64,000 bases of DNA from Utricularia gibba (taxonomy: Eukaryota > Streptophyta > Magnoliopsida > Lamiales > Lentibulariaceae), in contig NEEC01000020.1 of the NCBI GenBank assembly GCA_002189035.1, positions 930,001 to 994,000 on the forward strand, written 5' to 3'. This document shows, in pieces, positions 1 to 64,000 of this stretch (position 1 is its first letter; each line of letters begins with the position of its first letter). The notes beneath the pieces were generated by a model, which was given only the letters and a program-made list of their open reading frames with translations, was not told the DNA's origin and searched no databases. The position numbers and the translations under genes were made by a program.

Positions 1-621
1 AAGAAATTGCATCAGTTTAGTTGAGCCAAAAAATTTCTCTGCATGTACTAGTGTGCAGCATATATCGCACTTCACTTTTGGAAATAGAGCATCCAATTCT
101 TTCCAGAGAGTATTCAACTTTGTGTAGTAGTGCGCTATGCTCATATCACCCTGCTTCAGATTCTACAGATTGGACTGAACCTGATACAGTATGTTGCTGT
201 TAATCTGTCCATAATGCAACTCAAGAGTTTTCCACAGATCATGTGAACTGGTGCATCCGGTAAAACTACTAATGAGATCCTTCGAAATGGAATTCAATAG
301 CCAGGACGTCAACATGTAGTCATTCCGAAGCCACAGACTGTAAGACGGATCCGTCACCGGTGGCTTCGGTATCTCACCGAAGATGATACCGAGCTTATTT
401 TTCGCACCCAAAGCCAATCGCTCTCCGCGGTGCCAATCGAAATAGTTCTTCGTATTAAGGAGTTCACTAACCAGAGAAACATTCGGGTGATCAGATCCGT
501 TGAGATGCAAAGGATCTGCGCGATTAACATCTCCGTCAGGAAAGGCACTTAACGTCGGTAAGAGACCTATGTGCATTTGCTCCTCGGTCATGCGAGCGGG
601 TACTCCGCCAGAAATGGACAT
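1..621 (-). pseudogene. Ty1/copia gag relic, interrupted by a stop
   Basis: The minus strand from 621 down to the window edge reads as the gag N-terminal region of a Ty1/copia retrotransposon (the Retrotran_gag/UBN2 type). Visible are the LLNTKNYFDWHR stretch, where the family usually has N-Y-x-x-W, and the helical segment ending in LWKTLELHYGQ. The frame meets a TAG at 163-165. The same frame then continues with gag-like sequence (MSIAHYYTKLNTLWKEL) to position 1. So the gene is broken by a nonsense change and also truncated by the window. No zinc knuckle, LTR or primer-binding site is visible nearby. Gag would form the virus-like particle; this copy cannot. Confidence 0.8.
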
Positions 622-958
622 CGCGAGATCAAGAACTCCGTTAATCGGAACGTGATTCCTCCACGCTCAACGCACCATAAACAAAATAGAGAATGTACGA
701 AACAAAATAGCGTTCGTCTGTAAAAAACTCAAACAAAAAAGAAAATCACAACCAGTATTTAAAACAACAAATTAAAGCGATCGGGTCTCATAGTCGGGTC
801 ATTTTAAGGCATGTCCTTCTTCTCCATCCAGTTCACGTAACCCAGTAGTAGCTGTTCTCTTCAGATTGTTCGGTTTGTGGTGACATGAAGAGGGGAAATA
901 CTCGATCCACCATGGGAGATATCAATATGATGTTACCATATTCATCTTGAATTGTACA
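622..958. other. Spacer between two copia relics, no gene seen
   Basis: AT-rich spacer. I see no open frame of note, no LTR ends and no primer-binding site. It could be untranslated or LTR sequence of one of the flanking relics, but it has no match elsewhere in the window. Confidence 0.4.
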
Positions 959-2186
959 TTAATAGTTTGCTAGATGTATGTTGAAATGTTTCTCAACGAG
1001 TTGTCCTGAATGTGAGGCATTAGGAACATAGTATACTTCAGTGAGTTTCAGAAGCTTATGTGTCGTCTCTATGCAGGCATACCCTTGACCTTTGACATGT
1101 ATGTTTTTATCGTCTGCTACTTGAATGTATTTATTCTGCAGGGGTGAGAAGCTAGAAAAGAGAGCATGGTGATGACTACACCGATTGTCTACCAACTAGA
1201 CGCTCTGTTTTCGTAGATCGGTGAATGAGTTGAGCAAGGTACTTTTGCACACAAAGTAGAGTTCAATAACATTTTTATTAAAAGCATCAGACAGAGTTAC
1301 ATCTTTCACTTTTCCAGTGAGCTTTTTGACATTTTTTGCAGATTTTCCTCCTAGAAGATGATACTTCTTCAATGGGCAGACTTTCTCCAAGTGTCTAGAC
1401 AATTTGTAGTAGGCACAGATAGATTCCAGGTGCCGTCAACAAGTAGAATGTAACTTGTTCTTTTGCTTGCAGAAAGGACACTGGGAGTTAGTCCTGTCTG
1501 AGTTGATTGGGATGAGCATAGCTTGTGCCAGATCTATTGATTGGCTCTTGAGCTTTGAATGCAAACTCAAAAGTATTTTGTTGCTCATAATTATGCTATC
1601 TCATTTCAATGCCTTTGAGACCCTCTATGACTTGCTTAGGTGTCATGATGTGGATGCTTCTATCGAAGATAGAGGCATTGATAGTCGACGCATATTAAGC
1701 CGAGACAGTGATGATGATCTTCATTTGGATTTGGTTGTCATCAACCACTTCACCAAGTTGTTTGAGACTGTTGACCACTTTGGTGATCGGCAAAGCTGAG
1801 ATGCTTTGCTGAGGTAACATCTTAATGTTTTCAAACACTTGCCATTTCAACGTCGTTTCCAAAACCATGGTTTGTTGATTTTTTCCATAGACTTCTGCTA
1901 ACACGTTCCATCCTAAGGTGACGAGCAATTGTTGATTAAGTCGTAGGCATCGTCCACGGTAGCTTGGTTTAGCAGAGATTGTGCTTTGTTGACTTTGTTT
2001 TTCCAAATTTCTTTTTCTTCTTTTGAGTGATTGGCTCTTGGAGAGCCATGTCGAACACGTTCCATAGTTTGCATGTAGGGAAATAGTTGGCCATTTTCTT
2101 GGATCAATTGATGTGTTTTGCTGAGTTTCCATTGAAGGTGGAAGGGGGTTGAGAGAACAAATTGTCCATGGTGATTTGGATGGCAT
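959..2186 (-). pseudogene. Second Ty1/copia gag-protease relic
   Basis: Read on the minus strand, this stretch carries copia gag pieces in several frames. The upstream end (2186-1695) has gag helices, including KMLPQQSISA and VNSLKQLGEVVDDNQ, which resemble the copia gag phrase for the second half of the domain. Further on comes a damaged zinc-knuckle region (SRHLEKVCPLKK near 1400). Near 1195 is VDNRCSHHHALF, which looks like a decayed copia protease active site (normally D-[ST]-G-[CA]-S-x-H) followed by typical protease strands up to a pre-integrase-like end (YVPNASHSGQLVE). Frame changes and stops separate these parts. The order gag, knuckle, protease fits one minus-strand element truncated before integrase. 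Confidence 0.7.
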
Positions 2187-2559
2187 AATAGAAGAGGTAT
2201 TTGTGGAGAAGGTTTTTGTGTTAGGCTTTAGCTTCGCGTCAGGTTCACCACAAAAGGATTTTCAGAAAACTAAATGTGTAAACTTGAAGGCTTATTGTTT
2301 CTGAGCTAGTTACATACATATTTATATAGGAAAATTGTAACCATTAACTTTGTAGAGGAAGCCGTTGCATTGTCTCTATATGCTTAACTTCAGTAGATAT
2401 GAGTTTCTCTCAACAGGCTGAGATTGCCGATCCATCATTTTGATACTTTGCACTTGCTTGGAACCCAAAACAATCAAGCACGGGTTCTTGAACGAGGACG
2501 TTGTCTTCCCCTCTTTGTTCGCATTTAGTTTCTAGATCTTGAGTCAAGTAGTGTTTCAT

Positions 2560-3987
2560 GGAAGCATTTATTGGATCATCATCTTATAACATTACAAAAT
2601 CAGCAAATTAGATTGTAGTATTTCTCTTATAGAGTAAATCATACCCAAATATTCTTGTTACATAATGAAGTGTTGTCCTCTTGATACAAAGTACCATATT
2701 TGTTGAAAGTTTATAAAGCTTTAAATAATAACATGTCTCAATCTCTTATGCCAGATGTCACTCAGTTCCTTTATTTACCAAGAACACTTCGTTTACACTA
2801 TGAAAGATTTGTAGATAGAATGGGAAATTTTTATGAATATAGGTACTTCTAGAATAAGTGTACCAATCAGATTTTTAATTTTGCAAATGTCTTTTGTAAA
2901 TAAACATCGAGGTGTTTTTCTACTATCTATCCCATACTTAGAAAATTATGGTTGACCTCAAGTCAATAATACACTTTGATGATTATAGTTTTGAGGCAAG
3001 TCTTGATCTAGACATTTCCACATCCTTTACCATTTAGGTCTTTTATAGCTAAGAATACGATTTTTTGATACAAGCTATAAATTTTAATTTTCTTTGATTC
3101 ATATGCTCCCAAATTTTAGCTTACAAATGAGAAAACTTCGGTAGATTTTCTCTACTAGATTTTCCAAGTGCTGCTTTGCCTTAGCTTGTCTATGTCGTGG
3201 GCATACTCTTCCCACATGCTATTTTTGTTGACAATTTTTACACAGTTTCGGAATGATACCAGCACTTGATTTATGGAATCTCTTGTAATATATGCATGGG
3301 TCTTCTTCTTCCATATTGTCATTTGTAGTACCTTTTAAATTTTATATGATCCTTTGATGATAGTTTTGATTTTTCTCATGATAATCGCTTTTGCCTCAAT
3401 TGAACTTGTTTTTGTTGGTTTTTTGGTGTCCAATTGCCTGAAATGCAGCTGTATGAATTGATTGAGGCATAAACCATGTTTAAGATCTCAAGAGTCTATT
3501 AAGGAGTTGTTATATACATTTTTTGATTTATTCTTCTTTAATCAATTGGTTTACCCAAGGCTTTAAGGGCATCCAGGAAACTCAACAATTTTGAGGAGAA
3601 GCTAACTATCTCATTTGTGATGTTGACACTCTCAAAGGAGTGCCAAAACCTATCTCTATCTTTGTTAACAACAGTGGTACCATAAGTATTTTGTAAAGTC
3701 ATTCATAACTCTTTTGGAGTTTCATAGCTTGGGAAATTCTCATAGATTTTGATAGAAAAACCTCCATCAAAAGCATGGATAGTAGTAGATTCCAATTGTG
3801 CATATCGTATGTGGTCTTCTATGAGTTTTTGGCTCTCTATTATAGTTGCTGTCAAATCTGATGAAATGTCACATCTGGTAAAGAATTCCTAAACTTTGAT
3901 GTCTATAAGGTAATTCTTCATCATTTTCCCCAAGCTGGATAATGTGCACCATCAAACTTAGGTGGAGGGGTGACTCCCATTGCCATG
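2560..3987 (-). pseudogene. Third Ty1/copia gag relic with a zinc knuckle
   Basis: On the minus strand a gag start is readable at about 3985 (MAMGVTPPPKFDGAHYPAW), which matches the usual opening of plant copia gag proteins. Gag-like sequence follows through many stops and frame changes to about 3200. There a CCHC knuckle is recognisable (C-K-N-C ... H-V-G-R-V-C), with a stop codon inside it. Sequence down to about 2560 may be the next part of the element but I could not assign it. No ORF of useful length remains, so this is an old inactive copy. I found no LTR or primer-binding site upstream of the start. Confidence 0.6.
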
Positions 3988-3989
3988 TT

Positions 3990-5883
3990 TTACAAAGAAT
4001 GAATCTTCATTTGATTTTTGTATTGTAATATTGAGTATTGCACTCTTTACATTTAGCATTACACATTTTTATAGTAAATTTCCAACTATTCATTGCATGT
4101 AGACAAATTTTCAAATTTTTTGAAAGATTTATTGTCTTTGTTGAGAACTTGTCTTTTGAGATTGTTGTTACATGTGACTTCCTAGGCCTTGCCATCATTT
4201 TGTTTGGGTCTTGTCTGATACTTTCTTTTGTCTTGTTGGAATAGGTCAATGCCCAAACTTCATTTCATACTCTTCATGCAATGTAGAACCTTCGTTCATG
4301 GAGATATTCTCTTCCCAACTTATTAGATAAATTAGTGAAGATTATTCAAATAATCACTTCTTATTAACACTGACATCGGAAGAATCATGCCATCCACTAG
4401 TGTCAAGCAATTACCCATCAATAGTTGAAGATGCATGTAAAATTAAAATAGGCAAAATTATTCTCAACTACCAGATAATCTTACACATATTCCTTATATG
4501 CTGATTAATTGTAACCATCCTCATTGCAAAGATTGCCATCAGGCCCTCAGCATCACTCTTGCTAATTCAGTCCAATTGTGGTTACATAACTCTACTTCCA
4601 ACCTATTTTCAACATGACCAAGCAAGGTAATTTTACTTAAAAAAAACAAAAGGAAATGAGAGAGGAGAAGAAATTAATAGTCATAAGGGAGGAAAATGAT
4701 TGCAAAAATTGTTAATTTTGTGATACTCTAAAGCAAAATGGAACAAAAAAGAGAGTAGAAGTGAAGTGTAGGAATTCTTTCTTCACATCACATTAATTCC
4801 TAGAAGAATAATCTTAACAATGACAGAGTCGCCGTCACACCGTCACACACAGAATCCTCTGAAAAGCATGAGACAAGGAAAACGAAGCACATGAAATACT
4901 GAGCACATTGAGAAAGCCAACTCAATATTGGATATTTCTAAAAACCTTAAAAACAGAAAAGGATACGTCTTCTGAGATATAAGCGTTTTAACTTTCAAAA
5001 GTAGAAAAACACACACACATATACACGCACACATTTCAAAATAATGTTATCAAATATATATGACTCTAATTTCAAAAAACTCTTCTTCCGTTGAAAAGAT
5101 TGCAAATTCTCATTTTTTTTATTAATAGAATCTCTTTTCTTGGAATGTTTTTCAATAAGTAAAATTAAACATAACTTTTATTTCTCATAAAAATGAGAAA
5201 CACTTCTCATTCCCAATTACAACGCCAATGTAAGGAAAATTTTCCAGAATATTATATTAATTATCAAATTTGGTCCAAATATATTCCATTTTTTTCATCA
5301 TTAGTAGATTTTACTCTTTGGAGTGAGTAGAAATTTCCAGTTTTTTTCGTTTATTAAACTAGAAGCATGTTTATGGGATTTTTGAAACTTAAAGTAGAAT
5401 TTTGAAATTCTTCCCCCTTATTCTGCTTCATTATATTTTTACTCTAATGCGTATGGTTTATTTAAACCAATTTGCTGCGCATCATCATCACTCAAGCTGA
5501 GAACCGTTCTCGCACTTCAGCCATTTGGCCCAAGGGGCGTCTGCGGGGAGGCTGTGGTTGTCATGTTCTTAGTTGGTCAGTTCCCATCGGGTTTGGCAGA
5601 TTCGCCTTTTGATGAATGTTTCCCATTTTTGTTCAAAGAGAATCGCGTTGGGCGATCTGGAGTTGTTTGCTCTGGGGTGGTTCCTGTCCAGCAAACAAAC
5701 TGGATTCTTGTTGCCAGAGCTCATGGACAAAAAAGCAGCCAACCTCAGTAGATTCTGGCGTTTTCTTAATCCTCCACACCCACTCAATTATTTCAAATGG
5801 CATCTTCACCAACTACTGCTTCCCGGATGAAGAAACTAACGGGCGTGAAAACAAACGAAGTTGAAGCAGTGTTCGCACCTTCA
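3990..5883. other. Intergenic, no gene recognised
   Basis: Downstream flank of the RDM4-like gene. Most is AT-rich. The part from about 5470 to 5880 is richer in GC and open in several frames on both strands, but none of the short frames resembles a family I know. It may hold the 3' untranslated region of the minus-strand gene. A short CA-rich run lies near 5010. Confidence 0.4.
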
Positions 5884-7723
5884 TTAGGAAGAATGCGATC
5901 CAGAATCATCGGCGCCATTGTCTTCGTCGTGGGTATCGGCATCAGGCTTGGGTTCGGTTTCTTCCTCACTGTCCTGATCGGCACATGGCGAGCTTTCACC
6001 ATCATCTTCCGGGTCTTCTTCATAATTGGAACTTGGGACATCGCCGTAGTATTCAGAATCGCTCGACACTGCGTCCTCATCAGATGACTCTTCCTCAGGG
6101 TAATCATTCCGAGGGTGGTTTTCATCTGAAATATATCACAAAAGCGTCACACAAGTTGTGGTGAAAGAATGCAATGTCTCCGAGGCGGTATCTGTGAGAG
6201 AGCATAGCAAGGTCAGTGTTGTATACATACCATTAGAATCATCAGTTTCGTAATCTGTGGGGGACTACCGTCATCAAAGTAATCATCTTCCATAACCCGG
6301 ATCCTGTACACATATACAAGTCATGAACCAAGGTAATGAAACCCTCCTTGTACACAAATTGAAAAGAGGTTCAATAGCGAAAGGGTTATATAGAGATTTA
6401 CAAAGGAAATGGGTGTTCAGCATCTCCTAAAATGTACTCTGCATCCTTCCTCTCAGCATGGAAGTCATACATGCAGTCATCGTCTGAAACATTAATGCAA
6501 GATGATAAGATCAGGGCGTCAGATTATCTAAAATGTCATTACTGAGGTAATTGTATAACAATGGAACCACATAGTCAATTAGAAAACGGGATGTGTGGGT
6601 GTTCCTCTTCAGAGGAATGGAGAAAACAATGGCAGAACTACAGAAAACAAGCTGATTCATCTTTCATATGGGTTATAACAACATCCAGAAAAAAAGAGCG
6701 AATCCTGAATGAGAAATGTACCATGTTCAATCTGTGAAGCAGCAGTTGGAACAACTTCTGGTAGAAGAGGCAAGTATGCAGCCATCATCTTGGAATTTTC
6801 TAGATCGATGTGGCTGGAAAACAGATCAACTTTGGCCTCAATACCACCATCAACCCGAACAATGTCATAGAACTGACAAATATCATTTGTAGCTTCCCCT
6901 TCTGATTCTGCATTTTTAGTTCTTCGGCTCTTCCATATTTGGTCAAAACGAGCATTTCTAGAGAGCGCCTGATTGAAAGAAATTCAGGTAGTTAACGGCT
7001 CTTAAACTTTGAACCATGGAGTTGAACACAACCATTTGGAGGTAAGCAATGTCACTTGCATACCAGAAATATAAAAACAAACTCAATAGCCAAAAAAAAA
7101 TATGGAAATGCTGAAACCGATGGGAAAAAAATTAAGTATGAAGTGTCTCCTATTAAGAAACCTCATATATAAAGTGAACGTACACTTGAAGACATGATAC
7201 TTCGCCTCCCTTTCGAATATCTCTCGTCCGATGACTTTTCCTTTTCAGAAAAAAAAAACATCCGAACGCAACCACATTCTGAATAATCGTCCACAAACAA
7301 AGTCTAAGAACATTCTAACCAGAAATGAATGAAGAACATGAAATGCTTCCTCGGTGCTATTCACTGTCTCCACATGCTCAACAAGAACTTTCTTAAACTT
7401 CAATTCTTGGACAGGAAATCAAACTAATCAAGATCTGAACCTATGGAAGCCCAAACACAACTAAACTTAACCGCAAGAGAACTACCTCTACTTGAAGAAG
7501 CTTCGGATGTGGATAGTTTCGCAAAGTCGAGCATCGGATGCTTCAACGGCCCCTCTTGAATCTCAATCCCTGAACAAAGATGTCAAATGAATCATGATCT
7601 CAGGATATTCAAGATTTCACAAAGAGAAAACGAAGGAAGAGTAAAGAACTCACACAACGCATCAATTGCGCTCTGGAAGGATTTGCCTATGACCCTAACG
7701 ATCACAGGCTTGACGCCTTTCAT
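5884..7723 (-). CDS. RDM4: RDM4/DMS4 (IWR1-like) protein, apparent frameshift in exon 6
   Basis: Seven minus-strand exons with GT-AG borders: 7723-7654, 7569-7486, 7405-7320, 6968-6722, 6483-6402, 6303-6231 and 6125-5884. The product begins MKGVKPVIVRVIGKS and contains ALWIEIQEGPLKHPMLDF, a KVLVEHVETV stretch, ARFDQIWKSRR, QFYDIVRV, the Iwr1-type DDDCMYDFHAE patch, then an acidic tail ending DDSGSHSS. This order matches RDM4, the plant homologue of yeast Iwr1, which helps nuclear import of RNA polymerase II and, in plants, acts in RNA-directed DNA methylation. Exon 6 is one base short of the family frame: a run of five C (plus 6259-6263, read as G) leaves the IWR1 frame just before TDYETDDSN. 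The start used is the first ATG. Upstream in frame, after a TAG, is a further family-like N-terminal stretch without an ATG. The assignment is firm; function of this copy depends on the frameshift. Confidence 0.85.
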
Positions 7724-10545
7724 CGGGGGAGAATATGATTCCGGCTTCGATGTTGTCGGTTGGGGAACAAGATCGGCGTTGGAAGCAGCACTCTACTTGG
7801 CGCGGGCGGAATTGTTAAAATTGATGCCAACTGCCAAAATCAAACTTTTTCTTTTTGTTGCAAGAAAATATAATATCTAAATATTTTTACATATTTATAT
7901 GATACAAAGCACTAAACCAATAAATATTATTAAAAATATTTGATTTTAAAACAGTATTGATAAAATACTTGTAATTCATGTCTGGAATTTGCAAACTATC
8001 GATAGTAGATATAAGATTGTATATATAGATACTCGATGGAATTACTCCATTTCATGTGAGTACGATTTTTCGAAAAAAAAAAATGTTTATTAAATTTTTT
8101 AAAAATAAATAAACTAATAATTAATTTTTTCGACTGAAAATAAGAGAACGTTACTTAATAATTACTTCATTTTCAGTATAAATTTTTTATAAAAATATAT
8201 TAATTATGTGTTTTTTATTTAAAAATATTTTTATATAATAACTCAGGTTTTTTAAAAATTTGACAAAAATATCATTATAGTTATGATTTATATTTTTACA
8301 ATTTATCTATTTTCAATTGGATTAAATTTTATTTTTATTCCAAAACATAAATTAATTAAATAATCTAATACATTTATTAACAATAATATCAATAAAAAAT
8401 ATTGAATAGAAAGTGGGGGTATTAAGCAAATAATTTTCAAAAGATTAATATTTTGTAATATTCTAATTTCTACATAGAGATACATGAACCAAATAGCTTG
8501 TACATAGAGTTGCACACAAATATTTTAAGAAATCAAAATTATATTAATTCGTTGTACTGAATATATTTCTGATCACATTTTAATATTATTTGTATAATTC
8601 AAATGATTTATCATAAAATAAGAGCTTTTCTTATACAGTAAAAATAATTGAATAAAATACAACCACTCTCGTAAAAATAGAGAATTGGTTGCGTGGTTGT
8701 TATTGCTTCCAATTTTCCATATAAGACTAGAAATTTGATTTTAATCATCCAAGACTAGTTAAGAAAATTGCCTTTCGGAAGTGCGTTACCCGTGCTTCAA
8801 AAAATGTCATGTATGGTGCGTTATGGGATTAATGAATTTTTATATTTTTTTTGCAAACCCTAAACTCTTAAATCCAAAATCATAAACCGAAACTCTAAAC
8901 CCTTGAAACTTGAATAAATTATATACTAGAGATAAGAGATGATATATAATGAAGTGGTATATGACAGTATAAATTTATCTCAATACTTTTCTTTTTATTA
9001 TTTTATTTTATATTCATGATATAAATTATTTTAAGTATAATTTATTCCACTTATGAAATATTCTATTTTTATTTTTCCATTTAATTATCTCTTTTTATAC
9101 TTTCTATCAAACACACTTTATATGATTTATAGATTTTTAAGAACATAAAACAAGTTAAATAACTTACTAACTTGAAAAAAATAATAGAAAATCGTAAGCG
9201 CTGGCAAACAAAAAAGAGATTGTGCTCGGGGATGTCTCTCCTTCTCCAAAAACCTCCTCTTCTTATTTCTCTACGTGTAAGGGAACCTTTGGTACGAATG
9301 ATTGAGTTTAACCTGGTTTTGTTTTATTTAATTATATATAAATAGCAATCATAGATTTAAATTACTAAGCATGTGTTGGTGTTAAAATTATTAGAATTTA
9401 GTTTAGTCGACTTTTATATGAGCATTTAGAACATAGAATTAAGTAATTATATAATTGATGGGGTATTTCATAGCACCATGATCTCTCCTTTTCTTTCTTT
9501 TTTAATGTGATACTTGTAAGTATGATGAATCATTTTCCAATTATGTTTCTTTTGAAAAAAATACATAATTCGATATAGTTAATTTTGAATCTAGTATTCT
9601 TATTTTTTGAAAATAAAATGTTCTCTTCAAGTTTAATTTTATGAGGAATGATAGCCTCTTTTGCTTTAATTCGATCACATCCAATATTTAGTTTGTAACT
9701 ATCAAATATCAATTTCTAGTTCTACAGAAAGTAAGAAGTTGAGTATGCAAACCTTTTGCTTTAGAAGTAATTTATTATTTAACTTTATGGATTTTATATA
9801 ATGTTTTAACAACATATTTCATAGTGCTATTACTATAAATTCCATATAATGACTCCAAGCAATTATTTTGGTTACATATGCATTGATAACAGACAATTAT
9901 TAGACAGAATATGAGTAATATTTTTTGAATAAAAATTATTTATTTTAAAAAGGGCAGTATTTTCTTTTTTTGAAAATATGTACAAAAAAGTGGTGGAATA
10001 ATTAAAAAGTTGTATCAATGAGTAATGCATAGTATTAAATTTAACTTCTTACTAAATCAAGTATTAAGGTATATTAACTAACAAAAAGTAGAAGCAAGAA
10101 ATTATTGGAAAGGTGGATGAGGTAATAAGCTAAATAAACTGCTTCATAAAATTCATTGATTATATAGTCCTATTTGATAAATATTGGTCAAATAGCTCTC
10201 TTTTGTGTTTTTATTTGCTAAATTTTTTGTATACCATATTTATTATAATAAAAATAACTAATTTTTATTTATAAAAAATTGAAATGTAAATTTTATATAT
10301 ATATACACCAAATAATATATATAAGGTGCTCGAAATGTTTTTAATTTTTTTCATGTACCGCTAAAATAGATAATTGTTTGGGAAAATTTATTTTATATTA
10401 TTATTTATTTTAAATTACAGAATATTATTGCATTTTACTTTTGTGCCAAATTCAGCAGTTTTATCTGAGTAATGGTGTGATCGAAGAGAAGCATCGTTCT
10501 TTCATTTTCAATTACCAGAGTGGCCGTACAGCCCAGGAGGCGTAG
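7724..10545. other. AT-rich intergenic region
   Basis: Upstream region of the RDM4-like gene followed by very AT-rich DNA. I see many A/T runs and short imperfect repeats but no protein family, RNA gene or clear element end. The few ORFs here are short, AT-biased and unconvincing. Confidence 0.5.
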
Positions 10546-10953
10546 TCAGTAATAGTAGTACTATACTCCGTCCAGGCAGCCGGAGCCGGAGCCATCCCAG
10601 CGTGCGTACTCAGGGGCGGTCTTGGGCCCAGTGTCACCGCGCTGGAGCCCATCATCTCTCTGCCCCGGACCCGCTCTACTGTACTAAAACTAGGCACAAG
10701 GATCCACCGCCTGGCGGCCTACATCTTCCTTTGCTTCACTTCCGTACTGCAACTCCGACGCGGATACCGAGGTCCTGCCAGCGACCCGTCGCTGTCAGGC
10801 AACACGACGGCGGCGGCGGCGCACCGCCCTCCAGCTTTTGTCTCCACCCCCTCCGTCCCCCACATCCTTCCCGTTTCTCCCAGGAATGAAATTCCAGACA
10901 TCAGGAACCCATCCAACCATATATTTGCTTATATTTCAGATAAATTTATTTAA
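10546..10953 (+). other. GC-rich island with a 135-codon open frame lacking ATG
   Basis: This block is strongly GC-rich between AT-rich flanks. One plus-strand frame is open from just after a TAG at 10543-10545 to a TAA at 10951-10953 and has no ATG. It reads through GLGPSVTALEPIISL, a KLGTRIHRLAAYIFLCF stretch that could be a membrane or targeting segment, and a Pro/Ala-rich part ending SPRNEIPDIRNPS. I do not recognise it. It could be a captured or processed gene fragment, a first exon whose start was lost, or a CpG-rich promoter read by chance. Minus-strand ORFs in the same block look like shadows. Confidence 0.3.
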
Positions 10954-11843
10954 TCCCATTAACAAGAATTTATTCATACTTAAATCCAATTAACTTACAT
11001 AATTGCAAATATTTTACCTACTAGTTAAATGTCAAATAAAAAATTAATGTTACTATATCATCATTACCCAAACTCACCTACATCAAAATATTTTTACAGT
11101 GATTTACTAAAGCAAACACATTTGAAATTTAGAAACCCAATGGGACACACAAGAATGTAATATCAAGGGCTTAAACGATATTTCACATTAATTATAGATA
11201 AAATAGATATAAAACATAATTAAATAAAATTATTTTTCTAGTTTTATATGATATTTTTTATTGATAGAATAAAATGTAAATTTATCTTTCTAATTTTGTA
11301 CTATAATTTTTTGGTACGATACATATGGATTATTGTAATTTGTAGAAAAGTGGAAAAAGGTAATTAAATGAGGGCATTAGTATCAATTTATTGCAGAAGT
11401 AAATGTGGATGCTGCTGCAGCGGGGCTGTAAATTTGTCCCAAAAGAATCAATCCAATAGCATGCTAAAAAGTTACTTTTTTTATTTTTACATTTTCACTG
11501 ACCACCCCCTTCCAAACAAAGTCAAGGGGTATCTGTTTGGCTATTTCCAGCCGTCGGATTCATCTCACGGATCCCGCGTGGAAAAGACGGTTTCACCCAC
11601 CTTTTCCATCATTGTACCTGCAGGGCAGATCTGTCATCTACGCCATTTGCAGGAGAATGAACCAGCATATCTCTGAAAACATCCCTTGTACCTTCGCATC
11701 CCCCCCTCGTTTCCATTTCCATTTCTTTCTATCCTTTCGAAACATACTCGTAGACTCCCAGTGAGTGTGCCCATTCACCTCCCCCTCTGCGTGTAGTCTT
11801 CAAGATTGATTCTTGTGAAACTCCTGCTGTGTTTGTTTCTTCA
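10954..11843. promoter_or_regulatory. Upstream region and 5' leader of the LRR gene
   Basis: AT-rich DNA up to about 11350, then a more balanced segment with CT-rich stretches (about 11690-11830) directly before the ATG, as is common in plant 5' leaders. I cannot place the TATA box or the transcription start with confidence. Confidence 0.35.
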
Positions 11844-13196
11844 ATGGCGTCTGTTCGTGTTTCTTTCCTGCTTTTGTTCCTGTGGGTTTCAGCTACCTGT
11901 GTTGTTTCTCAGCGCCTTCCGGCGGCGGAGCAAGAAGGAGTTTACAGGGTGTTGGAGGCGGTCAACGCCGCCAATGACTGGCGGACTCTGTTTCCAGACG
12001 ATCTCTGCGTCTCTGCCCCGCACGGTGTCGTTTGCGACGTTTTCGAAGCAGGGGAAGCCCATGTGACAGAGCTCAGCTTCGGTTACGTTTCTGATTTCTC
12101 GCCCAACCCAGCATGCGATGCTAACGCTACCTTCGATAGTTCGCTACTGAAGGCGTTCACGTATCTGAGGAAGTTGTTCTTCTATGAATGTTTCACTGTG
12201 AGAGAAGTCCCATTTCCAGATTTCTCTACGGGATTCGCTACTGAGTTACAAGAACTGGTTTTTATGCGGAACCCAAGACTAGCTGGGTCCATTGAAAGGA
12301 AAATCAATAACCTGCACAACTTGAGAAAGTTGGTTTTGAGTGGAAACGGCGTTTCTTGGGGTGGGTTTCATGGTTTGGTGAATCTGGAGCAGCTTACTTT
12401 ATCAAGAAACAAGTTTGAAGGTGAGCTGGAGATGAACATTTTTCACAACATGAAGAAACTCAAAGTTCTTGACTTAAGTGACAATGGTTTCCACGGAAGG
12501 GTTCCAGATTCAGTTGGAAGTTTAAGTGAATTACTGAAGCTTGATCTCAGCTTCAACAGCTTCTCAGGACGAATCCCAGAGTTCCTAAAGAACCTAAAGA
12601 GCTTAGAGTTTCTAGATTTGAGTCATAACCGCTTTGGAGAATTTGGTTTGTCTGTGTTCTTGTCTGAAATGCCTTCTCTAAAGGAAGTTTATTTAAGCAA
12701 CAATCATCTGGGAGGCAAGATTCCTGAGATATGGGAGAATCTTGGAGGAATCAAAGGACTTGGGTTGTCTTCAATGGGTCTTGTTGGCAGTATTCCAAAA
12801 TCTATGGGTTCAAATTTGAGAAACTTATCCTACTTGGGTCTTCAAAACAACAGTCTTGAAGGTGTAATACCTGAGGAGTTTGAAGCTCTGGAGAAGCTGA
12901 ATGAACTCAACTTGGGGAACAACCGGCTAACTGGGAAGCTTCCATTTTCTGCAACATTCCTATCGAGGCTGGGGATGAAACTCAACGTGGAGGGCAATTT
13001 GGACGTTTGCGTGGGTGAAAGCTTGAATTTTGTCAGAGTCAAAGCCATTGGAGGGCTCAAAGCCTGCAAACAAACGCAACTTCCCCATAACGCCCTTCTG
13101 CAATCATCATCCAGTCCTTCTCATGCATCATTCGTTGCTTCAGGGTTTTCATTTTCTTTCTTATTTTGCCTAGGAATGATGTCTTTGTTCTTTTGA
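11844..13196 (+). CDS. LRR protein, PII-2-like / receptor-like protein without kinase
   Basis: Intronless 450-residue protein. Translation is taken from the ATG at 11844; the upstream codons in the same frame lack an ATG. Residues 1-23 are a signal peptide (SFLLLFLWVSATCVVSQ). A cysteine-containing N-terminal cap follows. About ten leucine-rich repeats of the plant extracellular type span roughly residues 90-380, with the L-x-x-L-x-L-S-x-N-x-F-x-G-x-[IV]-P pattern, e.g. VLDLSDNGFHGRVPDSVG. The last 20 residues are hydrophobic after a Ser-rich stretch and could be a GPI-anchor signal or a membrane segment. There is no kinase domain. Architecture and LRR spacing fit the PIRIFORMOSPORA INDICA-INSENSITIVE 2 / TMM-like receptor-like proteins, which act at the cell surface. 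The ligand is unknown, and I am sure of the class rather than the exact orthologue. Confidence 0.85.
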   Translation: MASVRVSFLLLFLWVSATCVVSQRLPAAEQEGVYRVLEAVNAANDWRTLFPDDLCVSAPHGVVCDVFEAGEAHVTELSFGYVSDFSPNPACDANATFDSSLLKAFTYLRKLFFYECFTVREVPFPDFSTGFATELQELVFMRNPRLAGSIERKINNLHNLRKLVLSGNGVSWGGFHGLVNLEQLTLSRNKFEGELEMNIFHNMKKLKVLDLSDNGFHGRVPDSVGSLSELLKLDLSFNSFSGRIPEFLKNLKSLEFLDLSHNRFGEFGLSVFLSEMPSLKEVYLSNNHLGGKIPEIWENLGGIKGLGLSSMGLVGSIPKSMGSNLRNLSYLGLQNNSLEGVIPEEFEALEKLNELNLGNNRLTGKLPFSATFLSRLGMKLNVEGNLDVCVGESLNFVRVKAIGGLKACKQTQLPHNALLQSSSSPSHASFVASGFSFSFLFCLGMMSLFF

Positions 13197-14471
13197 AGAT
13201 TGAGACCTTTGTTTTTTGACCTTTTTCTTAACTGTATATATGATGAATCTCAAGTTTTATGAGGTTTTCTGACAAGTTGGCAACGGAATTATGTCAAAAA
13301 ACTGAGGCAACGGGTTCCGAAGATTTTATTGGGAATATCCCGTTGGCTGTGTACAGGGGATTGCGGAACAGACCTGAGCTCCGCCGGCGGCCGTGAGGAG
13401 CGTACACAACTACCCTCTGATGAATCGGAGAAACAAACCATGATACGTTTTCAGTCTTTCCCAAGTGATATCATCATTTGCCAATGGTCTGGAACGATCA
13501 TGATCTATCTATGTTTCGCATTGCGCGTCCTTTCTTCTGCGGTGTCGGCCCGTGAAGAACAGCTGAGGCTCAGGAAGATATGGCCTACAAACGGAGCCCA
13601 TTGCGCCTGATTTTCGTTGATCCTTCTTTCTTCTTTGGTGTCTCATCGCCGGTGCTGCCGGATGGATCTCAGCATTTGCAGGGAAGGAATACAGTTTAAG
13701 AATCTGCTGAAACTACCTTCGGCAGCGCCTGTGGTTTCTACATCTCTCATCATGGTTCAAGCAATTCACTGAGGATTTGAATTCCTTTATACCAGGGGAT
13801 TGTATCGTGCAAACTCCTGACCATTCAGTCGCTGCCAACTTTATTTCAAATGGGAAAATAGAACTAACCTCGTATACAAGGGGATTGTCATTGAACATGA
13901 GCAACTTGGCATTTCTTCTACACTGTACTGTAGGGAGTCGAGTTTGCATTTCTTCTTCCCCTCGTACTCTGGAATGGACCTTTTAAACGAAATCTGAATT
14001 ACAGGGGACACGTGTGCTAAAATGAAACTGTACCGACTACTTCACAAATGTATCTGAGCCTTTGAAGAGGCCCTTCAAGCAGGTTGGCATTTTCTACCAG
14101 CCTTTACTGTTTCTGGCTACAGAAACACCAACGAACTGCGTGATTTGGAATTGGAGCTAATGTAAATCATGATGATGATAGCAGAACAATGAGGGCATGA
14201 ACATTCTGAGTGTATAAACAGTTTCAGTGGATGGACTTAAGATTCATCCATGGAACGGGGAATTCAGCATGTGGGGTTAATGAGGCAGAAAGAAGGGTTG
14301 GTTCTGAGAGTACATGGCTACAGGTTACCAAACATATACTACAAAAGCAATCGCACAATCAGTTACAGAGGACGCAGCCAATAACAAAGAGAATTCAGAT
14401 GGATTACTTCAACAAATACTTGTACCAACTGAATGGTGCTTAAAAGATATTAGTTGGAGCTCTAGCGATCA
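13197..14471. other. Intergenic, no gene recognised
   Basis: Between the convergent LRR and GLTP genes. It should contain both 3' untranslated regions. The middle part (13300-14000) is GC-balanced and gives plus-strand ORFs of 93 and 69 codons. Neither resembles a family I know and neither has supporting splice sites. It may be a decayed gene or a non-coding transcript. Confidence 0.35.
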
Positions 14472-15749
14472 TTAAGACGCCTTGAGAGCATCCATACCAA
14501 TGCTAGCCTGCAGGAAAATGCAGTGAATCATTGTTTGACTTCATCTAAGACGATCAATCAGAAATTCTAATGTGGAGATTCTTGAGTGCATTGAATTTCT
14601 TACCAAGAATTTGTGGTTATTCTCGAGTAATGGTGAGAAAGTGTTGCAGAACTTCTCAATGTCACCATAGATATCACCAGATCCACCCACCACATCTAAT
14701 AATTTCTTCCTGTCAGGAGCAAACTTCATGGCAATCTGTAACTCCAGCAGTTCCCCAATCACACACATGTCAAGAAGCTGTGGTAAAGATGTGAGGAAGC
14801 TGATTAATCAAAAGGTTTCAGATTGTTCACCGAGAAGCTTGAACTTGCAAGCCAGCCATGCCATTGTTTCAGTGTCTTATTGTAAGAATCAGTACACGCT
14901 TGAGACAATGTCCAGTCGTGATGCAGAAACAGATTCCGAAACAACTCAACTAAGAAATCCATTGCTCTACAATGCACATATGCTTAGTATAAGCAAATCA
15001 AACATTAAATTTTGCACGTTCTTATGAGCTAATGAGATAGCAATCTATACCTCGTCAGCCACAGAAGACCAGTCGTACAACTTGTAGGGCCCTTTGCAGT
15101 CTTTTCATCTTCTTCTTCCACCATGGTGTACAGGTGATTATACTTTTCTGGGTTGGAAAAATATTTCTTCTCTAATCTCTGAACCATAGATAAAGAAGTT
15201 TAAAGGATTTCCATCCGCAAAAACGCTCACCATACCACCTTAAAATAGACGCACTTGACAAGATTAAGGTGAACATATCTCACCGCTATGTTGCCACCAA
15301 TATCAGATTTCACAATTGTCATTGCAGTTCCGAACTTGTCTGTATACAAGCGAACTTTAGAGCATGCAAGAATTTCAGAATACCAAAGATCATAGAGCAG
15401 TAACCATCAACATACACAGACGTGTGGTGACACAGAGAGGAATTTACTGTGTACAAATGCATTATCATGCATCAAGATCGAACCAAACATATAAATAGAG
15501 TTCCAATGTTGCCGCCAGTTATACAACTATGTTGCACACTTGATACTAGTGCCTTTGATTCTACTCAGGAAAGGGAGAGATGTAAAAGTTGAAAGATTTG
15601 AAGATGAGATACCATGAATCCCTCAATATACCTAAAACAGGGAGTATAAGCTTGCACACATCCAGGAATGGCTTAGCCAGAATCACTCCATCTTCAGACT
15701 GGACATGCTTAAATCCATCCAGTGCAGGTGTGAAAGCCGTCCCCTCCAT
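14472..15749 (-). CDS. GLTP1: Glycolipid transfer protein 1
   Basis: Six minus-strand exons: 15749-15632, 15339-15284, 15178-15051, 14966-14831, 14735-14604 and 14507-14472, all with GT-AG borders and consistent phases, giving 201 residues, the normal length. The protein opens MEGTAFTPALDGFKHVQSED and carries the GLTP-fold signatures: KSDIGGNI (Asp52 and Asn56), LLWLTR (Trp98), WHGWLAS (His137) and APDRKKLLDVVGG. It ends in ASIGMDALKAS. In known GLTPs the Asp, Asn, Trp and His at these places bind the sugar head group. The position that is Lys in human GLTP appears as Arg59 here. The role is non-vesicular transfer of glycosphingolipids between membranes in the cytosol. I see no defect. Confidence 0.95.
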
Positions 15750-16399
15750 TTTTGTGCTGAGCTACACAGAGGTGAAAAATGCTGCCCATCAAGGGACTGA
15801 ATTGATTTCACTTATATGCCTCAACTAAGCACGACACAAAGAAGAGGTTAAACAACATTTCCGAACAATTCCTCCACTAGTTCTAGACTATATGACACAG
15901 AAATCACTGCATCAACTCCCTAAAAGTGGGGGGCACCTTGACATGAAGGCCAGATATCAAAAATCAAAGCTATAAGCAAATTACTAAAAAAGGACAGCTC
16001 AATAGATTAAACAGGAAGCAAGGCATGATTCAAGACGATTAGTTTCTTTTTTCAAGTGCCATCACTCCCTAATCATACAGTCCAGAATCCCACACACGTG
16101 AAAACCCACAAAGATGGAGATCCAGACTCACAGGCAAGGATCTAGCGACAGTGCAGATTTGGCGAAGACGTTGCTTCTCTGGTAGAACAAAACTAGGAAT
16201 AACTAGCGCACGCATAAAAATAAGATTTTAGCAGGTTGAGAATCTGATGCAATTTTTTTTTTTTTTTTTTTGCCACTGTTGATAATTATGGATTTTTTTT
16301 TCATTTCTTAATCTTATCCAATTCACTTTAGTAAAAAAAAAAAAAGTTTAACAAATAAAATAAACGTAGTAAATAAAAACGAGACAAGAAAATCTTGTC
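15750..16399. promoter_or_regulatory. Upstream region of GLTP1
   Basis: Sequence before the GLTP1 ATG. It may contain a 5' untranslated intron. It ends in a 19-base T run near 16253-16271 and nearby A runs, which could be the tail of an old retroposon, though I cannot identify its body. Confidence 0.3.
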
Positions 16400-17480
16400 T
16401 GGAAATTATCGAAAGCCAAAGGATAATGTTGTTTTCTGACAAGAATGCAAAAATTGTAGTTGTTGTCTTCGACATGAAGAAGACACTTTTTTTTCTCATT
16501 ATGAAGTATTTGCAAGGTTTAAAAAAAAATTATGGAGACAATTGAAGTAAAATTCAGGATAATCAACTAAAAAAGATTGATGAGTTGAAGGTGATATTTT
16601 AACAATGTTCTAACATTAAGCATACCTCGTATGCTGCATAAAAGTCGGAACCCATCTTTATGAGTCGTTTATAAAACTATTCATGCTTCATTTTCTTCAC
16701 ACACAATCAACAAAAAAAATTACACATAGGATAAGTAGTTTTCTCACACAAGTCATTTGTTAGTAGATTTCAAAATCACCTCCATCCCCACCGTCAATAA
16801 TTTACATCTATCTAGTAATCTTATAGTAAATTATCAAAATAATATCGGTTGTTGGATCATTGATATAGGAGCCACTACATGTGTGAGCTTCTAGAAAGAT
16901 AACTTTACCTCCTTATGGTTGCTTTGAGTTCCAATGAAGATTCATTTTTGAAATGGGAGTACTTATACAATGAAATATGAAGGGGATATTATACAATGTA
17001 AATTCATGGATGAAAGAAATTTATTTATACATGAATTTAAATAGAATTTTAAAAAAAGCTTAGTGAAATGACTCTACTAGCTGGATTCATCTTTTGCAAA
17101 GAATAGTTCCCCTTCTTTTGTGTTAAGAAGATATCCACTATTTTCTTGCAAGTATTTTGTATGCTAGTGCTGATTTCTCTAAACCAATTCTAATGGTATA
17201 TGTGATTAGGGCATGCACCAGCACATATTATGAGAAAGTTGAATTAATATCTTTAAAAGAGGAATTAAACTTGAAACCTTGTAAATATTGTCAAGCAAGT
17301 AGACAAGTTGGTTTATCTTTTAATACTAGTGATGGTGTTGTAGGAGACTTATTGGAAAAGCTCCAAATGGATGTATGGGGGCAATACAAGATATGTACTT
17401 TATCTAATACTTGTTTGATTGAAATTTTTCTAATCAATGAAATTCTTCCAATCAGTGATTTTTCTTTATGAGGGAATATA
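16400..17480 (+). pseudogene. Ty1/copia protease to integrase relic
   Basis: The plus strand shows decayed copia pol. A protease active site like WIIDIGATTCV lies near 16853. A pre-integrase/integrase start lies near 17270-17380, with CKYCQASRQVGLSF followed by LEKLQMDVWGQYK, where copia integrases usually have H-x-D-[LV]-W-G-P. Many stops and frame changes separate the parts, and the integrase core is cut short. It lies between the GLTP1 and NDR kinase genes. There is no LTR or primer-binding site nearby. Confidence 0.7.
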
Positions 17481-18012
17481 TTTTTCCCTGTTTATCTTGT
17501 TTCTACAATTTACATTCTCGACATAGATAACTTTGGAATTGATTGAAATTGCATTTGTAGGATGTCAAGCGAGAGCTTGTCAATCTCAAGAAAAACAGTT
17601 CTGTTTCATAGATTTATAGCTACCCAGATAAGTTTGCTTCAAACTATAAGAAATTTTAACCTTTTGTTGTCATCTAGTATTCTGAACAAGTGTGATACGG
17701 AAACTGCATTTCAGTTATTTCATGTTAAATCTGTTCTCCGTTTTTGCCCTGATGAACTAGAGGCTCTTTGCATTTACAGGTTGGAAGCAATCTTTGTTTT
17801 CAATTCTTGGTTAAATTACAAATAAAGTTGCCTTGATGAACCATGGCAAGGTTACAACAATTTTTCTAATTTTCAGATATTTATGTTGTTCACCTTGATA
17901 ATGCGAGGGAGTTAAATGACAAGTGAAATTGGTGCTGAATTCGCAATGTACATCTAGAATATGGTTAAGGCCACTGCAGTAAATAAAGTCTTTGGTAATT
18001 TGTTAGCCTTGG
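17481..18012. other. 3' flank of the NDR kinase gene
   Basis: AT-rich DNA holding the 3' untranslated region of the minus-strand kinase gene. A plus-strand ORF of 87 codons (17562-17825) resembles nothing I know. Confidence 0.4.
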
Positions 18013-20748
<2,736 letters not shown>

Positions 20749-20859
20749 CAGAAAACTTCTCTTACATACGATTCAAAGGCATTCTCCCACAACAACATTC
20801 ATATAAATCCATCACAGAAATAACTGAAATGCTGACAAAAAAATCATCAACAAGAAATC

Positions 20860-21545
20860 AAAGATTCCACATTTCCCAAAAAAGAAAAGAACGAAATCAA
20901 TAGGGTATTGACAAAAAAACAATGACAGCGGTGCAACAGGCGAAAAGATCGGTGCTGACAAAAAAATTAGTTTGTCTTCGAATCTTAAAACAACATAGGG
21001 GTGATGAAGAAAAAGATCCCTGGTAATCACTACCACTCACTGTATTCGGAATGCATTAATCAGAAGCATTAACTCCATACAATCTACATGGAAAAAAGAA
21101 GAAGAGAAGAAATCAAAAGAGAATGGACCAAAAAATGAATATGCAAAAGGATCAGTTCTAGGAAGAGAGACGGTTGGCAGAAAAAAATGGTTTGCCTTCA
21201 AATTTTTAAAAAAATATTAAGGTAATTAAGGGAAAGTTCCTGGAAATCACAGCCACTCACTTTATTCGGAATGCATTAATCAGAAGCATTAACCCCATAA
21301 GTTATATTGAATTTGAGTGCATTCTCACCAACAGAAAAAAGAAGAAACAAAAAGGGAATTGACAAAAAAACACGGCAGCGGTGCAAGAGGCAAAAGGATC
21401 GGCTTTGCTTGCAGAAAAAATCGGTTTGCCATCAACTCTTGAAACAGGATAAAGATAATTAAGGAAAAGCCCGAAAATCACAACAACTAACTTTATTCGC
21501 CATATGCATTCTAACGAATTTCAGTGCATTCTCACCAACAGAAAA
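20860..21545. repeat. Three degenerate tandem copies, period about 220-233 bp
   Basis: Three head-to-tail copies lie just upstream of the NDR kinase ATG. Anchors: TTTGTCTTCGAAT at about 20971, TTTGCCTTCAAAT at about 21191 and TTTGCCATCAACT at about 21424. A second anchor, TATTCGGAATGCATTAATCA, occurs twice and a diverged TTATTCG form a third time, near 21042, 21262 and 21494. Both anchors give the same spacings (220, then 233), so the copies are collinear. The position suggests promoter, 5' leader or a 5' intron of the kinase gene. Confidence 0.8.
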
Positions 21546-22827
21546 AAGGGTAACCAGATGTCTGAGACGTAGTTGAACATATGCCTTAAAGAATCTTCTG
21601 TCATAATACGGTTATAATGTAGAGCTTTGGTACCTTCTTCACACACCGCTGTGCGATCCAAGATATCCCTGCTCAAGTTTGCAAGTTCACTGTGCTGCAA
21701 TAGCCTTCTCCCACACTTTTCTTCTTGCAGCCTCATGTGTAAGAGCTCCGCTTGGCAGTTGGGAGGATGTTGCCAGCACCCACCACGACAATTGACATGG
21801 AAAGCGCCAACCTTGATGGGTCTTACCAAATCAAATCCTTAAACAACACAAAAAGAAAAAAGAACAATTATACTGATTAGTTATACGGAAATAATTTTTT
21901 ATACAACATACCATCATAACATAGCACAATTTTGATTTATTTTTATATATTCAATAAAATCATAAAATTATTATGAGAGTTAAGAAAATAAAACCACCCA
22001 AAGCCATTTTTTATTGGAAAATTTACGCCAATAGTTCCTACTATTTATCCAAATGGTATAATTAGTCCCTTGAAATAACGTTTTAGTCTCCGTTATTTCA
22101 AAATCATTTATAATTGATCATTATTATTTCAAAATTGGGTAAAAAGTGTTCACACTATTTACACTAATCACAATATCAATCCCCAATTTTAAACCCTAAT
22201 TTTTCTACAATTCAGTTTTGCTATTTTCGACCTATTGCCAACAGCGGTCGAATGGTGGTCGGAGAAAACGAGTACCAATTTTACCAAATTATTAAACAAT
22301 TGGTTAAATGTATCTGATTTTTTAATATTGAGTACCAATTATAATGGTATTTAAATAGTAGAAATAAAAAATGATTAAAGTAAAAAATATTGAAAATTAA
22401 CTATATTCAATACGTTAAAAGTTGGGGACTAAATATATTTAAATACGTCAAATGTTGGGATTAAATATGCCAATGTGTACTATTTATGTTATTTTCATTA
22501 AACATTAGGGATTAATCATTTCAATTTTAAAAACTTTAGGCCAGGGATTATGTGGTCGAGTGACTTTTTTTTTATTATGAGAATTAAAAAAGAGAATAAA
22601 AATATTCTGGAAATTCGAAATAGGGTCGATAAATTATGGGCTTATACCATTGGTTTATATGGGCTTGGGCTTTGACTATATTCTGCCCTAATCTCCTTTC
22701 GTCGTCTTCGTCCCTGACTGCTGAATACTGGTTTTCGCGTTCAACTGCGTTTGTTCGTTCATCTTCTCACTGATTTCTCTCCATCGCAGATTCGATTTAT
22801 ACTTTTTCAGGCTCATTGATTCAAAAA
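21546..22827. other. Spacer between divergent NDR and NOP10 genes
   Basis: From 21546 to 21829 the minus strand has a 102-codon ORF (RPIKVGAFHVNCRGGCW...) that I do not recognise; it may be transcribed leader of the kinase gene. From about 22010 to 22560 the sequence has mirrored phrases (AATAGTTCC/ATTAGTCCC on one side, GGGACTAAATAT/GGGATTAAT on the other) that suggest an old foldback element, but I could not fix its ends. The last 130 bases are the NOP10 upstream region. Confidence 0.4.
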
Positions 22828-23692
22828 ATGTTGCTCCAGTTTTACATCAATGAAAACGGCGACAAAGTGTACACCACAAAGGTTCTTCGCGGCTTATCTT
22901 TTCCAGTTATTTATTTTCGGCGTTCTCCCTCTGTATTTAATGTGTGTTTTTTTTTTTTTTAAGTTAGAGAAGTTGGGGTTTAAAGTTTTTAATTTCTTGT
23001 TGGTGCCGTGTCTTCAGGTTTTAGTGTTACTTGTAGTTTACCGTAAAACTCTGTGACTTTGAGTTTTCAGCTTCGATTTTGTCTTTTGATGAATGTCTTG
23101 AACTATGTGAAGCATACTTAAGAATGAAAGTGGATGACTTTATGTTCAATTGTATGCCCTCTTGCAGAAGGAGTCTCCAATAGGCCTCGCTACTCAGTCT
23201 GCGCATCCTGGTAATTTTCTTTTTAGAAATGCTAATGAGTTGTTTAAAGGAAATCGCTTCCTGTAACTTTATTGATGGCATCATGTTATCCAGTCATTTG
23301 CCTACCTCATGCTGCTTCTCAAAATAATATTTTTACAATATATAATGCATGCTGTCTAAATTCTCTTCTCAAAATCCGCAAATAGAAGTCCAGTGCCCTT
23401 CTTCTTCATGTTATCTATCCATACGCATGCTTCGTACATTATTCCGATATGGGATTCAACTGCACATAACATTATGTTGAATAACTTTTTCACTATTTTG
23501 CAAGAGGACGCATGAACATCAATTCAAAATAAGACTCTCAACATCTACCAACAACTTATCCACACCTCTTATTCGTATTCTGTTATTTTTGCAGCCCGCT
23601 TTTCTCCTGATGATAAGTACTCAAGGCAGAGAGTTCTACTGAAGAAGCGGTTCGGTTTGCTCCCAACCCAACAACCAGCACCAAAGTACTAA
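22828..23692 (+). CDS. NOP10: H/ACA ribonucleoprotein subunit NOP10
   Basis: Three exons on the plus strand: 22828-22881, 23168-23210 and 23595-23692, with GT-AG borders, giving 64 residues, exactly the family size. The protein starts [18 protein letters not shown], continues [14 protein letters not shown], then [19 protein letters not shown], and ends with [10 protein letters not shown]. This is the entire NOP10 fold: a small zinc-ribbon-derived N-terminal hairpin and a C-terminal helix that bridge NAP57/dyskerin and NHP2. In the nucleolus and Cajal bodies it belongs to H/ACA snoRNPs, which make pseudouridines in rRNA and snRNA. The exons are too short to show as long ORFs. Residue 2 is Leu where many plant copies have Tyr. 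No defect is seen. Confidence 0.95.
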
Positions 23693-25236
23693 GCAAGTGG
23701 GCCGTTATTCCATCAAAGTTCTCATCATTTTCTGATGAATATGCCTGTATGTAGTACTACTTCTTCTTGAGTTTACTAGCCAGTGACATAGAAGATGAAT
23801 TCTGCTATGTTTTGTATTGGAGATTTTGTTCTGTAATTGAACCTATTCTTCCTGCCTGTGCATTGCTTCACTGTGATGGTCAATGACTAGGTTCAGTGCC
23901 CAAAGTGCAATGCCACATTTGTTCCATTAGTGCAAGAGCTGTCATTTCTTTCTGTCTTGCCAAACTGAGAACAACACCTGATATTCACTCGATCCCTGAA
24001 AGTTCTTTTACTGATTAATCCCGTTGCGTTGAAAGATTGATCGTATCTCTTGCTGTGAATAGCTTGTAGGATGGGATTTGTGTGTCCTCCATGCACTTAG
24101 CAAATTTCCACTTCGCGGCAACCAACTCAGCGGGGTGTTTGCAAAATACTTGTGATTTTTATTCGTAAAATATTTTAGTAAATATATCTTTTTGTTCATT
24201 ACACACGGGCGTGGAGTAAATTCTTTTTCTCACTAATATTTGATGAGATAATTTTATTGCGCAAGCAAATTTGTTTATTAGTGATATACATAATTTTTAC
24301 ATAACTTTTTCACATTGCTTTTTTGCATGTATATTCATACATATATGTAATATAATTCTTTTTTTTCATTCCACATAATATTATATTTGATTATTTAATT
24401 ACATATTATTTTTAAATCAATTAGTATAAATTTATTTTCTAAATTTCTAAAAATTGATTTAATAGAAATGCAATATTTTAATATTAATTAAAATTAATAA
24501 TTTGTAATACATATTAATATTTGGGAATTCATTGATGGTGTGTGTTTTACATAAGAAAAATTGTTTGAATTAATGCAAACGGTCTATATTTTTTAAATAC
24601 ATGAATAACATTCTATATAATAAATGAATAATGTTATTTGATATAGGATATGGGCATAACTCTACAATTTTACTAATTTAATTATGTGTTATTTAATATA
24701 TCACAAATTAACCTACAACTCAACTCCTTGGGCTTGTTTCTCTTTATTAGTTTAATTTTGGAAAAATTTTAGATTTTGAATTTGATTCAAAAATTCAAAT
24801 TTTGAGGATAATAATCAAATTTAGAAAATATTTTATTTAAAAAAAATCACTACTCACTAAAATTTTATAAAATCGATCTATCTTGAGTTAAGTAAAAAAA
24901 ATCTAGATTTTGATTTCAAGGATAAAATAATCTAATTTGAAACTTTAATTTTTTCTTAAATCTAACATTCTAATATTGAGATTATTTTTTCATATTTAAT
25001 TTTTAATATATGTCAATGAAACATATTGTTTTAATAAATACAATACATCTATTAAATACATATATTTTTTTTATCTTAAATCTATAAATAATTTTTTTTC
25101 TGATCCTAAATAATTTAAATTACCATAAATAGCAAACCCACAAATAATCGGCTCCCTTGTGTCTTGTATGAGCCACGGTTTGTGTTTGAGGTGATAGAGC
25201 ACGAATATTTTATCTCCCGGATCGGGCTTCCTCCTT
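23693..25236. other. Intergenic, AT-rich
   Basis: The 3' untranslated region of NOP10 probably extends some way from 23693. The part around 23850-24120 is GC-balanced but holds no recognisable gene. From 24130 to the LTR the DNA is very AT-rich with no feature I can name. Confidence 0.4.
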
Positions 25237-25868
25237 TGATGAGTCCAGGAAGATAATGAAGAATATTTAAAGAATGATGAGGATGTTGTGCAAGTAAATA
25301 TATTAGAGACAAAAATAATTCCATTAGCACCAATTACAAGAAGTAAGAGTAAGATATTTGAAGCTAATCTCAAGGTTCTACTCAATACTATTGGAACCAA
25401 CATTGGATCTGAAGTATTACCATCAAAGGAGTTTAACTACTGGAGTCTACATCTATCTTAGAGCCCAAAACATCTTCTCATTCTTCATGTGTGTTCTTGG
25501 ACTTGTTAGACTTTTCTTTTTTCCTTAGTTTGAGCTTCGTAATGTTGAAGTCCAATTCTAGAGTATAATTAATCTAGAGATGTACTTTTTAAAGGATTTT
25601 TAGTTCATTTGATGTATTTTGTGAAGATTTTCCTCTTTTGAGTGTTTGAACACTCTTTACTTATCAAGCTTCGAGCATATGGTGTCATAGGATTATCACT
25701 TCCAATTCCTTTTCTTTTTGAAGTGTGACTTCTAATTCCCTTTCTTTTAAGGTTTGGTTGCAAGAGATTCATTCTCTTGAGGATAAACTTGAGTGGGTTC
25801 CTTTCTAAACTTCAAAATCATCTCTTGTTTGTGGGTTGCTAATCTCTTTAAATTAGAGGATCACATCA
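25237..25868 (+). repeat. 5' LTR of the gypsy element
   Basis: It is 632 bp and begins TG and ends CA. It matches the sequence at 31247-31880 along its whole length with scattered differences. The first part still reads as the polyprotein tail phrase APITRSKSK, which shows that coding sequence once ran into the LTR. Confidence 0.92.
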
Positions 25869-25870
25869 TT

Positions 25871-25882
25871 TGGTATCAGAGC
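25871..25882 (+). other. Primer-binding site, initiator tRNA-Met type
   Basis: TGGTATCAGAGC lies two bases after the 5' LTR. It is complementary to the 3' end of the plant initiator methionine tRNA, the usual primer for reverse transcription in plant LTR retrotransposons. Confidence 0.92.
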
Positions 25883-26675
25883 TTTGGGTTCCTTCTCTTT
25901 GTTAGTATCCTGTTCTTGTTTTAGTTCTTTCATTCTTGCTTATTGAAAAAAAAAAACGTTCAAGCCACGTCCTTCTTCGTACTTTCGGCTTTGGCCCAAA
26001 AAAAAGGGTGCGCATGAAGTTCATTGAGGAAGAGCTCAAAATTGAGTTTCAATTGAATAGCAAGAACATCTTGAATATCAACTTCAAGGGTGTAAAAAGA
26101 AAAGAAATGTAAAGATGAACATCCATCACCCATCATTATCATCCATTATTGCATATGTTTGTTTGTGACCTTTTTACTTTTCCCATTCCACCAAGCAACC
26201 ACTTTATTGTTGTTTTCCTTATCTTGAATCATCATGTGTTGTCATTTACCTGTTCCTACCATTCCATTTGACTATTCTCTTTGTTGATTGCTCATTCCTA
26301 TATTTCTACAATTTCACAAGCAACATATTTCGTGTGTAGTACTCATTCCTCTGATTTCATATGTTCTTACCTTGTTGTCCATCCCTCCTAGTTACTTACT
26401 ACAACAAGTAACCAACTTAATTCAACCAACCCTCCTTTGTCTCCATCTTGAGACAATTAACACTGCCACCCTCATCTAACCCCATCATAACACCATAATC
26501 AATACCAATCTGGAAGTGATTAATTCTTGAGGTGCCATGAGGTCAAGCATGATGATGATACGGAGTGCATCAAGGACTTGAAGTTTGAGGATTGAGTGGT
26601 AAACTTTGTGTGTGTTTCTTTTTTCTTTCACTTTATTCTTTTTTGCTGCTCGTTTCTTTTTGTCTTCTATTTAGA

Positions 26676-27980
26676 ATGTCAAATTCAAGAAGTGAGCATG
26701 AAAAGGATGACTCACCAGATGAAAAGTTCACTTTGAGAGCTATGCAACAAGAATTTGCAAGATTGAATCGCATTCTGAAAAATATAAATGTTAGGCTGGA
26801 TGAACATGAAAACTCTCTACAAAATGTTGCAAGAGCCCAAGGACCAGATAATTACACTACTAGAAGGGATCGAGTTGTTCAAATGCCTCAACGCATCAAC
26901 ACTGAACATGATTTCAGTGATCAACGAAGTGCAAGGACTGTTGGAAGAAGAGATCGAATCCTGAATAGTGATGAAGAAGATGACTATCTTCAACATGGTG
27001 AATCTGATTTTTTACATGGGGATACAAGAAGATTTAGAGATCAAGGAGGTAGAAGAGAAGGGGAAGAAATGGAAAGGATGTTGATAATATCAAGATGAAG
27101 ATACCTCAATTTTAAGGAAAGAATGATCCAGACACATATCTCCGAAGAAAAGAAAATCAGATTGGCTTCCATGGAATTCAGTGATTATGCTGTAATTTGG
27201 TGGGATCAATTGGTGACTAAACGAAGGATTGAATCGGAAGAACCAATTCATACTTGGGCTGAGAGGAAAAGAGTCATGAGAAGGCGATTTGTTCCAAACC
27301 ATTACCAAAGAGATGTTTATCAATAGTTGCAGAATCTCAAGTAAGGCTCAAGGTCAGTGGAGGAATATTGGCAATAAATGAAGATCTTGATGATTAGAGC
27401 CAATGTTCATGAAGATAGTGAAGCAACTATGGCTAGGTTTCTTCATGGGATGAATAAGGAAATTGCAAATATTGTGGAGGTTCATCACTACATTGAGATG
27501 GAGAACATGATTCATATGGTCACAAAAGTTGAGAAACAACTCTCTAACAAGACGTTTGCTCGAGATTTCAACAAGAGGGATCCTGGTTTGAGATTTGGCG
27601 GCACCAAGGAGATGCTGGAGAGAAATAAAGGGAAGTCATCCATGGAAAACTTCAAATTCGACATTCCATCAAGTTCCAAGCAAGGGGAGCGAACAACACC
27701 TCCAAAGGACACTACAAGGAACATAAAATGTTTCAAATGCTTGGGGCATGGACATATTACTTCTGAATGTCCAAATAAACGAGCGATGGTGATTAGAGGC
27801 AATGAAGAAGTGATTAGTGAAGATGATGATGATTTCGTGGAGATAGAAACTGAATTGAGTGATGAGGATGAATTGCCTGTTTCTGGGGAAGTTTTAGTCA
27901 CTCGAAGGACACTTAATATTGGAGTGAAGGATAATGATGAGCAAAGGGAAAACTTGTTTCAAACATGGTACTTTTGTTAA
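26676..27980 (+). pseudogene. gypsy gag, broken
   Basis: Gag starts at the ATG at 26676 (MSNSRSEHEKDDSP). An N-terminal helical region (LRAMQQEFARLNRILKNI) leads to a frame break near 27096. The retrotransposon gag domain continues in other frames (SMEFSDYAVIWWDQL near 27170, then RANVHEDSEATMARFLHGM near 27400). A CCHC zinc knuckle, CFKCLGHGHITSEC, lies at 27729-27770 and is intact. The last part is very acidic. Gag would package the element RNA; at least two frame disruptions prevent a full product. Confidence 0.88.
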
Positions 27981-30900
27981 TAGGAAAGTTTGCAGCCTGA
28001 TTATTGATGGAGGTAGTTGCACTAATGTTGCCAACAATATCTTGGTGGAGAAATTGCGATTACCAACCGTGAGATATTCTAAGCCTTACAATTTATAGTG
28101 GTTTAATGAAGGAAGTGGGGTAAAGGTTACCAAACAAGCGCTCGTGGCGTTTTCTGTAGTAAGATATGAAGATGAAGTCCTATATGATGTTGTTCCTATG
28201 CATGCCAGTCACATTTTTGTTGGGAGGCCTTAGGAATATGATAAAAAGGCATTCCATGATGGCTTCAAGAACAAGTATTCCTTTGGCCATAATGGACGCT
28301 CCATCACACTTGCTCCATTATCTCCAAAGGAGGTACATGAAATCAAGTCAGAATCCTTGGTGATGCTAGAGCTTTGCATAGTGTTAATGGAAAGCACAAG
28401 GAGGTCGTACCTAAGGGAGAAGAGATGAGTGGAGAAGATCGAAAAGAGAGTGGAGTGAAAATGAATGAAAAAAAGATTCAAAAAAGTGGAGAGAAAAGAA
28501 AAGATGGGAAGGAATTGAGTGGAAAAAAGGGTGACAATGAGTGCAAAACAGAAAGTGGAAACATGAGAGTGTTAGAAATTGAGATAAATAATGAGAGTTT
28601 CTTAGCAAGCCCAAGTGAGATTAGACACTCACTTCATGCTAGGCAATCATTACTTCCACTTATATACGAGGATGAAATTCCTACTTTTCCTAACAACGCT
28701 CCACCTATTCCATCTTGTATTGTGTCTCTCTTACAGGTATATGAAGATGTATTTCCAGAAGAACTTCAAGGCTTACCTCCCCTCAGAGGGATTGAGCACC
28801 AAATTGACCTTGTGCCTGGAACACAACTCTCAAACCGACTAGCATACCAAGTCAATCAAGAGGAGACGAAGGAAATACAAAAGCAAGTTGAAGAATTGAT
28901 GTCTAAAGGATTTGTGTGTGAGAGCATGAGCCCTTGCTCTGTGTCGGTGTTATTGGTTCCTAAGTTTGATGGAACTTGACGGATGTGCACTGATTGTCGC
29001 GCCGTCAACAACATCACAATCAAGTATAGACATCCTATCCCTAAACTTGAAGATATGCTTGATGAATTGCATGGTGCTTGTGTTTTTAGTAAGATTCATT
29101 TGAGAAGTGAATATCATCAGATTAGAATGAAGTAAGGTGATGAGTGGAAAACCGCTTTTAAAACTAAGTTTGGTTTGTATGAATGAGTTGTTATGTCTTT
29201 TGGTTTTACTAATGCTCCTAACACCTTTATGAGATTGATGAATCACGTTCTTAGGCCTTTTATAGGTAGATTCGTAGTTGTTTATTTTGATAATATTCTG
29301 ATCTATAGCAAGAGTCTTGAGGAACATGTAGGGCATTTGAAGTATGTGTTAGATACTCTTAGAAAAGAGAAGTTGTTTGCTAATATCAAGAAGTGTGTCT
29401 TTTGTACGAATAGTGTCTCTTTTCTTGGATATATTGTAAATGATGCAGGAGTAGGTGTGGATGAAGAGAAAGTGAGAGCAATCAAAGAATGGTCAACACT
29501 TACATCAGCTGGTGAAGTTAGGAGTTTCCATAGCTTAGCAAGTTTCTATAGACGATTTATTAAGGATTTCAGGTCTATAGCAGCACCCCTCACTCAATTG
29601 ATCAAGAAAAATCATCTATTTCATTGGGGAGACAAGCAAGAACATGCCTTCAAACAACTCAAGGATAAGCTTTGCTCAACATCTCTCCTAGTGTTTCCAA
29701 ATTTTTCTGACACTTTTGAAATTGAATGTGACGCATCGGGTTTAGGCATTAGTGCTGTATTGATGCAAAATGGACGTCCACTTGCTTATTTTAGTGAGAA
29801 GCTTCATGGTGCCAACCTCAACTATCCAACGTATGACAAAGAGTTGTATGCATTGGTTAAAGTTTTGGAGACAGGGCAGCACTACTTGTGACCTAAGGAG
29901 TACACACTAATCATAGTCCCTCAAACATTTGAAGTGTCAAGGAAAGTTGAATAGAAGACATGCTAAGTAGGTGGAATTCATTGATACATTCCCATATGTG
30001 ATCAAATACTAAAAAGGTAAGGAGAATGTGGTAGCTGATGCTTTATCTAGAAGGTATACTCTTTTAGCTAATTTTGATGCAAGAATTCTAGGATTTGCTT
30101 CTATTATTGACTTATATGCTCATGATCACGATTTTGGAGACGTTTATAAGACATGCAAACTTGCTCCATCTGGAATATTCTTTAGGAAATATGGTTTTTT
30201 TTATAGGAAAGATAGATTGTGCATTCCTTGTTGTTCCATACATGATTTGATTGTTAAGGAAGCTCATGGGGGTGGATTAATGGGATATTTTGGTGTTAAA
30301 AAGACTTGATATTCTCACCCAACATTTATTTTAGCCATATATAAGAAGGGATGTTGAAAGAATTTATGATAGATGTATTTTTTGTTGGAAGGCTAAATCA
30401 ACCACTGCCCCTAATGGTTTGTATACTCTACTCCCTACTTCTTCCCAACCATGAGTGGACATTTTTATGGGCTTTGTTTTAGGCTTACCTCGTACCCAAA
30501 GGGATAGAGATTCAATTTTTGTTGTTGTGGACAGGTTTTTAAAGATAGCACACTTTATTCCTTGTCACAAAACTGATGGTGCATTTCATGTGGCTGATCT
30601 CTTCTTTTGGGAAGTCATTAGACTTCATGGTATGCCCCTCACTGTTGTCTCTGATCGAGATGCAAGATTTCTCAGTCACTTTTTGAGAGTTATTTGGAGT
30701 AAACTTGGCAGTAAGCTGTTGTACTTAACAACATATCATCCTCAAACAGATGGACAAACTGAGGTGACAAATTGCACACTTTCTACCTTAATTAGGATTA
30801 TGATTAAATCAAATCTTAAGACATGGGAGGAATGTTTGCCACTTTTTGAGTTCGCTTACAATAGAACCATGCATCTCACTACTAAATTATCTCCATTTGA

Positions 30901-31246
30901 AGTGGTTTATGTCTTTAATCCTCTTACATCTTTGGATATGTTACCTTTGTCTTGTAATGGAAAGTTAGTTTAGATGGCAAGAAAAAGGCTGAAGCAATTA
31001 GAAGATTGTATGAGAAGGTGAAACAACAGATTGAATCCAGTAATACAAAATATGCATCAATAGCAAATAGGGGGAGATGCAAAGTTGTATTTGAACCTTT
31101 CCAAGTTGTTGAGCGCGTGAATGATAATGCTTACAAGCTAGATTTACCAGGTGAGTATTCTGTTCATTCAATTTTCAATGTTGCTGATTTGTCTCTTTTC
31201 CAAATGGATACAGATTCAAGAACAAATCTTCCTAAAGAAGGGGGGA
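27981..31246 (+). pseudogene. gypsy pol: protease, RT, RNase H, integrase, broken
   Basis: Pol pieces follow gag in the normal gypsy order. The protease site is SLIIDGGSCTNVAN near 28000. Reverse transcriptase runs from about 28740 to 29450, with [19 protein letters not shown] and a YFDN box at 29283-29294 where active enzymes have Y-x-D-D. RNase H follows ([16 protein letters not shown] near 29720). Integrase from about 30240 has a C-x-x-C zinc remnant (CIFCWK), then DRDARF and TDGQTEVTN, so the core acidic residues are still visible. Stops break the frame near 28977, 29134, 29187, 29889 and 30307 among others. Integrase placed before RNase H would mean copia, so the order confirms gypsy. 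Confidence 0.9.
31236..31246 (+). other. Polypurine tract
   Basis: AGAAGGGGGGA directly abuts the 3' LTR. It is the expected primer site for plus-strand synthesis. Confidence 0.8.
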
Positions 31247-31880
31247 TGATGAGCCCTAGGAAGATAATGAAGAATATTTAAAGAATGATGAGGATGTTGT
31301 GAAAGTGAACACATTAGAGACAAAAATCATTCCATTAGGACCAATTACAAGAAGTAAGAGCAAGATGGTTGAAGCTAATCTCAATACTCTACTCAATACT
31401 ATTGGAACTAATATTGAACCTAAAGTATTACCATCAAAGAAGTTCAACTATTGGAGTCTACATCTACCTTAGAGCCCAAAACATCTCCCTATCCTTCATG
31501 TGTGTTCTTGGACACTTTAGGCTTTTCTTTTTTCTTTAGTTTGGGCTTCGTAATGTTGAAACCCAATTTTAGAGTATAAATACTTTAGAGATATACTTTT
31601 TGAAGGATCTTTAGTTCATTTGATGTATCTTGTGAAGATTTTCCTCGTCTTTGAGTGTTTGAACACTTTTGACTTATCAAACTTCGAGCATGTGGTGTCC
31701 TAAAATTATCATTTCCAGTTCCTTTTTTTTCTGAAGTGTAGCTCCTAATTTCCTTTCTTTCAAGGTCTAGTTGCAAGAGATTCATTCTCTTGAGGGTAGA
31801 CTTGGGTGGATTACTTTCTAAGCTTCAAAATCACCTCTTGTTCGTGGATTGCTAATCTCTTAGATTAGAGGATCACATCA
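31247..31880 (+). repeat. 3' LTR of the gypsy element
   Basis: It is 634 bp, with the same ends as the 5' LTR. It starts next to the purine tract. Its first 220 bases read as the C-terminal tail of the polyprotein, with GPITRSKSK and a stop after SLHLP. Confidence 0.92.
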
Positions 31881-32141
31881 TTCTTGCCCCAAAACATCAT
31901 TCGAGAAGACATCATAAATGGAGACTTCTGGTAGATTAGAAGAAACTGAATCTGAGGGCTACCGTGTTCTTCTTCCTTTATAGTTGGAGAACTCTTGGTG
32001 GAGCACCAGACTCCATCCCGAAGCATTGCTTTTTTCTTCTTCCCACTTGCAGTAGCAGCATTGCTTTTTCCTAAGTGCAACGTCAAGCATCCAACGTCAA
32101 GCATGGAATGAATATGAGGCGTCACCAAGAAGTTGTCAACG
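31881..32141. other. Short spacer between gypsy element and foldback element
   Basis: GC-balanced sequence with a minus-strand 87-codon ORF that overlaps the LTR end. It contains a short direct repeat (AACGTCAAGCAT twice, near 32080-32105). I do not recognise a gene. Confidence 0.3.
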
Positions 32142-32872
32142 AGTAAATTACAAATCTAGGCACTATCAAAAATTAATTTTATAAAAATAGACAACTATAT
32201 GATAAATTTAAACATCTTTTATTTTTTATTTTATTTTATTGTTTTAGCTTTCTTTAATTGTATTTATTAATAGTATTTGGAATGTATTTTTTAAAAAATC
32301 GAACTATATTATAATATAACTATATTTCTATTTTTATTAAATTTCAATATAAAAAAAATTGATGATTACCAATGACATATGTTAAATAAATGTAGTAACT
32401 ATATTATACATGTAATTAAGATTTGCTTATGATAATGTTTTATTTTATAGTAATATAGAATTACGATTTGCTTAAATTTTAATAATTAAAATTAATTGTT
32501 CATTATATCATTATCTTAAATAATTCTATGTGTTTTTTTTAGAATCAATAATATAATAATATTGTTTTAATTTTTTATAAAAAAATAATATGAATTACAT
32601 ATATAATATAGTTACTACATTTATTTAACATGTCATTGATAATCCTCAAATTTTTTATATTGAAATTTAATAAAAATAGAAATATAGTTATATTGTAATA
32701 TAGTTCTATTTTTTAAAAAATACATTCCAAATACTATTAATAAATACAATTAAAAGAAAGCTAAAACAATAAAATAAAAAAATAAAAGATACCTAAATTT
32801 ATCACTTAATACACATAATTGCCAATTTTTATAAAATTAATTTTTGATAGTGTCTAGATTTGTAATTGACCC
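32142..32872. mobile_element. Mutator-like foldback element (non-autonomous)
   Basis: A 731-bp AT-rich element made mostly of two inverted arms of about 275 bp (left 32142 to about 32417, right about 32590 to 32872). The ends read GAGTAAATTACAAATCTA on the left and, reverse-complemented, GGGTCAATTACAAATCTA on the right. It is flanked by 9-bp direct repeats, GTTGTCAAC at 32133-32141 and ATTGTCAAC at 32873-32881, which differ at one base. Ends rich in G, long terminal inverted repeats and a 9-bp duplication are the marks of Mutator-like elements. No transposase is encoded. Confidence 0.85.
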
Positions 32873-32881
32873 ATTGTCAAC

Positions 32882-33311
32882 CTTCATATTTCCACTGTAG
32901 CAGTACAGTACATGCCAATTTCTAGTACTTCACACCTATTGGAAAGCAGTTTATTTGATTTCCAATTGTAGACAGTAACACTTCCTCGCCACTCCTAACG
33001 CATGAGATTGATTCAAGTTTGGGAAAGAGATGGATAAACGAATCCACACGCTAGTTTTCATGAAGCAAGACAAAACACAAGAAGAACATGGGAGAACACA
33101 CCGTTGCTTCAATGAAGCTCCCCTCGTTAAGATGGCAGTGCAGACTGCAGAGAGGTGAACCAACTCAGTAGTAGTCCTCCTACAAATCAATCTGTGTTCC
33201 CACTGCAAGTGAAACATCCAACATGTGAACGAATGCAAGCGCAGCCTTTCTGCAATTTCACCCAGCAGAGTCGTAAGATGATGTCCTGGTTACATGGGAA
33301 CTGGCTAGAGT
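32882..33311. other. 3' flank of the S26-like gene
   Basis: It probably contains the 3' untranslated region of the minus-strand gene. I see no other feature. Short ORFs on both strands overlap the last exon and look like shadows. Confidence 0.4.
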
Positions 33312-35100
33312 TCACACTTCGTGATCTTTTGCCATAGCATCGATGTCGAGCTCCACTTCTAGAACAGGAAAATCCTGCTCTTTGCTTTGAGCGCTGACAT
33401 GAATGAATACTTGTAAATAACATGTAGAACTTTATACCATGATGGTTTGACCTTCATACCTGTTGTTTATAGGTCCATGGTCCAACACATTCCTCAGACA
33501 GTAAATGGCCCTTCCTACTATGTTACTTATAGCAACTGGACCGAAGGTTCGACTATCATGAGCTTCCTACAGGAAGATTGAAGCAGGGGATATCCACTCT
33601 CAATTTCCATATGATGAGTAACGCAGTAAATGGCTATGAAAACTCCATACCTGAGGGCTTAGATCTTGGTCGTCAGCTACTACCCAGCACTGATCCTTTT
33701 CCAGCACAAAAGCCTCGTCATCTTTATTAGTTGACAGCATCTCATCTCCTTCAACTGCAGCTAACCGGCGCACTATATAATTACCATCCTTCACGGGGTC
33801 TTTCAGGACAACAACGTCTCTGACATCAACTCTCCTGGTACATAGAAAAGTGGAACCATTCAATCAGAAGATCAGGGCAGCTCTAGCCTTTCACATATCT
33901 ATCATCAAGTGTGAAACCACTGAAGTGCCTTCTAGAATTTAATTATGAATCCTACAATTTTACAGACGTTGGATCAAAACTTTATTTTGAACCATACATC
34001 AGATCTGGAAATGGAAGTTTCCGTACGAGAAGTGTTCCAAACAGGTCCCTGGTCATGGGAGCTTTCTCTTCTCCTTTGTTGCAGTGCACAAACGTGAGCC
34101 TTCCTTGAAGAAAACTTCGATACATCATGTCAAGCGCTTCAGTATCTCGAAGACCTTTCACCAAGGCCTACAACCACAAATTCTCGTCGTACCAGGTGCA
34201 TAGATATTGCAGAAACTAGTCAAGATAAATAAATAAAATTGTAAATGCGAGTAAGCAATCATTTAAACACTTGTGTTCCATCTTGAAGGATTGCCTTTAA
34301 AGGATCAAAAGATCAGCGGTCAATAGTAACAGCATGTTTTCAAGGATTTCAGATATAGGAGCCATCTAGTGAATGAGACTCATATAAGAGAATCAAAGAG
34401 AAGCTTATAATTTGAAGAGCAACATTCGCATACGAGGATACATGGTCATATTCCAATGTGATGACATACAACTAATTGTTTTTCGTTATTCACCAAATTT
34501 AGTGTCATATAAGTACGAATCAAATAGTTGAAATGATCCATGTATTATTCCCCAACTCAGAAACAAACCCGAGGCCATGCAAAGAAACTTTAATTCTCTG
34601 CGTCACGCACATGCAGGGTGACAACAAGCTCTTACTGGAACTCACGATATTTTAACCAACAGTAAAACAAAAGGAACTGGACGAGAAACCTAACAACAAA
34701 GACCCACCTAAGGGAGGTTTCCATGAGTGGGCTGCATTCCATTTAACTAGATTGTGAAAAAAAAAATAACAGTATTTTAAAGTAGCAAAGCTCGAGCACT
34801 AAAACCCACTCATCCTAATTTCACATTGCCATAATCCTCAGACAGGACGAGCTTCCCTACAATGAACATCTTTTACAAGCTACAAACTAAATCATCAAAA
34901 GGGTTTAGTCGGCAGGAGAAGAAAAAAAAAGCGATGATGACTTAACCCATGAAAAGAAATTGATTCAAATAAAGAACCAATTGCTGCGAGGTGCACTTAT
35001 AAATTCAAAATACGTTCTAGTGAGTTACCATCCGTCCAACCAAGATAGAGTGGTTGAATTTGCACGATAGATACCGCCCCCACGTTCCGATCGACACCAT
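33312..35100 (-). CDS. S24/S26-fold peptidase-like protein, catalytic dyad absent
   Basis: Five minus-strand exons: 35100-35029, 34167-33998, 33834-33651, 33566-33460 and 33393-33312, giving 204 residues. It opens MVSIGTWGRYLSCKFNHS. Next come LTFVHCNKGEEKAPMT (about 48-63), GTLLVRKLP, DVRDVVVLKDPVKDGNYIV, RRLAAVEGDE (103-112), the acidic FVLEKDQCWVVAD stretch and DSRTFGPVAISNIVGR, the box E of S26 signal peptidases. It ends in LEVELDIDAMAKDHEV. The overall match is to the small plant family of Arabidopsis At2g31140 (recalled). In active S26 enzymes a Ser sits in [GP]-x-S-M-x-P-T and a Lys before RxxxxPGD. Here those places read E-E-K-A-P-M-T and Arg, so it is probably a non-catalytic member, perhaps of a mitochondrial or plastid complex. 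Identity of the family is secure; activity and location are inferred. Confidence 0.88.
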
Positions 35101-35346
35101 TTCAGATTGCTCTCAGTTGCAGACTCCGACTGAAAGAATTTGGCTCCCCCCTTAAAACCCTTCAACCTCCTGCGCTATTATTTCTTCTGCTTTCGTGACT
35201 CGCCGAGCCGAATTAAATAATAATGGATTTCATTAACTTTTTTCATATTTATTATAAATTACAAATTAAAAAATTAAATTTCTCGTATAATTTTTTATTA
35301 AAATTATTGGAGAGTTGGACATACCATTTGAAGCTTGGTAACAATA
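35101..35346. promoter_or_regulatory. Upstream region of the S26-like gene
   Basis: About 250 bp between the ATG and the hAT-like insertion. It is CT/GA-mixed near the ATG and AT-rich further out. No certain TATA box. Confidence 0.3.
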
Positions 35347-35354
35347 GTATGAGA

Positions 35355-35912
35355 TAGAGTTGGAAATCACACGGTTTCAGGGTTCTAAATATCTCAAATC
35401 AACCCCAACCGTACGGACACATACATTCCTGAATTGAACTGGAATCGAAATCATGACTTCGTGTGGAATCGATGGTTTAAAACTGATGAACTATTAGTTT
35501 TATTTTTAAATGATATCAAATACTTTCACATTCATTATGGGAGTTTGAAAAAAATTTTAAAAAATAATATATTTTTCAAATATTTTCAATGATTCTGTAT
35601 GAAAAATATTTTCTATTTTTAGAATCATTTTTAAATACTGCAAACAATTGTTATTGGATCCAGAAAAATCCTCTAGAAAAATGATACATTTTAAAATCTC
35701 ATGTGGATGTCTAAAAATTAATCTCTAAAAAAACTATCCGATTGATTTGTTTTAAATGTTTTTTTTTTTTTTTTGTTCAATTCAAGATTTAAAAATTCAG
35801 TTTCAGTTCGAAATAAAAACAAAATTAAACAGTAAATCATGATTTATGAACCGACTGTTCAAAAGAACCGTTTAATTCCGAACCCATTGATTCGGAACCG
35901 ATAGCAACTCTA
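35355..35912. mobile_element. hAT-like non-autonomous element
   Basis: A 558-bp element with ends TAGAGTTG and CAACTCTA, perfect 8-bp inverted termini of the hAT kind. It is flanked by 8-bp direct repeats GTATGAGA (35347-35354) and GTATGAGG (35913-35920), seven of eight identical. The subterminal parts hold repeated GGTTC/GAACC phrases (for example CGGTTTCAGGGTTC on the left and GAACCGTTTAATTCCGAACC on the right), as in many hAT subterminal regions. No transposase frame. It lies between the S26-like gene and the 3' end of ATG9. Confidence 0.85.
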
Positions 35913-36044
35913 GTATGAGGGCATGATATGTTGAAAGAGAGGAACCAATTGAAGGCATCCCCATGTTCTGGAAATGTAATTTATGCACAAATATTCACAG
36001 TAAAGAATGTCACAGCAGCAACAGAGATGAGAATGAGAATGAGA

Positions 36045-39000
36045 TCAGGCAGCACTCCCAGACATGCTCCCACAGGGCGTCTCATACACATCCCCAAACG
36101 GAGGATCGAAGTCTTCAGCTTCCAAGTCTTCCATGTAAAACGTTCTGGACAGGCCCCGTGAGCCCCTAAGATCGACAACATGGGAGCCTTCCTCTGAGCT
36201 CTGCTCCGATAGATCATCCAAACCATTCCAATGATGAGCTGCGTTCTTGCTATAGAATTCAGGAGGTTCGATGAAGCTCGCAAGCCGGTGGGATGCTGCG
36301 CCAGCGACGACGTTGGGTGGTTCTTGAAAGCTTGCTTGCTGATCATCCACTTCAGCCTGCGCACGAGCCCACCAGCGGTTCCTTGCAGCCATGGTGACAG
36401 CTTCATCGTGATGATGGAGGAGACTTTCCTGGAAAAGAGGGGCGGATGAAGAAGCTTGCAGGTTGCTGTTTATGCGGTCTGCCACAAGGTTGTCGTCCCA
36501 CATGTCCATGCGGCTCATGTCCCCTGGAATCCATGGATCTGCGGGGAGGTTCTCCTCATCAGCACCATCATGAAATCTCGGCGCAGCTGCTCCATCCATC
36601 TCTTGGTTATGGCAAGTGTAGAACCAGTCAAGAATGTAAGGGAAGTTCCTTTGCTGTCCATCTATCAGCCACAGCAGTTCCATTTGAGAGAAATCCCAAG
36701 TGTCCCTGCAACGTAAGTCTTGACCAAGAAAGCCATGCCGATTCGCTACTCCACCATGATATGGCATTGAGGGGAATGCTTTTCCGGTCATCATTCCATG
36801 GCCACGCAGTTTCTCGTCTCTAAAAGTTTTTAGAGTTGCCAGGAACCGCTTTCCATCTGGGTTAGGCTCCCACGAAGGATAGGCCAAATGGAAACTGCAC
36901 ACACAGTGGGGATAAAATGAAGAATGCCCAAAAAGAACGTTGTCTCATGAATACTGCACCTTAGAAAGGACTTCTCCAGTTTCCCTTGGGAACTCCTCCG
37001 GTCACGAGGAAGAGCAAAAGGTGAACCATATCTTTTGTTTCCATGGTTTCTAAAATCAAAGAGACTGAAACTGCAATGAAAAGCAGGATATGGGTATCAG
37101 AAAGAATTGGAATTGTAAGAATCAGTAAAAAAATTGAAGGCCTTGTGCATACCTACAAATGTCACCAACACCTTCAACGTTCACTGTAAAGTCAACAATG
37201 AACTGCAAAATTATGTCCACCCTCTGCAGCATAAAAAAGATGTGTAACACAGTTTCCAAGAGGGATATATAAACTGGATACGCTCAAAAATAAACCTTTG
37301 GAACAACAAAGATGAGCAGGTAAGGAGTGACAAATATTGAGGCCATCTCTTCCAACAGCATCATTCCAGTATACTGAACACTAGTAGTTTCCTTGTTAGT
37401 TAATTTCAAGTGACTAAAAATGTATAATATATATATATATACACACACACATCTAAGGTTTCAATAAGGGGAAAACAGTCTCCAACCTCATATCAAGTAA
37501 TGTGGAGTTGAAACTGAGATATACAAATCCATGTGTACAACTTGATTGGAAACTGAAAATCTTCCTGCGTACCTGGAAAAGAGTTTCAAACTCCTCCCTT
37601 ACGGTGTCGGTGTTCTCTCTTCTACGCCATCTTTTGGGCATAAAATGTGTATGTTGGACTACTTGTGACATCATTCCTTGAGGATCAAGAATCAGGAGTT
37701 CATCAGCCACTGCTGCCCGACTTATAGCTGTTATGGTACCAAAAACAGCTGCATACCAGAACAAGTTCCGCCCAAAAATCTGTCAGGTCAACCAGAACGC
37801 AAAAGGAAAGTGGGAAATGTCAGAACTACAAAGATCATATGCTTTTCAAACAAAAAAAGTAACAGAGTATTACATGGCCTTCCAGAAGAGATTCCTCAAG
37901 GAATGCAATGATAATAAGCACAGCAGCAAAGCCACCCGAGATAAATGAAATGAACTTTGCTACAATAGTCAAGATGGGCGAAGGAAACTGCTTTAGATAA
38001 TCAGAAGCATGCACAACACTGTTATTCATGCGGTGCTTGAATAGATGGTCAACCTGGGAAGATATTTCTCATGTTGGATCATAAGGAAGAATGAAAGTAT
38101 ATGAAAATTTGACATAGTCATAAAATGAATAGAGAAGGTATAGTAATTAGTCAGACTTTCACGCGAAGCACAATGTTACCCACCAACACACTCAGTCATC
38201 CAACTCAGGAAAATTGAACAACTTGTGCAAAAGAGAAATCTGCCTTGTGAAACAGGGTGGTAAATTCATGTAGATACCTCATTGAATTCCCTGAACATCC
38301 ATTTAGAAAGATTCGACCACCTACGGGAGGATGCCGTACTTGGATGATTATAGAATTGTTCAGCGTGCCTTAAAAAGAGGTACACGAGCATGAAAATAAC
38401 AAGAAAGGGTGACAGAAAAAAGAGAGCGATGCCAACTATCCTAAGTCTTATCCTTAATGCTCCTGGGTCAGAGACAAAGTCCCTTCGAATGAGAAAGTTC
38501 CTGTGAATGGATAGAAGAAGACACAAGTAGATCAACCAACATGCAGAAACAAAATGGAGAAACCGATGCATTGTTATGAAATTAAATGTTGCATTCATTA
38601 GAACATACCTGTCAAACATACTCTGTAGTATGCACCAATTCAATATCCATTCAAGGGTCTTTGGAAGTATTAGTCGTTCCTTAACACCATTTGGACCTCC
38701 ACTGTAGGTTATACCAGCAATAGGGAGCCATTTTGAAACAGGGAATGCAAGTGCTCCTTTGTGGAGCATGCCAATCAAGTAATTCTCCTTTCGCATCAGC
38801 CTCATCACCACATCCTGAAGAGAAAGGTCCTTGACGACACATAGCTGCTGCCTATGTTGTACTTGGACAACCTTTTCAAGGACCAATGACCATGGCAATG
38901 TCTGTAATTCACTGTCTGTTACACAGAGACTGCACAGTTGATGCCTATCAGCAACAATTATAGGAAGCCAAATGCAAAGAAATCTTGATAAAAGTTCATA

Positions 39001-39605
39001 CACAAATTTTGGGCAGCATTTCCATCATAGACATACCTCTTGTTATAGAACTGACGGATCTTAAGAGTTTCCTTCAACTGCGCAAAGAATCGAAAAAAGC
39101 AGAAGACCCAGTATATGGAAAATATCCCCAAATACCCAACAATTATAGCCTTCCCAACAGTAAAAGGAGCCATTGGATGCTGGCGTAAAGCCTCTTTAGA
39201 CAAATCACATGGTTTAATTCCAGATTCTACAGCATCCATCCCACATTTAGCATTTCTAAGCCCATTCCAGTCCACAAAGAGTAAGAAAAATCCAGAAAAG
39301 CATACAGTAAAGGCCAAGCTCAGAAGCTCAATTATCCACTTAATGATGATACACCAAAGGCCTCTGTCACAATAATAAAAATAAATTTTCTCAAAGAAAA
39401 GATCCAAATCGTCAATAGGTTCTGCATACAAAGTCTCCCCATCAAGAAGCCCGGAGGGGCTTTCACTCGGTGGGCTAGGTGGCTTATGGTAATCAGACAA
39501 TTCGATTTCATGGTGATAATCATCAAGAAGACCAGCACTTAAAGATGATTCAGTTTTAGGTTTCCATTGATTGAGAGCTTGAAAAAACTTTTCCCCACTG
39601 AACAT
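36045..39605 (-). CDS. ATG9: Autophagy-related protein 9
   Basis: Nine minus-strand exons: 39605-39037, 38944-38609, 38500-38278, 38053-37874, 37779-37573, 37373-37296, 37223-37153, 37070-36960 and 36894-36045, giving 874 residues, close to known plant ATG9. The N-terminal cytosolic part is followed by membrane segments near 85-111 and 151-174, then the conserved core: DVVMRLMRKENYLIGML, LEWILNWCILQSMFD, LRHAEQFYNHPSTASSRRWS, SGGFAAVLIIIAFLEES, FGTITAISRAAV and VVQHTHFMPKRWR. The final long exon is the variable C-terminal cytosolic domain, acidic with Ser/Glu clusters. ATG9 is the lipid scramblase of autophagosome formation and cycles in small vesicles. I start at the ATG at 39605; the GTG codon upstream is not a start. 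No break is seen. Confidence 0.96.
37425..37450. repeat. AT/AC dinucleotide microsatellite in an ATG9 intron
   Basis: An AT run passes directly into an AC run within the intron between exons 5 and 6 of ATG9. It is a likely length-variable site. Confidence 0.8.
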
Positions 39606-40710
39606 CACTCATAAGCTAACAGCAGGTGAACAGAACCAGTCCATCCGAAAGGTAGGTGAATCACAACAGAATTCTGCATCAAAAAAGAATAAAATGGAGG
39701 AAACTAACTCATTTTCTAAAACACCAAACAACGTGCACCACACGTATTGGCACATTATGATAGACAATCGAGCACAGCATTCAAAGCTAAAGTCACCTAT
39801 CCCAATAAGCAGCTATGTGGGTTGCAGGACTGCGATAATCAACAAAGACTTACTTCCACTAGTCGTATTGAACCTAAAACCCTAACATCGGATCACAGAA
39901 CGGAGATTGATATGCTATGAAAAACATGAAACTGCCAAGGAAATATCTCGAGAAAAAGAGCAAGCTTCTCAATCAATAGCAAGAAAATGCTACGCAAAAA
40001 CATTTGTTTGATCGACTTTATGACCTTCTCTCATGGACAAACGATCAAAACGAATAAAACAAATTGATTATGACGAGTAGAATAAAAACAAGTTGACTTC
40101 AAGAATCAATCTTCTTATGAGCAGCAAACTAAGCCAATTCTACATAACCAAAATTCAGTGGATCACAATCTTTTTTCAAATTCACGAACTTAGTTTTGCC
40201 TTCCATTAACATAGCCTTCATGCGATCACATTCAACAACACCGACGCAAACGCACAAAAGAGCTAGCGATCGATCACAAAAAATACCCATAAAAACATAA
40301 ACTAAAGAACAAGCCTTTACCTCGAAATCGCGGAAAAATTCTGACCCAGGAACCTCAATATTACAGGCAGCAGTAAAACAAACACCTGAAACAAGTTTTG
40401 GACCAAATCGCATGAACAAATAAAAGAATCACAATTTTCGGCTACTCGCGAGAATGTAATCTTGCGTTCTTTATCCCTAGAAACGTTGAACTTCGAAACA
40501 ATAACCGAGTGAAGACGAAAGGACTCGGATTGCGTTGCGTGGAAAGCACAGGATTCTCTCTTTTTTCAGCTGTACAAAATACCTTTAGTATGCGCTAGAC
40601 TTTTCATATCCGTTTTATACAAAATGTAAATACACTGTTATTGATCACTAGCACTTTCTTCCTCCATATTCCTTCAAATATTAACATTTTATTTATTTCA
40701 AAAATTATTG
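39606..40710. promoter_or_regulatory. 5' leader and promoter region of ATG9
   Basis: GC-balanced sequence for about 950 bp upstream of the ATG9 start codon, more gene-like than the AT-rich DNA beyond 40600. It probably holds untranslated exons and an intron; I could not fix their borders. A 96-codon minus-strand ORF at 40129-40419 is unsupported. Confidence 0.4.
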
Positions 40711-41020
40711 TTTTTTCACACACACACACACACAGGAATGTTTTTTTTTTTAAGTAAGAGAACAAACCTACCAAAAACTCTTAGAAATTTTTTTAAAATA
40801 TAACAATAAAACTAGAATAAAAGAAAAATAAAAATTATATAAAATAAAGGACTGCTCTGTAGCTTTGTTTTTTCACACACACACAGGAATGTTTTTTTTT
40901 AAAATAAGAGAACAAACCTACCAAAAACTCTTAGAAATTTTTTTAAAATATAACTATAAAAAATTAGAATAAAAGTAAAATAAAAAATTGTATAGGATAA
41001 GGGACTATTCTGTAGCTTGA
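40711..41020. repeat. Two-copy tandem duplication, 157-bp period
   Basis: Two direct copies start at 40711 and 40868. Each begins with a T run, then a CA repeat, then GGAATG, a T run, AAGAGAACAAACCTACC, AAAACTCTTAGAAATTT and ends near CTGTAGCTT. They differ by CA repeat length and scattered bases, so they are a local tandem duplication, not a transposon pair. Confidence 0.88.
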
Positions 41021-41976
41021 AGTTGAATTAAAATAAAACAAATTTTGATATTATTTGAATAAAATTAGTTTAATATTATAAAAAAAATTTATGGGATAAT
41101 ATAAAATGTATAACCTAAATTTTAATATATTAAATTATTATATAGACGTATAAATGTATTTTTAGAATAAATAAAAATGAAATAATATAATTTAATCTAT
41201 GGGCATGTTTTGTGTTATCAATTTATTAAAGTGATTCTATTCAATTTTTAAAAATTTTAATTTTTAGGGGTTTATAATAAAATTAGAAATTTAAAATTAT
41301 TAAATTTAATAAATCTTTATTTCAAAGAGTAATTAAGAAATTAATTTAAAAAATTCTATATTATTCAATTTTTATCTATTTTAAAAATAAATTTATATCA
41401 TAATATTAAATTATACAATAATTTAATTTATTAAACTTTACAATATATATTTTACTTTATTAAATTTTATAATATAATTTTATATTATCTTAAAAAATAA
41501 TTTACAATCTTAAGCTCATTTTATTTAAAATTGATTCTATTCAACATAATATGAAACACATCTTCAAATTACATAATAGATCCATGATTCAATAATTTCA
41601 ATAATTTTTTAAATTAATTACAGAATTTGAATTTATAATTTTACTACATAATATTAAAAATAAAAATCATCAAAAATTAATTTTTATTAAATAATAATAT
41701 ATTAAAAAAGAAAAAAAAGAAAGGAGATAAACTCTAGATGTCAGAAATCGGAGAAAAAAATTTAAAGAAATCATGATGAAAATGGAAGGAAAAAAAATAA
41801 ATCGAAAGATATTATTAAAAATAATTATGTTAGAATGAAAAAGTAAAAATTAAACTACATAAAATAATTCATTTTATATGTTAGTTTTTTAGAATAGAAA
41901 TTAATGCAAAACTATTAACATATTGAGAATGTATGACCAACGTTTTTCCTTCTGTACAATAATCAAAATAAAAGCT
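41021..41976. other. AT-rich intergenic region
   Basis: Very AT-rich DNA between the duplication and the dioxygenase 3' end. No gene or element ends seen. Confidence 0.5.
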
Positions 41977-43230
41977 TTACTTCACTGTTTTGTAAACTGA
42001 AAGCGCTGAATGGTCTCTGCGAACACTCTTCCTCTGGTAGTTAGTGACGAAGTCCAAAAACCCAACTTGTCGATACAGCGCAGGATGATCTTCAGAAAGA
42101 AGCTCCTCGATGGGTCCATGGGGCCTCGTTGATGTCTCACCACTTGGGAGAAAGAAGCATGCCACTGATAACCGAGTTCCGCTGTGTCTGGACAGTACTC
42201 TGTGCTCCACGCTTTTGAATCTGTCATTTGAAATAAGCTGCAAAAAGCAGTGGTTCCAAGCGATGTGAGTGGGAGTAAATGAAATGGGGTAGAAACCAGT
42301 TCCAGTTCTTGAGCTCCCACCTGCATATAATCGCCAATGTTTGCTATTAAAGCGCCAGGAACGGGTGGAACATCGATCCAATTGTCATCATGAAGGATTT
42401 GGAGTCCACCCACGTTGTCCTGTAGCAGGATGTTGAGGACTGTGGGATCAGAATGCTCGACTGCACTGAGGGTGCGATCCGGCTCGGGGCAGGGGGGATA
42501 GTATAGGCATGTTAGATATGAGCTTTTCATGCATTGCATCTGCTCCAGGAAACTTGGGGCCAGCCCCAGAGCCTCAGAGAGCATCTCTGATACAACATCT
42601 CTCAGTTTCAATATGTGATTCATGTAATCTGTGATTTCTTTCCTGGGGAAAGATGTTATAACTAGAAACAGGCAATGGAAATGAGATGAGAGGATTAGCA
42701 ATTCAAATATACCTGCAGTCAAGGGGGATTTCATCAGGGATTACTTCATTGTCTGTAAAAGAACACGCTAAAGCATCCCTCCAGTTTGCTACATCGTGTC
42801 TGGTCAGCTTCCCATTGATAGTATAAAGCCTCACTCTGCGTCTACTATCCGAGGAGTAGAAGTCCATTTTTTGTTCCTTCGGTTGTTCATGAAATCTCTC
42901 TGTGGCTTTTAATATGGAGTCCATTACAGTCACAGGAACTCCATGGTTAACCATCTGGAAGAACCCCCATGACCCTGATGCTTTACGAATCTCAGCAACG
43001 ATCTCCATCCGTCGGGTAAGATCTTCAACACCTTCAAAATCTATCACTGGGATACGAATTTGGGATGCACCAGCACTACTGACTTCCAGTGATGGGAAAA
43101 TGAAGAATCTGGGAACTTTTTTAATCTGAGAATCCGAAAGCCCTTTGACTCCGGCCTTTGTTTTCTCAAACTCCTCCACTTCTTTATCCCAATCATGATC
43201 ATCGATTTCATGGTCAGAAGTGGCCGCCAT
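41977..43230 (-). CDS. 2-oxoglutarate/Fe(II) dioxygenase, ACC-oxidase-homologue type
   Basis: Three minus-strand exons: 43230-42713, 42642-42321 and 42237-41977, giving 366 residues, the normal size. The N-terminal DIOX_N part contains IPVIDFEGVE and GSWGFFQMVNHGVP. The catalytic jelly roll has YPPCPEPDRT, HSDPT (His236, Asp238) and VEHRV (His292), the iron-binding triad. GTRLSVACFF (Arg302, Ser304) is the 2-oxoglutarate-binding R-x-S. Sequence and the DWDKEVEEFEKTKAGVKGL opening place it with the plant proteins named 1-aminocyclopropane-1-carboxylate oxidase homologue 1. Despite that name these are a separate subgroup of soluble dioxygenases whose substrates are mostly unknown and which do not necessarily make ethylene. 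The ATG at 43230 is chosen because the codon six bases upstream is GTG. All catalytic residues are intact. Confidence 0.93.
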
Positions 43231-44038
43231 TGACACCTACGAAACTTAACACCCATTGAATGAACTACATAACTATAATTCAGTTTCAGACAATAACCAG
43301 ACCAAACCTTTACTTCGGCCAGATTCAGATTCACCAACAAGAACATGATCAATGAGACCAGAAATCATATACTTCAAAAATCTAACCGCTAAAAAACTCA
43401 CAAAAGAGGGTTATGGAACATGATAGTACCTTTTCTCCGGACGAACTCCACTCGGGGTCTGGATCAAAAGATGAAGACTTGATGTGGATAGACAAGCCTG
43501 GCAGCATGATTCATACCCAGAAAAAGTGATTTTTGAGGTAAAAACAAAAGAAAAAAGTGAAGCAGGTGAGGATCAATACATAAGACTCCTGTCTCCTCTG
43601 ACACCGAAGAGCATCGTCGATAATCGCGTCTCAAGATGTTTGGCATCATTTTCCCAGATTCGCAGGTCACGTGATTGCTGAGATATTTTTACCCCCTCTC
43701 AAAAATTAATTGATTAGTGAAATAACTATATTCTGTAATTTTTTTTTTATCAAAATTGACTTTTATATACTTATTTGCTAAATACTACTAATTTTTATTT
43801 ATGTTATATATAATATGGTATTTTACACAATAAAATAGCTAATTATATCCATAATTTTTATAATTAAAATATAATTTTAAATTTATGTAAAAGTTATATT
43901 CAATAAAATATTAAAAACAGTATATCTTTCTTAATAGTAATTTAAAATAATTTTAATTTTACAAAAAAATATAATTTTTCAACCATCAAATTTAAAGAAC
44001 AAAATATGATCAATTAAATTATGAACATGTTTTATATA
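43231..44038. other. Upstream region of the dioxygenase gene
   Basis: The first 450 bp are GC-balanced and probably hold the promoter and 5' leader. From 43690 the DNA is AT-rich up to the gypsy LTR. No further gene. Confidence 0.4.
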
Positions 44039-44416
44039 TGATAGGGTACAACTCGGGTGAGGATGATCGGCTTCCAAAGGGGTGCTGAAAGGAGTCTTGA
44101 TGGGACAACTCCTACCGATAGACCGATATATGTCAGAGATCTGACAGCGGCGATATGGTACAGGTTGGACCTTAAGCCCCTAGGTTGTACCTTTCTTCTC
44201 CATTCCTGTCTAGTAAAGGTTTTTTTTCGATGAGCTCTGACGACTCCGTGGTTTTCTTAGTCTTATGACGGTTTCCACGTAAAAACCCCTACCTAACCTT
44301 ATTTCTTTCAATCACGTCGAACAAATCGCCAAAAAAGCATAAAGGCACGATATTTCCGATCGCATTTGTAACCCAAAAATCGGCCCCATCTCGGAGACCG
44401 ATTTTCACCCCCAACA
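44039..44416 (+). repeat. Left LTR of the Tat-like element, internally deleted
   Basis: It runs from TGATAGGG to CCCCCAACA, 378 bp. It aligns with the right LTR at both ends but lacks about 150 bp in the middle, where the right copy has extra sequence between TGACAGC and GGTTGGACC. It also has a short extra segment of its own. Confidence 0.85.
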
Positions 44417-44520
44417 ATATATAAGTATTGCTCCAGTGCTATTTAGTATATGATATGTCTGTGTACTATTTTATAATTAAATTAAAGTAAGTTATAATAT
44501 TAAATTAAAGTAAGTGGATA
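44417..44520. repeat. Copy of the right-hand flank after the left LTR
   Basis: The sequence from ATATATAAGTATTGCTC to AAATTAAAGTAAGTTATA is repeated nearly unchanged at 48578-48665. Then TTAAATTAAAGTAAGT is repeated once more at the junction into integrase (ends about 44517). Confidence 0.85.
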
Positions 44521-44522
44521 TT

Positions 44523-45600
44523 ATTGGCCGACAATGAGGCAAGACATTACTGAGGTGGTGAGGAAATGCAAAGTATGCCAGTACCATGCGAGCATACTGA
44601 TAAAACCAACAAACGATCTAACCACTCTTCCGCTCTCGTGCCCATTCGATCGGTGGGGGATGGATATTATGGGGCCATTTCCTCAAACCTTGGGTTAGAG
44701 AAAATTTGTCATCGTGGGAGTCGAATATTTCTTCAAGTGGGTAGAAGCTGAAGTCGTGGCAAAAATATCAGAGGAGATCGTTATTCGATTCCTGTGGAGA
44801 AACATCTTCATCTGATTCGGAATACCTCGAGAACTAGTGACCGATAATGAGACCCAATTCGCGGGAGGAAAAATGAATGCATTCCTCAATAAATATTTGG
44901 TCAAGCACAACTTTACTTCGGTATATCATCCTCAGAGCAATGGTCTCACGGAAGTAACAAATCGAACGCTCAGACAGAGTATAAAGACCAAGCTTGAGGA
45001 TTACGGAGGGTCATGGGCAGACCGCTTGGATGAGGTGTTGTGGTCATATCACACCACCCCTCAAACCATCACGGAAGAGCCTCCCTTCTTACTGGTTTAT
45101 GGATCGGAAGCAGTATGCCCAATCGAGTTGAAGTTAAAGAGTTACCGAGTGGAACACTATGACGGAGAGGAAAATGTTGGTCTACGAAAACTGGAATTAG
45201 AGTTGTTGGAGGAGAAAGGGCAGAGTATGTATGGCTGACTGGGGGCTTACTAGAGAAGAACGAAAAAAACTATAATAAGTCGATCTTTCCAAGGGAGTTC
45301 TCGCAAGGAGACTTGGTACTCTAAAGCATCCAACCATAAAAGACACCTTGGAAAATTATATCGAAAATGGGAAGACCCTTATCGGATTTCAAGGGTGATC
45401 GAAAAAGGAGTGTATTGGCTGGAGCAACTAGATGGCGTGGAGTTCCCGAGATCGTGGAACGCGTCACATCTGAGGAAATTCTACGCCTGATCGGTTCAAT
45501 ACCACTCCCTACCCTAGGTTTGTGCAGGTTTCAGGATTCTCCTCGTCCAAACACACAAGTGGCTATAAATTACTCCAAGGTGGAGAAGAATTAACGAAAT
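44523..45600 (+). pseudogene. Tat-type gypsy integrase fragment
   Basis: The frame opens at the zinc-finger end (YWPTMRQDITEVVRKCKVCQ). It contains the core residues in DRWGMDIMGPFP (first Asp), VTDNETQF (second Asp) and SNGLTEVTNR (Glu). The C-terminal part follows (WSYHTTPQTITEEPPFLLVYG). Stops are at about 44692-44694 and 44815-44817 and at the end of the 134-residue piece (44837-45238). The remaining tail, with GVYWLEQLDG and WNASHLRKFYA near 45420-45490, matches the usual end of Tat polyproteins. Confidence 0.85.
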
Positions 45601-46499
45601 CACAAGTCTTGATCAAGTCACATAAGCCCAGGCAAAACCCTCTAAGCCTAACTCGTAAGTCCTGGCCAAGTCATGTAAGCCCAGGCGAACCTTCTAAATT
45701 TTCGCCCCCGGATAGGCATAGCAAACCAACTCGGGGCTCCCCCCGAATTATACCTTCCGTCGAACCCAGGCTCCAATGGTAAGGGTAAGCCTTGGGATAA
45801 CTCGGGCACCGATTCTTGCATCCATCCACGTAAGCCCCGAAAAAGCCCTTAGGTTCGAACCTTATTGCCAAATCTCGAGACGGCAAGAGCACCCAAAGCA
45901 AATCCGCCCATGTGTAAAACAATGGGATCTCGGCCAGAAGAGGGCCCACGGATTGGGGAAGTTGTTCAACCTAAGAGGGGTTCCAATCTACTTCCCTAGC
46001 AGCGGTTCAGCTCGCATAAGAAAAGACGAAGGCAAGTGAAGGTCGGAACGCCCGATTAAGCGACTAGCAAACCATGCGGTTCGCAAAAATCGGTGCGACT
46101 GGTAAAAAACAGAAGGCAATGGGCCCCAAAACTAAGGGAGAATCCCAAATCAGGACTCTCAAAACATCCAAAAACCCCAAATCAAGGAACAAAACGTTAG
46201 CTCCAAGGGAGCAGAGGAAAAGAAAGGGTAAACTAAAGTTCATGGGGAGGGAGATCAGTGGGAGGGCCAACCGAGGGGCCGACGTGCCCCCGTAGCCTCA
46301 CTCGCTGCTTGGCCTCGTTGCCACACCCGATCCTTACTCGAACCAATTCTGACAGACGCTCAAGATCTGCTTCGAACCCAAATTCTGGGGCTCAGGATGT
46401 GTCCGCGATAACATTCAACATGTTTTCATCCTTTGTCAGGGGATTTATCTTGTCAAAGCGCGGATCCATGACTGAAAGCCCGAATTCTCGACTGAATTG

Positions 46500-47565
46500 C
46501 CCCCACTACCGGTACAGAAGCAAACCGATTAGATCCCCCACATAGATATCTGACAGCTTAGAGAAGCAGGCCGAATTCACGAAATCCTCCAAAAGCTTCC
46601 CCCGGGACACTTCCTGATCGAGTAACTCGGCTTCCAGGGCCGAAATGCGATCCTTGGCTTGCTTTAATTCTGCCTCTGCCTCGTCAAAACGCGCTTTCAA
46701 ACCCTCCTTTTCAGAGTTGGCGTCGTCGATCACCTTCCCATCTCGCCGACCAGTTTTTGTAACTCTTCTTCCCGGCGAACACGTTTCCTGAGCAAATACC
46801 TCAATGCACTTCCCTCTTCTCCCGGTGATTTTATCTTGGCATCTTGTGCCCTGGCATGGGCTTGAAGCCGAGAAACCTTCTTCGAAGCGGATCCAAGTTC
46901 CTTAGCTAGCCCCCAACTGAAAGTCAAAGCCTGAAAGAAAGGTAACCAAGTCGGCGTCTGAACGTGCATAACCCTGAGAAAGAAGAGGAGTACCTACCAA
47001 ATTCCCTTGAGTATAATCTCCAGCTCAGCTCCCGACACCTTCGGAGTCGACTCCTCTAAGGCTTTCCGCAGCCCCGGTGGAAATGAAGAGGGGGGCAGGC
47101 CAGGACTCTCCCTTACCTCAGTTAGGGGATTGGAATCCCGCTCTGTATCATTCGGAGGAGCCGACGTTGATGCATCGCCCGAAAACGGGCCTCTACCGAG
47201 AGCGGTTTAGCTTTTCAGACAGCTATTTTGAAGAGTTGGAAGAAATCCACCAAATTCATCGCTAGATCCATTCCCGCAGAATAGAACAAGAAGGCCGTAA
47301 AGCAAAAAATCGAGTTTGGCGCCAGGCAATAGAGAGGTATTGAAAACATGTAAAGAAACTGAATGAGTAAAGGATGAAGCGGAAATCGAATGCCGCTTTC
47401 TAAATAAGCAATGGGGACGGGAAGACTAAAATGGGGAAGAGGTCTTTCCCTAGGTCCCCAAGGAATCTAGCCATCCCTAGCCTTAGAAATGATATATTCC
47501 TCCGGGATCGAATATTTGGAGCAGATTGCAGGGATGCTCAGTCGCTAGATTTTCTGCCCATTTTG
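46500..47565 (-). pseudogene. Antisense ORF of the Tat element (gypsy-type transposase-28-like)
   Basis: On the strand opposite to integrase, pieces of a second protein are readable. From about 47550 down it gives a segment with YSIPEEYI, FSLPVPIAYLESGIRFPLHP and CLAPNSIFCFTAFL, which resembles the domain known as putative gypsy-type transposon (PF04195). Further on are two coiled-coil ORFs at 46969-46730 and 46733-46506 (AEAELKQAKDRISALEAEL, then FVNSACFSKLSDIYV). Stops break it several times. Tat-lineage elements are known to carry such antisense additional ORFs of unknown role. Confidence 0.65.
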
Positions 47566-48070
47566 CTTTTGAGAACTGAAAGATAGAGAAAGTTATAAAG
47601 GAGAGGAGCGAAGAACAGAAACCCGTGGAGAGCATAGGAGAAGAAGAAAAGGACTTCGAAAACCTCACAAAACACAAAATTAATCCAGGAACGTAGGGGC
47701 GATGCGGAAAAAATACGGATACCTGAAGAACGAGTGATTTCCGATGAGCAGCACGGCAGCGAACACGGCGGAACACGAACAGTGCTGAAACTTCGCGAAA
47801 GAACAAAGAGGGCAAAGGGGAGAAGTGACAGGAAAGATTCGTATTTATGAAGGAAATGTTCGGGAGGTAAAACGACGCGTCGTTTCGATTGCCCAAAATG
47901 AGCTGGAAAAGTGTAGCATGCCCAGGACGCAACGCAAGACGAAGGGATCATTTTGAATTGGCTTGAGGCTCATCACTGGAAGGGCGGCACGCTCTAAATC
48001 AGAATGGTGGTGATTCGGATTCTCCGACTTGTCCCGCAAGGGTTCATATCGGCGAATCAGAGGGGCTAAA

Positions 48071-48577
48071 TTATGGGGTACAACTCGGGTGAGGATGATC
48101 AGCTTCCAAAGGGGTGCCAAAAGGAGTCTTGATGGGACAACTCCTACCGGTCAGAGATCTGACAGCACGGTATGGTATAGTCTGAAAAGTAGTCGAGCAG
48201 GCGGCGATCGCCTATAAAGCAGGATCAAAGTACAAATAGAGAAAGATAGCCGACACTAGCAGAACTCATGATCCGTTCAAATCGACCCCCTCTATAAACA
48301 AAAGAAATCACAACAGGGGGAAGGTTGGACCTTAAGCCCCTAGCTTGTGCCTTTCTTCTCCATACCCGTCTAGTAAAGGTTTTTTTTCCGGTGAGCTCCG
48401 ACACCTCTGTGGTTTTCTCCGTCTTATGACGGTTTCTACGTAAAAACCTCTGCCTACCCTTATTTCTTTCAATCACGTCAAACAAATCGCCAAAAAAGCA
48501 TAAAAGCACGATATTTCCGATCGCATTTATACCCCAAAAATCGGCCCCATCTCGAAGACCGATTTTCACCCCCAACA
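48071..48577 (+). repeat. Right LTR of the Tat-like element
   Basis: 507 bp, from TTATGGGG (TG end mutated) to CCCCCAACA. The purine-rich AGAGGGG a few bases upstream may be the purine tract. It is followed by ATATA. Confidence 0.85.
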
Positions 48578-50428
48578 ATATATAAGTAATGCTCGTGTGC
48601 TATTTAGTATATGATATGTCTGTGTACTATTTTATAATTAAATTAAAGTAAGTTATATTATTATTTAGGAAATATTAAAATTGATAATATTAAAAAACTA
48701 AATAATGATTACACATATATAATTTGTATAATAAATTATATTAAAATACATTATTGTTAAGAGTTATTTATTAGGTATTATTATGTATTATCTAGTATTA
48801 AGTTATCTAATTGAGGATTTATATTGATAAATATTGTATTTCCTTAGAAAAATCATATTTTCCTATTTTGTATATATTTTATATCTTTTTTCTCACACTT
48901 TGACAGAGACATGTGAGAAGATTGTCATGGAGTGTTGCAGAAGTATTGCAGGTTGTCAGAGTCTAACTTTTTGTGCCTTGTACGTGACTTGGAACAATTG
49001 TGGGCGGAAGACTGACACTGGTCAAGACCCCTAACTTATGACATGTCAGAGTCTGTAGCAATGATTGAACGCTAACTTGCACGTATAGGAAAGCTGCAGG
49101 CGCACGCGAGACAAAAAGAATTTATATTTTTTATTTTATAAAAATTGTATTTTAAAAATATAATTTTAACGCATACACCTATATTATAAACTATATTACA
49201 AATGCATTTTTTTATGCACTATAGGAAATACATATTCATAGATAATTACTTTTTTTTAAAAAAAGAAAGCTATTTAACTAATTTTTATCAAATAGGGTTA
49301 ATCTGAAAATATAATTATACAGCAGACTATTTTAAAAAAAGTTCAAATATATTTGAATATATCCCGAAAAAAAACTAACGCAAAACTCATCATGCATTAT
49401 ATCCTGAAATATATACATATAAGAAGAGCTACAAATCCATTATTTCGATAAATCATCCTTGAGTTCAATACAAGAACATTTATAAATAAAATAAATGAAA
49501 TTTTTGTATTTTCATTTTGAAAAAATAAACAGTCAATGTATTTTTCAAAACTGTTAATTTCTCATTTGGACAATGAAGAGTGACAATGAAAATGTGTGCA
49601 AAATATACCATAAGTTTTGTTATTAATAATTTAACACCAAGAGGTGATGTTTGTTAGATGGCAAGTCATGATACATATGACTATTGTACAACTATAAGCA
49701 TGTTAACATGTTTTACTTCACAAACATATATGTTCATGTTTGTTCGTTCAATATAACAAACATAAACATACTTCATCAATATAATTCAATCACTTTGTAA
49801 AAAGATTCCCTTTACAAAATAACATTATTACCAACTAGGATATATAGATGTGGGTACATGGAATCGTTGATTCATAGATTTGGATGTGTTAATTCATTAT
49901 TTTTAAAAATATAGATACATCATAGTAATTTCAATTTATATTATTTAAATTATATTAAATTATTTTTATAAAATACTAAAATAAATTAATTTTTAAATAA
50001 AAACATTAATGAAAAAAAATATTGCAACAAGTATGTATATTTTCTCTTGAGAGTGATCCAATTAGAGTATGTCAAACAAATTTTTATATACATTATTTGT
50101 GTTATTATTACCAGAATTGAAAGATATTTCTATAATTTTAATCAAATAATAAATAAAAAATAAATAAATTAGAATTAAACAATTAAAAATTTACATACAT
50201 CATAACATTATATTCACAAATCCGTAAATATAAATTCCAAATAAAAAATTCAACATTCATAAAAAATAAATATAAATTAAAACGATAAGCAATAAATGAT
50301 AATCGGCATACTTTGAATGATGAATAATAACTACAATCCATGAATGATGACTGTTGAGATTAAGATGATACTAAATTATGAACAAAAATCAAGTGAATGA
50401 ATTACATTTTTTATTAGTTAATTAAATA

Positions 50429-50465
<37 letters not shown>

Positions 50466-51220
50466 GATTACAAATATTAAAAATTTTAAAAAAGAAAAAC
50501 TCAAACGTAGGGCGAATTGATGCAATCACTGATTCCAATGAATCTTGGTAAAAATCTTGGTGGAGGGGGTGGCTGCCCTTGACCGCCTAAAAATCTTCAG
50601 AACTCAAAACCACAAACCAGACTTTTCAAACTCGGTCAACATTCCACCCCCCTACTTTCCCTTCTAAATCTTGGTAAAAATTCAAAAAAAAAAAAGATGA
50701 GAATTATTTGAACAGACTAAAATTTCATAACGAATATTCCATAAAAAAATTGTAATGCTCAGTAATTTCATATTTACTGAGTAGCTGTAAGAAACAAAAA
50801 ATTCAAATATTTCTGAAATACGAAATAAGAAAATCTATTTTTTAAAAAAACTAATAAATACTTTTTAAAATGTTTCCGAGCACAACTTTAGTTTACAAGA
50901 ATACCCATTTGAATTAACTACAGAAACAGACACACAATGAATCAGAATTGTTGAAGTCCAAGTCAGCAATTGTTGTTGTTTTCCAAGGTCCATATTTGAA
51001 GTCAGCGGGAATTTACAAAACTACGCGTCGGAAAATTCACTTGCGCTGCCTCAGTCTTCACCATCCACACCCCGAAGGGTCTGACCGGCATTTTTGTCCG
51101 AGCGGGCGCACGTGGAGGATGGTCCGTGGCGCTTCAATTCGATTGATTGCAAGACCATTATAATGTTGGATGAGACTTGTTGCTTACGCAAACCAAAGCA
51201 CAACAAAATCAAATCATAAA
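48578..51220. other. AT-rich intergenic region
   Basis: The first 90 bp repeat the flank seen after the left LTR. The rest is AT-rich with scattered GC-balanced patches near 48900-49100 and 50940-51170. In the latter patch a 71-codon plus-strand ORF exists, but I do not recognise it and it could be chance. Confidence 0.45.
50431..50465. repeat. TTA trinucleotide microsatellite
   Basis: An uninterrupted run of TTA units. Confidence 0.95.
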
Positions 51221-51453
51221 CAGTGTTTTGGAAAATTTTTGAAAACTATTTTTAATTTTTTAAAATTATTTTAGAAAATCAAAAATAAAAAGTAAAAATA
51301 AACTACTACTTATTTTTTCAAAAAACAATTTTTGTAGTATAATTTTAAAATTATTTTTTTTATATAATTACGTTTACAATTAATGTTGTTTTAAAAAAAT
51401 ATTTTTACTTTTTGAAAAATAGAAATAGTCTTCAAAAATTTTCCAAAACAATG
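51221..51453. mobile_element. MITE-like inverted-repeat element, copy A
   Basis: The left end reads CAGTGTTTTGGAAAATTTTT and the right end, reverse-complemented, CATTGTTTTGGAAAATTTTT; the match continues with TGAA(A/G)ACTATTT. The interior is AT-rich and largely self-complementary. No protein. I found no convincing target duplication. Confidence 0.7.
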
Positions 51454-52907
51454 GTATAGATTCTTTCGAAAATTCATTATTCGTATTAGATGAAAAATAT
51501 TAATACATATATCAAAATTCTAAGTTTATTAAGTAGAAGAGATTTAAGGAAAATTAAAATTTAATATTGCCCAAGTTTGGAATATGTGAATCTTAACTCG
51601 AAGAATGCATTAAAATATTGCTCAAATTTTAATAATGCATTAAAATATCGCTCCTTATTTAACACACATTTTATATTTTATATTTATTTATTTTTTTATT
51701 TATATTAAAAAAATAAGTTTTTGTATAAATAAAGCATTTTTCATCCTTAATCAACTAAACATATTTCATCACATACATATGTCCCTATACCATTTTTTTT
51801 TATCCATATTAAAAATATTTTTCAATATATTGGAATCCAATAATCGAACATGCTCTTAAAGACCATCATACTACAATTTTTCTTGACTGATCATACAGTT
51901 TAACTTCCTAAACAAAATGCTTCTCCATTGGACAGAGCCAACTTGTTCATTATCTTTCTTCATGTTTCAACTTCCTCTTCCTCAAATGAGATTTGTGCAG
52001 ATTGGGGTGGCAATTGAAGTAGATGAAGACAATTGAGCTGAATGGATTAATGGCAATGGCCTTAGCTTAAGTTTTTGAGTGTTTGGTAGTTAGTATAGTT
52101 AAATATAGAATTGTTAAAATATAATTTAACTAAATTTTTAAGATATATTTGGGATTTCAGTATTTTGTCTACAAAATCATGTTAATTAATAAAAAATATT
52201 TTATCCTAAATTGAAAGTAATCTCATAGTAATTATTTCACGATGTATAAAGTTTTCATATATTACACTGTATAATGAATAACACACTGGTATTTATTGAA
52301 TTTTTTTTGAATAATATGGTATTTATCTAATAAAGATATCAAATATAAATTGTATTTAATATCATTTCAAAAGGATTGAATGATTAAAGTAAAAAAAGAG
52401 TTGATTTTTTGTTTATAGTAAAAAAAGATTTCATAGAAAATTGATTACGGAACATGATTTATTAAACTAAAATATTATTAAAATCATTTAAAATGAAGTA
52501 TTTTTCTATTGCAAGTCTGTCTCCCAAGTAGTGGACAAAAGCATGTTGGAAGACAATTTCAAAGAAGATTAATTTGTTCGCATGATTGTTGGAATGTGAT
52601 AGATTTGAAGGCCGTACTCGATCGTAGCTGGACCAACTGAAGGCCATGACCTATAATTATCCCTCATTTACAAAAGTAGTCATTAGTACAAATTTTCTCA
52701 TATATGAATTTAAAAATTTTACAATTTAAGCATTAAACCCTAAATCCATGGTTACATACTCTTTTGTTTATCAACTTTTGTGTAGCTATCCTAATTTAAG
52801 ATATTTTGTAATAATATATTTTTGATTTTTTTTTTATATTTGCGATATACCTATAATTTTATAAATTTATATTCAACAAATTCATAAAAAAATGGGTGTA
52901 TTTACAT
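51454..52907. other. AT-rich intergenic region
   Basis: No gene recognised. Phrases near 52080-52450 look like old element debris but I cannot define ends. Confidence 0.4.
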
Positions 52908-53406
52908 CAGTATTTTAAAAACGGGTGAACCGTTTTATTATGGATTTGGGTTGAACCCTTTTTAATATGGATTGAATCGGGTTTATTAAATTTTGATTAT
53001 ATTTATTAAAATATTAAATTATAATTATAAAATCATACTTTAATGTATCAAAATAGTGAAAATGTAGAAATATATATATATATATATTAAAAATTAATAC
53101 TGTTACATTAAATCATTTTAATAATTCAATATCTCATTTAAATAATATATAATCCAACTATAAATGAATATTTTTTACTATCAATAAAAAATATATATAT
53201 AATATAATTATTCATATTTAATCAATATATATATATCAAATATTTATAATATCTCTTATATTTGCTATTAATCATTTATTAAAATACACATTAAAATTTT
53301 TTTAAAAAATAAAAGTAAAAGAATTGAATTAAATCCAATCCATTAAAATATGACTTCGGATCTAACCGATGGAACCATGGGTCAAACCCATGATTTTAAA
53401 ACACTG
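52908..53406. mobile_element. hAT-like MITE with CAGTGTTTTAAAA ends
   Basis: The left end is CAGTATTTTAAAA and the right end, reverse-complemented, is CAGTGTTTTAAAA. Subterminal GGGTTGAACCC and GGGTCAAACCC phrases are mirrored. The 8-bp flanks ATTTACAT and ATTTGCGC match at five positions and differ only by transitions, so a worn hAT target duplication is possible. No coding capacity. Confidence 0.6.
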
Positions 53407-53790
53407 ATTTGCGCCCTATCAAATACTCCTATCATTAATAGGAAATTATGATATTAATTAAAATAAACAGGCAGGACCGGCGCCGGTTCAATATGCAACT
53501 TTTAGCGCGTAAATGAATTTCGAATATAATAATAATAATAATAATAAAATAATAGCGCATCCCCGGCGTACTCGTACGGTAAACTAAACTTGCCGCGTTG
53601 AAGTGGCCCAGCGTTAAAATATTTATTTAATATGCGGAAATTGAATTTTTAAATAGCAGAAAGTCAGCCAGTGGGAATGAATCCCCAGAGATGGAATGCT
53701 GAATGCCAAGTCGCCCAAAATAGCGAGTGTTTCCAGTCACCAACTACTGAGGGAATACACGCAGATTGAAAAATTCAATGGTCCTCTTGG

Positions 53791-53803
53791 TATAAAAGCG
53801 CAC
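53791..53803 (+). promoter_or_regulatory. TATA box of the first secreted-peptide gene
   Basis: TATAAAAGCGCAC lies 61 bp before the ATG. The identical 13-mer lies before the second peptide gene. Confidence 0.75.
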
Positions 53804-53851
53804 ATCATCCCCACCTTTCCCCCATTCAAATCTCTCAATTCTTCCAATACA

Positions 53852-54169
53852 ATGGCGTTCCAGAGAGTTCTCTTTTGCGTCCTTTTCCTTCTAGCAGCAT
53901 GCGAAGCTTCTAGAGTTCTCAAACAGGAGCAGCAAGGTTTATCCTCGTCGCCCACCGGAGCCCTCCTTCTGTTGCCATCTCTGCAAGCAAGGCCGAGCAG
54001 GCCGGGCGGCCCTCCGTCGCCCAGCGGATGCACGTGGATCCCGGGGCGCGGTGGCCGGCCGTGTGCGAACACGCTCGGGCAGAGGAACTTCGCGGCGGTC
54101 GCTCCCCAGGCTCCTCCGCCGTCCGGCAAGGTCACGGTGGTGCAGTTCGGGAAGGCTAGCGAAAGCTGA
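53852..54169 (+). CDS. Small secreted peptide precursor with C-x10-C core (copy 1)
   Basis: The ATG at 53852 is used because it follows a good TATA box (53791) and begins a clean signal peptide (MAFQRVLFCVLFLLAACEAS); the in-frame ATG further upstream lies before the TATA box. The 105-residue precursor then has a variable Ser/Gln linker, LLLLPSLQARPSRPGGP, and the core SGCTWIPGRGGRPC with Cys60 and Cys71. The tail is Pro/Ala-rich. It is intronless and GC-rich compared with its surroundings. Outside the signal peptide only two Cys are present, so a single disulphide is possible. I recall similar short plant proteins with a CT-x-IPG-x-G-G core but know no function. A role as an apoplastic signal is inferred. 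Confidence 0.8.
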   Translation: MAFQRVLFCVLFLLAACEASRVLKQEQQGLSSSPTGALLLLPSLQARPSRPGGPPSPSGCTWIPGRGGRPCANTLGQRNFAAVAPQAPPPSGKVTVVQFGKASES

Positions 54170-54784
54170 TGTGAGCAAACGACTCGGCTGATGAATAACT
54201 TAACTCATTCTTTTCAACTCATTCCTGTGTGATGCGCCGGGTGTTGAGTTGTACGTGAAAGTGTAAACCTTCTGATTAGGTCAAGTCTAATATTCTTTTA
54301 GATATTCAAAAAATTATATATTGATTATGTTAAAAAATCAGTATCTTATCAATGTTTTAAAATTTACTCGATCATGAAACAAAATAATAGTTTTCATTTT
54401 TAGAATAACGTTTCAAAAATAGCTAAATTATCATACACAAGTTATTTATATGCCAAAAATAATCAAACAAACCCTTCGTTTTTGTAAGAAGTTGTAGACC
54501 CTCGAGTTTTTCTTTATAAAAAACACTTCTTAAACTTGATTTTCTAAGTCATCAATACAATATTTAACATGATAGAATGGAATATAGTAAACTATCATTT
54601 ATTTAAATTAAATCTTTTACATAAAAAAATTGATATTCGATTAATATACTATACATTCTTTTATTCCATATAAAGAGTCATGCCTTATTTACAATATGGC
54701 TTATGTTCCCAAAAAAAGCAACGAAAATAAATTATTCTAATTAGATAGTATTTCTCCCAAAAAGACGGACCTTTTCATCTTTTG
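54170..54784. other. 3' flank of peptide gene 1
   Basis: Short GC-balanced 3' region, then AT-rich DNA. Nothing else seen. Confidence 0.4.
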
Positions 54785-55066
54785 TCACTTAGTATTTGGT
54801 TGATGAGATTGGGTGGGAGATAATAAATTATAGGATGTTGACTTTATAAGTTTAAATAAATCTAGGATTAAATGAGTTTTTTTATTAATTTTATGTATAT
54901 CAATTTATTTAAAAATGTATTTCTATTTACTTTATTTAATCACTTAATCTCAGCTCAAACTTCACAAGTAAAGACTATTTGAAAAACTAATTTCTCTATA
55001 TCATCTTTATTTAAATTCATAGAAATTAAACCCTTTTTATTCTATTTACATCAACCAAACACAAGT
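54785..55066. mobile_element. Possible Tourist-like MITE
   Basis: The left end CACTTAGTATTTGGTTGATG and the right end, reverse-complemented, AACTTGTGTTTGGTTGATG share TTTGGTTGATG with similar neighbours. Length is about 280 bp, AT-rich, no ORF. I could not confirm a three-base target duplication, so the assignment is tentative. Confidence 0.45.
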
Positions 55067-55189
55067 TTAATATAAATTAGTATCATTTGGCCACACTCAC
55101 CGACATTCGCCCAACACATTACTCTTAGTTGTATATAACTAAAGTAAGTTCCACACTAGCAAATTGTAAACCCAACACAAGAATTCGAA

Positions 55190-55885
55190 TGAGTTGTATT
55201 TCATGCATTAAACTCAAAACCCCACTTTTTGACGCAAGATTTGTGCTTGGAGCTTGGAAGAACTTTAGTTAGGAAATCTGCAGTGGTCTTCAGTTTTGAT
55301 TTTCTGTCGAATCCAATGGGCATGAATATCAACATGTTTCATCAAAGAGTGTAAAAATGTATTCTTGTTATGTGATATTGTTAAAATATATAATCTCAGA
55401 TCGAAAAATTGAAGTGGTATAATCAAGTATATTAGAAATTGTAAATCATAAGTTATCGATTGGGTTTAATTTTTTCTATTATAATCTATGTTTTTTGTGT
55501 ATTTGACCTTCATGTGTGCTCACTCGACCCATCGGATCTTGAATTTCAACATATATAGCTCTAATGATATCACTAAAAATGATTGTCTTCAAATCAGCTC
55601 CTTCCAGTTCGTCCATTAGATGATCAATTCAATCCATATTGCATGTTTTACGCTTTCAGAGAAAGCAACATATTCTACCTTTGTGGATGAGAGAACTACT
55701 CCCTTTTGAAGCCTAAAGTACTACATTATTGCACCAAATCTAAGGATTGAAATTACATAAGTAGTTGATTTCTTAGTGTCTGGGTGACCAATGAGATTTG
55801 CATCTACATACATTCTTGGTTGCAAGTCACTGTTTTCAAATTGTAAGATCAATGATTTAGAACCTTGCAGATTAAATTTATACCT
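55190..55885 (-). pseudogene. Ty1/copia RNase H relic
   Basis: The minus strand reads as the C-terminal RNase H of copia pol. Near 55800 is MYVDANLIGHPDTKKSTT (family: D-A-D-W-A-G ... R-K-S-T-S-G), then LQKGVVLSSTKVEYVAF (family: S-T-T-E-A-E-Y), and near 55320 TKHIDIHAHWIRQK (family: T-K-H-I-D-I). Several stops and an AT-rich stretch (about 55350-55530) interrupt it. No reverse transcriptase is seen upstream. Confidence 0.75.
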
Positions 55886-57613
55886 GCACAGTTTTCTTTC
55901 TTGTACAATTGTAACTCATGTTGTGGACAAGTCCTTCATTTTATGGAATTTATTTGTCCCATATCGGTTTGTTACTTACATTTTTTAAGCATCCATTTAA
56001 TGAAGGTGCTTCACATGTTAGGCATTAGTCTCAGGCACATGATACCTCTATTCACCTTTAACTATCAACACTTATTAGTACATTAACAAGTACATTTGTA
56101 AGAATACTTTACTAAAATGGTCCTTTCATAATGGAAAATGCTCAAGAGAAGCAACAATAGTTGATGGGATTGAGATTGACTTATATTATGGGCTAATTAA
56201 TATTAATCATTGTGTGACATGGGCTAATAATCATTGTAAAATGCCAAACTTAGCATCACCCATGAAATGTCGAAATTTTTTGAATTTTTTAGTTTATGGT
56301 TTTGGTGTTCTTAGGAGAAGGAAAAAATGTAGAAATTTAATTACCTAAAAACTTGAAAACGCATTGAGCATCAGGGGTTTTTTGAGTGCTCATGTGTTCG
56401 AGATTTTTGCTATTCAATGCTTATTTAGTGTTTGATAAATAGTGTTTCAATAGGCTTCTTGAAAACTCAATGAGCATAGGGTCCACATAGATGGTCATGT
56501 TGAGCTCTACAATAGTGCTTCTAGCTAGGGGCTTCATGTCCATCATATGAGCAATCACTCTATTTGTTGCTATTTGGGCATTGGGGCATAAATTTGTACA
56601 TGGGTGCTTACTATTAAGAGTTAGGAGCTTAGTGTTGCATCTCTTAGAAAGTTACTATTGAGTCTGAGATAATGCAACCACATGGCTAACGAGATTTTTG
56701 GGGCTCTCGACATATGCAATGCTCCTATTTTAACAGGTATTTAGCCCAAATCATGTCTCCTTGGATGGAAACCTACTTCTTAAGTCCTTGCTTTTCGACA
56801 TGGAAGATTCATCACCATAGATCGTACTTTAGTTTTCTCTACAAAGTGATATTTTCTCAAATACTTGGAGTGTAGTTTTTGTATGACTTATTTTACAACT
56901 TATGATTTAAAATAAAAGTAAATGTTTATAAAATATCTTTACTTGTTATAAAACTTATCTTATACTTATATTTTTATTTATTCTTAATTTATTTCAATTT
57001 TAACTACTTTATCTATTTATTACATAAGTTGATAAAATGTGAATTATTTAATAAATAAATTGTTTAATTTCAAATAAATCACTTCTATTTATTTTACATT
57101 TACTTATACAATAACTTTTACTTATGAATTAAATAGAAGTTGTTGCTTAAATTGCATAAACTACACCTTTCATGTTCGAATCTTTTTCATGGAAACATCT
57201 TCCATGATGGTTCTAGTCAAAGTCTTGTGTTCAATGGTTTGAATATTATTCTCGTTTTTCTCATTTTTTGTACAAAAGTAATTGTGAATTTAGTTAAAAA
57301 TTAATTATTCATGTAAAAAAAATCAAATATAATTTTCCATCCTAAAAATCACTCTTCCACCAATCATTAGTGCAGTGCACACTAAGTGATGCATTATTTG
57401 CTTGAGGTTTTTTTAGGAATGATCTTTTTCGCAGTCCCTTTTTCCCTCTCTTCAGCGTCTTTCACATTGGGCGTAGCAGTGCTCAGTTCTCCTCATGTGA
57501 ATAGAAGGAGTTCTATCGCTCAAATCAATCGAAGAACCCTACTTCGCATGAGTTCAAACATTGTTCTCTAGCTCCTCATAACTATTTCTCCTATGGTGCT
57601 ACCAATACTTAAG
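55886..57613. other. Intergenic, no gene recognised
   Basis: Mixed composition. Repeated phrases about 56380-56480 (TGAGCAT, GTTTT) and a 61-codon ORF at 57386-57571 do not match a family I know. Confidence 0.35.
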
Positions 57614-57812
57614 TAGTGTTCTGAAAAATTTTTAAAATCTATTTCTATTTTTCAAAAGTAAAAATAATTTTTTTATAATACTTTTAATTATAAAAATAAT
57701 TCTATCAAAAACATTTTTAAAATTATAACTATAAAAGTTATTTTTGAAAAAGTAATAAATTCGTTTTTATTTTTATTTTTCAAAAATAATTTTGAATTTT
57801 CCAAAATATTGT
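57614..57812. mobile_element. MITE-like inverted-repeat element, copy B
   Basis: Begins TAGTGTTCTGAAAAATTTTT and continues with ATCTATTTCTATTTTTCAAAAG; ends with TTTTCCAAAATATTG. It is the same family as the element at 51221-51453 but more diverged. No ORF. Confidence 0.6.
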
Positions 57813-59001
57813 TTTAACTGTTCTCAAGTACCTTCACTTAACTGCTTTCAAGCATTTATCTTGTTTGAGTGGGTTTTCCATTGGTGGATTTGTGTCCCTT
57901 GGGTAATATACGTGGGTACTAGTTTTTATTTCTCCATAGAGTAGTCATGCAGCGATGTATCAATATATGAGCATTTTTATATGCGAATTTAGCTATCCAG
58001 CAACATTCATATTATAATTTAATTAACATTATTGCCATGCATTTCACCAATCTAATAAAAACCCAGTACTTGTTACATAAGCACTCACTTGAATGATCAG
58101 CAGTTGCCATCATAGGGTAAGCTTGGATGTCATTGTCTACAGATTAGGGTCCTGTGTTTGAGAACATGAGGCATTCAAATTCTCCACCAAAACAGTAACA
58201 ATATGTCGCTTGGGTTGAAACTTGCTGCACCTTCAAAACACTTAGTTCATTTCTTTTTTACTCACAAATTTTAAAATTGATAAGTGACTAAATTAGCGAT
58301 TAAATTGAATTTCCTAGTTCTTCTATTTAATTTGATATATCTGTTTATCAGGATCAAGTCAATAAGAAAGCAAATATCCTTCAATAATTTTCAAAAGAGT
58401 ATGATTATAATCAAAGTAAAAATTAATGAAAAAATCAAATATCCTTGGATTACAATCATTTGACACCATACTCAATCAAAATCTAATTTTTAATCCAAAA
58501 ACAAATGAAATTAGCCATTCAAACTGGATCCTACCCGTTTAACTTTTTCAAGCGTCGGGTCAGTCAGATGTGACGTGGACCCTCGCTACCAAGTTGAGTT
58601 GAAGCACGGCGCAAATTTGGGGCGGGTGGGTAGTTATGAAGACACATCCATACATTTATAGTCTGTTAATGACTAATCAGGTGGTCGCCCCCGGCTGGCT
58701 GTATTATCATGACCTGAACTCGGTTTTCCTATGCGTCCACCGGTTCAATCAACCATAGAGCAAGCAACCTCCCAAACTTCCATTATTCAAAAAGTTTGAT
58801 ACTAGTATATTAGTATGTTTAACTATAGATATAATTAATTATATATAATGCTTGATATTAGAGAATATAAATTTGAGTATATGAATAATATAAATATAAT
58901 TAATATTCTATTCATTTGTATATATTATCTATATTCAAAAATATGTATATAAACTATATATCTATACAAAGCTGACATACATATATTAGTTAGTTAAATA
59001 A

Positions 59002-59036
<35 letters not shown>

Positions 59037-61427
59037 TAGGTATAAATCATCAATACCCAAGTATTAAACATGCGCTAAGGATGGTTACTATACGGATCTA
59101 AAATTAAATATATTTATAATGTTAATTCTATAATATATATTTATCCAAATATACGTAATTCAAAAATATTCATAATTAAACTATATTATCAAACATCATA
59201 TCAAATGTAATCTTAAATGCTAGTAGATAATCCATTTATTCATATGCGTCACCAATTATAAAATTCATTCTAAAATTTTACTGTTATTATTATTATTATT
59301 ATGTTAATATAAACAACTTAAAGCCTATTGAACTGTTTGAGGCACTTTGAATCTTCTTTTTATAGCAAACACAAAAATATATTTTTACGACATAAAATTT
59401 GATTTACTTTTATCAAATATATTTAAGCTTCTATATTTATTCTGCATGCATATACACAATCATTTTTGTTATATTGAATGTGATTTTTAGCAGTTTTATG
59501 AATATTGATAAGTAGTACCTATGTTTTTATATTTTTATAACTATTTTGAATTATTTCATATTTCTTTTATGTATATGTTTCTATATTTTTAAATATTTTA
59601 TATTAATATGATCTTTTTGAAATAAAATTAACTTTTATAATTTTTAGAATAATTTTGATTTAAATTAAAAGAAAGTCATGGCTTAAGATGAATGAGTCTA
59701 TTTAAGATCGATATTGAACTAGAAGAAAGTTCAAAGATGAAAATTTGATCAAAAATTTTATGATTTAGATAAAAATTTTAAAAATAATTTTGAAAAATTA
59801 AGATGGATGATAGATAAAAAAAACTTAAATATAGATCCAAAAAGAAAAAAATTAAGTCTGAAGTCTGATCACCATGCTTTTGTAAAGTCTGAAGTCTTCG
59901 AATCATTCAGAAGTAATATAGTCAAGTCTTGATTTCCAAATTTTCATTTGTTTTCAATTTTTAGTAATTTTTGTGTCCTAAAGTAAACCATGTGCGCGTA
60001 AACATTTATGGTTAAGGATTCTCATTGAAACTATGATTATGCAAGTCCTTACACATGTTGATGATTTACTATGTTTTTTATATTTAATTTCATTTTACAA
60101 AAATGTTTTTCTTGTCAATATGCTTTTAATTATCACCAAATCCTAAGACCATATGAAAAAAAAAATCAATTGTATATTGTTGTCAAAACACATTTGATCT
60201 AATATATCTACTAGTATGTAAATTCTTTGGGTTAGAATCAAATGTTAGAAAAATATAAGTTATCGTAAAAGACGAAATGATTCTAGTGAAGTAATTAATT
60301 CTATATTTTTACTAAATGAGAAATAATGGTATTATAATTAACAAGTATCACTTATTTAGAATAATATTCTTAAAATTTTTGTGAACGAGTAAATGTTTGA
60401 GAATCACATACACATATGAACAAGCATTTTGAGCATCAAAAAGTCATCGTATGACGGCCTTCCATGTCCGGAGGGTGTGGGTTGGTCAGAATGGTTTGTT
60501 GTCACTTCTACCTTTGAAGTCAATATTTTTATATAATTTCAAAATTATATTTTTATTTTTTATCATTTATTTTAGGAAAAATTCAAAATATCAATTCTTA
60601 GTGAAAACAATTTTTATTTTTTGTTTTAATTTTTTATGCGCAATTACAAAATTACTATCAAAATATTCATATACATTCATATCTGAAAAAAATGATTCAA
60701 TGGGCATTAGTCATAAAACCTAGTAGTCACATACTAAGTAACTAACTTTTTGAAATTATATTGCAATAACACCTAAATTTGATAAATCAAAAACACTATG
60801 TTATATAACAAGTGTTTTATTTGATAAATCAACTAAATTCGTGGACGTAAAATTCTGATCCCGGGATTCGTAAATTTTATTTACAAATAAATAACCTAAT
60901 AAAAAATTGAACATATTGTAAACTTTATTATACAAATAAATATAAAGTGACTTCTTTATCATTCATTATAAGAAAAATGAATAAGCGAATAAAAATTGAA
61001 CATATTGTACACAATTACATGTAATCGAGTTAAATAATTGATTTATATAAAAAAATTAACAAAAAACGAATTATAGATTAATTAATCTCATAAATCAAAA
61101 CTCCAAAGCTATATATTTTAACTATTCTACAAAAAGGAAGAAAAAAAAATCACTTAACGGCTCAAAGGTTTTGAAAGTGACCCGACCCATAAAGTATTGG
61201 GTTGAAATTTCAACTGGCAGAGATTATTCAACTGTTTAATTGTAAAACTTACCTCACTGGTTCGGTTTCGCTGATGCAAAGCTACTAAAATCAAAAACCA
61301 ACCACAGAAAATTCATTCAACTCTTTGAAAAATCCGTCACCAGCATGCTTCCGCATCCCGGAGTCTCTTTGAATAATACCAGTCAAATTCGGACCTCCAT
61401 AGCGTGCACATTGCATTCCTGGAGCAG
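57813..61427. other. AT-rich intergenic region
   Basis: A GC-balanced island at about 58530-58760 contains no recognisable coding sequence. The rest is AT-rich with short simple repeats. Possible old element ends near 58790 and 59200 (TTTGATA ... TATCAAA) could not be paired with confidence. Confidence 0.4.
59004..59032. repeat. AT dinucleotide microsatellite
   Basis: An uninterrupted AT run within AT-rich intergenic DNA. Confidence 0.95.
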
Positions 61428-61440
61428 TATAAAAGCGCAC
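61428..61440 (+). promoter_or_regulatory. TATA box of the second secreted-peptide gene
   Basis: TATAAAAGCGCAC, identical to the 13-mer at 53791. It lies 80 bp before the ATG. Confidence 0.75.
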
Positions 61441-61507
61441 GCACCGGAGATCCCAGTTCCATGCACAAATCTATCTCTCTTTCATTGCTTGCTTGACCCA
61501 GAAGAGG

Positions 61508-61771
61508 ATGATGAGGAGGAGGAGTTCCATTGCTGCTGTTTCCATTTTCGTTCTGCTGGTTGCTCTCAGTGCTGATACGAATGAAGCCATACGTCTCCTG
61601 CCGGAGGAATTCGCGAAACAAGCGAATCTGCTTCTACCGTCGTTGCAGAGTAAGCCGCCGTCACCGAACCCTTGCACCTACATTCCGGGGAGTGGTTCCG
61701 GTGTATGCATGAAAGTGGCAGGTGTAGACTCTCCTTCACCTGACCTGAAACTGAAAGAGGGTGGCGTGTGA
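61508..61771 (+). CDS. Small secreted peptide precursor with C-x10-C core (copy 2)
   Basis: An 87-residue precursor, intronless, from the first ATG after the TATA box. A basic start (MMRRRSS) leads into a hydrophobic signal sequence (IAAVSIFVLLVALSA). The mature part has LLLPSLQSKPPSPNP and the core CTYIPGSGSGVC with Cys56 and Cys67, the same C-x10-C spacing as the copy at 53852. The two share LLLPSLQ, the Pro-rich spacer and CT-x-IPG-x-G. The tail (SPSPDLKLKEGGV) is short and differs. A paralogue of copy 1 by sequence and promoter. Function unknown; secretion is predicted from the signal peptide only. Confidence 0.78.
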   Translation: MMRRRSSIAAVSIFVLLVALSADTNEAIRLLPEEFAKQANLLLPSLQSKPPSPNPCTYIPGSGSGVCMKVAGVDSPSPDLKLKEGGV

Positions 61772-62086
61772 TCATACCCTGAGCACGAACTTTAGGAACT
61801 GATTCAGATTCTTTTGTTATTTGTATAGTTTAGAGACAGATGTTCATTCGTTCATTCCTTGAATGGTGGTTCAGATAAAAACTGAGCACATTATGAAATT
61901 CATTCGTATTTTGCCATGTAAAACGCAATACAAATCTCGGCTGGGAAGTACTTATTCTGTGAAGGAACTCCAGTTCAGTCGGTCTGGATTCTACATAGTT
62001 CATGAGATCACAATCAACACGGAATATATTGCAGTAAAATCCTAGAATTGGGTCATGAATGCATATAGTGATAGAGGTAGGCCCGG
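61772..62086. other. 3' flank of peptide gene 2
   Basis: Contains the expected 3' untranslated region. A 60-codon ORF here (61863-62045) is unsupported. Confidence 0.4.
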
Positions 62087-62427
62087 TGTTGGAAATTAAC
62101 TTACATCCTTTGGATTATGCTGGGTCACTGATTCAACACGAACACGAAGGTTTCCGCCTTGCTGCTGCACACGAATTGCTGCTGGAAATGCTGGAAATGT
62201 AATGAATGTGAGTTTGACTGGATCAATGATAGGGTGCAGCATAAATCCCAAACCAGCCCAACAAACTGAAATACATTAAAACTTATACCAATGATTGACT
62301 AGACACTAGTGTACTAGTTTAAATATCATGTAAGAGTGGTTCTTTATAGAACTTCAGTACATTTGAATTAGTATTCTCAAGTTTCAAGCATCTTATGTAG
62401 TCTATGACAAAGAACACAAATACGTCA
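62087..62427 (+). repeat. Predicted 5' LTR of a Ty1/copia element
   Basis: It begins TGTTGGAA, the usual copia LTR start, and ends CA one base before a primer-binding site. The partner LTR lies outside the window, so the left border rests on the TGTTGG motif alone. Confidence 0.65.
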
Positions 62428-62428
62428 T

Positions 62429-62440
62429 TGGTATCAGAGC
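62429..62440 (+). other. Primer-binding site, initiator tRNA-Met type
   Basis: TGGTATCAGAGC, identical to the site in the gypsy element at 25871. Confidence 0.88.
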
Positions 62441-62508
62441 TACTTTGATCCACAACTTAGGTATAATACCTTCCTACACTATTATCTCACTAGTCACATA
62501 GGAACTAA

Positions 62509-64000
62509 ATGAGCAACAAAGCCAAAAAATTCATACCATTACAATCACCACAGTTCGATGGAAAAAACTATCTTATTTGGGTAGCAAAAATGAAGTGTTA
62601 CATACAAGCCTTGGGATTATGGGTCATAGTGACCAAAGACCCACCAACATATAAGGAAGGGAAAACCAAAAAACTCACAAAAGAGAAAACGATGACAAAC
62701 TCACAAGCTCTGGTTGCCGTACATGGCTCCCTCACCAATGAAATCTTTTTGATGATATTCAACTGCGAAACAACAAGAGAAGCATGGAAAATATTTGAGA
62801 TAGATTTCTCTAGAACTGAAAACTCACAAAAGCTGAAAAATTGAACCTTTGGAGGGAATTTAACTTAGTAAAAATCTCAAACTCAGACCCTATTAAGTCA
62901 TTTGCAGACAAGCTGAACAAACCTATGAGCAAGATCAAACAAATGAGAGGCACGGTGGAAGATGAGAGGGTTATCAACAAAATTTATACAAGCATGCCTT
63001 CAAAATTCAGCCTTGTTGTGAGTGCACTCATTGCAACAAGGAGTTTGATTAATCTGATGCTATCTAAATTGTTGAACACTATGAGGGGTGAAGAGCAAAG
63101 ACTCAATATCTTGGATGAACAAGAGAAACCTCAAGAAAAATACTACAAGCAGCTTATACAGCCTATAGGTCAAATCAATGTCACGTAGTAAAAAAGGAGA
63201 AAAGAGGGCCTCACCCACCATGCTAGTTTTGTAAAGGAAAAAAAATCATCAAAGCAGAGATTGTTTTTGGAATCCTTCGAACAAGTGCATACACTGCTCT
63301 GCTATGGGACACATAGAAAGAGTCTGCCCTGAAAAACAAAAGGCTAAAGAACTGTTAGTTGTAGCCTGAATATCTAAACTTCCCCAAAATATGAGCGATA
63401 TGGTTCTGGCCATTATTGAGACATATGCAAGTTTATCTACCACAAAAAGATTAGTTACAAAAGACAAGTAATGATATTTGGATAGCGGCTGTAGCAAACC
63501 ACCTTGGCATATGATATTAACTACTTCAAAATCCTAAAACCCCTTTCAAAAAAGAAAATCCTCCAAGCAGCAAGACAAGAACAATTGATACCTGATGGAA
63601 TTGAAGACATCTCAATGTCTGGGAAAATTATTAAAGATGTGTACTATGGTCAGTTACAAGATCAAGACATTTACTATATACATGAAAATACTTCAATCAC
63701 TGCTCGGAACTCATCTGAAAATGCATTATTCAAGCAAAAAAACAGCAAAGGGTATATCCCATCTCATTTCTCACTAAAACTATAAATGGCATCTGTCTGA
63801 GCAGCCTAACAACATAAACCCTATGGCATCAACGCCTTAGACATATATGTCAAACAAAACTTCTCCTTATGAAGAGAAATCATTTAGTCGAAGGCATATC
63901 TAACCTAAAGAACCAAGATAAAATATGTCAAATCTATCAACAAGGAAAAATAATTAGAATTCTTTTTGACACAAAAACCTAAAAAAGCACCAAAAGATTG
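62509..64000 (+). pseudogene. Ty1/copia gag and protease, frameshifted, runs off the window
   Basis: Gag starts at 62509 (MSNKAKKFIPLQSPQFDGKN). YLIWVAKMKCYIQA and TREAWKIFE are the usual gag landmarks. A one-frame change near 62843 moves gag to another frame (SDPIKSFADKLNKPMSKIKQ and DERVINKIYTSMPSKF). A CCHC zinc knuckle is intact at 63286-63326 (CIHCSAMGHIERVC). The protease site LDSGCS lies at about 63478-63495, with Pro-Pro-Trp-His where the family has a His after one or two residues. Stops follow. The rest of pol would lie beyond the right edge. Confidence 0.85.

Follow-up and report, generated by a model that had tools for sequence, protein, structure and literature searches.

The CTNIP/SCREW phytocytokines are a published family of plant signalling peptides (Rhodes et al. 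2022, PMC9191895; Liu et al. 2022, as cited there). The CTNIP family was named for its conserved residues, and its members were filtered for two cysteines located 9-11 residues apart (Rhodes et al. 2022, PMC9191895). In Arabidopsis the peptide binds HSL3 and recruits BAK1, both cysteines being needed, and the outputs comprise Ca2+, ROS, MAPK signalling and root growth effects, together with the reopening of stomata after immune or ABA closure (PMC9191895; reviews PMC12907539 and PMC13056886). The cysteines of CTNIP4 are C58 and C68, the second being residue 68 of 70 (PMC9191895). Of the CTNIPs that Rhodes et al. identified, more than 40% had no annotation, and no clear CTNIP was found in grasses (PMC9191895).

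The window, that is, the whole stretch of 64,000 nucleotides of Utricularia gibba DNA analysed here (C317), contains two intronless genes, A and B, whose exact positions, ORFs, cores and cysteine spacing were reproduced as given in the original prediction (Table 1). Both precursors are shorter than 150 aa and have the same layout: after a hydrophobic leader come LLLPSLQ, a spacer rich in Pro and a CT[WY]IPGxG core with C-x10-C spacing. The cores are GCTWIPGRGGRPC in A and PCTYIPGSGSGVC in B. According to hydropathy, a signal peptide is predicted in both, since the N-terminus is strongly hydrophobic and xEA-type sites come next. Between them, searches with A and with B detected three further loci elsewhere in the genome, which gives five members in total.

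Table 1. Features of genes A and B in the window and of their paralogues elsewhere in the genome.
Feature	Position	Strand	Remarks
Gene A, A-type CTNIP/SCREW-like precursor, 105 aa	53852..54169	+	Intronless ORF, paralogues
TATA box and flank TATAAAAGCGCAC of gene A	53791..53803	+	61 bp before ATG
Predicted signal peptide of A, MAFQRVLFCVLFLLAACEA	53852..53908	+	Kyte-Doolittle peak 3.15 at residue 6; cleavage site estimated
LLLPSLQ of A	53966..53986	+	Corresponds to ..FQALQ.. of CTNIP4 in Arabidopsis
Core C60-TWIPGRGGRP-C71 of A, C-x10-C	54029..54064	+	
Gene B, B-type CTNIP/SCREW-like precursor, 87 aa	61508..61771	+	Intronless ORF, paralogue on C451
TATA box and flank TATAAAAGCGCAC of gene B	61428..61440	+	80 bp before ATG
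Region of B predicted as signal peptide, up to about ..DTNEA	61508..61588	+	Kyte-Doolittle peak 3.05 at residue 8; cleavage site estimated
LLLPSLQ of B	61628..61648	+	
Core C56-TYIPGSGSGV-C67 of B, C-x10-C	61673..61708	+	
A-type member on C1, 93 aa	C1:397143-397433		
A-type member on C451	C451:2720287, about 2720254-2720541		Cysteine-less, open frame kept
B-type member on C451	C451:2722605		

An HMM profile built with the five members of this genome was searched against all PDB chains. Only two sequences appeared at E<=10, one of them being 9w1s_C, a 43-aa peptide with E=1.5, a weak value that is not significant PDB-wide. The alignment spans LQ...PnGCTxIPxG..C, and the peptide, which reads ...LQR..GPNGCTNIPRGTPRC and includes FVFQALQRGPVSGSGPNGCTNIPRGTPRC, is found in entry 9w1s together with AtHSL3 (AT5G25930) and BAK1; entry 9wum also holds an HSL3/BAK1 peptide complex. 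The x9 spacing of 9w1s_C agrees with C58 and C68 of CTNIP4 (PMC9191895). When shuffled sequences were scored, 6 of 19,567 (20,000 made) did as well as 9w1s_C (p about 3e-4), 61 of 19,900 as well as the related Arabidopsis peptide 9wum_B (p about 3e-3) and 234 of 19,982 as well as wheat TaNNS-C from entry 9uob (p about 1e-2), the three tests not being independent since these peptides are mutually related. The five-member profile was needed for this result: gene B as a single phmmer query gave only chance matches in PDB. Neither the A nor the B protein matched any Pfam family. The 29-aa segment of CTNIP4, used directly as a genome query, found nothing, and this query is so short that the empty result is uninformative.

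As in Arabidopsis CTNIP1-5, which act with HSL3/NUT and BAK1, the window genes present a short leader-bearing precursor, an LQ followed by a spacer, a CTxIP core and two cysteines within the 9-11 spacing, in a multigene family with a receptor orthologue in the same genome. CTWIP in A and CTYIP in B keep four of the five CTNIP letters. In contrast to the Arabidopsis CTNIPs, the N of the core is replaced by W or Y, G stands for R after IP, the spacer is Pro-rich, and the loop is one residue longer than the x9 of CTNIP4. Moreover, whereas CTNIP4 ends two residues past its second cysteine, 34 residues follow it in A and 20 in B, although this near-C-terminal position describes Arabidopsis CTNIP4 and is not a family-defining criterion in PMC9191895. 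These differences, the tails of 20-34 residues included, could reflect further C-terminal processing. Wheat TaNNS-C shares an NGCTN-x-P core and has a weak but above-shuffle score with the profile, but its sequence departs after the core and it is partnered with a grass LRR kinase. Entry 9uob combines TaNNS-C (NGCTNNP core), SERK1 and an LRR receptor kinase, and this peptide may be the grass counterpart of CTNIP.

The candidate receptor was found in the same genome. A kinase search with a generic query, which served solely to collect candidates, gave LRR receptor genes, among them a C255 exon that looked HSL3-like. Against PDB, the best match of this exon was AtHSL3 (537 bits), with HSL1 at 390 bits. 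In the reverse direction, the AtHSL3 ectodomain, read from the PDB alignment of the C255 exon, had its best genome match at C255:1411903-1413516 (531 bits, 51% identity), and the next one was of HAE/HSL1 type (374 bits). Because it is the reciprocal best hit of AtHSL3, the C255 gene was assigned by homology as the HSL3 orthologue of AT5G25930. HSL3-type receptors occupy more than one locus in this genome. A second HSL3-like gene at C255:1970000-1975000, about 560 kb away and in opposite orientation, is very similar to the one at C255:1409800-1414800, its coding sequence being split over frames; C3:2747172-2748754 holds, in two overlapping frames, one more HSL3-like ectodomain, with 50-55% identity to AtHSL3.

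Taking into account the gene structure, the paralogue family, the CTNIP motif match and the HSL3 orthologue in the same genome, it is highly probable that A and B encode precursors of CTNIP/SCREW-family phytocytokines, a link that depends on a core some 15 residues long and its context. A quite unlikely alternative is that these secreted two-cysteine peptides form a family of their own, which arrived at the CT-x-IP core by convergence and has a different receptor. The long C-terminal tails, the x10 loop, the W or Y in place of N, the Pro-rich spacer, the lack of a Pfam match and the weak full-database score are in line with it; it is opposed by the LQ-spacer-CTxIP-C order in common with CTNIPs, the shuffle test, a cysteine spacing inside the published range and the presence of HSL3, and no better CTNIP candidate was found in the genome. 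With A and B read as CTNIP/SCREW precursors, the finding most likely extends a known signalling module by further members and reveals no new one. The original prediction, which knew no function or receptor for these peptides and proposed an undescribed system, is superseded on both points: the core, the cysteine pair, its spacing and the short precursor correspond to CTNIP/SCREW peptides, for which both the receptor, HSL3/NUT, and the co-receptor, BAK1, have been identified, and a profile match to this described family was obtained, though its full-database score alone is weak. Another plant genome would now supply CTNIP/SCREW members together with their receptor.

Considering the leader, the precursor would be secreted, and a peptide of about 20-30 residues with the CT[WY]IPGxGxxxC core would be released from it or would be active within a longer product. 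The two cysteines are probably joined by a disulphide. By analogy with Arabidopsis, the peptide would bind the ectodomain of the receptor kinase HSL3/NUT and recruit BAK1/SERK, and the outputs in U. gibba would be the same as those described there. Apoplastic peptides with no signalling role, such as antimicrobial or cell-wall peptides, could also be small, Pro-rich, cysteine-containing and, as predicted here, secreted. This is very improbable for A and B, which carry only two cysteines and whose conservation is centred on the end of the leader, the LQ stretch and the CTNIP-like core.

The upstream 13-mer TATAAAAGCGCAC that the original prediction had pointed out in common was located before both ATGs. 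The 100 Mb genome contains 3 copies of it, about 3 being expected by an order-3 Markov estimate, and no such peptide gene lies near the third copy, on C2. Since the count matches the expectation and the C2 copy lacks a peptide gene, the 13-mer is a core-promoter TATA box with a flank common to the two window genes, and a common regulatory code was ruled out. The A-type gene on C1 has TATAAAAACACAC at -75, and TATAAAA is absent within 160 bp of the ATG in both C451 members. All five members have 1-2 W-box hexamers in the 500 bp upstream, with about 0.5 expected at uniform base frequencies, which is at most suggestive of elicitor or stress induction.

An A-type and a B-type gene stand in tandem both in the window and on C451. 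Because order and orientation are equal at the two places, the pair is old and was probably copied as a unit. No B-type gene was found on C1. There, near the A-type gene, are copies of the LRR (window 11754-13196) and ATG9 (window 38266-39608) genes, located at C1:421059-422302 and C1:404496-405110, respectively, and these matches carry internal stops. Given these copies, the C1 region is a block syntenic to the window, in inverted orientation. The protein search for synteny linked the window to C1 and not to C451.

Amino acid identity is about 43-53% within the A type and within the B type, with the core kept, in agreement with the pattern of plant signalling peptides proposed originally, a fast-diverging secreted precursor with a conserved two-cysteine core. 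For the pairs C317A/C1A, C317A/C451A and C317B/C451B, dS was 1.3-2.2 and dN/dS 0.19-0.36; dN/dS was below 1 for every pair with an estimable dS, and most other pairs were near or at synonymous saturation. Since one paralogue recovers the other and three more loci, and dN/dS is below 1, these genes are real relatives and not chance ORFs.

The A-type member on C451 reads STWIPRR...PASS; both cysteines are gone, while the other members keep the CTxIPG core. This joint loss fits two cysteines acting as a pair, or a copy in decay. Taking into account this member and the stops in the C1 matches to the ATG9 and LRR neighbours, decay or lack of expression is a further alternative, but for the window genes it is highly improbable: in both the ORF is intact, a TATA box is present, and the core is kept despite synonymous sites near or at saturation. 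An unlikely reading within the CTNIP/SCREW identity would be that A and B form an ancient, C-terminally extended tandem pair split into two classes of HSL3-type ligands, the cysteine-less C451 member being no dead copy but a natural antagonist, or else a ligand that binds in an altered way. The tandem pair and the cysteine-less member would offer a natural test of co-evolution between ligand and HSL3 receptor.

As for the surroundings, a copia-type gag fragment (DUF4219, Retrotran_gag_2) is located just downstream of gene B (window 62509-63188), and a retrotransposon reverse transcriptase/RNase H fragment is found at window positions 29187-29891.
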